DNA of 45,359 nt from Rhodospirillales bacterium (GTDB taxonomy: Bacteria; Pseudomonadota; Alphaproteobacteria; UBA828): positions 1-45,359 of the forward strand of contig JAPPNV010000099.1 in NCBI GenBank assembly GCA_028818565.1. Reading direction: 5' to 3'. Both the position numbers and the translations under genes were made by a program. Numbering within the stretch: the first letter of the stretch is position 1; the number at the start of each line of letters is the position of its first letter. Below the pieces are notes generated by a model. The model was given only the letters and a program-made list of their open reading frames with translations. It was not told where the DNA came from and searched no databases. This document shows, one piece after another, positions 1-45,359 of this stretch.

Positions 1-165
1 GAATCCCGCTTGTCCCACTCGATCCCGGCGAATCCCGCTTGTCCCACTCGATCCCAGCGAATCCCGCTTGTCCCACTCGATCCCGGCGAATCCCGCTTGT
101 CTCACCTGATCCCACTCAATCCCGGCGAATCCCGGGAATCCCGCTTAATCCCGGGCAGAGTTTGG
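1..165. repeat. Tandem 29-bp repeat array, GGGATT/GGGAC heptad type
   Basis: Three consecutive 29-bp units (1-29, 30-58, 59-87) differ at one base; each contains AATCCCG, GTCCCAC and GATCCCGG blocks at roughly 7-bp spacing. The array then decays through 88-165 into irregular AATCCC/GTCCC heptads. On the minus strand the motif reads GGGATT and GGGAC. The array begins at the window edge and may continue left. A shorter relative is at 28305-28362. No coding function is visible; the rest of 166-286 carries a dispersed element (191-217) and no gene. Confidence 0.85.
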
Positions 166-190
166 GAGGTTCGTCCCACTTGCCCGCGCG

Positions 191-217
191 GCGCAGGCCA
201 CGACCGGGGCGAGAATA
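191..217. repeat. Dispersed intergenic element, copy 1
   Basis: The block starting GCGCAGGCCACGACC followed by GGCGAGAAT resembles blocks at 11999-12030, 28430-28458 and 37628-37660. The shared pattern is CGCAG(G/A)(C/T)C(G/A)(T/C)GAC, a few bases, then GG(T/C)GAGA. It lies just after the 3' end of the amidase gene. Confidence 0.5.
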
Positions 218-286
218 GGGGCGCCGCCCGCGAAGGGAGGCGCCCCTTGAGAAATGCGGCCGGCGGGGCCGGCCGCCCGATACCCG

Positions 287-1813
287 CTACACCGTGTAGA
301 CGCCGAGGCTCTCGAAGGCGCCGCCGGCCTGGATCACGGTCGCGTCGTCGTAGCGCTTGCCGATCAGCATCAGGCCGATGGGCGAATCGTCCGCCTTGCC
401 GCAGGGCACCGTCATGGCCGGGTGGCCCGTGGCGTCGAACGGGCAGGTGTTGGCCAGCATGTTCAGTGCGGCATCGACGTACTCCTCGCGCGAGCAATCC
501 GGCTCCGGCAGCTTGGTCGCGAGCATGGGCAGCGTCGGCATCGCCAGCACGTCGTACTCCGCCAGCGATGCGTCGTAGGTCTCGCGGAGCCGGCGGCTCA
601 GGTTCTGCGCCTTGGCGTAGTAGCGGCCGTGGTAGTTCTGGTGCATGAACTCGCCGAGCATCATCACCAGCTTCACGGTCTCGGAGAGATCGTCCGGCCG
701 CGAGCGCCAGCCGCGCGCGTAGGCGTCGATCAGCGAGGTGACGTAGTAGCCTTCCCAGTTGGAGCCGAAGCCGTTGCCCTTGAGCATCAGCGCGGTCGCG
801 CCCTCGACCGCGATGCCGTTCCAGATGTGCGGCCCGTCCAGGTGCATGGGGATCGAGATCTCGTCGACGGTGGCGCCGAGCTCGGTGAAGCGCTGGACCG
901 CGGCGCGCACGCAGCTGTCCACGGCGTCCTCGCTCTCGGGATGGCCGAAGCCCTCCTTCACCACGCCGATCTTCATGCCGTCCGCGCCCTTGTCCACGGC
1001 GCCGGTATAGCGCTGGGTCTTGGTGCCGATCTGGCGGGGATCCTGGCCATCGGGGCCGGCAATGACCTGGAGCAGGGCCGCCACGTCGCTCACCGAGCGC
1101 GCCATGGGGCCGGTGTGGTCGAGTGTCATCTCGATGGGGAAGATCCCGGTGTAGGGCACCAGGCCGTGGGTGGGCTTGTGCCCGTAGATGCCGCTCCAGC
1201 AGGCGGGCATGCGGATCGAGCCGCCCTGGTCGCCGCCGAGCGCCATGTCGGCCTCGCCGGTGAGCACCAGCACGCCGCTGCCGGCGGACGAGCCGCCGCA
1301 GGTGTAGCCCCTCTTGTGCGGGTTATCGACCATGCCGGTGGCGGTGGTGGCGCTGCCGCCGTCGAAGCAGAGGTAGGTGTTGGCGGCCTTGCCGACGATG
1401 GTGCCGCCGGCATCGAGAATCCGGGTCACCACGGTCGCATCGACGTCGGGCACATAGCCCTCGAGCACCGTCGCCCCGTTCATCATCGGCACGCCGGCCA
1501 GGCAGATGTTGTCCTTGAGCGCAACCCGCTTGCCCTTGAGCGGCCCGCTGTTCCGGCCCTTGACCTCGGACTTCCAGTACCAGGCGTTGTATGGGTTCTC
1601 CTCCGGCGGCGGCCGGTAGCCGGGGCTGCGGGGATACTTGACGGGGAGCTTCGGCTCGTCGAGATCGTCGAGCCGGTGGTAGGAGGCGATGGTGCCCTCC
1701 ATGAGGCCGCGGAACGATTCCGCATCCTCCACGGTGATCGTCATGCCGTAGCCCTCGGCGATGTCGAGGACCTCCTCGATCGTCGGTGTGCGCACCGTCG
1801 GAAACTTGGCCAT
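287..1813 (-). CDS. Amidase, amidase-signature family (nitrile-pathway type)
   Basis: This 508-residue enzyme hydrolyses an amide to the carboxylic acid and ammonia. The amidase-signature catalytic triad is present with the spacing of the family: Lys100 (VALKDN), cis-Ser175 (TCGGSSAGSG) and nucleophile Ser199 (GGDQGGSIR). The helical N-terminal stretch of about 90 residues before the core, and the GHKPTHGLVPYTG segment after it, resemble the enantioselective aliphatic/aromatic amidases often found beside nitrile hydratases; no nitrile hydratase is in this window. The ATG at 1813 was chosen because GGGGAGGAG precedes it and the longer open frame upstream lacks family similarity. It is transcribed away from the MaoC gene, with about 200 bp between them. 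The substrate cannot be read from the sequence. Confidence 0.92.
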   Translation of the reverse strand: MAKFPTVRTPTIEEVLDIAEGYGMTITVEDAESFRGLMEGTIASYHRLDDLDEPKLPVKYPRSPGYRPPPEENPYNAWYWKSEVKGRNSGPLKGKRVALKDNICLAGVPMMNGATVLEGYVPDVDATVVTRILDAGGTIVGKAANTYLCFDGGSATTATGMVDNPHKRGYTCGGSSAGSGVLVLTGEADMALGGDQGGSIRMPACWSGIYGHKPTHGLVPYTGIFPIEMTLDHTGPMARSVSDVAALLQVIAGPDGQDPRQIGTKTQRYTGAVDKGADGMKIGVVKEGFGHPESEDAVDSCVRAAVQRFTELGATVDEISIPMHLDGPHIWNGIAVEGATALMLKGNGFGSNWEGYYVTSLIDAYARGWRSRPDDLSETVKLVMMLGEFMHQNYHGRYYAKAQNLSRRLRETYDASLAEYDVLAMPTLPMLATKLPEPDCSREEYVDAALNMLANTCPFDATGHPAMTVPCGKADDSPIGLMLIGKRYDDATVIQAGGAFESLGVYTV

Positions 1814-2020
1814 CGGTTCTCCTCCCCTGGTTGCCGCGCCGACGGCGAGCGCCGCCGTCCCTGCCGGAGCGCCACATATACCTTGCGTCCGCGCCAGCGA
1901 ACAGGGCGGCTGCACCCGCGTGCGCGGGGTGGCGGCGACCGGCCCTGGGCGCGCGCTTGCCAGGCGCTCTGTTGCACCGCACAATCCGCGGCTCGGCAAC
2001 CCGGAGGAGGGAATTCGATC

Positions 2021-2485
2021 ATGGAGCAGGCGGCCCAGGCGGCCCCGGGCGATGCCCGATTCGGTTATTTCTTCGAGGACCTGAAGATCGGTATGAGCGC
2101 GGAATACGGGCGCATCATCAACGACGAGGAGATGCGGCTCTTCGCCGACCTGACGGGCGACACCAACCCGCTCCACTTCGACGACGACTTTGCCGAGCAG
2201 TCGCGCTTCGGGGGCCGGATCGTGCACGGCATGTGCACCGCAGCATTGATCTCGACGGTCATCGGCACCCGGATGCCGGGGCCGGGGTGCATTTATCTGT
2301 CGCAGACGCTGCGCTTCACGGCGCCGGTCAGGCCGGGCGACGAGGTGGTGGCGCGGGCCGTGGTGGACCGCCTGATCCCGGAGCGCCAACGCGTCGAGTT
2401 CGAGACCACGTGCGCCGTGGGCGAGCGGATCGTGCTTTCCGGCCGGGCGCTCGCTCAGGTTCCCTCCCGCGACGGGCCGGCGTAG
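2021..2485 (+). CDS. MaoC-like (R)-specific enoyl-CoA hydratase
   Basis: This 154-residue single hot-dog protein of the MaoC/PhaJ family hydrates 2-enoyl-CoA thioesters, or catalyses the reverse. The hydratase motif is at residues 41-52 (FADLTGDTNPLH), giving the catalytic pair Asp47/His52, followed by the conserved GGRIVHGM segment (64-71). Length is normal for a one-domain PhaJ-type hydratase. The start at 2021 has a strong GGAGGAGG ribosome site 10 bases upstream. It stands alone on this strand, so its acyl-CoA pathway (beta-oxidation branch, polyhydroxyalkanoate supply or mesaconyl-type hydration) is open. Confidence 0.9.
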   Translation: MEQAAQAAPGDARFGYFFEDLKIGMSAEYGRIINDEEMRLFADLTGDTNPLHFDDDFAEQSRFGGRIVHGMCTAALISTVIGTRMPGPGCIYLSQTLRFTAPVRPGDEVVARAVVDRLIPERQRVEFETTCAVGERIVLSGRALAQVPSRDGPA

Positions 2486-2685
2486 CCGGCGAAGCACTCT
2501 CCACACCCCCGATCGCCCCGGCCTTGCGCCGGCCGCCCCCTCTCACCATGTCACAGGCAGAGAGGACGATGAGCGAGCCCGGCAAATGAGATCACGGCGG
2601 CGATCACGACAGACGCCCGGACTGCGTTTGCCGACCGCCGTGTGCGCTCCGGTTATCGCTGCCGGGCCGACACCAAGCCACCCCG

Positions 2686-3627
2686 ATGGAAAAAACAGGA
2701 GATATAGAGAACACGGGAACCCGTGAGCATAAGAAGCCGGGCGAAGCAAAGCCAATCTGGCCCCGCAACCGGCGAAAAGAGAATAGCGTTAGATCATTCC
2801 CGATAATTGTTTTTGATAGCATCGAATACATTTTCTGCTGGTTCTATTACCTGTTTGGCCACGTCGCCAGCTTCCGTTTCCTGCTTCAATTCTCCGCCGT
2901 CATGCTGTTCGCCATGGGCGTCTACGGCGTGACCATCGACATGGAAAAGCGACAGATCGATCGCGGCGTTCGCGAGGCGACGCTGTTCGCGATGATCGCG
3001 CGCACCCATGCGCTGCCGGAGGGCAAGGGGGCGAGAGCGCTGAAGCCCAGTGTGGAAGCGCTGGCGAGCGACGGAGTCGCCATGGAAGAGATCAACCTCA
3101 GCGGAGCCGACCTGAGCGGAGCGAAGCTGGCCGGCGCCAATTTCAGGCGGGCCGATCTGAGCAACGCGATCTTCGTCGAGGCGGATCTCCGCGACGCGGA
3201 TCTGCGCGGCGCCAATCTCAGCGGGGCGGTCTTCATTCGCGCGAATCTGACCGGTGCTGATCTCTGCGAAGCCGACCTCACGAAAGCCGATCTCGTCGGT
3301 GCAGTTTTTCATGACGCCTACATGGAAAAGGTCAATCTCGAGGGCGCCGAGCTCCTCGTCGCCAACTTCTCGAACGCGCACCTGGCGGGCGCGATCGTGA
3401 CCTCGGCCAACGGCGCCTATTCGAACTTTGCCGGTGCCGATCTCTCCAACGCCAACTTCGGCGACACGGAGCTTCAGGGAGCGCTCTTCGATGGCGCGGA
3501 CATTGGCGGCGCCCGGCTCAGTCAGTCCTACGACCTCTCGGACAAGCAGATCGAAGAGGCATGCGCCTCGCCGGATACCCCTCCGATCCTGCCGGAACAC
3601 CTGGAATGGGCAGAGAGACGTTGCTGA
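2686..3627 (+). CDS. Membrane-anchored pentapeptide-repeat protein
   Basis: This 313-residue protein has two parts. Residues 1-36 are charged and presumably cytoplasmic; residues about 40-82 are strongly hydrophobic and form one or two membrane segments. From about residue 136 to 275 there is an almost unbroken run of A(D/N)LXX pentapeptides (for example GADLSGAKLAGANF), which fold as a right-handed quadrilateral beta-helix. The C-terminal tail (LSDKQIEEAC, then PPILPEHL) is common after such repeats. There is no enzymatic motif, so function is unknown; a scaffold or membrane-stress role is conjecture. Base composition of the first 170 bp is less GC-rich than the neighbours. The ATG at 2686 has only a weak ribosome site, so the start may be further in. 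Confidence 0.85.
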   Translation: MEKTGDIENTGTREHKKPGEAKPIWPRNRRKENSVRSFPIIVFDSIEYIFCWFYYLFGHVASFRFLLQFSAVMLFAMGVYGVTIDMEKRQIDRGVREATLFAMIARTHALPEGKGARALKPSVEALASDGVAMEEINLSGADLSGAKLAGANFRRADLSNAIFVEADLRDADLRGANLSGAVFIRANLTGADLCEADLTKADLVGAVFHDAYMEKVNLEGAELLVANFSNAHLAGAIVTSANGAYSNFAGADLSNANFGDTELQGALFDGADIGGARLSQSYDLSDKQIEEACASPDTPPILPEHLEWAERRC

Positions 3628-3695
3628 ACGGACTTGCGATCCGACCCGGAAACCACCTCGCCAGCGGGCGACTCGTGAGGTGAAGGAGAGCAACC

Positions 3696-4517
3696 ATGGA
3701 ATACAAAGACATCGTTGTACATCTCGGGGCCGACCACCGGTCAGCGGCCCGGCTCGATGCCGCAATCGAGCTGGCCGAACGCTGCGAGGGCCGCGTGACC
3801 GGCGTCTACGTGTTGTCCAGGCGCAACATACCCGGGTTCGTTCGCTGCGAGATTCCGCCCGAGGTCCTGAAGCGACTGGATACGGAAGAGCGCACGTTCA
3901 CCGAGGAGGCCGAGGCGCAGTTCGCCGAACGGACGGCAAGGACTCCGGTACCGTGTGAATGGCGCCTCGTGACGGGCGACCCCGTGGATGCCGTTACCAC
4001 CAGCGCGCATTACGCCGACATCACCATCGTCGGCCAAACCGACCCCGATGACGGACGCAGCGCCAGCGGGCTGGCTGACGGCGTCGTGCTCGGCGGGGGC
4101 GGCCCCGTGCTGGTCTGGCCCTACGCCGGCGCGTGCCACGCCACCGCGGCGACGGTCCTGCTCGCCTGGAACGGCTCCCGCGAGGCGACGCGCGCGGTCG
4201 CGGACGCGATGCCGCTCCTGCAGCAGGCGCGCAAGGTGATCGTCTTCGGCGTCGACAAGAACGACGGCAGGCACATACCCGGCACCGACATCAGCACGCA
4301 TCTGGCGCACCATGGCGTTCGGGCGGAGGCCCGCCACACGCGGTCCTCCCTGGGCATCCATATCGGCGATGTCCTGCTCTCCGAGATCGGCGATCACGGC
4401 ATCGGCCTTCTCGTCATGGGCGGCTACGGCCACCATCGCCTGCGCGAGCGGCTGTTCGGCGGGGTCACCCGCGACATCCTGCGCGAGATGACCGTGCCGG
4501 TCCTGATGGCGCACTAA
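3696..4517 (+). CDS. Universal stress protein, tandem UspA domains (paralogue 1)
   Basis: This 273-residue cytoplasmic protein has two Usp domains, about residues 4-140 and 150-273. The second carries the nucleotide-binding glycine pattern G-2X-G-9X-G in MGGYGHHRLRERLFGGVT, which suggests an ATP-binding type. The N-terminal domain begins with the usual MEYKDIVVHL strand and lacks the glycine pattern. A GGAG site (GAAGGAGAG) lies just before the ATG. It is followed by a close paralogue of the same length, so the pair is a tandem duplication. Typical roles are survival under oxygen or nutrient stress; the exact role here is unknown. Confidence 0.93.
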   Translation: MEYKDIVVHLGADHRSAARLDAAIELAERCEGRVTGVYVLSRRNIPGFVRCEIPPEVLKRLDTEERTFTEEAEAQFAERTARTPVPCEWRLVTGDPVDAVTTSAHYADITIVGQTDPDDGRSASGLADGVVLGGGGPVLVWPYAGACHATAATVLLAWNGSREATRAVADAMPLLQQARKVIVFGVDKNDGRHIPGTDISTHLAHHGVRAEARHTRSSLGIHIGDVLLSEIGDHGIGLLVMGGYGHHRLRERLFGGVTRDILREMTVPVLMAH

Positions 4518-4632
4518 GCCGACGGCTGGAATGACCCATGTCAAACCGCACCCTCAGTCGCCCCGTTAGGCTGGCCTGTGCTCCATGGCTCGGGTGTCAC
4601 GCACGGGCCGGTGCGGAGAAGGAGGCTTGACC

Positions 4633-5454
4633 ATGGCGTACAGGGACATCGTCGTACATCTGGCTCAGGATAAACGCTCGAAAGTGCGGCTCGAGGCCGC
4701 GATCGAGCTGGCCGAACGATACGAAGGCAGGGTGACCGGCGTCTACGTGCTGCCTCGTCTCGTCGTCCCCGGTTTCGCGAGCTTCGAGCTCTCCACCGAG
4801 GTCTACAAGCGGCTCGATACGGAGCAGCGGGCGCTCGCCGAGGAGGCCGAGCGGCAATTCGCCCAACGGATGGCGAAGTCGACGGTGTCGTCCGAATGGC
4901 GCCTGCTGACGGGGGACCCGGTCGATGGCGTCACGACGAGCGCACACTACGCCGACATCACGATCGTGGGTCAAGCCGACCCCGACGATGAGAACAGCAT
5001 CTCTGGCCTGGCGGACAGTGTGGTGCTTGCCGCGGGCGGGCCGGTGCTGGTCTGGCCCTATGCCGGCTCCTTCGCGGTTAACGCGGAGACCGTCATGCTC
5101 GCCTGGAACGGCACCCGCGAGGCGAGGCGCGCGCTCGCCGACGCTCTACCCCTCCTGCAGCAGGCAGGCAGGGTGATCGTCCTCGGCATCGACACCGGCG
5201 ACGGCAGGCACATACCGGGAGCCGAAGTCAGCACCTACCTGGCGCGACATGGCGTCAGCGCGGATGCCAGGCATGCGATCAGCTCGTCGGACCTTGGCGC
5301 GAGCGACGCGCTTCTCTCCGAGATCAGCGATCTCGGGGCGGGTCTGCTTGTCATGGGCGGCTACGGCCACCACCGTATGCGGGAAGTGCTGCTGGGCGGT
5401 GTCACCCGCGACATCCTGCGGCAGATGACAGTGCCGGTTCTGATGTCGCACTAA
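4633..5454 (+). CDS. Universal stress protein, tandem UspA domains (paralogue 2)
   Basis: This second 273-residue tandem Usp protein is aligned end to end with its upstream neighbour; by eye roughly two of three residues match, with identical blocks such as GDPVD, TTSAHYADITIVGQ and GGVTRDIL. The C-terminal domain keeps G-2X-G-9X-G in MGGYGHHRMREVLLGGVT. The ATG at 4633 was chosen because GGAGG lies 7 bases upstream and it matches the start of paralogue 1; an in-frame start at 4585 would add 16 unrelated residues. The 115-bp gap between the two genes has no clear terminator, so co-transcription is possible. Divergence is concentrated around residues 45-90, which may separate their ligands or partners. 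Confidence 0.93.
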   Translation: MAYRDIVVHLAQDKRSKVRLEAAIELAERYEGRVTGVYVLPRLVVPGFASFELSTEVYKRLDTEQRALAEEAERQFAQRMAKSTVSSEWRLLTGDPVDGVTTSAHYADITIVGQADPDDENSISGLADSVVLAAGGPVLVWPYAGSFAVNAETVMLAWNGTREARRALADALPLLQQAGRVIVLGIDTGDGRHIPGAEVSTYLARHGVSADARHAISSSDLGASDALLSEISDLGAGLLVMGGYGHHRMREVLLGGVTRDILRQMTVPVLMSH

Positions 5455-5846
5455 GCTGGATAGATTTTGTGCTGCAAGGCGTCCGCGAGCGCGGCCGACA
5501 ATCCGATCCGCCCGCCGGCGCTGACGGCTGCACCCTATTTCGGTTGTTCACCCCCCAATTTGGGGGGCGGCATCGGCCGTGTGCCTTCTTACTATCGATT
5601 GGATTAACTTGGTGTTGCTCGCGTTTGGAGCGCCGTGTCCGTTCGCAATCGACGGGATCGTATCGGTGCAGACTGGCGGCCTGTGCCGCTCAGAGCTGTG
5701 ACCGCTGCGGGCCGGCGCTGCGGAGGCGGGAAGAGTAGTGCTCGCTCAAGGCGAAGGGGGAGAGGCGACCCCCGCCCGAGCCGACGGATCGAGGGTCGGT
5801 GGCAAAGGAGCATCGCGAAGACACAGGCCATCGGAGCGGATCGGTC
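5455..5846. other. Intergenic stretch with a CCCCCC/GGGGGG palindrome
   Basis: This 392-bp gap lies between the second usp gene and the LuxR-type gene. No convincing gene is seen. The clear structure is the palindrome at 5551-5567. An in-frame GTG at 5799 could extend the LuxR-type protein by 16 residues but has a poor ribosome site. Confidence 0.6.
5551..5567. promoter_or_regulatory. Palindromic operator candidate upstream of LuxR-type gene
   Basis: CCCCCCAATTTGGGGGG is a perfect inverted repeat with 8-bp arms around one central base. It lies about 280 bp upstream of the regulator's ATG. A similar palindrome occurs at 7085-7100 before the LysR-type gene. The binding protein is unknown. Confidence 0.5.
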
Positions 5847-6998
5847 ATGGGCGCTCAAGAGCGGTTTGAGCGCATTCTGGGATCGCTGCACGAAGCAGCG
5901 CTCGACGATGCTCACTGGCCGGCGACTGCAGGGCTGATCGATGAAGCCATCGGGTCGAAGGGCAATTTGCTGGCGTCCTATGGAGGGCGCTCCCCGGAAG
6001 ACAGCAAAGTCTTTTTCGCACGCTTCTGCTACCGGGGGGAACGCAACAAGAAATTCGAGCGGGAGTACTACGATGTCTATCACCCCATAGACGAACGCGT
6101 TCTTCGATTCAGGCAACTGCCGGATAGCCGGCTGATCGACGTCGCGGAACTCTATACAGAGCAGGAGCGGAAGACCTCCCTAGTGTTCAACAAAGCATTG
6201 CCGGCCGCCGAGGTGCAAAACGGCCCCATCGTGCGCTTGGACGGGCCGAATGGCTCGAATATAGGCTGGCACATCGCCGACCCCATCGACGGGGACGGCT
6301 GGTCGTCCTCTCAGATCGAGATGATCGAGCGTCTCCTGCCCCACATTCGTCAGTTCGTGCGCGTCCGGCACGCGCTCGTCAATGCGCAGGCTCTCGGGAC
6401 GTCGCTCACCGATCTTCTCGACAATGGGCGTATCGGTGTCGTTCAGCTTGACCAACGCGGCCGCATCGTGGTGGCGAACCGCAGTGCTCGCGACATCCTG
6501 CGCAAGGGCGACGGGCTGACGGATCGGGACGGTCTATTGCGCGCCTCCCTGCCGGCGGACGATGTCGCTCTCCAGGAACTGTTGTCTCGGGCGCTGCCGC
6601 TCTTTGGCGGCCAGGCTTCGAGCGGCTCGATGACGGTGAAACGCTCGGTCGTGTCGCCCCGTCTTGTGTTGCATGCGTTCCCCGTCAGCGACGAGCGGAC
6701 GGACATGCTCACCAGCACCATCGCTGCGCTCGTGCTGGTGGTCGATCCTGCGAGCCGGGGACGTATCGATCCGGCGCTGTTGAAAGACCTGTTCGGCCTC
6801 ACGCCGGCGGAGAGCCAGGTGGCCGTGATGTTGGCTGAGGGGCGCACCATTAGCCAAATCGCCGCCGCGACGGGGCGAAGCGACGGCACCATCCGATGGC
6901 ACGTCAAACACATATTCAGCAAGCTCGGCGTCTCCCGCCAGGTGGAGCTCGTGCAACTGGTCATGTCGTTGGCTGACCCTCCGCTGGCGCAGCAATGA
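5847..6998 (+). CDS. LuxR-type HTH transcriptional regulator with PAS-like region
   Basis: This 383-residue regulator ends in a LuxR/GerE helix-turn-helix, about residues 312-375: FGLTPAESQVAVMLAEG, then TISQIAAATGRSDGTIRWHVK and FSKLGVSRQVELVQ. The central part (about 195-300, IGVVQLDQRGRIVVANRSAR) reads like a PAS sensor domain, and the N-terminal 180 residues are an uncharacterised sensor segment seen in similar alphaproteobacterial regulators. There is no receiver domain or autoinducer-binding motif. The ATG at 5847 is preferred because GGAG is 10 bases upstream; GTG 5799 is the alternative. It is followed by a LysR-type gene on the same strand, but targets cannot be inferred. Confidence 0.88.
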   Translation: MGAQERFERILGSLHEAALDDAHWPATAGLIDEAIGSKGNLLASYGGRSPEDSKVFFARFCYRGERNKKFEREYYDVYHPIDERVLRFRQLPDSRLIDVAELYTEQERKTSLVFNKALPAAEVQNGPIVRLDGPNGSNIGWHIADPIDGDGWSSSQIEMIERLLPHIRQFVRVRHALVNAQALGTSLTDLLDNGRIGVVQLDQRGRIVVANRSARDILRKGDGLTDRDGLLRASLPADDVALQELLSRALPLFGGQASSGSMTVKRSVVSPRLVLHAFPVSDERTDMLTSTIAALVLVVDPASRGRIDPALLKDLFGLTPAESQVAVMLAEGRTISQIAAATGRSDGTIRWHVKHIFSKLGVSRQVELVQLVMSLADPPLAQQ

Positions 6999-7084
6999 CA
7001 CCTCAGCTGCTTGCCAACCGAGGGGCGCGCGTTCCGCTCTCGTCCATGTTTCCCACAATTCGTTTCCCACGATTCTTGTAATGC

Positions 7085-7135
7085 CCTCCCGATTGGGAGG
7101 CGGCAGGGAGCGCCAGATTAGGTAGGGTGCACCCT
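7085..7135. promoter_or_regulatory. Two palindromes upstream of LysR-type gene
   Basis: CCTCCCGATTGGGAGG (7085-7100) is an inverted repeat with 6-bp arms that resembles the palindrome at 5551. AGGGTGCACCCT (7124-7135) is a perfect 12-bp palindrome. Both lie 60-115 bp before the GTG start, where a LysR-type or neighbouring LuxR-type regulator would bind. This is inference from position and symmetry. Confidence 0.45.
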
Positions 7136-7196
7136 TCATATTAGGGGGCGCGCGCGTTCTGCACGCGTTCGGAGGAGCCGGCATCGGCGAAACACC

Positions 7197-8228
7197 GTGA
7201 AAGACATCGGACCAGCTATCCCTTCTACCAGCGCATTGCTCGCGTTCGAGGCGACCGCGCGCCTCGGCAGCGTCGTGGGTGCCGCCGAAGAGCTGGAGGT
7301 GTCGTCCCCTGCAATCAGCCGCCACATCTCCAAGCTGGAGAAAATGCTGAACGTTGGCCTGTTCGAGCGGAAGGGTCGAGGACTTGTTCTGACAAGAGGC
7401 GGCGAAGACTATTTTGCCTCTGTACGATCGTCGATCCAAAGTCTGCGTGCCGCGAGTAACAGGCTGCACTCAGAAAGGACAATTCTGACGATCGGCTGCA
7501 CGCAGGGCGTCTCGGTCATGGTTTTGCTTCGGCTCTACCCGAGGCTGAAGCAGATTCTAGACGCCAACATCGATCTCAGAATTTTGAACTGCGAATACGA
7601 AATGCTTCCCTCACTGTTGCCGGTGGGTGTCGACGTGCTCTTCGAGTGTTCGACCGATCACCCCGATCAACATTCAGAGAGGCTATTCGATGAAGAAGTC
7701 GTTCCGGTCGCCTCTCCCCACTTTGTCGGACGGTTCAAGCGAGAGCTCGCCGAACATTCGTCTCACTGGACCGGCGTGCCCCGTTTGGCATACACCCCGG
7801 CGGGAGCGGTTTGGGCATCGTGGGAGACATGGTTCACGTCAGAAAACTGCCAACCCCCGAAGGCTCCGATCGAAATGGACGAAAATGCTCTCTACTTGAT
7901 GGAAGCTGCGGCGAGGGGACAGGGAATCGCCCTGGGTTGGAATGGCTTTGTGAACAATTATTTCGAGATTGGCCGTCTCGTTCCAGTCAGGGACGAGTGG
8001 TTGCGGACGAAGGTCGGTCTGTACGGCGTTCTAACCACGACAGGACAAAGAAACCCCTGCGCACGACGCTTCCTGACAGAGCTTGTTGGTTTGGTAAGGG
8101 AATTGAGAATGGAAAGCGAAGACTTGAAGTGCATTAGAGAGCGGTGGGCGAGTCGACAGCCTGACATCACGCTTTATCAGTCCGAGGCACTGGCTCGAGA
8201 CGGCTGCGCGACAATAGCGAGTCGGTAA
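7197..8228 (+). CDS. LysR-family transcriptional regulator (GcvA-like)
   Basis: This 343-residue regulator has an N-terminal LysR winged helix-turn-helix (about residues 10-70: LLAFEATARLGSVVGAAEEL, then SSPAISRHISKLEKMLNVGLFER), and a C-terminal effector-binding region of the periplasmic-binding fold. The PST-ALLAFEA start and overall length match the GcvA-like branch. The GTG start at 7197 is set by the usual distance to the helix-turn-helix; GGAGGAG lies rather far upstream (about 20 bases). It ends head to head with the ammonia-lyase homologue (8299-9750). LysR regulators usually act on a divergent neighbour, but here the divergent side is the LuxR-type gene's 3' end, so the target is unclear. 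A link to gcvTHP 12 kb away is possible but unsupported. Confidence 0.9.
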   Translation: MKDIGPAIPSTSALLAFEATARLGSVVGAAEELEVSSPAISRHISKLEKMLNVGLFERKGRGLVLTRGGEDYFASVRSSIQSLRAASNRLHSERTILTIGCTQGVSVMVLLRLYPRLKQILDANIDLRILNCEYEMLPSLLPVGVDVLFECSTDHPDQHSERLFDEEVVPVASPHFVGRFKRELAEHSSHWTGVPRLAYTPAGAVWASWETWFTSENCQPPKAPIEMDENALYLMEAAARGQGIALGWNGFVNNYFEIGRLVPVRDEWLRTKVGLYGVLTTTGQRNPCARRFLTELVGLVRELRMESEDLKCIRERWASRQPDITLYQSEALARDGCATIASR

Positions 8229-8298
8229 CCGACACAAGCGTCGCGCCAATCAGGCACGGCCAAGTGGGGCGAGCGGGTCGGCGTCTGTTTCGTTCGCG

Positions 8299-9750
8299 TC
8301 AGGTCGGATAGATGTCGCGGCGCAAGGCGTCGGCGAGCGCGGCCACCACGGGGCCGAACGCCGGGCGCTCCGTCGGATCGGGCACGATCTCCCGGGCCAC
8401 GGCCTCGAGTCCGGCCAGTGGCGACGGAATCGGCCGGCCGGTGACGTCCAGGGCGCGGAGCGCAATCGGTACGAGGCTGGCGAGTGCCATGTCGAGGCAA
8501 CGGCCGGCGCGGTCTTGCTTGGACCACGCCAGAAACACCGGGCTCGCCACGTCGTTCTGGCCAAAACCGCCTGACTCGCTGCCGGGCAGCAGCGTGGCCT
8601 GGGCGTAGAGGCGGGCCTCCTCCTCGTAGCCGGTCTGGGCCATCGGCAAGCTCCCCAGGTAGGTGCGCGGCACATCGTCGTCGGCGTCTGCAGCGGCCAG
8701 CTGATGGGGGAGCAGCGAGACGGCACCGTCCAGAAGCTTCGCACCGTGGCGCTCGGCCAGAACGCAGAGATTGGCGCACGCGGCAGTGAGCGCGTCCATG
8801 GCGAGCACTCCGTGGGGGTTGTGGTAGCCTCCGTTGGAGACGAAGCGTCCGAAGGGTTGATCGTCGTCGTCGCCCTCGGCCCAAACCGGGTTGTCCGTCA
8901 CCGCCTGGAGCGATTCTGCCGCGACCTCGGCAGCCATTGACGCCGCGCGCCGCGCCTGGCCCAGCATGCGCGGAAGGATGCGGTAGCTGACGGGCGCCTG
9001 ATAGGGGCGCCGGTCCTCGCCGTGACCGTCCCCCACCAGTTCGCGCAGGCGACCCAGCGCCCAGCGATCGTGCGGGTTGTTCCAGTACTCGCCGAGCGCA
9101 GGGTCGAGATGATCGAGCGGTGCGTTGAAGGCCTCGAAGGAAAGCGCGAAGACCTGCGCCGCGACGTCGAGCCGGCCCTCGGCGACGAGCGCGGCATCGG
9201 TGACGAGTCCCGTGGCCGCAGGCGACCCGTTGACCAGGCACATCACGTCCTTGATTGCGGGCTCCGCCTCTTCCGCGAGGCCCATGAACAGATGGCTTAA
9301 CGACAGGATTTCGCCGGCCCCGCCCTGGCCCCGCGCAGGCACCGTGGGCATCGCGTCCCGGTCCAGCATGGCTGCGACGTGCTGGGCGATCTCCGGCGAC
9401 ACCGCCGAATGGCCTTCCACGAAGTTGGTCAGCCGCGCGAGCACGATGGCCCGGACGACGCGCTCGGGCAGGGGGTCGCCCCATGAGGTTGCGATCCGTG
9501 CCGGCGACATTCCCGCCCACTGCTCGCGTTGTTCTGGCGTCAGCTTGATGTGGGCGCGCTGACCCGGCCCCGTGGTCACGCCATAGATCGTGACGTCGGG
9601 GTCGCGCTCGATGATGCGCTCCAGGCGCTCCCGGCTCCGCGCCATGGCTGCGAGCGCGGTGGCGCCGAGCTCGACCCCTTCGCCTTTCCACGCCACGCGG
9701 CGGGCGGCTTCCACCGTGAGGTCGGCACGGGTCTCAACGAGTACCGTCAT
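8299..9750 (-). CDS. Histidine/phenylalanine ammonia-lyase homologue lacking MIO serine
   Basis: This 483-residue protein has the fold landmarks of the HAL/PAL superfamily: Tyr56 in TIYGVTTGPGQ (equivalent of HAL Tyr53), Asn174 in LVNGSPAATGL (HAL Asn195), and a YRILPRMLGQ segment. The cofactor motif, normally GSVGASGDLAPL, reads RGQGGAGEILSLSH at residues 140-153, so the Ala-Ser-Gly triad that cyclises to MIO is Gly144-Ala145-Gly146. The segment near HAL Glu414 reads GFGQNDVASP, with Asn in place of Glu. Without the serine MIO should not form, so classical deamination is doubtful; a different lyase chemistry or a non-catalytic role is possible. The ATG at 9750 has AGGAAA upstream. Most members are about 500 residues, so length is normal. 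Confidence 0.82.
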   Translation of the reverse strand: MTVLVETRADLTVEAARRVAWKGEGVELGATALAAMARSRERLERIIERDPDVTIYGVTTGPGQRAHIKLTPEQREQWAGMSPARIATSWGDPLPERVVRAIVLARLTNFVEGHSAVSPEIAQHVAAMLDRDAMPTVPARGQGGAGEILSLSHLFMGLAEEAEPAIKDVMCLVNGSPAATGLVTDAALVAEGRLDVAAQVFALSFEAFNAPLDHLDPALGEYWNNPHDRWALGRLRELVGDGHGEDRRPYQAPVSYRILPRMLGQARRAASMAAEVAAESLQAVTDNPVWAEGDDDDQPFGRFVSNGGYHNPHGVLAMDALTAACANLCVLAERHGAKLLDGAVSLLPHQLAAADADDDVPRTYLGSLPMAQTGYEEEARLYAQATLLPGSESGGFGQNDVASPVFLAWSKQDRAGRCLDMALASLVPIALRALDVTGRPIPSPLAGLEAVAREIVPDPTERPAFGPVVAALADALRRDIYPT

Positions 9751-9921
9751 GATCCATTTCCTAATCGGACGACTTGCGGGGCTCTTCGGGGACGTTCGTC
9801 ACCGCCCCGCGAGGTGGCAGGACATATCGAATAATCCGGCTTCAGTTTGGGAACAAGAACGGGGCGACATGCGTCCCGATCAACGCAAGCCCGCCGATTG
9901 CAATGACTTACGGAAGAGAGG

Positions 9922-10014
9922 TGGCGGAGGGAGTGGGATTCGAACCCACGGTACGGCTTGTCACCGTACAACGGTTTAGCAAACCGCCGCCTTCGACCAC
10001 TCGGCCATCCCTCC
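9922..10014 (-). tRNA. tRNA-Ser (anticodon GCU)
   Basis: This 93-nt class II tRNA reads on the minus strand. The acceptor stem GGAGGGA pairs with TCCCTCC, followed by discriminator G and an encoded CCA end (complement of 9922-9924). The T arm contains GGTTCGAATCC and the D arm GCCGAGTGG. The anticodon GCT is the complement of 9978-9980 in the loop of GGTTTGCTAAACC. A long variable arm, GTACGGTGACAAGCCGTAC, confirms serine. It reads AGC and AGU codons. Confidence 0.97.
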
Positions 10015-10043
10015 GGCGGTGTCCCGCGCCGGCGCGGCCCTGC

Positions 10044-10073
10044 TGTTTACAGAGCCGGCCGGAACGCTGTCAA
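10044..10073 (-). promoter_or_regulatory. Promoter of tRNA-Ser
   Basis: On the minus strand TTGACA (complement of 10068-10073) and TAAACA (complement of 10044-10049) are separated by 18 bases. The expected transcription start is about 20-25 bases before the tRNA 5' end at 10014. Confidence 0.6.
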
Positions 10074-10089
10074 CAAGCGGGCGCCGTGC

Positions 10090-10488
10090 CTATTCCGGCG
10101 GCTCCTCGCCCGCGAACTTCCAGTAGGTGTCCTTGGTGACGACCTTGCCGTCGTCGTTCAGCTCCCAGATGTCGCAGCCGAGCCAATTGATCTTGTTGCC
10201 GTTGGATTCGGTGCCGGTGACGGTCCACTCGGAGCAGCCCCGGTTGCCGCCGACCCAGTGGCTGCGAATGTGCCAGTACATGTCTGGGATAGTGCGAAAG
10301 CGCTTGTGCGCCATGGCGCGGATCTCGTCTATCCCGCGCGCCCGCCCGCCCTCGGGCGGCACGCCCCGCGAGAGCAGCCAGGACGAGTCCTCGGCGAAGT
10401 GCCGGACGATGCCCTCCACGTCGTGCCGGTTGTAGGCGTCGCAGACCTCGGTGATCACCGCGAGATTGCGGCGTTCGCTGTCGTTCAT
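10090..10488 (-). CDS. NTF2-fold (SnoaL-like) protein
   Basis: This 132-residue protein has the NTF2/SnoaL layout: an N-terminal helix (RRNLAVITEVCDAYNRHDVEGIV), the HFAEDSSWLL strand, the GIDEIRAMAHKRFRTIPDMYW segment, and closing strands ending in TKDTYWKF. Such proteins are small-molecule isomerases, hydratases or binding proteins; no catalytic residue is diagnostic. The ATG at 10488 follows GAGGGAG; upstream in-frame codons to 10563 lie in the preceding gene. It starts 13 bases after the aminotransferase gene, so the two are one transcription unit and may act on the same compound. Confidence 0.82.
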   Translation of the reverse strand: MNDSERRNLAVITEVCDAYNRHDVEGIVRHFAEDSSWLLSRGVPPEGGRARGIDEIRAMAHKRFRTIPDMYWHIRSHWVGGNRGCSEWTVTGTESNGNKINWLGCDIWELNDDGKVVTKDTYWKFAGEEPPE

Positions 10489-10501
10489 TCGTTCTCCCTC
10501 A

Positions 10502-11881
10502 CTAAGTGGTGGCGCCGGCGGCTGCCGGCCAATCTTCGACTGGACCTCCCACCGGGGCGGCATCGAGGAGATGGCCGTGATGGGCCAGGAAATCGTCGAT
10601 CGCGTCGACCAGGCCGGCGCAATCGGCCTCGGTGATGAGCAGCGAGAGCGCCATGTAGCCGCGCCGGGTGGTGAAGAACCCCTTGTCGATCAGGTAGAGA
10701 TGCAGCAGTTGGCGCAGGCGCTCGTCCCTGGGCTGGATGTCGCGGATGGAGCGGAGCGGCTCGCGCTGGAAGTGTATCGTCATGATCGAGCCGAGGCCGG
10801 TGACCTGGAACGGCGCCCCGTGCCGTTCGCCGAGGCCGTTGAGGGCGTCGCGCAGGGCAATGCCTGACTCGCTGAGCGCGACCTGCACCTCTGGCGTGAA
10901 GACCCTCTCAAGCCCTGCGGCGCCGGCCCTGAGCATGAGCACATTGTTGTTGAAGGTGCCGTGGTGGACGAAGGCGCCGGGCTTGGACGGATCGTAACGC
11001 GACATGATCTCGGCCGGGCCGCCGAAGGCGCCGCAAGAGATTCCGCCGCCGATATACTTGCCGAGCGTTGTCATATCCGGGGTGATGCCGAGCTGCCCCT
11101 GGCGCCCGTTGGGCGCGACCCGGGAGGTCATCACCTCGTCGAAGATCAGCAGCACGCCGTGGGCGCTGCAGGCTTCGCGCAGCGCGCGCAGAAAGCTGTC
11201 CTCGCCCGGTATTGCGCCGGACGCGCCCTGCATCGGCTCGACCAGCACGGCGGCGAGGCGCTCTGCATTCTCGCCGATCAGGCGGGTCGCCTCTTCCGGG
11301 TCGTTGTAGGGCGCGATGAGGAAGGGGAAGGGCAGGTTGATCGGCGCGCTCTTGCGGCCGAAGTAGATGGTGCCGCCGTGGTAGGCGCCCTCGAACACCA
11401 TGACCAGGTCCTTGCCGCTGACCGCGCGGGCGGTGACCAGCGCCATGCTGTTGGCCTCGGTGCCCGAGTTGGTGAAACGCACCTGCTCGATGGAAGAGAA
11501 TCGCGTGCAGACGAGAGTCGCCAAGCGCTCCTCGTAGGGGCTGGACGAGCCGTAGGCCATGCCGTCGTCGAGGGCAGCCATCAGAGCCTCGCGGATCACC
11601 GGATGCGAATGGCCGTAGAGGCCGGCGGAGAAGTCGCCGACGAAATCGGTGTAGGTGTGGCCGTCGACGTCGGTCAGCGTCGCGCCGGCTGCCGTCGCGA
11701 TCGCGAGCGGGAAGGGCGTGTAGAACATGCCGGTGCGGGTGTTGCCGCCGGGCATGCTCTGCTTGGCCCGCTCGTACTGCGCTTGGCTAGCGGGATTGGC
11801 GCTTGTGTAGCGTGCCTTGACCTCGTCGACCGCGCTGTCCAGGTCGAGATTTCGGCCGACCGTGTCGGGCCTCGTTGCCAT
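10502..11881 (-). CDS. Class III PLP-dependent aminotransferase (glutamate-1-semialdehyde mutase-like)
   Basis: This 459-residue enzyme has the class III aminotransferase fold. Visible motifs are the GGNTRTGMFY N-terminal segment typical of the glutamate-1-semialdehyde 2,1-aminomutase branch, NSGTEANSMALVTAR (138-152) for phosphate binding, the PLP-ring Asp248 in IFDEVMTSR, and Schiff-base Lys275 in TTLGKYIGGG. The length (normal HemL is about 430) and an NTF2-like partner suggest a catabolic aminotransferase or aminomutase rather than haem synthesis. The ATG at 11881 is clear. It is the first gene of a minus-strand pair and diverges from the Mo-hydroxylase operon. Its amino donor and acceptor are unknown. 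Confidence 0.9.
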   Translation of the reverse strand: MATRPDTVGRNLDLDSAVDEVKARYTSANPASQAQYERAKQSMPGGNTRTGMFYTPFPLAIATAAGATLTDVDGHTYTDFVGDFSAGLYGHSHPVIREALMAALDDGMAYGSSSPYEERLATLVCTRFSSIEQVRFTNSGTEANSMALVTARAVSGKDLVMVFEGAYHGGTIYFGRKSAPINLPFPFLIAPYNDPEEATRLIGENAERLAAVLVEPMQGASGAIPGEDSFLRALREACSAHGVLLIFDEVMTSRVAPNGRQGQLGITPDMTTLGKYIGGGISCGAFGGPAEIMSRYDPSKPGAFVHHGTFNNNVLMLRAGAAGLERVFTPEVQVALSESGIALRDALNGLGERHGAPFQVTGLGSIMTIHFQREPLRSIRDIQPRDERLRQLLHLYLIDKGFFTTRRGYMALSLLITEADCAGLVDAIDDFLAHHGHLLDAAPVGGPVEDWPAAAGATT

Positions 11882-11998
11882 AGTGCGCCTCGTTGCCGAT
11901 TGAGCGGCGGACGATACTCGCCCAGCCGGCGGCGCGGCAAGGATAGAGCGAACGCCTGCGCGCGTTCCGCAGGACGTGCTCCGCGCGCGTTCCGCGCG

Positions 11999-12043
11999 AC
12001 GCAGGCCGTGACCTTGGTGAGACAGGCGGGCTAATATCCCGCC
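11999..12043 (+). promoter_or_regulatory. Candidate promoter of Mo-hydroxylase operon within a dispersed element
   Basis: TAATAT (12032-12037) lies 18 bases after GTGACC (12008-12013). The -10 sits in the loop of a GGCGGG/CCCGCC inverted repeat (12025-12030 and 12038-12043), which could be an operator. Bases 11999-12030 are copy 2 of the dispersed element also at 191, 28430 and 37628, and match the last of these best. Confidence 0.4.
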
Positions 12044-12076
12044 CGCGTTTCAGAAACGGACGGAGGGGGGACGTCC

Positions 12077-12892
12077 ATGCCAGAGTTGCTTCGGCCCGGC
12101 TCGATCGACGAAGCGGCCGATCTTATCGCGCGCCACGGCGCCGCGGCTGCGGTGCTCGCAGGCGGCACCAGCCTGATGCGCGAGACCTATCCGTCGGACG
12201 GGGGCTACCTGATCGGGGTGGACCGCCTCGGCCTCGACAGGGTGGTGGCACGCGATGGTGGGTGGTCGGTGGGTGCCGCAGTCTCGCTCAGCGTGCTGCG
12301 CGAGGCCGTGCCGATCGCCGCGCTTCAGGCCGCGACCCGCGAGATCGGCGGGCCGGCGGTGCAGAACATGGCGACGGTCGGCGGCAACCTATTCGCCCGC
12401 GCGCCCTTCGGCGACCTCGCCCCGGCGTTGCTCGCCCTCGGCGCGCAGCTGGTCTTCGCCACGGCCGACGGCGAGACCACGCAACCCATCGAGGACTTCT
12501 ACGCCGGTTGGGCAGACGGCGCCCCGCCCTCTACGGGCCTGCTGACGCGGATCGAGCTCGACGCACCGAGCGGCGACTGCGCCTACTTGAAGTGCGCGCG
12601 ACGGCGCTATTCGACCCCGTCTGTGGTCACGGTTGCGGCCAGCGTGCAGAAGGACGGCGGCACGGTGACCGACGCCCGGATCGCGCTGAGCGGCGCGCAT
12701 GCGCAGCCCACCCGGTGTGCTGCGGCGGAGCAGGCGGTAATCGGCTCCAGCCTGGACGAGGCGGCTATCGCGGCCGCCGCCTCGGCCACCGAGGGAGCGG
12801 TCGAGCCCCGGACCGATGCGGTCGCGAGCGACTGGTATCGCCGGCGCATGACCGGCGTCTTCGTCGGCAGGGCGCTGGCGGCGCTCGCCTGA
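12077..12892 (+). CDS. Molybdenum hydroxylase, FAD-binding subunit
   Basis: This 271-residue subunit is the FAD-binding member of a xanthine-dehydrogenase-family complex (CoxM/NdhF type). It passes electrons from the 2Fe-2S clusters to an external acceptor. The FAD motifs are AGGTSL (residues 28-33) and TVGGNL (100-105); the C-terminal CO-dehydrogenase flavoprotein domain follows from about residue 165. Length is normal. GGAGGGGGG stands before the ATG. It is first in a four-gene set (FAD, 2Fe-2S, two molybdopterin subunits) with spacing of 22 bases and then 1-base overlaps, so it is certainly an operon. Confidence 0.94.
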   Translation: MPELLRPGSIDEAADLIARHGAAAAVLAGGTSLMRETYPSDGGYLIGVDRLGLDRVVARDGGWSVGAAVSLSVLREAVPIAALQAATREIGGPAVQNMATVGGNLFARAPFGDLAPALLALGAQLVFATADGETTQPIEDFYAGWADGAPPSTGLLTRIELDAPSGDCAYLKCARRRYSTPSVVTVAASVQKDGGTVTDARIALSGAHAQPTRCAAAEQAVIGSSLDEAAIAAAASATEGAVEPRTDAVASDWYRRRMTGVFVGRALAALA

Positions 12893-12914
12893 CGACGTTG
12901 AACGGGAGGCTAGG

Positions 12915-13406
12915 ATGGAAGACAAGCTGATACGCCTCGCGGTCAACGGCCGTGACGAGGCCGTGGTGATCCAGCCGCTGGCGACGCTGCAGGACGTGCT
13001 GCGGGACAAGCTGGAGCTGAACGCAGTCAAGAGCGGCTGCGGTCAGGGCGGCTGCGGCAGCTGCTCGGTACTGGTGGATGGGGAGCTTCAACTCTCGTGC
13101 CTGACGCTCGCCGAGCGGGTGGGAGACGCGGAGGTGACCACGCTCGAAGGCCTGAACGAGACCAATGCGATCGTGCCGCTGCAGCAGGCCTTCATCGAGA
13201 ACTACGCGGCGCAGTGCGGCTACTGCACCGCCGGCATGGTCATGGCGGCGAAGGCGCTGCTCGACCGCAACCCGGCGCCGAGCCGCGACGAGATCGTGGA
13301 AGGGCTCTCGGGCAATCTCTGTCGCTGTACCGGGTTCGCGCCCATCGTCCGCGCGGTGCAGCAGGCCGCACAGGCGCTCTCGGATACCGGGGAGGAGGCG
13401 AGCTAA
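12915..13406 (+). CDS. Molybdenum hydroxylase, 2Fe-2S subunit
   Basis: This 163-residue subunit has two 2Fe-2S clusters. The plant-ferredoxin-like cluster uses Cys42, Cys47, Cys50 and Cys62 (GCGQGGCGSC, then SC). The second, all-helical cluster uses Cys101, Cys104, Cys136 and Cys138 (CGYC and CRC). All eight ligands are present and the spacing is canonical. It carries electrons from the molybdenum centre to the FAD subunit. Its stop codon TAA overlaps the next ATG (TAATG at 13404-13408), indicating translational coupling to the first molybdopterin subunit. Confidence 0.96.
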   Translation: MEDKLIRLAVNGRDEAVVIQPLATLQDVLRDKLELNAVKSGCGQGGCGSCSVLVDGELQLSCLTLAERVGDAEVTTLEGLNETNAIVPLQQAFIENYAAQCGYCTAGMVMAAKALLDRNPAPSRDEIVEGLSGNLCRCTGFAPIVRAVQQAAQALSDTGEEAS

Positions 13407-14752
13407 TGTCGATGAAGGAACTCGGCGTCGTCGGCCGGAACGTGGGCCAGCGCGATCTCGAAAGCCACGCGCGCGGCCAGACCACCTACTACGAGGACGT
13501 TCACTACCCGCGCATGCTGCATCTCAAGATGCACCGGAGCGCGGAGCCCCACGCCAGGATCGTGAGCGTGGACACCAGCGCGGCCGAGGCGAGCCCCGGC
13601 GTCGTCTGCGTGCTCACCCACGAGGACCTGCCGGGCAAGAAGGTGTGGAACGGCCTTGCCGCCGTCGGTGTCGGCCCCGAGGACGAACCGATCCTCGCCT
13701 TCGACAAGGTGCGCTGGCGGGGCGAGCCCATCGTCGCCGTGCTGGGCGAGAGCGCCGAGGCCGCCCGTGCCGGCGCCGCCAAGGTGGAGGTGGACTACGA
13801 TCCGCTCCCGGGCGTGTTCGACGTGGAGGAGGCGATTTCCGGATCGCTGCCGGCACTGACCGCCCATTGGCCGAACAACCATTACATCTACCCCGACGAT
13901 CACGGCGCCGCGCAGATCCGCTTCGGCGACGTGGAGCAGGGATTCGCCGAGGCCGATCACATCGTCGAGGACAGCTACCAGACCAGCCCCATCGAGCAGG
14001 CGCCGATGGAGACCAATGGCTGCATCGCGAAGCCCGGCGGCGACGGGCGCATCACGGTGCACACCAACACGCAGGCCGTGCACTTCGCCCGCGACAACAC
14101 CGCCGCAATCCTCGGAATCGCGCCGGGCAAGCTGCGCTTCCTGGGCGGCACCGTGGGCGGTGGCTTCGGCGGCAAGGTGGACGTGGCGGTCGAGCCGATC
14201 TCGGTGCTGGCCGCGATGAGGACCGGGCGCCCGGTCAAGTTCAAGTACACGCGGGAAGAGGAGATGCAGGTCTCGTCCACCCGCTCCGCCTGGCGCCTCA
14301 ACATCAAGGACGGGGTGATGGACGACGGGCGCATCGTCGCCCGCAAGATCACCTCCTATCAGGATTCCGGCGCCTATCTGCGCTTCAGCTCCTACGGCTC
14401 GATGAAGCACGCCGGCCACATGCCGGGGCCCTACACGATCCCCAACGTCTGGGTCGATGCGCGGGTGGTGTTCACCAACCGGCCGCCGTCGAGCGCGATG
14501 CGGGGCTTCGGCGTCATGGCGGCCTCCTTCGCCATCGAGCTGCAGATGGACAAGGTGGCCAAGACCATCGGCATGGACCCGTGGCAGCTCCGGCTGCTCA
14601 ACGCCTACCGCAACGGCGACATGCGGGCGCACCGCAAGGTGAACGAGGACGCGGCGATGGTGGAGACCATCCAGGCGGCGGCTCAACTCGCCGGCCACGA
14701 GCTGCCGGCGGAATACCAAGCGATGACCTCCTGGGACAGAAAGGCAAGCTGA
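13406..14752 (+). CDS. Molybdenum hydroxylase, molybdopterin subunit, N-terminal half
   Basis: This 448-residue protein matches the first part of xanthine-dehydrogenase-type catalytic subunits. It includes the a/b-hammerhead domain (about 20-140) and the first molybdopterin-binding domain with GGGFGGK (251-257) and the MRGFG loop (365-369). It stops at TSWDRKAS, and the rest of the usual 780-residue subunit is encoded by the next gene, whose ATG overlaps this stop (TGATG at 14750-14754). A two-subunit arrangement of this size is known in nicotinate dehydrogenase of Eubacterium barkeri (NdhL and NdhM). A single inserted base near 14743 would instead fuse the two into one continuous subunit, so an indel cannot be excluded. 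Substrate unknown. Confidence 0.9.
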   Translation: MSMKELGVVGRNVGQRDLESHARGQTTYYEDVHYPRMLHLKMHRSAEPHARIVSVDTSAAEASPGVVCVLTHEDLPGKKVWNGLAAVGVGPEDEPILAFDKVRWRGEPIVAVLGESAEAARAGAAKVEVDYDPLPGVFDVEEAISGSLPALTAHWPNNHYIYPDDHGAAQIRFGDVEQGFAEADHIVEDSYQTSPIEQAPMETNGCIAKPGGDGRITVHTNTQAVHFARDNTAAILGIAPGKLRFLGGTVGGGFGGKVDVAVEPISVLAAMRTGRPVKFKYTREEEMQVSSTRSAWRLNIKDGVMDDGRIVARKITSYQDSGAYLRFSSYGSMKHAGHMPGPYTIPNVWVDARVVFTNRPPSSAMRGFGVMAASFAIELQMDKVAKTIGMDPWQLRLLNAYRNGDMRAHRKVNEDAAMVETIQAAAQLAGHELPAEYQAMTSWDRKAS

Positions 14753-15765
14753 TGGCCAAGGTAAGGGGCACCGGCTTCGCGGCCGTGAACTATCCGACGG
14801 GCATGCATCTCGGCGGCGATCCCACCCAGTCGCTGATTCACATGACGCCGGCGGGCGACTTCGTCGTCACCATGGCGAGCGTCGATCTGGGGCAGGGGCT
14901 CCGGACGGTGCTGGCGCAGATCGCGGCGGAGACCCTGGGCGTCCCCTACGAGAGCATCGTGGTGGAGACCGCCGATACCGACACCGGCCCCCATTGCACC
15001 GGCACTTTCGCGAGCCGCACCACGCATCGCGCCGGCAACGCGGTGGTGATGGCGGCGCAGGAGGCGCGCAAGGCGATGCTGGAGGTCGCCGGCGAGCTGC
15101 TGGAGGCGAGCCCGGAGGATCTGGAGACCGACGGCGACGGCAACATCCACATCAAGGGCGTGGCCGAGAAGTCGGTCTCGGTCGGCGAGGTCGCGGGCGC
15201 GGCCCACTTCGGCTACGGCAAGACGATTGCCGGGCGTGGCGCCTACCTCAAGCCGCCGAGCCCGATGGATCCGGAGACCGGCGAGTGCGATCCGGATTCC
15301 ACTCAGGCCCACGCCTGCACGGTGGTTGAGGTCGAGGTCGATACCGAGACCGGGATGGTCGAGGTGATCGACATGAAGAGCGTCTACGAGGTGGGCCAGC
15401 AGGTGAACCCCGACCTGGTGAAGGGCCAGATCGTCGGCGGCTCCTGGATGGGCATCGGCCACGCGCTCTACGAGACCACCGCGCCCGGCTACCCGGCCAT
15501 CGACCCGGCGCCGGTCGATTTCCAGAACTACCTGCAGCCGGGGGCCGCGGAGATGCCCGACGTCACCTGCGAGGTGCTGGAGTATCCGGCGGAGAGCGGC
15601 CCCTACGGCGGCAAGGGCGTGGGCGAGATGGTAACCAACGGCCCGATCCCGGCCATCGTGAACGCCATCAACAACGCGCTCGACGTGCGCATCACGCAGA
15701 TTCCGGTGACGCCCGAGGTCGTCCTCCGCGCCCTCGACGAGAAGAAGGCGCAGGCCGGCGCCTGA
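14752..15765 (+). CDS. Molybdenum hydroxylase, molybdopterin subunit, C-terminal half
   Basis: This 337-residue protein supplies the second half of the catalytic subunit. Visible are the DLGQGLRTVLAQIAAE cofactor segment (45-60), TFASRTTHRAGNAV (85-98), and the catalytic glutamate Glu292 in GGKGVGEM, equivalent to the base that activates the molybdenum hydroxide in xanthine oxidase. All cofactor motifs missing from the upstream half are here, so the pair can form a complete site. Its ATG overlaps the previous stop and no ribosome site of its own is clear, which fits coupled translation. Size agrees with the medium molybdopterin subunit of nicotinate dehydrogenase. Confidence 0.9.
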   Translation: MAKVRGTGFAAVNYPTGMHLGGDPTQSLIHMTPAGDFVVTMASVDLGQGLRTVLAQIAAETLGVPYESIVVETADTDTGPHCTGTFASRTTHRAGNAVVMAAQEARKAMLEVAGELLEASPEDLETDGDGNIHIKGVAEKSVSVGEVAGAAHFGYGKTIAGRGAYLKPPSPMDPETGECDPDSTQAHACTVVEVEVDTETGMVEVIDMKSVYEVGQQVNPDLVKGQIVGGSWMGIGHALYETTAPGYPAIDPAPVDFQNYLQPGAAEMPDVTCEVLEYPAESGPYGGKGVGEMVTNGPIPAIVNAINNALDVRITQIPVTPEVVLRALDEKKAQAGA

Positions 15766-15803
15766 GTGGGACTCGGCTCTCTGAGCACAAGCCGGTATTC
15801 GGC

Positions 15804-16868
15804 TTGCTTCCGGTAAGGGTCTTGCGAGGCCGGGCCAGTCCGGGCCCGTGTCTCGGCCTACTGTGCGCCCTGATTTTGTCCGTCTTCTGGCCGGGTACTG
15901 CCGAAGCCGAAGAAGGGAACGGGCACAGCATCGCGACGCCGCTGCGCATCGTGAACCTGAACCCGTTTCACATGCTGTACGGCGTGCCGGGCTCCTTCGG
16001 CACGCCCGTGCTGACGCCGGGCTCAACAGAATTGATTGCGTCGATGAGTATCGCGTCCCACTCCCGCGGGGGCGTGTCCGGTCAGGAAGTCGTGGCCATC
16101 GATGGGGAGACACACAGGCAAGCGCTCTCCTTACGCCATGGATTTGGGAACGGCTGGGAATATCTGCTGGACCTTTCCTTCGTGTCGCACAGGCCCGGCA
16201 GCCTGGATAGCTTCATCGAGGAATGGCACCGAACCTTTGGCCTGTCTCAAGGGGACAGGCTCATTACCCCGCATGACCGCCTGACGCTTATCTACGTCGA
16301 TAGCGGCACGACTCATGTCGATATCGACAGCCGCGTTTCGTCGGTTGGAGACGTGAGCCTCGGCGTGGGCTATGCGCTGCCGTCGCCGCCATTTTCGAAT
16401 GACGGCATGGCGGTGCGGGCCATGGTCAAGCTCCCGACCGGCAATGAAGACCGTCTGGCCGGATCGGGAGGGTTTTCGGTCTCGGGTTGGGCCGAGACCT
16501 CGGGCGTGCTGTTTGGATCGGCAGCTTCACGCGAGTGGCTCTACGGCGCGACCTTGGGGGTCCTCGTCGGTGAGGCGCCGCCGAATTTGTCGGGAATCGG
16601 TGGCCGGTTCATCGCCTTCGGGCGCTTCGGCGTGACCTGGCAGCTAACCCCGCGCTTCAACCTGACGACGCAGGTCGACGTTCATTCCTCGCCCTACGGC
16701 GCTTCCGCCGTTTCTCCGCTCTCCGACCCTGTCGTCATGATCGGGCTGGGCGGGGCCTGGCGATTCAGCGAGGACATGACGCTGGAAATTGCGGTCACCG
16801 AGGACGATGGCACGTTTCATGCCGCGCCCGACACCGGCCTGCATGTGGCACTCCGTTGGAGATTGTAG
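15804..16868 (+). CDS. DUF3187-family outer-membrane-type protein
   Basis: This protein has up to 354 residues. A hydrophobic signal peptide (LGLLCALILSVFW, then TAEAEEG) ends near residue 36. The mature part opens with PLRIVNLNPFHMLYGVP, the recognisable start of DUF3187 proteins, and continues with alternating strands and a final aromatic residue pattern (LHVALRWRL) typical of outer-membrane beta-barrels. Function is unknown. There is no ATG: the first usable codon is TTG 15804, and TTG 15822 has a better AAGG ribosome site, so the start is uncertain. It begins 38 bases after the Mo-hydroxylase operon and may be read through from it, although no functional link is evident. Confidence 0.72.
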   Translation: MLPVRVLRGRASPGPCLGLLCALILSVFWPGTAEAEEGNGHSIATPLRIVNLNPFHMLYGVPGSFGTPVLTPGSTELIASMSIASHSRGGVSGQEVVAIDGETHRQALSLRHGFGNGWEYLLDLSFVSHRPGSLDSFIEEWHRTFGLSQGDRLITPHDRLTLIYVDSGTTHVDIDSRVSSVGDVSLGVGYALPSPPFSNDGMAVRAMVKLPTGNEDRLAGSGGFSVSGWAETSGVLFGSAASREWLYGATLGVLVGEAPPNLSGIGGRFIAFGRFGVTWQLTPRFNLTTQVDVHSSPYGASAVSPLSDPVVMIGLGGAWRFSEDMTLEIAVTEDDGTFHAAPDTGLHVALRWRL

Positions 16869-17059
16869 AGGCGGGCCAGACAAAGGGGCGGCGGCACGGC
16901 GGCCCGAGCCATGACGCACAAGGCTTCGAGGCGTCGCGAAACCGTCACACGAGTGACGAGCGGCCGTAACCGGCCGCCGCTATCCCCGGTCACGCCTGCA
17001 GCGCTGGATGGGCGGCGCAGGCTCCAGTGCAGATTGGCATTCCACCACGGGAGATGGAC

Positions 17060-18967
17060 ATGCGCGATCATGCGGCGGCCGCGCGCGGCGCGGTCTCACA
17101 GGGCGATACCGGCGGGGGCAATGGCCGGCACGCCTCATCCACCGATTTCGAGCGGCTCGCCCAGCGGGCGATCTCGCGGCGCGGCTTTCTGAAAGCTGGC
17201 GCTGCATTCGGCGTGAGCGCGTTCGTGCTGGGCGCCGGCGGCAAGGCGGTGCCCCCGGCTCGTGCCGGGGTGGCGGGCCTCGACTTCACGCCCCTCGCTA
17301 CCAATGGCCTCGACACGGTCACCGTTCCGGAGGGCTTCAGCTGGCAGGTGGTTGCCCGCTGGGGCGACCCGCTCTGGTCGAGCGGCGCTGCCTTCGACCA
17401 TGCGACGCGGGGCACCGGCGAAAGCCAGGAGGCCGCGTTTGGCGACAACTGCGACGGCATGGCGCTCTTCAGCGATGGCGGGAAGAGCGTGCTCGCGGTG
17501 AACAACGAGTATGTGAACCTCGGCATCATGTTCGCCAACCGCGGGTCGGGTAAGCCCGAGACCGCCGACGACGTGCGCAAGTGCAAGGCCGGCCACGGCG
17601 TCTCCGTGATCGAGATCGCGCAAGCCGGCGGCGCCTGGGGGATCGTCCAGGATTCGCCCTACAACCGGCGCATCACGCCGGACACGCCGATGGAGATCAC
17701 CGGGCCCGCGCGCGGCCACGACCTGGTGAAGACCGCCGCCGATCCCGCCGGCACGACCGCGCTCGGCACCTGGAACAACTGCGGCAACGGTCGCACGCCC
17801 TGGGGCACCTATCTCGCCTGCGAGGAGAATTTCAACGGCTACTTCTCGTCGAGCGATCCCGACTTCGCGCTGCCCGCAGGCTTCAAGCGCTACGGCATCA
17901 AGGCGGAAGACCGCGGATATGCCTGGGCCATGACGGACGAGCGCTTCGACGTCTGCAAACACCCGAACGAGCCGCACCGTGCCGGCTACGTGGTGGAGAT
18001 CGACCCGTTGGATCCGGCGTCCACGCCCAAGAAGCGCACGGCGCTCGGCCGCTTCAAGCACGAGAACGCGGAAGTGACGCTGGCGGCCGACGGCCGGGTC
18101 GTGGTCTATCTCGGCGACGACGAGCGGGGCGAGTTCCTCTATCGCTTCGTCAGCGACGGCGTCTACACGGAAGGCGGCGACAACGCCGACCTGCTAGGGA
18201 GCGGCTCGCTCTCCGTCGCCAGGTTCGCGGATGACGGCAGCGGTGAGTGGCTCGCGCTCACACCCGAGGCCACGGGCATGGCGTCCCAGGCCGAGATCAG
18301 CATCCACACCCGCCAGGCGGCATCGGCGGTGGGCGCCACGACCATGGACCGGCCCGAGTGGGTGGCGGCCAACCCGAACAAGGCCGAGGCCTACTGCTGC
18401 CTCACCAACAACAGGAACCGCGGCGTCAAGCCCAACGCGGGCGGCGACCTGACGCCGGTCGGTGGCCCCAACCCGAGGGAGGCGAACAAGTACGGCCAGA
18501 TCGTGCGCTGGGCGCCCGACGGCGGCGACCATGCGGCCGATACCTTCGCCTGGGACCTCTACGTCGTCGCCGGCAACCCGACGGTCCACGCCGACGCGCG
18601 TGCGGGTTCCGCCAACGTGAACGCGGACAACATGTTCAACTCGCCGGACGGTCTCGCCTTCGACAGCCAGGGCCGCCTCTGGATCCAGACGGACGGCACG
18701 TATTCCAACGAGGGCGATTTCGCCGGCCAGGGCAACAACATGATGCTGCTCGGCGATCCCGCCACAGGCGAGATTCGCCGCTTCCTCGTCGGCCCACGGG
18801 AATGCGAGGTGACCGGCATCACCTGGAGCGCCGACCGCAAGACCATGTTCATCGGCATCCAGCACCCCGGCGAGAGGGGCGACAGCCACTTCCCCGAGGG
18901 CGGCGACGCCGCGCCGCGCTCATCCGTGGTAGCGATCACCCGCGACGACGGCGGCCCGATCGGCTGA
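17060..18967 (+). CDS. phoX: PhoX-family phosphatase, Tat-exported
   Basis: This 635-residue periplasmic phosphatase is of the PhoX type, which use a calcium-iron cofactor in characterised members. The N-terminal twin-arginine signal is SRRGFLK (39-45) followed by a hydrophobic stretch and an ARA site. The body has PhoX signatures such as DNCDGMALF, the CEENFNGYF segment, EPHRAGYVVEIDP and the late NMFNSPDGLAFDSQGRLWIQTDG region (split here for length). The ATG at 17060 is chosen because GGGAG lies 6 bases before it; ATG 17054 and GTG 17027 are less likely. A strong hairpin follows the stop. It is probably monocistronic; it releases phosphate from organic esters outside the inner membrane. 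Confidence 0.92.
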   Translation: MRDHAAAARGAVSQGDTGGGNGRHASSTDFERLAQRAISRRGFLKAGAAFGVSAFVLGAGGKAVPPARAGVAGLDFTPLATNGLDTVTVPEGFSWQVVARWGDPLWSSGAAFDHATRGTGESQEAAFGDNCDGMALFSDGGKSVLAVNNEYVNLGIMFANRGSGKPETADDVRKCKAGHGVSVIEIAQAGGAWGIVQDSPYNRRITPDTPMEITGPARGHDLVKTAADPAGTTALGTWNNCGNGRTPWGTYLACEENFNGYFSSSDPDFALPAGFKRYGIKAEDRGYAWAMTDERFDVCKHPNEPHRAGYVVEIDPLDPASTPKKRTALGRFKHENAEVTLAADGRVVVYLGDDERGEFLYRFVSDGVYTEGGDNADLLGSGSLSVARFADDGSGEWLALTPEATGMASQAEISIHTRQAASAVGATTMDRPEWVAANPNKAEAYCCLTNNRNRGVKPNAGGDLTPVGGPNPREANKYGQIVRWAPDGGDHAADTFAWDLYVVAGNPTVHADARAGSANVNADNMFNSPDGLAFDSQGRLWIQTDGTYSNEGDFAGQGNNMMLLGDPATGEIRRFLVGPRECEVTGITWSADRKTMFIGIQHPGERGDSHFPEGGDAAPRSSVVAITRDDGGPIG

Positions 18968-18985
18968 CGGATCGCTCTACCGTTT

Positions 18986-19011
18986 CGGGGCCGCCTCTCG
19001 GGGCGGCCCCG
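18986..19011 (+). terminator. Stem-loop terminator after phoX
   Basis: CGGGGCCGCC (18986-18995) pairs perfectly with GGCGGCCCCG (19002-19011) across a 6-base loop, 18 bases after the PhoX stop. A weak T run follows (TTCGG), so it is a GC-rich intrinsic-like terminator. Confidence 0.65.
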
Positions 19012-19113
19012 TTCGGCAGCCCTCGTCCGTTCTCGACGCCCGCGATTGCCTGGCAGCCTCAAGACCGGCTCTCGTCATCTGATTTTCTTATGAGAAGAGG
19101 CAGAAAACGGTAT

Positions 19114-19160
19114 TTGAGACTATGCCGCTGCATGCATATCTTTCACTCGTAACGGCATAG
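19114..19160 (+). promoter_or_regulatory. Candidate promoter of the small exported protein, with inverted repeat
   Basis: TTGAGA (19114-19119) and TATCTT (19137-19142) are 17 bases apart in an AT-richer pocket. An inverted repeat CTATGCCG (19120-19127) / CGGCATAG (19153-19160) brackets the -10 and could be an operator. The leader to the ATG at 19238 would be about 90 bases. Confidence 0.45.
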
Positions 19161-19237
19161 CGCTGACTGACGGTCAATCGACTCCCTCAGCCGGCGGCCG
19201 GTTCTGAAGAGCAACCGTATGTGAGTAGGAGGCGACG

Positions 19238-19429
19238 ATGAGGACTCAAGAGAACGCTGCAAACCGCGAGACCGAACAACGCATGGATGGCGGGAACAAG
19301 AGAGTCTGGCTGCGCCGAGGGGCCTTCGTCGCCTTGATCGCGTCCGTCGTAGCCGTCACCACGACCGTGGTGCTCATCGGCGGATCGGAGCCGGCGAACG
19401 CCTGCTTCTTCGGCATTCCCTGCTTTTGA
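19238..19429 (+). CDS. Small signal-anchored protein ending CFFGIPCF
   Basis: This 63-residue protein is unrecognised. It has a charged N-terminus (residues 1-27, with WLRR), one hydrophobic segment (about 28-48, AFVALIASVVAVTTTVVLIG), and a short tail GSEPANA-CFFGIPCF. If signal peptidase cut after ANA the product would be an octapeptide with two cysteines; alternatively the segment stays as a membrane anchor. A strong GGAGG ribosome site 6 bases before the ATG and normal codon use support translation. It stands between phoX and the glycine riboswitch and has its own candidate promoter. A lipoprotein signal is unlikely, since ANAC is a poor lipobox. Confidence 0.65.
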   Translation: MRTQENAANRETEQRMDGGNKRVWLRRGAFVALIASVVAVTTTVVLIGGSEPANACFFGIPCF

Positions 19430-19517
19430 GGGGTGAGCCTGGTTGATTCTGTCGATGCGGTCGGCCCTGTGGCTGCGTGGCGGGTCCGCGCCGCCACGGG
19501 GCCCCGGCCGGGCGCGG

Positions 19518-19545
19518 TTGACCGGTGCGGCTAAGTCAGTAGTAT
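19518..19545 (+). promoter_or_regulatory. Promoter of the gcvTHP riboswitch transcript
   Basis: TTGACC (19518-19523) and TAGTAT (19540-19545) are 16 bases apart. Transcription would start near 19552, some 20 bases before the first glycine aptamer. Confidence 0.6.
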
Positions 19546-19573
19546 TGCCGCACCCGGTTTTGCAGATGAACCC

Positions 19574-19770
19574 CGCGGGAGAGTTCGTGCGGTCCGTCCG
19601 TGCGGCGCCGAAGGAGCAAGCGTCCCGGAAACTCTCAGGCATCAGGGACCGCGGGAGGATGCAACTCTGGAAAGCAGGCGGCGCACGGCGCGCCGCCTCA
19701 CCGACGGGGTAAGCCGGCGGCAGGCTATTGGCTGCCCGGTTAATCTCTCAGGTTCCGAGACAGAGGGGGC
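19574..19770 (+). ncRNA. Tandem glycine riboswitch
   Basis: Two glycine aptamers stand in series before gcvT. The first (about 19576-19651) has GGAGAG, the core GCCGAAGGAGCAAG, then GGAAACTCTCAGGCA and AGGGACCG. The second (about 19655-19770) has GGAGGATGCAACTCTGG, ACCGACGGGGTAAGCC, TTAATCTCTCAGG and CCGAGACAGAGGGGG. These are the hallmark conserved segments of the family. Glycine binding is expected to turn on expression of the glycine cleavage operon directly downstream. The gene order makes this a certain assignment. Confidence 0.95.
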
Positions 19771-19775
19771 ACCGG

Positions 19776-19795
19776 ACGATCCCGCACGGGATCGT
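19776..19795 (+). promoter_or_regulatory. Hairpin between riboswitch and gcvT
   Basis: ACGATCCCG-CA-CGGGATCGT is a perfect 9-bp stem that begins 6 bases after the second aptamer and ends about 20 bases before the GGGAG ribosome site of gcvT. No T run follows directly. It is the likely expression platform or part of it. Confidence 0.55.
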
Positions 19796-19827
19796 TGACG
19801 GCCGCCTTTGTTTGCCTGGGAGATGCC

Positions 19828-20946
19828 ATGAGCGACGACGCCGGCACCGACGCCCTCGCCCGAACGCCGCTCTTCGTCGAGCACCGTGCCCTCGGCGCCA
19901 CGCTGGTGCCCTTTGCCGGCTATGCCATGCCGGTGCGCTATCCGGCCGGCATCATGGCGGAGCACACGCACACGCGTAGCGCCGCCGGCCTCTTCGACGT
20001 CTCGCACATGGGCCAGGTGCGGCTCACCGGTGACGGCGCCGCCCAGGCGCTGGAGCGCCTCGTGCCGGGCGATATCGCGGGCCTCGCGCCCTGGGCCATG
20101 CGCTACACCCAGTTCACCAACGACGACGGCGGCATTCTGGACGACCTGATTGTCACCCGCAGCGACGACGGGCTCATCCTGGTGGTAAACGCGTCCTGTA
20201 AGGACTCGGACATCGCCCATCTCGAACGCCGGCTCGATGCCGGCGTTGACTTGACGGTGCTCGGCGAGCGCGCGCTCGTCGCCCTGCAGGGGCCGAAGGC
20301 GGCGGCGGTGCTCGAGCGCCATGCGCCGGGATGCGCCGGGCTCGGCTTCATGACCGCCGGCTGGTTCAAGGCGGGCGGGGTGGACGCGCTGATCTCGCGC
20401 TCGGGCTACACCGGCGAAGACGGCTTCGAGGTATCGCTGCCCGCAAACGAGACCGCGGCGTTCTGGCGGCGGCTCATCGCCGAGCCCGAGGTCGAGCCGG
20501 TGGGGCTCGGCGCCCGCGATTCGCTTCGCCTGGAGGCGGGGCTCTGCCTCTACGGCCACGATATCGACGAGACCACCTCGCCGGTCCAGGCCGGGCTTGC
20601 GTGGTCCATCGGCAAGCGGCGCCGGCAGGAAGGCGGCTTCCCCGGCGCCCCGCGCATTCAGCATGAGCTGGCGGAGGGCCCCCGGCGCCGGCGCGTCGGC
20701 ATCCTGCCCGACGGCCGGGCGCCGGCGCGCGAGGGCACGAGCGTGCTGGATGCGAAGGACAACGTGATCGGCGAGGTCACCAGCGGCGGCTTCGGGCCGA
20801 CCGCAGGCGGGCCGGTCGCCATGGGTTACGTCGCGGCCGACGCCGCCGAGATCGGCAGACCGGTGTCGTTGCTGGTGCGGGGCAAGCCCCGGCCGGCGAC
20901 CATCGTCAAGCTGCCGTTCGTCCCCCACAACTATCACCGAGGCTGA
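19828..20946 (+). CDS. gcvT: Glycine cleavage system T protein (aminomethyltransferase)
   Basis: This 372-residue T protein transfers the aminomethyl carbon from lipoyl-H protein to tetrahydrofolate and releases ammonia. It begins [20 protein letters not shown] and has the FDVSHMGQ motif (56-63), the GGILDDL loop with the catalytic aspartate (105 or 106), and the [10 protein letters not shown] segment, all diagnostic. Length is normal. The ATG at 19828 follows GGGAG; the longer frame from 19795 would start inside the riboswitch hairpin. It is the first gene of gcvT-gcvH-gcvP. The lipoamide dehydrogenase (L protein) is not in the window. Confidence 0.98.
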
Positions 20947-20959
20947 GCCGGAGGATGCC

Positions 20960-21343
20960 ATGAGCGGGCTCAAGTACAGCAAGGACCACGAATGGGTGCG
21001 GGTCGAGGGCGACATCGGCACCGTCGGAATCTCGGACTACGCCCAGGAACAGCTTGGCGACGTGGTCTATGTCGAGCTGCCGGAGGTGGGCCGAACGGTC
21101 GCCCAGAACGAGGAGGCCGCCGTGGTCGAATCGGTCAAGGCCGCGAGCGAGGTCTATGCGCCCGTCTCCGGCGAGGTCGTCGAGGCCAACCAGGCGCTGG
21201 AAGACGACCCCGCGCTGGTGAACGGCGAGCCGACTGGCGCAGGCTGGTTCCTCAAGCTCCGGCTGAGCGCGCCCGGCGAGCTCGACGGGCTGATGGATGA
21301 GGCGGCCTACGCCGACTACGTCAGCGGACTCGGCGACGACTAA
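20960..21343 (+). CDS. gcvH: Glycine cleavage system H protein
   Basis: This 127-residue lipoyl carrier shuttles the aminomethyl intermediate between P, T and L proteins. The sequence opens KYSKDHEWV, has the [12 protein letters not shown] block, and carries the lipoylation site Lys60 in VESVKAASE. It lies 13 bases after gcvT with its own GGAGG. Full length with no anomaly. Confidence 0.98.
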
Positions 21344-21432
21344 CCGCGTCGCCTGCAGGGGGCGGCGACGAGGCTCTTGCGGGACGCGGCGACCACAAGC
21401 CGGCGCCCGCCGACAGGGAAGGAACGATCGCG

Positions 21433-24327
<2,895 letters not shown>

Positions 24328-24376
24328 GGAGCCGGACGGCGGCGCCTAGCCTCTTGGGGCCGCTGACCGAGGACGG

Positions 24377-24679
24377 TTAGGAGTCAAGGACCACGTGCCT
24401 CGGCGGTTCCATGCTCTCGTGTAAAACGCGCACGATCAGCACGCCTTCGTCTTCCGGCACGTAAAATACGACATGTGATCGATATGGGTAACGCCGCAGT
24501 CCCTGCGCAAGCCTTTCGGCGCTGCGCCCCAGTGCCGGACGCGTCGCCAGCTCTTCAAATCGATCGTGCAAACCGTTCAGGTAGTCTCTCGCTTGTTCCA
24601 ACCCAAAGTTGACGGTCGTGTACTCGTAGATGGCATTCAAGTCGTCGGTCGCTCTCTCCGTCAGCCTATAGGCGGCCAT
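24377..24679 (-). CDS. parE: ParE-family toxin
   Basis: This 100-residue toxin of the RelE/ParE superfamily opens MAAYRLTERATDDLNAIYEYT and has the typical RPALGRSAERLAQGLRRYPYRSH core followed by a hydrophobic strand (VVFYVPEDEGVLIVRVLHE). ParE members act on DNA gyrase. Its start overlaps the antitoxin's 3' end by 14 bases, so it is translated after the antitoxin. Its 3' end lies 49 bp from the gcvP stop, in convergent orientation. Confidence 0.93.
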   Translation of the reverse strand: MAAYRLTERATDDLNAIYEYTTVNFGLEQARDYLNGLHDRFEELATRPALGRSAERLAQGLRRYPYRSHVVFYVPEDEGVLIVRVLHESMEPPRHVVLDS

Positions 24680-24923
24680 CGGCGCGCAGCCGAGCTTCGA
24701 CTTCCTTCATGATGTCAGGCACGGTCTTGTCGCTCACGCCGCTCTCGATGCCTTCCCGGATCGCGGCCTCAAGCGCTCGATACCCCGCACTCTGCTCCTG
24801 GTCCCGTCGGATCAGATCACGGATGTACTCGCTGTCGTTGGTGAAGCCGCCGGCGGTGATACGCGCCTTGATCCACCGGTCCTGTTGGTCCGTCACCGTG
24901 ATGGTCTTGCGCACGGTTGCCAT
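24666..24923 (-). CDS. parD: ParD-family antitoxin (ribbon-helix-helix)
   Basis: This 85-residue antitoxin has an N-terminal ribbon-helix-helix (TVRKTITVTDQQDRWIKARI, then GGFTNDSEYIRDLIRRDQEQ) for operator binding, and a C-terminal segment (about 50-85) that should wrap the toxin. It is the first gene of the pair, and a 25-bp palindrome 13 bases upstream of its ATG is the expected autoregulatory operator. Less GC-rich flanking DNA suggests the cassette was acquired. Confidence 0.93.
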   Translation of the reverse strand: MATVRKTITVTDQQDRWIKARITAGGFTNDSEYIRDLIRRDQEQSAGYRALEAAIREGIESGVSDKTVPDIMKEVEARLRADGRL

Positions 24924-24936
24924 ATCCGTCTCCGCT

Positions 24937-24961
24937 GATAGTATGAAAATTTCATACTATC
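24937..24961 (-). promoter_or_regulatory. 25-bp palindromic operator of parDE
   Basis: A perfect inverted repeat with 12-bp arms (GATAGTATGAAA and its complement) around one central A lies 13 bases before the ParD ATG, in an AT-rich pocket (24935-24990) that also holds TATGAT- and TAGTAT-like -10 boxes on the minus strand. ParD ribbon-helix-helix dimers bind such repeats. Confidence 0.8.
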
Positions 24962-25036
24962 TAGACACTGTATCATATATCTCGTACAGCAGCACGATCA
25001 TAAATGTCGGCGGGCTTAGGCGGTATCGCCCTTTCG

Positions 25037-25591
25037 CTATCGGTTGGCGCCGGGGACCCAGAGGGTGTCGGTCGCGCCGTCGTCGTTGAGGTGGCGGGCG
25101 AGCACGAAGAGGTGGTCGGAGAGCCGGTTGGCGTAGATCACCGCCAGCGGATTGACCGGCTCCTGTTCCGCGAGCGCCGTGATCAGCCGCTCGGCGCGGC
25201 GGACCACCGTCCGCGCGAGATGCAGGGCCGCTGCGGCGCGCCCGCCGCCCGGCAACACGAAGGATTCGAGCGGCTTCAGGCGCTCGTTGAGGGCGTCGAT
25301 CTCGCTCTCCAGCCGGTCGATCTGCGACTGGACGATACGCAGCCCTTCGTCGAGCGAGCCGGGCCGGCAGAGGTCCGCGCCAAGGTCGAAGAGGTCGTTC
25401 TGGATGCGCTCCAGCATCGCGTCCGCCTCGCCCTCGGTCTCCAGCCGTGCGAGGCCGATGGCCGCGTTGGCCTCGTCCACCGTGCCGTAGGCTTCGACGC
25501 GCGCGTCGTGCTTCTTGACCCGCGCGCCGCCGCCGAGCGAGGTCTCGCCGGCGTCCCCGCCGCGCGTGTAAATCTTGGTGAGGCGGACCAC
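25037..25591 (-). CDS. Cob(I)alamin adenosyltransferase, PduO type
   Basis: This 184-residue enzyme transfers adenosyl from ATP to cob(I)alamin to make coenzyme B12. The ATP-binding start TKIYTRGGDAGETSLGGG is diagnostic, followed by RVEAYGTVDEANAAIGL and the R-x-x-ER-x-L helix (RTVVRRAERLITAL). The start is taken as GTG 25591 just before VRLTKIYTRGG, four bases beyond the stop of the upstream membrane-protein gene; further upstream codons lie in that gene. It pairs conceptually with the B12-binding radical SAM protein at 35542, though that link is inference. Confidence 0.95.
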   Translation of the reverse strand: MVRLTKIYTRGGDAGETSLGGGARVKKHDARVEAYGTVDEANAAIGLARLETEGEADAMLERIQNDLFDLGADLCRPGSLDEGLRIVQSQIDRLESEIDALNERLKPLESFVLPGGGRAAAALHLARTVVRRAERLITALAEQEPVNPLAVIYANRLSDHLFVLARHLNDDGATDTLWVPGANR

Positions 25592-25595
25592 GCGA

Positions 25596-25790
25596 TTACT
25601 TCTGGACGACGAACACCAGGAGCGCGAGCAGCGCGATCGCCGCGAACTGGAGGCCGACCCGCCAGCGCATGAAGAGGTTGCTCTTGCTGTTCTTGCCGCC
25701 GCCATACATCTGGCCGAGGCCCAGCACGAGCGCGACCACGACCGCACCCATCAGGACGTAGACGACGATTTCGAGAATCTCGGCCAGCAT
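25596..25790 (-). CDS. HIG1-like twin-transmembrane protein
   Basis: This 64-residue protein has two membrane helices (about 4-25 and 43-62) joined by a short loop, GGGKNSKSNLFMRWRVGLQ. The G-(2-3 polar)-SNxLMRxRVxLQ motif is that of HIG1 (hypoxia-induced gene 1) domains; bacterial relatives sit in the inner membrane and some associate with cytochrome oxidase. It is immediately upstream of the adenosyltransferase (gap 4 bases), an order common in alphaproteobacteria. Confidence 0.85.
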   Translation of the reverse strand: MLAEILEIVVYVLMGAVVVALVLGLGQMYGGGKNSKSNLFMRWRVGLQFAAIALLALLVFVVQK

Positions 25791-25837
25791 GGCGGCCCTC
25801 GCGGCCTGCGGGCCGGCGCGCGTCCGGCCCTCGGCAG

Positions 25838-25866
25838 GTTATAGCGTGTACCGCCGGCACTGCCCA
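25838..25866 (-). promoter_or_regulatory. Candidate promoter of the HIG1-cobalamin transferase pair
   Basis: On the minus strand TGGGCA (complement of 25861-25866) and TATAAC (complement of 25838-25843) are 17 bases apart, about 48-75 bases before the HIG1 ATG. A divergent TATAGT (25890-25895) could serve the ornithine-cyclodeaminase-like gene, but its -35 is weak. Confidence 0.45.
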
Positions 25867-25945
25867 CGACCTTCGCGCGCGGTTGGCCGTATAGTGGGTG
25901 GAACCCAAATCCGAGGAAGAGAGCCGAGAAAGGAGCGGGCGAGCC

Positions 25946-26977
25946 ATGGCGGACACGAGCTGGCGCAATCGCAAGACCCTGATTCTCAGCCGCAGCGAGA
26001 TGATCGGCCTGCTCGAGCCGGAGGAGTACGTCCGCTGCGTGGAGACCGCGTTCCGGCGCATGGGCGAGGGGCGGGTCTACATGGAGCCCAAGGGCCATAT
26101 CGTGCTGGACAAGTATCCGGGCGAGTGGGAGATCATGCCGTCCTACATCGAGGAGCCCGAAGCCGCACCTGCCGCTGCCGCGTGCAAGTGGGTCTCCATC
26201 CGCTTCGAGAACCGGGCGAAGTTCAACCTCCCCACCGTGTTCTCGATCCTGATCTACACCGAGCCCGAGACCGGCTTCCCGCTCGCCATCGTGGACGGCA
26301 CCCATCACACCCTGATGCGGACCGGCGCGTCCGGCGCGGTGTCCGCCAAGTGGATGGCACGCGCGGACTCTTCCGTGCTCGCGCTGGTGGGGGCCGGCGA
26401 CGTGAACACCGGCGCCTTCCGCACCTGCGTCGCGACGCACGACTGGAAGGAGGTACGGGTCTGGAGCCGGACCCGGGCGACGCTGGATGCGTTCATGGCG
26501 GCCGAGCAGCCGCAACACCCCGATCTCGTGATCAAGCCTTCGACCGTTCTCGAGGATGTCGTGCCGGGGGCCGACGTCGTCGTCACCGGGACGACGGGCG
26601 AGACGCCGGTCCTCGGCAACGAGCTGGTCGAGGACGGCATGCACATCGCGGCCCTCGGCGGCGGTCTCGCGGGCACGCAGGAGCTCGATGTCGCGATCCT
26701 GCGCCGCTCGCGGATCATCGTCGACGACATGCGCCAGTGCATCACCGATGGCGAGATCAACGTGCCTCTGACCAGAGGCGAGCTTCAGGAGAGCGACGTG
26801 GCGGGCGATATCGGCGAAGTGATCACGGGCAAGATCCCCGGGCGCACGTCGGCGGGCGAGGTCACGCTGTTCGATTCGACAGGGATCGCGCTCCAGGATT
26901 CCGCCACACTGCCGCTCGAATACGAGCGCGCCATCGCGGCGGGCGTCGGCGTCGAGAAGAAGATGATATCGACGTAA
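25946..26977 (+). CDS. Ornithine cyclodeaminase / mu-crystallin family protein
   Basis: This 343-residue NAD(P)-dependent enzyme has the family fold: a substrate part with KWVSIRFEN (Lys81) and the loop HTLMRTGASGAVSAKW (121-136), then a Rossmann domain with VGAGDVN (148-154). The family includes ornithine cyclodeaminase, alanine dehydrogenase and ketimine reductases, and specificity cannot be read from motifs. The ATG at 25946 follows AAGGAGCG; an in-frame GTG at 25898 would precede it but sits beside the promoter-like TATAGT. It is followed by a carboxylesterase with 121 bp between them. Confidence 0.92.
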   Translation: MADTSWRNRKTLILSRSEMIGLLEPEEYVRCVETAFRRMGEGRVYMEPKGHIVLDKYPGEWEIMPSYIEEPEAAPAAAACKWVSIRFENRAKFNLPTVFSILIYTEPETGFPLAIVDGTHHTLMRTGASGAVSAKWMARADSSVLALVGAGDVNTGAFRTCVATHDWKEVRVWSRTRATLDAFMAAEQPQHPDLVIKPSTVLEDVVPGADVVVTGTTGETPVLGNELVEDGMHIAALGGGLAGTQELDVAILRRSRIIVDDMRQCITDGEINVPLTRGELQESDVAGDIGEVITGKIPGRTSAGEVTLFDSTGIALQDSATLPLEYERAIAAGVGVEKKMIST

Positions 26978-27098
26978 GGGTGACGGTTGCGATCGCCCAT
27001 CCGGTAACGGGTCTCGCCCACGCTGGCCGTACCTTGTGCCGGATGGAGGGCGCGGCCATGATCCGCGCGTCTTCCACAACGGGCACCGGGGAGAGAGC

Positions 27099-27767
27099 GT
27101 GAGCGCCTTGACTGGTCCGGAACGGCCGCCGGCGGGCGGAGGCCAGCCGCGCAAGCTGGTCCTCCTGCTGCACGGCCTCGGCGCCGACGGCAACGACCTG
27201 ATCGGCCTCGCCGAGCCCTGGGGGCGGCTCGTGCCCCACGCCAGCTTCGCCGCGCCGGACGCGCCGGAGCCCTGCGACATGGCGCCCATGGGGCGGCAAT
27301 GGTTCAGCCTTTCCGACCGCTCGCCCGAGCGCGTGGCCGAGGGCGTTGCCGGCGCGGCGGACGCGATCAACGCCGATATAGACGCCAGGCTCCAGGCGCT
27401 CGGGCTCGGCGAGCAGGACCTCGCGCTGGTGGGCTTCAGCCAGGGCACGATGATGTCGCTCCACGTCGCCTATCGCCGTGCCGCACCCTGCGCCGGCGTG
27501 CTCGGCTTCTCGGGCCGCCTCGTGGGCGGAGAGCACCTCGGCAGCGAGCTGCGTGTGAGGCCGCCGGCCCTGCTGATTCACGGCGATGCGGACGATCTGG
27601 TGCCGGTGGGCGCGCTCTTCGAGGCGGCGACCCTGCTCGGCGCTTGCGAGGTGCCGGTGCAATGGCACGTCAGCCGGGGGATCGGCCACGGCATCGCGCC
27701 GGACGGGCTGGAGTTCGGCGGGCGCTTCCTCCGCGACGTGCTGGGCGGGGGTGAGCCCCCGCGTTAG
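27099..27767 (+). CDS. Phospholipase/carboxylesterase-family alpha/beta hydrolase
   Basis: This 222-residue serine hydrolase is of the carboxylesterase/thioesterase (YpfH, Fjo21-like) branch. The LLLHGLGADGNDL opening gives the oxyanion hole, Ser115 lies in GFSQG, Asp165 in HGDADDLVP, and His197 in GIGHGI. Length is typical. The GTG at 27099 follows GGGGAGAG; the frame from 27036 is longer but lacks similarity. Cytoplasmic, no signal peptide. Its ester substrate is unknown. Its 3' end faces the CaiB gene across a repeat-filled gap. Confidence 0.93.
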   Translation: MSALTGPERPPAGGGQPRKLVLLLHGLGADGNDLIGLAEPWGRLVPHASFAAPDAPEPCDMAPMGRQWFSLSDRSPERVAEGVAGAADAINADIDARLQALGLGEQDLALVGFSQGTMMSLHVAYRRAAPCAGVLGFSGRLVGGEHLGSELRVRPPALLIHGDADDLVPVGALFEAATLLGACEVPVQWHVSRGIGHGIAPDGLEFGGRFLRDVLGGGEPPR

Positions 27768-28162
27768 AGCGTGTCCGTCTTTGACGGGTGCGCGACAGGC
27801 CGCGACCGCGGCCCGCCGCGCGGAATCACAAAATCGCCGGCTGCCGTGAGCGATAAAATGCGAGACGGCGGCCTGGTCGGGCCTCCCCTTTCCGACTCCC
27901 CGGACCATGGTCCGGTGCAAAGATGGCATCGCACGCGCCAGAATCGCGCCATGCTGTGCACGAGCGAGCGGGTCGCGGCAAACAGAGTGAGCGGTGTCGG
28001 TCGGTCCGCCGGCCGGTGCCCGCATGCTGCGTGGTCGCCGGCATCTGCGGCAGCGGTCGCCTGCCCCACGGAAGCCCACTTGTCCCACTTAGAGCATCAT
28101 CCGATCGGACGCGGTCGCCGCACGGTCCCTTGTCTGCATGCAGTGCGGCTCGGATGCCCCCA

Positions 28163-28247
28163 CCTCTTCTCCCTCTCCTCCCCGCCGGGGAGGAGAGGGA
28201 GAAGAGGCGGCGCCGCTTTCGTTCCCCCTCCTCCTGGGAGGAGGGGG
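28163..28247. repeat. Composite double-hairpin repeat, copy A (REP-like)
   Basis: The first hairpin is a perfect 21-bp stem (28163-28183 with 28187-28207, 3-base loop GCC) made of a CCTCTTCTCCC-type pyrimidine arm. After a 16-base spacer ending TTTCGTT, a second stem of 11 bp (28224-28234 with 28237-28247, loop TG) follows. The same two-hairpin order and a similar spacer recur at 33353-33427. Both copies lie between convergent genes, where they may terminate transcription from both sides. Confidence 0.8.
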
Positions 28248-28304
28248 ACAGGGGGAGGTGGGTGCCGTTCGAGCCGCCGTGCCCCCGTGAGGTCGGATAC
28301 TGCT

Positions 28305-28362
28305 CCAATCCCGCGAATCCCACTTATCCCACTTAATCCCGGTCAATCCCGCCAAGTCCCGC
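28305..28362. repeat. GGGATT-heptad repeat, relative of the left-edge array
   Basis: Alternating CAATCCCGCGAATCCCAC, TTATCCCACTTAATCCCGG, TCAATCCCG and AAGTCCCGC blocks at roughly 7-bp spacing match the degenerate part of the array at 1-165. It lies 120 bp beyond the 3' end of the CaiB gene, as the left-edge array lies beyond the amidase. Confidence 0.75.
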
Positions 28363-28429
28363 ACCAAATCAAGGTTCCGTCCGCGTCGCGCGTCCCACGC
28401 ATGCAGGAGCGCACGATGTGCCGGAGGCG

Positions 28430-28458
28430 GCGCAGGTCGTGACCGCGGCGAGGAATGC
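28430..28458. repeat. Dispersed intergenic element, copy 3
   Basis: GCGCAGGTCGTGACCGCGGC followed by GAGGAAT resembles 191-217, in the same orientation and likewise between a heptad array and the 3' end of a minus-strand gene. Confidence 0.5.
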
Positions 28459-28485
28459 AGGCCAACGGGCGGCAGCGACTCGGCG

Positions 28486-29730
28486 TCAGTCGAGGCCGGT
28501 GCCGCTCTCGCGCAGCGCCGCAACTGCCGCGTCGTCGAGGTCGAGCCAGTCGCGCAGCACCGTGTCGCAGTCCTCGCCCAGCATCGGCGCCGCACGGGGA
28601 TAGTCGACCGGCGTCTCCGAGAACTTGATCGGATTGGCCGGGTAGTCCACCTCGACGCCGAGGCTGTGGGGGACGCTCACCCTCATGCCCCGTGCCTGAA
28701 CGTGCGGGTCGTCGAAGACCCTGTCGATGCTGTTGATCGGCCCGCAGGGAACGCCGACCGGCTCCAGCAGCGCGCTCCACTCGTCGAGCGTCCGCTGCCG
28801 GGTGATGTCGTTCAGCGTGGCGATCAGTTCCACACGGTTGTGCAGCCGATCGACGTTGGTCGCGAAGCGCGGGTCGTCAGGAAGTTCCGGGTGGCCGGCC
28901 ACGTCGCAGAACTTGCGAAGCTGGCTGTTGTTGCCGATGGCGAGCGCGAAATGCCCGTCGCGCGTCGCGAAGACGCCGTAGGGCACCATGTTCTGATGCT
29001 CGTTGCCGGCGCGGGCCGGCGCTTCGCCCCCGACCAGGTAGTTCATGGCCTGGTTCGCGAGCCAGGCCACTTGCGTGTCGAGCAGGGCGAGGTCGATATG
29101 CTGGCCTTGCCCGGTGCGATCGCGGCTCGAGAGTGCGGCGAGGATGGCGGTCGCCGCGTACATGCCGGTCATCAGGTCGGCAGCGGCGACGCCTACCTTC
29201 TGCGGGCCGCCGCCGGGCAGATCATCGCGCTCGCCGGTAATGCTCATGATGCCGCCCATGGCCTGGGCGATGAGATCGTAGCCGGTGCGGTGCGCATAGG
29301 GCCCCGACTGGCCGAAACCCGTGATCGAGCAGTAGATGAGTCGCGGATTGACTTGGCTGAGCGCGGCATAGTCGAGGCCGAACTTGGCGAGCCCGCCCAC
29401 CTTGTAGTTCTCGATCAGGACATCCGCGCATTCGACGAGCCGCCTCACCACCGCCTGGCCCTCGGGCGCGGCGAAGTCGAGGGTGATCGAGCGCTTGCCC
29501 CGGTTGGCGGACATGTAATAGGCGGCGTTGTTGGTGGTCTCCGCACCGGATTGATCGCGTAGGAAGGGCGGCCCCCAGCCGCGCGTGTCGTCGCCGACGC
29601 GCGGCCGCTCGACCTTGACCACGTCGGCGCCGAAATCGGCGAGCAGCTGGCCCGCCCAGGGGCCCGCGAGGATGCGGCTGAGGTCGAGCACCTTGAGGCC
29701 CGCGAGCGGGCCGGTTCTGGATTGTTCCAT
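28486..29730 (-). CDS. CaiB/BaiF family III CoA-transferase
   Basis: This 414-residue enzyme moves CoA between carboxylic acids. It opens GPLAGLKVLDLSRILAGPWA, has the ADVVKVERP segment (35-43), the SANRGKRSITLD block, and the catalytic Asp185 in ADLMTGMYAA, whose carboxylate forms the acyl anhydride intermediate. Length and all landmarks are normal. It is last of a minus-strand operon with an acyl-CoA ligase and a PH-domain protein; the gap to the latter is 9 bases. The pairing of a CaiC-like ligase with a CaiB-like transferase suggests CoA activation and exchange of a carboxylate such as a betaine or carnitine-type compound; this is inference. Confidence 0.95.
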   Translation of the reverse strand: MEQSRTGPLAGLKVLDLSRILAGPWAGQLLADFGADVVKVERPRVGDDTRGWGPPFLRDQSGAETTNNAAYYMSANRGKRSITLDFAAPEGQAVVRRLVECADVLIENYKVGGLAKFGLDYAALSQVNPRLIYCSITGFGQSGPYAHRTGYDLIAQAMGGIMSITGERDDLPGGGPQKVGVAAADLMTGMYAATAILAALSSRDRTGQGQHIDLALLDTQVAWLANQAMNYLVGGEAPARAGNEHQNMVPYGVFATRDGHFALAIGNNSQLRKFCDVAGHPELPDDPRFATNVDRLHNRVELIATLNDITRQRTLDEWSALLEPVGVPCGPINSIDRVFDDPHVQARGMRVSVPHSLGVEVDYPANPIKFSETPVDYPRAAPMLGEDCDTVLRDWLDLDDAAVAALRESGTGLD

Positions 29731-29739
29731 GAGTGATAC

Positions 29740-30303
29740 CTAGGTCTGGTCCTCGCCGCCGCCGATAATCTCCAGCGCGCGGAGGTTCTCCCGCGTGGTT
29801 TGGTCGAGGGCGATGCCGCGCGCGGTGGCCGCGCGGGCGGCGCGGCGGACGATCGTGTTGAACCCCTCGATCTGCGAATCGATCCGGAGGCTCCGGCGCC
29901 CGGCCTTGAGGGTGAGCTGCATCCAGCCGCGATCGCGCTTCCGCCTGGTGGAGTAGTAGCCGAGGGTGCAGCGGGTCAGCTGCTCCCAGGGCAAGTGCCG
30001 GCGCAAGAAGCCGTGCACGGTGATGCCGTCCTCGCTCACGCCGAGCCAGGTGCGGTGCCGGAGCACGGTGCGGACACCGTAGACGGCGAAGAGCGCGGCG
30101 AGCGCGCCGAGCACCCAGGCGGCGGGCCCGGCAGACGCCGCCAACCCCAGTGGGCCAAGGGTGAAGAGCAGGCCGAGGCCCGAATAGAGATAGTCGAGCA
30201 TGACCGCGCGCGGCGGGTAGCGGTGGCGGCTCTCTCCGGTCTCCACCGCTGGGGCACCTCCGGCCTCGCTCTCGGGCAGGGCTTCGTGCACGGGCGCGCT
30301 CAC
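29740..30303 (-). CDS. PH-domain inner-membrane protein
   Basis: This 187-residue protein has two hydrophobic helices (about 38-58 and 61-78), then a beta-rich segment (about 83-155, LGVSEDGITVHGFLRRHLPW, then QLTRCTLGYYS and LTLKAGRRSLRIDSQ) that reads like a bacterial PH domain, and a C-terminal helix. The start is GTG 30303, which overlaps the ligase stop (GTGA). The function is unknown; it is odd to find it embedded between a CoA ligase and a CoA-transferase. Confidence 0.75.
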   Translation of the reverse strand: MSAPVHEALPESEAGGAPAVETGESRHRYPPRAVMLDYLYSGLGLLFTLGPLGLAASAGPAAWVLGALAALFAVYGVRTVLRHRTWLGVSEDGITVHGFLRRHLPWEQLTRCTLGYYSTRRKRDRGWMQLTLKAGRRSLRIDSQIEGFNTIVRRAARAATARGIALDQTTRENLRALEIIGGGEDQT

Positions 30304-31934
30304 CGGGCGCTGCCCAACCGCTCGCGCCTGATGCGCACACCCGCCGCCTCGCGGTCCCAGCTATCCGCAGTGATGCCTTCCGTGCGCAGCCTGTGCTTCT
30401 CGATCTTCTCGGTCGGCGTTTTCGGCAGGGCGCCGACAATGCGCACGTAGCGCGGAATCATGAAGTGGGCGAGGCGGGGCTCGAGGAATTCCAGGAGATC
30501 GGCCGGGTCGAGCTCCTGCCCTGGCTGGAGCGCGACCACCGCCATGACCTCGTCCTCGCCGAGCTCGCTCGGCACGGGGACCACCGCGGCTTCGCGCACC
30601 GCCGCATGCGCCGCGACCTCGGTCTCCACCTCCAGGGACGAGATGTTCTCGCCGCGCCGGCGGATCGTGTCCTTCAGGCGGTCGACGAAGTAGAGGTTGC
30701 CGTCCTCGTCCACGCGGCCGGCGTCGCCGGTGTGGAACCAGCCGTTGCGCCAGGCCCGCGCCGTCGCCTCCGGCTCCTTGTAATAGCCATGATTGATGGC
30801 CCAGGGCGTATCCGCCCGCACCACGATCTCGCCGACCGCGCCCGTCGGCACCTCGCAGTCGTTGGCGTCGACCACGCGAAGCTCGCAGCCCGGCCGCACG
30901 CGGCCGGCGCTGCCCGGCACGGTCATGGGGACGGTCGTCATCACCGGGCAGCACAGCTCGGTCATGTTGTAGATCGAATAGACCTCCAGCCCGAAGCGCT
31001 CCATGAACGCGTCGACATCGTTCACCAGGGGCACCATGCCGACCGTGCGCAAGGGATGGTCGCGGTCGTCCGGTCTGGGCGGCTCCTTCTCCAGGAACTG
31101 CGCCATGACGCCGAGCAGGAATACCGAGGTGACGCCGGTGCGGCGCACGGTGTCCCAGAACGCGTGCGTCTTGAAGTACTCCACCAGCGTGATCGATGCG
31201 TGCTGGCAGAGCATGCCGTAGGCGATGGTCGCGCCGCCGAGGTGGAAGAGCGGCAGGCTGATGAGGTAGCGGTCCTCCGGCGTGATGAACTGCCAGGTGT
31301 CGGGGCCGAAATTCGAGAAGGCGTGGCAGTAGGAGCTGAGCACCGCCTTCGACGGCCCCGTGGTGCCGGAGGTGAAGATGATCGATTGGGTGTCCCAGGG
31401 CTCGATGGGGCGCTCCAGCGGGCCGAGCGACCCGCCTTCGGGGTGAAGCGCCGTCTCGTCCAGGACGGCGAGGCCGTCGATGGCAGGCGGCGGGCCGCCG
31501 ACGGCCACCAGGGTCTCGAGGCTCGCGCGGCCGACGGTGGCGAGCCGGGGCGCCAGCTCCGCGTGGGCAACCATGATGCGAGCGTCGGAGCGCGCCACCA
31601 CGTGCTCCAGCAGCCGGCCCTTGTAGGCAGTGTTGATGGGCACGTAGACGGCGCCCAGATAGTTCGAGCCCAGGAATATGCGGAGCGCATCGGCCCCGTT
31701 GGGCAGCCACGAGAGCACGTGGTCGCCCTGGCGCACACCCAAAGCCTGCAGGGCGATGGCGGTCCCGATCACCTCCGCGCGGGTGCGCGCGTAGCTCCAC
31801 TCGGCGCCGTCCTCGAAGACGCAGAAAACCTTGTCCGGCGTCGCCGCGGCCAGCCGGTCGAGCAGGTAGCGCAGCACGCACCAGTCCGCCGCCGGGACGC
31901 GGGGATCGCCGTGGGCCGCTGCATGGTGTTCCAC
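30300..31934 (-). CDS. ATP-dependent acyl-CoA ligase (CaiC-like)
   Basis: This 544-residue AMP-forming ligase activates a carboxylate to its CoA thioester. Motifs are the P-loop TSGTTGPSK (188-196), YNMTE (322-326), HTGD (401-404), the RRRGEN hinge (425-430) and the C-terminal catalytic Lys510 in PKTPTEKIEK. Overall similarity is to crotonobetaine/carnitine-CoA ligases. No ATG is available: GTG 31934 is the best placed start, with a weak AAAGAG site, so the N-terminus is a little uncertain. It is the first gene of the ligase/PH/CaiB operon and diverges from an alpha/beta hydrolase gene. Confidence 0.93.
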   Translation of the reverse strand: MEHHAAAHGDPRVPAADWCVLRYLLDRLAAATPDKVFCVFEDGAEWSYARTRAEVIGTAIALQALGVRQGDHVLSWLPNGADALRIFLGSNYLGAVYVPINTAYKGRLLEHVVARSDARIMVAHAELAPRLATVGRASLETLVAVGGPPPAIDGLAVLDETALHPEGGSLGPLERPIEPWDTQSIIFTSGTTGPSKAVLSSYCHAFSNFGPDTWQFITPEDRYLISLPLFHLGGATIAYGMLCQHASITLVEYFKTHAFWDTVRRTGVTSVFLLGVMAQFLEKEPPRPDDRDHPLRTVGMVPLVNDVDAFMERFGLEVYSIYNMTELCCPVMTTVPMTVPGSAGRVRPGCELRVVDANDCEVPTGAVGEIVVRADTPWAINHGYYKEPEATARAWRNGWFHTGDAGRVDEDGNLYFVDRLKDTIRRRGENISSLEVETEVAAHAAVREAAVVPVPSELGEDEVMAVVALQPGQELDPADLLEFLEPRLAHFMIPRYVRIVGALPKTPTEKIEKHRLRTEGITADSWDREAAGVRIRRERLGSAR

Positions 31935-31980
31935 CGCCGTCGCTCGCTCTTTGCCTGCCGTCTCGGACGGCCCCCTTGTA

Positions 31981-32035
31981 GCCCGGAGCCGTCCCGCGAT
32001 TAAGCGCCAACCGCCATGTGCCAGCGGCCGATTTG
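31981..32035. repeat. 55-bp dispersed repeat, copy 1
   Basis: Aligned without gaps to 33283-33337, 50 of 55 bases match, including 22 identical bases starting ATTAAGCGCCAACC. The two copies are direct repeats that bracket the hydrolase gene. This copy is in the divergent promoter gap between ligase and hydrolase. Confidence 0.8.
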
Positions 32036-32179
32036 ACAGTCGCCGCAAACACCCCCAAGTCGGGTCAGTTGCGGGATGTCCTGGGATTTGCAGGAGTATA
32101 GAGGTACGGCGCGGGAGGAGTTCATGTGCAGGGACTTTGAGCGGATCGCCGCTATCGCCGCGGCGGGAGCTAACGACAG

Positions 32180-33139
32180 GTGACCGGTCCGTCAAATTCT
32201 GGCGTGGACGCCCGGAGGGAGACTGCCGGGTTCGTCCTGCCCGAGCCCACGGCAACCCTCGACCTCGCGATGGACGACGGCGCGCCGATACACGTGGTGC
32301 GCCACGGCAACCCATCCGGGCCGCGCGTGGTGCTGAGCCACGGCAACGGCTTCGCAAGCGATTCCTACTTCCCGTTCTGGCGGCTGATGCTGGAGCGGTT
32401 CGATCTCGCCCTCTTCGATATTCGCAACTGCGGGCGCAACCCGTTCCACGCAGCCGAGCCGCACCACTATCGCCGCTTCGCGCGCGACAACGCGGTGCTG
32501 CATGGCGCGATTGCAGAGCAATGGGGCGGGAAGACCACGATCGGCGTCTTCCATTCGATGTCGGCGATCGCAGCGCTGCTCGCCGTCGTCGACGGCGTCT
32601 GGCACTGGGATGCGCTGGTGCTGTTCGACCCGCCGGTGGTTCCACCGGAAGGCAATTCGCTGCGTGGCCCATTGATGGCCGAGGGCGGGGTGCTGCGCGA
32701 CGCCGCCCTGATTCGCCAGAACCGGTTCCCGGATCCAGACGAGCTGGCCGATGTATTCCGTTACCTGCACCGGTTCCGGCGCCTGCGGAAGGGAGTGGCG
32801 GAACTCAACGCACGCGCGGTGCTGCGCTTCGATCCCGCGTGTGGAGACTGGCTGCTCTGCTGCCCGGGCCCGGTCGAAGCCGGTCTCTATACCGAGGTTG
32901 CGGAGCTGCCGATCTGGCGGCAGCCCGGCCCGCCGGTGAGACCGCTCCTGATCGTCGGCTCCGACCCGAGGCCCGAGGACGCGCCGAAGACCGCGCCCTG
33001 CTGCAAGCTCTACTGCGAGACGTTCGGCATCGATTACGCCTTCGTGCCCGATACCAGCCACCTCCTGCAGCTCGAGGAGCCGGAACAGTGCTTCGCTCTG
33101 TTCGACGGTTTCCTTGCCAAGAACGGGATCACTGCATGA
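32180..33139 (+). CDS. Alpha/beta hydrolase with degenerate nucleophile elbow
   Basis: This 319-residue protein has the alpha/beta-hydrolase order: RVVLSHGNGFASDSYF (oxyanion region, 49-64), LFDIRNCGRNPFH (79-90), the nucleophile elbow VFHSMSA with Ser126, and a C-terminal DTSHLLQLEEP with His294. The elbow is H-S-M-S, not the usual G-X-S-X-G. Many family members retain activity with such changes. The GTG at 32180 follows a GGCGGGAG-like sequence about 15 bases away; the exact start is less certain. The gene is bracketed by 55-bp direct repeats. Its substrate is unknown. Confidence 0.85.
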   Translation: MTGPSNSGVDARRETAGFVLPEPTATLDLAMDDGAPIHVVRHGNPSGPRVVLSHGNGFASDSYFPFWRLMLERFDLALFDIRNCGRNPFHAAEPHHYRRFARDNAVLHGAIAEQWGGKTTIGVFHSMSAIAALLAVVDGVWHWDALVLFDPPVVPPEGNSLRGPLMAEGGVLRDAALIRQNRFPDPDELADVFRYLHRFRRLRKGVAELNARAVLRFDPACGDWLLCCPGPVEAGLYTEVAELPIWRQPGPPVRPLLIVGSDPRPEDAPKTAPCCKLYCETFGIDYAFVPDTSHLLQLEEPEQCFALFDGFLAKNGITA

Positions 33140-33282
33140 CCGCGCCGCTGCGGACCCAACCGCCCGAGCTTCGCCCTCGGATCTTGATGACCTCGCCCTC
33201 GCGGATCGATCTCCCGGCTTCTCCAGAATGAACTCGCGAATCGTGCGCAACGCCGCTGCCCGATCGTCGCGCTCGACGCCGT

Positions 33283-33337
33283 GCCCGGAGCCGGCCTCCG
33301 ATTAAGCGCCAACCGCCATGTGCTACCGGCCGATTTG
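33283..33337. repeat. 55-bp dispersed repeat, copy 2
   Basis: Direct copy of 31981-32035 with five differences. It lies 140 bp after the hydrolase stop and directly adjoins the composite hairpin element. Confidence 0.8.
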
Positions 33338-33352
33338 GACGGCTGCGCTGCT

Positions 33353-33427
33353 CTCTCCTCCCCGTGGGGAGCAGAGGGCAAGCCGGCGCCGTCTACGTTC
33401 CCTCTCCGCCCCTGGGGGCGGAGAGGG
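33353..33427. repeat. Composite double-hairpin repeat, copy B (REP-like)
   Basis: Hairpin one pairs CTCCCC with GGGGAG (33358-33371, loop GT), extending with one mismatch into CTCTC/CAGAG. Hairpin two is a perfect 13-bp stem, CCCTCTCCGCCCC (33400-33412) with 33415-33427, loop TG. The spacer GGCGCCGTCTACGTT matches the GGCGCCGCTTTCGTT spacer of copy A. It lies between convergent genes. Confidence 0.8.
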
Positions 33428-33462
33428 TCAGGGCGAGGAAGGGAGAAAAGAATGGGGGCAGG

Positions 33463-34605
33463 TCAGCCGTCCGTGAGCGCGGCGTCGAGGGCGCGTTGCA
33501 GCGTGGCGGCGGCGCTCTCGATCCCGTGCTGCTTCTCAGCCCGTGCCAGCGCGGCCGCGCCCATCGCCCGGCGCCTCTCTTCGTCGGCGCAAAGCTCGAC
33601 CACCGCGCCCGCAAAGGCCACGTCGTCCTGGCGCGGCGTGAGCAGCCCCGTCTCGCCACCCGCGACGACTGCGGCAGCGCCGGGCCAGTCCTGCGCCACG
33701 ACCGGGAGGCCGGCCGCCTGCGCTTCCAGCATCCTCATGCCGAATGTCTCCTGGTAGGCGGGCCAGACGTAGAGGTCGCAGGCGGCGTAGACAGCAGGCA
33801 GCGCGTCCTCCGCGCGGGCGCCGGCGAAGACCGCGAGACCCGGGCCGAGCGGCGCCATCGCCTCCTCCACCAGCCACCGCGCCTCGCCCTCGCCGACGAC
33901 GAGCAGCTGCCAGGGCGGATCCGCGATGAGGTTGAGCGAGCGCCCGAGCAGGCGCCAGGAAGCCAGTGCCGCGCCGGTCTGCATCGGGGCGACCGCCAGC
34001 AGCCACGGTCGTGCGGGATCGAGCGGCAACGCGTCCGCAAGCGCTCGACGGGCCGCGTCGCGGTCGGTGGCCCGGTAGGGCGCGAGGTCGAGGAAGGGTG
34101 CCAGCCGGTAGAGCCGGGCGGAGCTGGGAACCAGTGGCCGGATGCTCTCCTCGTCCTCGGCGGTGAGCGAGAGCACCGCCCGCGCCCGGGCGATGGCGCG
34201 CGCCGTATACGAGAGCCAGCGCGCGTGCGCGCCGCCGGCCTCCGCCCGGGCGTAAGAGGCGCCCACCAGCAAGTAGGGAATGTCGAGCGCCTCCGCCACG
34301 GCGGGGCCGATCAGGTCGGGCGCCCTGTGGCGGAGATCGCAGGTGAGCCATGCCTCGGGCCGGGCGACGGCCGGCAGGTCGCGGTATATGGCGACGAGCT
34401 TGCGCGCCTGCCTGGCGGCCTTTCGTTCGAGCGCCGTCTGCTGGCGGCTCTCTTCGAGACCCTCGTCGCTGCGAAACTCGGTGGGCGCGATGGTGTGGTA
34501 GCCGGCAGCCTCCAGCGCCCGTGCGACCAGACGCATCAGCCGCGGCCCGCCCCACGGCGCAGCGGGATCGGAATGAGCGGCGGGTGTGTAGAGCGCGATC
34601 GGCAT
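33463..34605 (-). CDS. Glycosyltransferase family 4 protein
   Basis: This 380-residue GT-B glycosyltransferase transfers a sugar from a nucleotide donor. The C-terminal half is clear: LLVVGEGEARWL (235-246), the CDLYVWPAYQETFGMRMLEAQAAGLPVVA region with the E-X7-E motif (Glu286, Glu294), and a GGETGLLTP loop for the donor. The N-terminal acceptor domain (1-180) is variable. There is no signal peptide. Acceptor and sugar are not inferable. The ATG at 34605 diverges from the RraA-like gene 94 bp away. Confidence 0.88.
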   Translation of the reverse strand: MPIALYTPAAHSDPAAPWGGPRLMRLVARALEAAGYHTIAPTEFRSDEGLEESRQQTALERKAARQARKLVAIYRDLPAVARPEAWLTCDLRHRAPDLIGPAVAEALDIPYLLVGASYARAEAGGAHARWLSYTARAIARARAVLSLTAEDEESIRPLVPSSARLYRLAPFLDLAPYRATDRDAARRALADALPLDPARPWLLAVAPMQTGAALASWRLLGRSLNLIADPPWQLLVVGEGEARWLVEEAMAPLGPGLAVFAGARAEDALPAVYAACDLYVWPAYQETFGMRMLEAQAAGLPVVAQDWPGAAAVVAGGETGLLTPRQDDVAFAGAVVELCADEERRRAMGAAALARAEKQHGIESAAATLQRALDAALTDG

Positions 34606-34699
34606 GTCAGGCAGCGGTGAGCCGCACCGCCGGTACGGGGTTTGCGCCCCGCACCCTCCATCGGCGAATATCCGGCGCCATCAACAGGGAGGACCACCG

Positions 34700-35407
34700 G
34701 TGACCGAGACACCCCTCAACGAGGCCGAGTTGGCTGCGCTTCGCGCCTACGACACACCGACGATCTGCAACGCGCTGGAGATCGTCTGCCCCGAGCGCCG
34801 CAACTTCGGTTTCACGACCGAGACGCTGATCTGCGCCTTCCCGGAGCTTCAGCCGATGGTGGGCTACGCCCGCACCGCCACCATCCGCTCGATGGAGAAG
34901 CCCGCGAAGGACGGCGACGCGATGACCGCCGACCGCGTGGCTTACTATCGCTACGTGGAGCAGGGGCACCGGCCCGGAATCATGGTCATCCAGGACATCG
35001 ATTCCCGGCGCGGCGCGGCGTCGTGGTGGGGCGAGGTGCATTCCGCCGTGCATCAGGCCCTGGGCTGCCTCGGCGTCGTGACCGACGGCGCGGTGCGCGA
35101 CCTCGACATGATCGCCGACGGCTTCCAGCTCATCTCGGGCACGGTCGTTCCTTCCCATGCTTGGGTCCATCTTGTCAGCTTCGGTGAGCCGGTGGATGTT
35201 TGCGGCATGGTGACTCACCCGGGCGATCTCGTACACGCGGACCGTCACGGCGCGGTCATCATCCCGCACGAGGCGGCGCGCGAGGTGCCGGCGGCGGCCG
35301 AGCTCTGCATGCGCCGCGAGGCGCCGATTCTCGCGGCGTGCAAGGAGCCGGGGTTCTCGTCCGACGTGATGGAGCGGGTCTTGCGCGAGGCAAAGGAGAT
35401 TCACTGA
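34700..35407 (+). CDS. RraA-like / HMG-CHA aldolase family protein
   Basis: This 235-residue protein has the RraA-like fold. The metal and substrate-binding segment TDGAVRDLD (128-136) gives Arg133 and Asp134, which bind substrate and, through metal, the pyruvoyl product in 4-hydroxy-4-methyl-2-oxoglutarate (HMG/CHA) aldolases; the GEVHSAVHQALGCLG helix (111-125) precedes it. Family members are either class II pyruvate aldolases or RNase E inhibitors; the retained catalytic residues favour an aldolase. The GTG at 34700 follows GGGAGGA. It is a single gene between the glycosyltransferase and the radical SAM gene. Confidence 0.88.
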   Translation: MTETPLNEAELAALRAYDTPTICNALEIVCPERRNFGFTTETLICAFPELQPMVGYARTATIRSMEKPAKDGDAMTADRVAYYRYVEQGHRPGIMVIQDIDSRRGAASWWGEVHSAVHQALGCLGVVTDGAVRDLDMIADGFQLISGTVVPSHAWVHLVSFGEPVDVCGMVTHPGDLVHADRHGAVIIPHEAAREVPAAAELCMRREAPILAACKEPGFSSDVMERVLREAKEIH

Positions 35408-35516
35408 TCCGCAATTCCCGCCGCGGTCTCCGCCCTTGACGCTGCGGCCGGCATCGGTGGAATGAAGGCGTTGAAAACGACTCGCATAGCCACTCGGCAG
35501 GTTGGCCGGGCTGCGT

Positions 35517-35522
35517 TATAAT
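35517..35522 (+). promoter_or_regulatory. -10 box of the radical SAM gene
   Basis: A consensus TATAAT lies 20 bases before the ATG, in an otherwise GC-rich gap. The -35 position (about 35494-35499, TCGGCA) is poor. The leader would be about 12 bases and includes the CGGAGGT ribosome site. Confidence 0.6.
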
Positions 35523-35541
35523 CGCGCGAGCGGAGGTACGC

Positions 35542-36993
35542 ATGCGCACTCGAATCATTCACCTCATCAATCCACAGACCAACCAGTTCACGACGCGCCC
35601 GATGTACTTCAACCGGGCGCTCTATTCGCCGCTGGCGGGTCTGCTGGCGGTTGCGGCGGTGATTCCGCAGGACCGCTACGAAGTCGTGATGACCGACGAG
35701 AACATCGAGGACATCGACTTCGACCTGAAGGTCGACATGGTCGGCATCTCGGCCATGACGAGCTACGTGAAGCGCGGCTACGAGATCGCCGAGCGCTTCC
35801 GCGCCAAAGGCGTGCCCGTGGTCATCGGCGGGGTGCATGCGAGCTTCATGCCCCAGGAGGCGCTCCAGCACTGCGACGCCGTGGTCATCGGCGAGGCCGA
35901 GCTGGTCATGCCCAAGCTCCTGGACGACCTGGATCGCGGCGAGGTCAAGGGCATCTACCGCGCCGACACGCTGCATCCCATGGTCGACGTGCCCATCCCC
36001 CGCTACGACCTGGTGAAGCAGAACCGCTACGTCAACCGCACCTTCGTCCAGACCTCGCGCGGCTGCCATCAGGGCTGCACCTTCTGCGCCGAGCCGCTGA
36101 TGAACGGGCTCAAGTTCCGCTACCGCCCGGTCGACGAGGTAATTCGCGAAATTGAGATGTGCGGGCAGCGCACGATCTCCCTCAACGACGCCGATTTCTT
36201 CGGCACCGAGGAGCGGCCCAAGGAGGTGATGCGGGCGCTCAGGGGGCGCGGCATCCGCTGGCAGGCCGCCGCCACCAGCAAGCTCGCGCAGAAGGACGAG
36301 ATGCTGGAGCTCGCGGCCGAGAGCGGCTGCTACATGCTGAGCATCGGCTTCGAATCGATCTCGCGCGAGACGCTCAAGCGCGTCCACAAGTACGTCAACC
36401 GGCCGGAGCAGTTCGCCGCGCTGGTGGAGAAGATCCACAGCTACGGGATCATGGTCTTCGGGCTCTTCATGTTCGGCTTCGGCGGCGACGACGAGACCGT
36501 CTTCGACGAGACGACGAACTTCAACATCGACGCCAAGTACGACGCCTGCGCCTATTCGGTGCTGACCCCCTATCCCGGCACGCTCACCTGGTACGAGATG
36601 AAGAAGGCCGGGCAGATCGTCTCCTACGACTGGGATCTCTACGACCAGGGGCACATCGTCTACCAGCCGGAGAAGCTCAGCACCCAGACGCTCCGCGAAG
36701 GTCACATGCGGGCCTACCGGAACTTCTACTCGCTGCCCTCGATCGCCAAGCGCTTCCCGCTCACCGGCTCGCGCAACCGGCTGCATTGGAGCATCTACAA
36801 CGGCTTCTTCCGCCGGGGCGAGGTGACGGGACGGGCGATGGAGAAGCCGATCGCGGATGCGACGCCCGAGCCCTCGACCATCCCGGTGCCGCCGATCATG
36901 CCGCAGAAGCGCGAATGGCGGGAGATGGTGGCCGAGGGCATCGGCCCGATGCCGGCCCCGCAGACCGAACGCGAGCTGCGCAGCCAGGCCTGA
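35542..36993 (+). CDS. B12-binding radical SAM protein
   Basis: This 483-residue protein combines an N-terminal cobalamin-binding domain (about 30-140; MVGISAMTSYVKRGYEIA, IGGVHASFMP and AVVIGEAE) with a radical SAM core. The [4Fe-4S] ligands are Cys175, Cys179 and Cys182 in SRGCHQGCTFCAE. The C-terminal region (SPLTGSRNRLHWSIYNGFFRRG-like end and DUF4070-type tail) is seen in BchE-like and HpnJ-type enzymes. Class B members methylate or rearrange carbons in lipids, pigments or antibiotics. The substrate is unknown. The next gene, an NTF2-like protein 27 bases downstream, may act with it. Confidence 0.9.
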   Translation: MRTRIIHLINPQTNQFTTRPMYFNRALYSPLAGLLAVAAVIPQDRYEVVMTDENIEDIDFDLKVDMVGISAMTSYVKRGYEIAERFRAKGVPVVIGGVHASFMPQEALQHCDAVVIGEAELVMPKLLDDLDRGEVKGIYRADTLHPMVDVPIPRYDLVKQNRYVNRTFVQTSRGCHQGCTFCAEPLMNGLKFRYRPVDEVIREIEMCGQRTISLNDADFFGTEERPKEVMRALRGRGIRWQAAATSKLAQKDEMLELAAESGCYMLSIGFESISRETLKRVHKYVNRPEQFAALVEKIHSYGIMVFGLFMFGFGGDDETVFDETTNFNIDAKYDACAYSVLTPYPGTLTWYEMKKAGQIVSYDWDLYDQGHIVYQPEKLSTQTLREGHMRAYRNFYSLPSIAKRFPLTGSRNRLHWSIYNGFFRRGEVTGRAMEKPIADATPEPSTIPVPPIMPQKREWREMVAEGIGPMPAPQTERELRSQA

Positions 36994-37020
36994 GCCTGCA
37001 TACCGCTCGCTCCTTCCCGA

Positions 37021-37443
37021 TTGGACACTGAAGTCCCGAGCGTCGGTCCGCTCGGTCGCTTGATCCACGCCTTCTACGACGCCCGACGGGAGGCCCGCCG
37101 CAGCGGCGATCTCAGCCTGCTCGCCCCGTTCCTTGCTGCCGATGTGCGCTGGAGCGAGCCCGACGTGGGCGACCACATGGGGTTCCTGAAAGGACCCGAC
37201 GCGGTCATCGACATGATCGGGCGGGCGCTCGCGGCGACGGACGGCAGCTTCGAGCTCGGCGTCTCCCGCACGGTCGAGACGGGCAGCCATGTGGCGGCGC
37301 TGATCGTATGGTCGGCGACGAGGGACGGGCGGGAAATCGAAGGACGGGAAATGGTCGTCTACGAGGTGCAGGACGGCTGCATCGCGTCCGCGTGGTTCTA
37401 TCCGGAAAACATCGCCGACGATCAGGCCTTTTGGGGCGAATAG
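37021..37443 (+). CDS. NTF2-fold (SnoaL-like) protein
   Basis: This 140-residue protein has the NTF2 pattern: an initial helix (LGRLIHAFYDARREARRSGD), LLAPFLAADVRWSEP, the KGPDAVIDMIGRAL segment, then alternating strands (VAALIVWSATRDG and EGREMVVYEVQDGCIASAWFY). No catalytic motif is diagnostic. The start is TTG 37021 with a weak ribosome site; TTG 37060 is an alternative. It follows the radical SAM gene with 27 bases between and is probably co-transcribed. Confidence 0.75.
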   Translation: MDTEVPSVGPLGRLIHAFYDARREARRSGDLSLLAPFLAADVRWSEPDVGDHMGFLKGPDAVIDMIGRALAATDGSFELGVSRTVETGSHVAALIVWSATRDGREIEGREMVVYEVQDGCIASAWFYPENIADDQAFWGE

Positions 37444-37530
37444 CGTCGTCCCTAGGGCGCAATTCTCACCACGGTCGTGGTCTGCACCGCCGGTCCCTGA
37501 CGGCCGGCACCGGGGGCGCGAGGCCCACGT

Positions 37531-37586
37531 CGCGCCGAAGGCGCGCGTATCCGCGCGACGCGCCGAAGGCGCGCGTATTCGCGCGA
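37531..37586. repeat. 28-bp tandem duplication
   Basis: Two 28-bp units, each starting CGCGCCGAAGGCGCGCGTAT and differing at one base, stand head to tail. A related GCGCGCGTTCCGCGCGACGC stretch precedes copy 2 of the dispersed element near 11980, so the GC-rich block and the element may belong to one larger repeat family. Confidence 0.75.
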
Positions 37587-37627
37587 CGCGCTGCACGGCT
37601 TTCCTGCTCTGTCGGCCCGAAAGCACC

Positions 37628-37660
37628 GCGCAGACCATGACATTGGTGAGAAAGCCGGGC
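37628..37660. repeat. Dispersed intergenic element, copy 4
   Basis: GCGCAGACCATGACATTGGT followed by GAGAAAGCCGGGC matches 11999-12030 at most positions and 191-217 and 28430-28458 in part. Confidence 0.6.
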
Positions 37661-37692
37661 TGGCGCAGTGGCCTAACTCTCCTGTCCCTAAA

Positions 37693-37763
37693 GACAATCG
37701 AGATTGTCCTTTGAGACAATTGAGAACGATCGATTGCCACAGGCCAGCCGGGCTGACTATGAT
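37693..37763 (+). promoter_or_regulatory. Operator and promoter of the betaine-type transporter operon
   Basis: GACAATCGAGATTGTC (37693-37708) is a perfect inverted repeat with 7-bp arms. Further half-sites (GACAAT at 37715 and CGATTG at 37731) overlap the -35. TTGCCA (37734-37739) and TATGAT (37758-37763) are 18 bases apart, placing the start near 37770, about 80 bases before the ATG. The regulator is unknown; osmotic or betaine-responsive control would be expected. Confidence 0.6.
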
Positions 37764-37851
37764 CGCTGCTTGGAGGAATTCGCCGTACCGGCTGATTCCG
37801 CAATGAGCATTGCGCCGCCGAGTGAGCGCAATGCACACAGGGGGAAGTCCA

Positions 37852-38853
37852 ATGTCTAGATTGTCGATGTCACTGGCGGCGGCACTCATGGTTGCCGGCG
37901 CCCTTGTCCTTGCGCGCGGGGCCGATGCGGCCTGCGGCAAGGTGACCATCGCCGAGATGACCTGGGCCTCGGCAGGCGTCGCGGCCCATGTCGAGGACAT
38001 CATCCTCAAGGAAGGCTACGGCTGCGATACCGAGATCGTGCCCGGCGACACGGTGCCCACCGTCACCTCCATGACGGAGAAGGGCGAGCCCGACATCGCG
38101 CCCGAGGTCTGGATCAACTCAGCGCGCGAGATCGTAGGCAAGGCGGTGGAAGAGGGCCGTCTCGTGATCGCCGGCGAGATCCTTTCCGACGGCGGCGAGG
38201 AAGGCTGGTGGGTGCCAGACTACGTGGTGGAGCAGAATCCGGAACTCACCACCCTGCAGGAGGTCATCAAGCGGCCCGACCTGTTCCCCGACAAGGAAGA
38301 GCCGGGCAAGGGCCGCTTCTACGGCTGCCCGCCGGGCTGGGCCTGCGAATACGTCAACTCCAATCTCTTCAAGGCCTATGGGCTCGACGAAGCCGGCTTC
38401 ACCATCTTCAACCCGGGCTCGGGCGAAGGGCTGGCGGGGGCGATCGCCAGCGCCTACGAGCGCGGCAACCCGATCTTCGCCTACTACTGGGCGCCGACCG
38501 CGCTGCTCGGCAACTACCCGATGGTCAAGCTCGGCGGGATGGTGCACGACCCGGAGACATGGCCCTGCATCATCGACAAGGATTGCGCCGACCCGCAGCC
38601 CAACATGTACGCGAAGTCGGTGGTGATCACGGTGGTGACCTCGAGCTTCGCCGAGAGCGCGCCCGAGGCCTTCGGGTTCGTCTCCAGCGTCTCCTGGCCG
38701 AACAACCTGGTGAACAGCGTCCTGGCGTGGAAGGACTCGAATCAGGCGACCACGCGGGAAGCGGCGGAGTACTTCCTCAAGAATCATGAGGACGTGTGGA
38801 CCGCCTGGGTGTCCGAAGACGTGGCGGCCAAGGTGAAGGCGGCGATGATGTAG
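37852..38853 (+). CDS. proX: Glycine betaine/proline-type ABC transporter, substrate-binding protein
   Basis: This 333-residue periplasmic binding protein has a signal peptide (LSMSLAAALMVAGALVLARG, cut after ADA near residue 27). The mature part follows the OpuAC/ProX pattern: VTIAEMTWASAGVAAHV, then a cluster of Trp (WINSARE, EEGWWVPDY, YYWAPTALLG) of the type that cages quaternary ammonium groups by cation-pi contacts. The ATG at 37852 follows GGGGGAAG. It is the first of proX-proW-proV. The ligand could be glycine betaine, choline, proline betaine or another such compound. Confidence 0.92.
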   Translation: MSRLSMSLAAALMVAGALVLARGADAACGKVTIAEMTWASAGVAAHVEDIILKEGYGCDTEIVPGDTVPTVTSMTEKGEPDIAPEVWINSAREIVGKAVEEGRLVIAGEILSDGGEEGWWVPDYVVEQNPELTTLQEVIKRPDLFPDKEEPGKGRFYGCPPGWACEYVNSNLFKAYGLDEAGFTIFNPGSGEGLAGAIASAYERGNPIFAYYWAPTALLGNYPMVKLGGMVHDPETWPCIIDKDCADPQPNMYAKSVVITVVTSSFAESAPEAFGFVSSVSWPNNLVNSVLAWKDSNQATTREAAEYFLKNHEDVWTAWVSEDVAAKVKAAMM

Positions 38854-38929
38854 CCCGCTTCCGGCGGGTCAGACACCGACCGGAAGAGTCCGCGCCGGCC
38901 CGCTCTCCCGCCCCGTCCCCGCGGAACGG

Positions 38930-39898
38930 ATGGAAAGCCCGGGCCGGGGGCCCCCCCCGCGCCGGCCCGGCGGGGGGGGGCAGTGCGAGGGGGGGCAGAA
39001 ACCCGGGGCGGGGGGCGGGGAATACAGGGGCCTGAATTTTCCCACTCTCGACATTGCCACGCTGCGCGCCGTCCACAAGTCCATCGACGCAGCGTACAAG
39101 ACGTTCTCGCGCAACTACGGCGACGCCATCGAAAGCGCCTTCGACCCGCTTCTCTGGCTGCTGATCAAGTTCGAGTGGATCCTGCTCAACGCCCCCTGGT
39201 GGGTGATCGTGCTCGCGATCGCAGGCATCTGCTACGCCGCGAGCCGGCGCGTGCGGCTGAGCCTCGGCGTCATTATCGCCTTCCTCATCATCGGTGTCCT
39301 CGGCATGTGGGAGGACACGATGCGCACGCTCGCCATCATCTTCGTCGCCACCCTCATCGCCATCGCCATCGGCATTCCCCTCGGCATCGCCATGTCGCGT
39401 TCCAACCGCATGCAGGCGTTCATGACGCCGATCCTCGACGTGATGCAGACGATGCCGATCTTCGTCTACCTGATTCCCGTGGTGATGCTGTTCGGCCTCG
39501 GCAAGATACCCGGGCTGATCGCGGTGGTGATCTACGCCGTGCCGCCGGTGATCCGGCTGACCAACCTCGGCATCCGCCTGGTGGACCAGGAGGTGCTCGA
39601 GGCGGCGGACGCCTTCGGCGCCGGCACCTGGCGCAGACTGTTCGGCGTACAGTTGCCGCTGGCGCTGCCCAACATCATGGCCGGCGTCAACCAGACCATC
39701 ATGATGGCGCTCTCGATGGTGGTGATCGCCTCGATGATCGGCGTGAAGGGCCTCGGCATGCCCGTGCTCCAGGCGGTCACCAACCAGTACTTCGCGCTCG
39801 GCCTCTTCAACGGGGCGGCGGTGGTAGGGCTCGCGATCGTGTTCGACCGGGTGACCCAGAGCTACGGCCGGCGCATCCAGGAGCAGCGGCAATCATGA
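38930..39898 (+). CDS. proW: Glycine betaine-type ABC transporter, permease
   Basis: This permease has up to 322 residues and six or seven membrane helices; the EAA loop is EAADAFGAGTWRRLFGVQLPLA (segment about 39600-39665), where the ATPase docks. The real protein seems to begin near LNFPTLDIATLRAVHK, codon 35, typical of ProW N-termini. The first 34 codons (38930-39031) come from a poly-G/C tract and encode low-complexity residues unlike the family; no ATG, GTG or TTG lies nearer, only CTG 39032. Either translation starts at CTG or sequence errors in the tract hide the true start. Its stop overlaps the ATPase start (ATGA). Confidence 0.88.
   Translation: MESPGRGPPPRRPGGGGQCEGGQKPGAGGGEYRGLNFPTLDIATLRAVHKSIDAAYKTFSRNYGDAIESAFDPLLWLLIKFEWILLNAPWWVIVLAIAGICYAASRRVRLSLGVIIAFLIIGVLGMWEDTMRTLAIIFVATLIAIAIGIPLGIAMSRSNRMQAFMTPILDVMQTMPIFVYLIPVVMLFGLGKIPGLIAVVIYAVPPVIRLTNLGIRLVDQEVLEAADAFGAGTWRRLFGVQLPLALPNIMAGVNQTIMMALSMVVIASMIGVKGLGMPVLQAVTNQYFALGLFNGAAVVGLAIVFDRVTQSYGRRIQEQRQS
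38938..39020. other. Poly-G/C tract of doubtful quality
   Basis: The stretch has runs of eight C and nine and seven G, with almost no A/T, and a CCGGGCCGG/CCGGCCCGG hairpin (38939-38947 and 38962-38970). It lies exactly where the permease start codon is expected. Homopolymer miscalls or a real GC-rich hairpin repeat are both possible. Confidence 0.6.
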
Positions 39899-40977
39899 CC
39901 GCGCAGACCCACGAAGGCATCCACGTCGGACGCCTGTACAAGGTGTTCGGCACCGACCCGGCGTCCGTGATGCCGCTGGTGCACGAAGGCATCGGCAAGC
40001 AGGAGCTGCTGGAGGACCACGGTCACGTGCTCGGGCTGCGCGACATCAATCTGGACGTGTCTCCGCGCAGCATCCAGGTCGTCATGGGACTCAGCGGCTC
40101 GGGCAAGTCCACCCTCGTCCGCCATATCAACCGTCTCATCGACCCGACCGAAGGCGAAGTCCGCGTGGACGGGGAGGACATGCTCGCGCTCGACGCCGCG
40201 GCGCTAAAGCAACTCCGGCGCTACAAGATCAGCATGGTGTTCCAGCGCTTTGCGCTCTTCCCGCACCGGACCGTCATGGACAACATCAGTTACGGCCTGG
40301 CGCTTCAGCGCCTTGCCAAGCCCGAACGCCTGGAGCGCGCGGCGCGGTGGATCGAGAGGGTCGGCCTGCAGGGCTACGAAAACTCCTATCCGCATCACCT
40401 CTCCGGCGGCATGCAGCAGCGCGTCGGCCTCGCCCGCGCGCTCGCGACCGACGCAGACATCCTGCTGATGGACGAGGCCTTCAGTGCGCTCGATCCGCTC
40501 ATCCGCTCCGACATGCGGGCGCTGCTGCTGGACCTGCAGCACGAGTTGCACAAGACCATCGTGTTCGTCACCCACGACCTCGAGGAAGCCATCGAGATCG
40601 GCGACCGCATCGCGATCCTGCGCGACGGCGAGGTCGTCCAGAACGGCGATTCACAGGACATCGTGCTGCGCCCGGCGGACTCCTACATCGCCGACTTCAC
40701 GAAGAGCATCAATCGCGGCCGCGTCATACGCGTGGGCTCGATCATGGAGCCGCTCAAGCCCGACCTGTCGGGGCCGGACTGCCCGCACGACATCTCGGTG
40801 GAGGAGGCGCTGCCGCTCGCGGTCGCATCGCCCGGCGGCGAGGCCCGCGTCCTGAACGGCGAGGGCGAGCCGGTCGGCACCGTATCGCTTGGCACCCTGG
40901 TCCGCGCCCTCGGCAGCGAGCGGGAGCACGACCGGGCGGCGGCGGGGATCGCCGGGCAGGCGGCCGAAGCCGGTTGA
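39895..40977 (+). CDS. proV: Glycine betaine-type ABC transporter, ATP-binding protein
   Basis: This 360-residue ABC ATPase energises the transporter. Walker A is GLSGSGKST (65-73), the signature LSGGMQQR, Walker B ILLMDEAFSALD, and the H-loop FVTHDLEEA, all intact. The N-terminal 45 residues before the core (YKVFGTDPASVMPLVHEG) are typical of ProV/OpuAA. The C-terminal 90 residues (after about 270) replace the tandem CBS domains of osmosensing family members with a shorter segment, so classical ionic-strength sensing is uncertain. ATG overlaps the permease stop by 4 bases. Confidence 0.95.
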   Translation: MTAQTHEGIHVGRLYKVFGTDPASVMPLVHEGIGKQELLEDHGHVLGLRDINLDVSPRSIQVVMGLSGSGKSTLVRHINRLIDPTEGEVRVDGEDMLALDAAALKQLRRYKISMVFQRFALFPHRTVMDNISYGLALQRLAKPERLERAARWIERVGLQGYENSYPHHLSGGMQQRVGLARALATDADILLMDEAFSALDPLIRSDMRALLLDLQHELHKTIVFVTHDLEEAIEIGDRIAILRDGEVVQNGDSQDIVLRPADSYIADFTKSINRGRVIRVGSIMEPLKPDLSGPDCPHDISVEEALPLAVASPGGEARVLNGEGEPVGTVSLGTLVRALGSEREHDRAAAGIAGQAAEAG

Positions 40978-40980
40978 CGT

Positions 40981-43900
40981 CTACTCCGCCGCGGCGGCTT
41001 CCTTCACCGCGTCGGCGAAGCTCGCGTCGCGGCCGTAGTCCGAGAGCCCGTCCTCGCTGACGAAGCCGTCTTCAAGGTCGGAGCGAAGCGCGTCGTGCGC
41101 CCGCTCGTGGGGGTCGCCGTAGCCGCCGCCGCCCGGCACGCGGACCAGGATCTGATCGCCCCGGTGCAGTTGGATATTCACGAACTTGGTCGGGCTCACG
41201 GTGCCGTAGACCTCCTTGAAGGTGCGGAACTCCTCGTCCTCCACCCGCTTGACGAAGAAGCCGGTCGGCGCGCCGGGCTTGCCCTTCATCAGCCCATAGG
41301 GCCCTTCGCTGATGCGGTCGGTCAGCGCGCTCACCGTGATCGCGTCCGCGACGACCTCGAACTGGCGCCAGCAGCCGAGCCCGCCCCGCCACTTGCCGGC
41401 ACCGCCTGAATCGGGGCGGATCTCGTACTTCATCACGCGGAGCGGGAAGCGGGTCTCGAACACCTCTATCGGCGTCGCCCGGATGGTGCTCGCGTGCGCG
41501 CAGCAGAGCGCGGTGTTGCCGTCCTTGCCGAGCCGGCCGCCCCAGCCGCCGCCTTCCAGCTGATAGTGGGTCCAGTATTCGCCGGTATCGGGGTGGATAC
41601 CGCCCAGGAGCAGGTTGCACGCGGTGCCGCCCTCGGCGGCGCTCACCATGTCGGGCACGGCCTTGGAGAGCGCGTGCTGCACCGCCGCGATGATGCGGGG
41701 CTGGCCCTCGGTGTTGCCGGCGACGCTCGGCGCGGGGAAGACCGGGTTCGCCACCGTGCCTGGCGGCGCCACCACGCGGAGCGGCTTGAAGCAGCCGCTG
41801 TTGAGCGGCACGTCGCGGGCGCAGAGGGTCTGCAGCACCGCCGTGCAGCCGGCAGCAGCGGTGGCCACATAAGTGACGTTGATCGGCCCCCGCGCCTGCT
41901 CGTCGGATTCCGAGAGGTCGACCACGATCTCCTCCTCCCGGATGTGCACGGTGGGGCGGAAGTAGAAGCGATTGGTGCTGACCCCGTCGTCCTCGAAATA
42001 GTCCTCGGCCTTGTAGATGCCGTTGGGGAGCTTGCGGATCTCGTTCCGCATCCAGTGCTCGGCGTGATCGACGAGCGCGTCGCAGATCTTCTCGAAAGTC
42101 CCGACGCCGAGGCGCTTCACAAGCGCGCCGAGGCGCTGCTCGGCGGTGTTGAGCGAGCCGATCATCGCGTGGAAGTCGCCCCAGGTGGTGTTGGGGGTGC
42201 GATGATTGGCGAGCGCGATGCGCCAGACGTCCTTCACGTACTCGCCGCGCGAGAGCAGCTTCACCGGCGGCAGCCGGAGCCCTTCCTGAAACACTTCGGT
42301 CGCGGTGCTGGCGAAGGAGCCCACCGCCATGCCGCCGATCTCGGCGATGTGGGCGATGTTGGCGGCGTAGCCGATCAGCGTGCCGTCGACGAAGACCGGC
42401 TTCATCAGCAGATGCTCCGGCATGTGGCACTGGCCGCGGTAGGGATCGTTGTGGACGATCACGTCGCCCTGCTCGATCGGCTCCTCCATCTCCTTCACGC
42501 AGAGCGGCACCGTGTGCAGACCGGCGCAGATGATCGCCGGATTCATCTCCGCCTGCCCCACCATGCGCAGGTGGCGGTCGAACAGGCAGCACGAGAAGTC
42601 CCGCGATTCGCTGAAGATCGGCGAGTACGCGGTGCGCACCATGGCGCTTTCCATCTCGTTGCAGATGTTGCCGAGCGCGTTGTTGACCACGGTGAGCGTG
42701 ACCGGGTCCTTCTCCGGCGCGAGCCGCCCGGTGCCGACCGCAGCGCCCGCGGCCCTGGGCAGGCTCACGATCAGGCTGCCGTCGGCGCCGATCTCCACCT
42801 CGCTCTGCGGCGGCACGAGGGTGGTGGAATCCATCTCGTCGATGATCGCGGGCCCCGCGACCACCGAGCCTGCGGGGAGCTCGGCGCGGCGGTAGATCGG
42901 CGTCTCCAGCGGTGTGTCGCCGTCGAAGTAGACCTCGCGGTGGGCGTGGGCCTGGCCCGAGCCCGTGGCCGGCGCGCTGAGCGTCGCATCGGTGCGCTCC
43001 TCGCCGACGGCGATCACCCGCACCTCGGTCATCTCGGCCACCTTGTCGCGGAGCGCGTAGCCGTAAAGCTCCTCGTGCTGGCTGTGGAGCCCTTCCAGCG
43101 CCCGCACGAAGCCGTCCTCGTCGAGCTCCAGCGTGTCGAGCTGCACCAGCTCGCCAAAGTTCTGGCCCATGTAGCGCATGCTGATATAGCCGGCCACGTG
43201 GGCCTCGCCCTCCAGCCCGTCGCGCCTGAGTTCGTCGACCGCCTCGCGGGCGAGCGCCTGGAGCTGGGCGTTGAGGGTGGGCAGGTCCACCGTGTCCGAG
43301 CGGTGGTTGACCGTGCGTGCGCGGTCGACGCGGAGGTCGGTGAGCAGCGTGCCGAGCGCCGAGCAGAGCCCCGGATGGGGCGGCACGACGACCTTCTTCA
43401 TCTCCAGCGGGGCCGCGACATCGACGGCATGGAGCGGGCCCGCGCCGCCGAAGGCGATCAAGGCGTAGTCGCGGTGGTCGATGCCGCGCTCGACCGTCAT
43501 CAACCGGATCGCGTCGGCCATGTTCTCGGCCGCGGTCTCCAGGATCGCCCGCGCCGTCTCCACCGCCGTGAGCCCGAGCTTCTGGCCGAGCCCGGCAACG
43601 GCCTCGTGCGCGCATGCGGCGTCCAGCGTCATTTCGCCGCCGAGGAAGTAATCGGGGTCGAGCCGGCCCAGCACCACGTTGGCGTCGGTCACCGTAGGCT
43701 CGGTTCCGCCCTTACCGTAGCAGGCGGGGCCGGGGTCGGCGCCGGCGCTGCGCGGGCCGACGCGGAGCAGTCCGCCGACATCGACATAGGCGATGGAGCC
43801 GCCGCCCGCGCCGATGGTGGTGTAGTCGATGAAGAGCGCGCTCACCGGCACGCCCCATTCCACCTCGTACTCGGTGGTGGAGCCGAAGGCGCCGTCGGTG

Positions 43901-44796
43901 ACGAGGCCGACGTCGCAGCTGGTGCCCCCCATGTCGAGGGTGACGCCGTTGCCGTCGGCGTGGTCGCGGGCGAAGCGGGCGCCGGCGATGACCCCGCCGG
44001 CAAGGCCCGAGAGCAGCAGCTGGACCGGCGCATCGCCGGCGGATTCCGCCTGCAGATGGCCGCCGTTCGACTTCATCAGCGAGAGCGGCGCCTCGATCCC
44101 CGCCGTCTCCAGATCGGCCGAGACCTGGCCTACGAAGCGGTCGATGATGCGCTTGATGAAGGCGTCGGTGATGACCGTGGCGCTGCGTTGATACTCGCGC
44201 CAGATCGGGCAGACGTCGCTGGAGAGCGAGACCGGCAGGTCGGAAAAGCGCTCGGCGAGATAGGCGCCGATGGCCTCCTCATGGCTGGAGTCCACGTAGG
44301 AGAAGAGCAGGTTGACCGCGACCGCCCACTCCTGAGCCGGGTCGCTCTTGCGCCATTCGTCGATCCAGTCGCCCAGCCGTTCCAGCTCAGGCTTTTCCAG
44401 CGGGACCAGGATGTTGCCCTTGTGATCGACGCGCTCCTTGATGCCGAAGACGTGGCGGCGCAACACGCCTGCGCTGGGCTTCTCCCAGGCCGGGTTGTAG
44501 GCCTCCTTGCGCGCGATCAGCCCGATGATGGGCACGTCCTGCACGCCGTCGGTGCCGACGTAGAGCACGGTCGCGCCCTTCTTCTGCAGGCGCGCGTTGG
44601 TGGCGATGGTGGTGCCGAGCACGATGCGGCCGATCTCGTCCGGGGTAAGCTTGCTCTGTCCGATCGCGTTGAGCGGCGCGGCGGCGGGCTGCTGCGGCGT
44701 GGAAGGCACCTTGACGGTGCGGATGTGGCCGCTCGCGTCGTCCAGCGCGACCAGGTCCGTGAACGTGCCGCCGGTGTCGATGCCGACCCTATACAT
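40981..44796 (-). CDS. Hydantoinase A/B fusion (5-oxoprolinase-like)
   Basis: This 1271-residue protein fuses a HyuA-type ATPase half (about 1-690) to a HyuB-type half (about 695-1271). The N-terminus MYRVGIDTGGTFTDLVALDD carries the phosphate-binding loop of the ASKHA fold, and DMGGTSCDVGL is the second one. HyuB begins near VTLTVVNNALGNICNE and ends with the RVPGGGGYGDPHER glycine loop. The family cleaves hydantoins, 5-oxoproline or carboxylates ketones with ATP; the fused form is typical of 5-oxoprolinases and some carboxylases. Length is normal. The start overlaps a small four-cysteine protein's stop by 8 bases. Convergent with proV, 3 bases apart. Confidence 0.93.
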   Translation of the reverse strand: MYRVGIDTGGTFTDLVALDDASGHIRTVKVPSTPQQPAAAPLNAIGQSKLTPDEIGRIVLGTTIATNARLQKKGATVLYVGTDGVQDVPIIGLIARKEAYNPAWEKPSAGVLRRHVFGIKERVDHKGNILVPLEKPELERLGDWIDEWRKSDPAQEWAVAVNLLFSYVDSSHEEAIGAYLAERFSDLPVSLSSDVCPIWREYQRSATVITDAFIKRIIDRFVGQVSADLETAGIEAPLSLMKSNGGHLQAESAGDAPVQLLLSGLAGGVIAGARFARDHADGNGVTLDMGGTSCDVGLVTDGAFGSTTEYEVEWGVPVSALFIDYTTIGAGGGSIAYVDVGGLLRVGPRSAGADPGPACYGKGGTEPTVTDANVVLGRLDPDYFLGGEMTLDAACAHEAVAGLGQKLGLTAVETARAILETAAENMADAIRLMTVERGIDHRDYALIAFGGAGPLHAVDVAAPLEMKKVVVPPHPGLCSALGTLLTDLRVDRARTVNHRSDTVDLPTLNAQLQALAREAVDELRRDGLEGEAHVAGYISMRYMGQNFGELVQLDTLELDEDGFVRALEGLHSQHEELYGYALRDKVAEMTEVRVIAVGEERTDATLSAPATGSGQAHAHREVYFDGDTPLETPIYRRAELPAGSVVAGPAIIDEMDSTTLVPPQSEVEIGADGSLIVSLPRAAGAAVGTGRLAPEKDPVTLTVVNNALGNICNEMESAMVRTAYSPIFSESRDFSCCLFDRHLRMVGQAEMNPAIICAGLHTVPLCVKEMEEPIEQGDVIVHNDPYRGQCHMPEHLLMKPVFVDGTLIGYAANIAHIAEIGGMAVGSFASTATEVFQEGLRLPPVKLLSRGEYVKDVWRIALANHRTPNTTWGDFHAMIGSLNTAEQRLGALVKRLGVGTFEKICDALVDHAEHWMRNEIRKLPNGIYKAEDYFEDDGVSTNRFYFRPTVHIREEEIVVDLSESDEQARGPINVTYVATAAAGCTAVLQTLCARDVPLNSGCFKPLRVVAPPGTVANPVFPAPSVAGNTEGQPRIIAAVQHALSKAVPDMVSAAEGGTACNLLLGGIHPDTGEYWTHYQLEGGGWGGRLGKDGNTALCCAHASTIRATPIEVFETRFPLRVMKYEIRPDSGGAGKWRGGLGCWRQFEVVADAITVSALTDRISEGPYGLMKGKPGAPTGFFVKRVEDEEFRTFKEVYGTVSPTKFVNIQLHRGDQILVRVPGGGGYGDPHERAHDALRSDLEDGFVSEDGLSDYGRDASFADAVKEAAAAE

Positions 44797-45028
44797 CGCC
44801 TGCCTCCCCGCCGTGACGCGCTTCTTCGACGCGGCCTGCCGCCTTCGCCTCGGCGAATTCGGCGCGCACGCGCCGCTTCACGTCGGCGCACTTGTCCTCG
44901 CAGAACATCTCGCCGGGGAACTCGTCGTCCGCCCAGTATTCCCGCGCCATCATGATGCCGCAGAAGGAGCAGTTGAAAATTCGCGTGTCGTACCAGGCGA
45001 GGTTAAACGGGAGCCACTTGCCGCTCAT
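44789..45028 (-). CDS. Small four-cysteine protein coupled to hydantoinase fusion
   Basis: This 79-residue protein has Cys20-X2-Cys23 (NCSFCG) and Cys43-X3-Cys47 (FCEDKCAD), a spacing suited to a single zinc or iron-sulfur site, followed by a charged helix (DVKRRVRAEFAEAKAAGRVEEARHGGE, given here in part). GGGAGAG precedes the ATG. Its 3' end overlaps the hydantoinase start, so the two should be made in proportion. In acetone/acetophenone carboxylases a small gamma subunit accompanies HyuA/HyuB-like subunits; this may be an analogue, but no sequence similarity is claimed. Confidence 0.78.
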   Translation of the reverse strand: MSGKWLPFNLAWYDTRIFNCSFCGIMMAREYWADDEFPGEMFCEDKCADVKRRVRAEFAEAKAAGRVEEARHGGEAGDV

Positions 45029-45120
45029 CTCTCCCTGCCTCCCAGCGTGTCTCGGACGGCCGAGACACTTTCACGGCGCGCGATGCGGGTCAACCGGGCG
45101 CGGTGCCGGGGTAAGGCGGT

Positions 45121-45359
45121 CTACCACCCCCGCGCCTGCTCGACGACGCGGACGTTGGCGAGCCCGTCTTCGGCGCTGACCGCGAGCGGCGTGCCGCGTG
45201 CGATGGCGCGGGTGATGCTCTCGACCTGGGCCTTGTAGGTGTCGTGGCCCGCGAGCGAGACGGTGCGCGGCTTGCCGCCCTTGCGCACCGTCGTCATGGT
45301 GCCCGGGATACCGACGAAGCCGCCTTCGATCGTGCAGCAGCTCTCGCTGCCCAGAAGCT
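45121..45359 (-). CDS. Gfo/Idh/MocA-family oxidoreductase, C-terminal end (partial)
   Basis: The last 79 codons of a gene that continues past the right edge. The encoded end includes CTIEGGFVGIPGTMTTVRKG and the closing YKAQVESITRAIARGTPL, then AVSAEDGLANVRVVEQARGW. The SAEDGLANVRVVE helix and the R-A-(I)-G-T-P turn are typical of the C-terminus of NAD(P)-dependent sugar or inositol dehydrogenases of this family. The N-terminal Rossmann fold is outside the window, so the substrate is unknown. It is separated from the four-cysteine gene by 92 bp. Confidence 0.75.
   Translation of the reverse strand, partial: LLGSESCCTIEGGFVGIPGTMTTVRKGGKPRTVSLAGHDTYKAQVESITRAIARGTPLAVSAEDGLANVRVVEQARGW

What the first reader, a model, noticed from the sequence alone, without database searches (positions are those of the whole stretch)
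19238..19429. 63-residue protein whose predicted processed product is a two-cysteine octapeptide
Seen: strong GGAGG, a hydrophobic segment, ANA just before the final CFFGIPCF, and a candidate promoter with an operator-like repeat. Inference: signal-peptidase cleavage after ANA would release C-F-F-G-I-P-C-F, which could close as a disulfide ring; otherwise the tail is displayed on the membrane. Position between phoX and the glycine riboswitch gives no hint of role.
Basis: partly seen in the sequence, partly recalled or inferred. Interest (0 to 1): 0.6.

Follow-up and report, generated by a model that had tools for sequence, protein, structure and literature searches.

The report
Genus-restricted exported small-peptide gene family
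The tiny gene is real and belongs to a small, repeatedly lost gene family known so far only from one genus of uncultured, probably sponge-dwelling bacteria; its protein looks built to be threaded through the inner membrane and to display or release a short greasy tail that keeps both its cysteines, but what the tail does is unknown.

Summary
The ORF (19238-19429, 63 aa) is real. Five intact members plus one decayed copy were found in 4 of 8 genomes of the genus, and none elsewhere: full family and order, ~780 sampled genomes of class and phylum, viral contigs, phages, plasmids. Orthologues at the same phoX-gcvT site show purifying selection (dN/dS about 0.27-0.38). Start, Shine-Dalgarno, hydrophobic segment, P-A-x-A-C and a second terminal cysteine are invariant; tails are CFFGIPCF, CFLGIPCW, CLLPGIPC and CLIFDYIC. 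Invariant Ala at -3/-1 with variable -2 fits signal peptidase I; the lipobox does not fit. The gene is a self-contained unit (AT-rich promoter-like box, 5' leader, ORF, GC-rich hairpin) that sits in different intergenic sites and is absent, with intact flanks, from sister genomes. The box (19087-19117) also precedes other genes in the genus, among them a polyketide synthase and one NHLP-leader RiPP precursor, suggesting a shared expression programme. Best reading: an exported micro-peptide precursor of a new lineage-specific family; main rival: an uncleaved single-pass membrane protein.

The parts
19087..19117 (+). AT-rich promoter-like box CTTAT-N10-(C)AAAA-N3-GTATTnGA; conserved upstream of every intact family member and of several unrelated genes in the genus
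   Evidence: Alignment of upstream regions; only match in the window, 0 expected; 24 or more sites in 7 of 8 genus genomes versus 1 in all for the reversed control pattern. The sigma factor or regulator is unknown.
   Evidence: repeat not kept in G002, G003 or G007
19227..19232 (+). Shine-Dalgarno AGGAGG
   Evidence: sequence; GGAGG conserved in all six copies, including the decayed one
19238..19429 (+). 63-residue small-protein gene: hydrophilic basic N-terminus (1-28), hydrophobic helix (29-47), c-region GGSEPANA (48-55), tail CFFGIPCF (56-63)
19388..19402 (+). codons for E-P-A-N-A: predicted signal peptidase I site, cleavage after 19402 (Ala55)
   Evidence: P52, A53, A55 and C56 invariant, residue 54 N or H; prediction only
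19403..19426 (+). codons for the predicted product CFFGIPCF
   Evidence: both cysteines invariant in five members
19463..19503 (+). GC-rich hairpin GGCCCTGTGGC / GCCACGGGGCC after the ORF; similar hairpins follow G003, G000b and G007; no T run
   Evidence: read from sequence and alignment; no canonical terminator found
19566..19771 (+). tandem glycine riboswitch of the gcvT operon: neighbour, not part of the unit
   Evidence: Rfam RF00504 at 60.8 and 41.3 bits; present without the small gene in sister genomes

Best explanation
A genuine, genus-restricted gene family for exported micro-peptide precursors. Shown: the gene is under protein-level selection, with its own conserved promoter-like box, 5' leader, ribosome site and downstream hairpin. 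Inferred, in order of decreasing confidence: (1) the basic N-terminus stays in the cytoplasm and the hydrophobic segment inserts through the Sec/YidC route, putting the C-terminus in the periplasm; (2) signal peptidase I cuts after A-x-A; (3) the released 7-8-residue hydrophobic peptide (here CFFGIPCF) closes through its two cysteines in the oxidising periplasm; (4) it works outside the cytoplasm as a small signal or effector, made in the same programme as some specialised-metabolite genes. The gene is dispensable: it has been repeatedly lost or moved between intergenic sites.
For: Homologues in 4 of 8 genus genomes. Invariant residues are concentrated in the membrane/c-region: TTVVxIGG, P-A-x-A-C and the final C. 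dN/dS in residues 28-55 of orthologues 0.13-0.21, against about 0.5-0.65 for residues 1-27. G002 and G003 keep an identical CFLGIPCW tail through two synonymous changes. Ala at -3 and -1 invariant with -2 variable, Pro at -4 and Gly-Gly before it fit signal peptidase I. All members have a 19-residue segment of Kyte-Doolittle mean 2.5-2.8 and a net +3 to +6 N-terminus. AlphaFold2 gives one long helix (residues 3-48) and an unstructured tail. The upstream box also precedes a PKS gene in three genomes, an NHLP-leader RiPP precursor, a 33-aa membrane ORF and others; the NHLP precursor also shares the CGGCATAGCGC leader block at the same spacing (67 versus 66 bases; block-2 P 2.5e-4 to 5e-3).
Against: No expression, cleavage or disulfide data. 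The hydrophobic segment (about 19-20 residues) is long for a cleaved signal peptide and equally fits an anchor. The 27-residue N-terminus is more than a signal peptide needs, and parts of it are conserved. No processing, export or receptor gene travels with it: flanking genes differ among copies. Between the two subfamilies dN/dS is about 1 in several pairs, so selection on the paralogues is unproven. Only five intact members. The NHLP precursors of G002 and G006 lack the box. The box was found by searching with the family's own upstream sequence, so its first block is not independent evidence.
Confidence: 0.45

Rival explanations
1. Uncleaved single-pass small membrane protein (N-in, C-out): the cysteine-bracketed hydrophobic tail is a periplasmic tip that forms an internal or intermolecular disulfide, or binds a partner such as a transporter or sensor.
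For: 20-residue hydrophobic segment, conserved residues in the cytoplasmic N-terminus (Q4, E5, A7, R10, Q14, R26), one continuous predicted helix.
Against: Ala at -3/-1 invariant with -2 free is better explained by cleavage; no conserved neighbour suggests a partner.
Confidence: 0.33
2. Membrane-acting toxin of the type I toxin-antitoxin kind: a small hydrophobic protein, multi-copy in intergenic sites, with a 5' leader that could be an antisense target.
For: Dispersed and repeatedly lost monocistronic units, decayed copy in G007, 120-150 base 5' leader.
Against: No promoter-like site on the minus strand over 18950-19600; no convincing conserved leader structure; conserved AxA-C and C-terminal cysteine are not explained; the box is shared with PKS and RiPP genes.
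Confidence: 0.1
3. A lipoprotein: Cys56 is lipidated by Lgt and cut by LspA, leaving an eight-residue lipopeptide.
For: Hydrophobic segment followed by A-x-A-C with invariant Cys56.
Against: The lipobox rule (from memory: Leu-like at -3, small or aliphatic at -2, no charge just before) is not met: Pro at -4, Ala at -3, Asn/His at -2, Glu at -5 in two members.
Confidence: 0.05
4. Evolutionary leftover: a detached N-terminal membrane anchor (for example of a DUF2291 protein) that acquired a short tail and has no specific function.
For: The profile matches the N-terminal anchor of a DUF2291 protein in a distant genome (E 9.4e-6 for one genome; hhalign probability 71%; Pfam PF10054).
Against: Purifying selection, conserved ribosome site and upstream box; the match lies in low-complexity hydrophobic sequence and is borderline over 398 genomes.
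Confidence: 0.05
5. Chance ORF.
For: Short; a GC-rich genome makes many spurious frames.
Against: Homologues, synonymous bias and conserved signals.
Confidence: 0.02

Closest known systems
Signal-peptide-derived peptide pheromones of Gram-positive bacteria (cCF10/cAD1 type; from general knowledge)
   Same: A 7-8-residue hydrophobic peptide comes out of a precursor dominated by a signal peptide.
   Different: There the pheromone is cut from within a lipoprotein signal peptide; here it would be the mature C-terminus, with two cysteines, in an alphaproteobacterium. No receptor or Eep-type protease was found linked.
NHLP-leader RiPP precursors (TIGR03793) of the same genus, e.g. G007:C127 ending AISAG-LCCCGL
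   Same: Tiny cysteine-rich C-terminal core; the G007 gene shares box and leader block with this family.
   Different: NHLP precursors have a soluble nitrile-hydratase-like leader and a divergent C39-peptidase/ABC exporter operon; this family has a membrane/signal segment and no linked exporter.
Small single-pass membrane proteins and type I toxins (Hok, TisB; from general knowledge)
   Same: Size, one hydrophobic helix, dispersed monocistronic copies.
   Different: Invariant A-x-A-C and terminal cysteine, long basic N-terminus, no antisense promoter seen.
DUF2291 (PF10054) N-terminal anchor
   Same: Basic residues then a TTVVxIG-containing hydrophobic segment.
   Different: DUF2291 has about 200 residues with a large periplasmic domain; here only an eight-residue tail follows.

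Membership tests
Signal peptidase I substrate (secreted peptide precursor) | basic n-region, hydrophobic h-region, small residues at -3/-1 | tested here: met
   All five members; the h-region is long
Signal peptidase I substrate (secreted peptide precursor) | actual cleavage | not testable with these tools
   needs expression and mass spectrometry
Bacterial lipoprotein | lipobox with acceptable -4 to -1 residues before Cys | tested here: not met
   PANA-C / PAHA-C: Pro at -4, Asn or His at -2; rule quoted from memory
NHLP-leader RiPP precursor | match to TIGR03793 | tested here: not met
   NCBIfam scan of all five members gives no such match
RiPP precursor in general | modification or export enzymes encoded nearby | tested here: not met
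   neighbours are phoX/gcvTHP (window), mcm and an ABC transporter (G000b), and unrelated genes (G007)
AgrD-type cyclic signal peptide | adjacent agrB and sensor kinase | tested here: not met
   none recognised among the flanking genes by reading their translations
Type I toxin-antitoxin | antisense RNA to the leader or ORF | tested here: inconclusive
   no minus-strand promoter-like site, but the promoter type of this organism is unknown
Type I toxin-antitoxin | toxicity on induction | not testable with these tools
   experiment needed
DUF2291 | match to PF10054 | tested here: not met
   Pfam scan of the protein at E up to 10 lists no PF10054

The most novel reading that the evidence does not exclude
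A previously undescribed class of Gram-negative peptide precursor in which signal peptidase I alone releases a cysteine-bracketed hydrophobic octapeptide, with diversified tails on a conserved secretion segment, co-regulated with polyketide and RiPP genes in sponge symbionts and acting as a cell-cell or host-directed signal.
Probability: 0.2. Interest if true: 0.8.

Novelty: new member of a known kind. Interest (0 to 1): 0.5.

Why it matters
If the tail is released, it would be one of the simplest secreted peptide systems known in Gram-negative bacteria: no dedicated protease, modification enzyme or exporter, just signal peptidase I and a disulfide. The shared promoter-like box gives a handle on an unrecognised regulon in uncultured symbionts that includes a large polyketide synthase and a RiPP precursor. 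If it is not released, it is one more lineage-specific small membrane protein family.

Tried and rejected
Pfam, NCBIfam and PDB sequence search: no family; all five members give a sub-threshold NCBIfam match (NF038083, E about 0.001, far below cut-off) over the hydrophobic part. Viral contigs, plasmids and phages: none. Class-level profile hits were inspected and are composition matches inside unrelated frames; the one phylum-level hit is DUF2291. A conserved RNA structure in the 5' leader: not supported (13 weak pairs, -3.9 kcal/mol). A sigma-70 match TTGAGA-17-TATCTT at 19114-19142 is not clearly kept in relatives. A link to glycine regulation was rejected: riboswitch and phoX stay adjacent without the gene in five sister genomes. 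Recent mobile-element insertion: no terminal repeats or target duplications were demonstrated; site-A copies diverge in step with the species tree, so ancestral presence with repeated loss is the simpler account. TIGR03793 hits with open frames of about 207-238 aa are probably nitrile-hydratase-like enzymes, not precursors (inference from length). Literature searches for the family or for NHLP peptides of sponge Rhodospirillales gave nothing relevant.

Full report
Observation. The 63-codon ORF at 19238-19429 is present as described, with AGGAGG at 19227-19232, a hydrophobic segment at residues 29-47, ANA before CFFGIPCF, phoX upstream (PF05787) and a tandem glycine riboswitch downstream (RF00504). 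The inverted repeat CTATGCCG/CGGCATAG exists.

Is it a gene? Protein and DNA searches found a paralogue in the same genome (G000:C103:42035-42223), orthologues in G002 and G003 between the same two neighbours, and a fourth homologue in G007. The five proteins align over their whole length with 23 invariant residues, including M1, Q4, E5, most of TTVVxIGG, P52, A53, A55, C56 and C62. Among the three site-A orthologues synonymous change exceeds non-synonymous change (dN/dS about 0.27-0.38; Fisher P 0.002, 0.011, 0.0007). The helix and c-region are the most constrained (0.13-0.21); the first 27 residues are less so (about 0.5-0.65). Between the two subfamilies dN/dS is near 1 in several pairs, so selection there is unproven.

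Tail. Site-A tails are CFFGIPCF, CFLGIPCW and CFLGIPCW (the last two identical in protein but not in DNA); the other two copies end CLLPGIPC and CLIFDYIC. Both cysteines and hydrophobicity are kept; the inner residues vary between subfamilies.

Topology and processing. A basic N-terminus, a 19-20-residue hydrophobic stretch, Gly-Gly, Pro at -4, Ala at -3 and -1 with free -2, then Cys: this fits signal peptidase I and fails the lipobox (inference from established signal rules). AlphaFold2 on the single sequence gives one helix (residues 3-48) and a disordered tail, mean pLDDT 71. It cannot decide between cleaved and anchored forms.

Distribution. The held genomes of the family (21) and order (22), plus about 780 genomes sampled from class and phylum, gave no other member. 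One match at E 9.4e-6 is the N-terminal anchor of a DUF2291 protein: similar in the hydrophobic part, possibly a distant origin, possibly convergence. A scan of GTDB species genomes returned three named records, all 'Rhodospirillales bacterium' MAGs called APA_bin_60, RHO1_bin_88 and RHO3_bin_58. The codes suggest the sponges Aplysina aerophoba and Rhopaloeides odorabile, both sampled in PMC8163846; that link is my inference.

Locus history. G001, G004, G005, G006 and G007 have phoX and the riboswitch separated by only a short spacer; G001, G005 and G004 have mcm followed by the ABC transporter without the G000b paralogue. G007 carries a decayed copy at a fourth place, with intact leader and start but broken after about 30 codons. 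On a tree of mcm plus gcv sequence the site-A carriers G000, G002 and G003 are scattered, while their proteins diverge roughly with the tree, so ancestral presence with repeated loss is the simplest account. Incomplete assemblies (G002 and G003 are 62-67% complete) limit claims about extra copies in those two.

Transcription unit. Upstream, all intact copies share CTTAT-N10-(C)AAAA-N3-GTATTnGA (first base A in G003) followed about 66 bases later by CGGCA(T/C)(A/G). A GC-rich hairpin follows the ORF in four copies. In the window this box occurs once with none expected. In the eight genus genomes the pattern gave 24 or more sites against one for the reversed control. Grouped by downstream gene: this family; a 33-aa hydrophobic ORF (G000, G002); a large modular PKS with the box 215-217 bases before its ATG in G001, G005 and G007; Memo/AMMECR1 (G007); an RTX-repeat protein (G002); a 61-aa ORF (G006); an NHLP-leader RiPP precursor with core LCCCGL beside a C39-peptidase/ABC exporter (G007); and a group with no clear ORF where the box overlaps a GGCATAAG/CTTATGCC hairpin. 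Some of these, especially three-mismatch single sites, may be chance. The NHLP leader resembles the family leaders about as much as paralogue leaders resemble each other; its second block, not used to find it, has P between 2.5e-4 and 5e-3. The NHLP precursors of G002 and G006 lack the box (that of G004 was not read), so the link is partial.

Conclusion. A real, new, genus-restricted small-protein family. I commit to an exported micro-peptide precursor processed by signal peptidase I (0.45) over an uncleaved membrane protein (0.33). That it is a signal or effector made alongside specialised metabolites is inference.

Noticed in passing
L168 (G007:C127:78000-94000), precursor near 8051-8302 minus, exporter genes 8680-14716 plus: NHLP-leader RiPP precursor with the tiny core LCCCGL next to a divergent HlyD / C39-peptidase ABC / ABC operon; G002 and G006 have relatives ending AISAGLCCCW.
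   Followed up: partly
L178, L172, L170 (G001:C74, G005:C71, G007:C266): A large type I polyketide synthase (KS-AT-DH-ER-KR-ACP in G001) has the same promoter-like box 215-217 bases before its start codon in three genomes.
   Followed up: partly
L176 position 1542 (G000:C393:27541) and L134 position 1501 (G002:C3:5368): 33-residue hydrophobic ORF [MV]FK[YF]G[LF]NDPVVRSALAAFVGA[VI]SFMALLSFLLD downstream of the box, conserved in two genomes; no NCBIfam match.
   Followed up: partly
L125, L137, L173, L175, L169 (G001, G000, G005, G002, G007): Conserved element with hairpin GGCATAAG/CTTATGCC, then ATGAGAATTCGGTATTGGA and a conserved stretch without an obvious ORF; no Rfam match in four of the loci. 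Possibly an sRNA.
   Followed up: partly
L089 after position 2298 (G003:C251): Between mcm and the ABC transporter G003 carries a RidA-like gene that in G007 lies in a different context, so this intergenic site is a gene-turnover spot.
   Followed up: no
window 15804-16868 +: DUF3187 protein (PF11383, E 1.2e-37) upstream of phoX.
   Followed up: no
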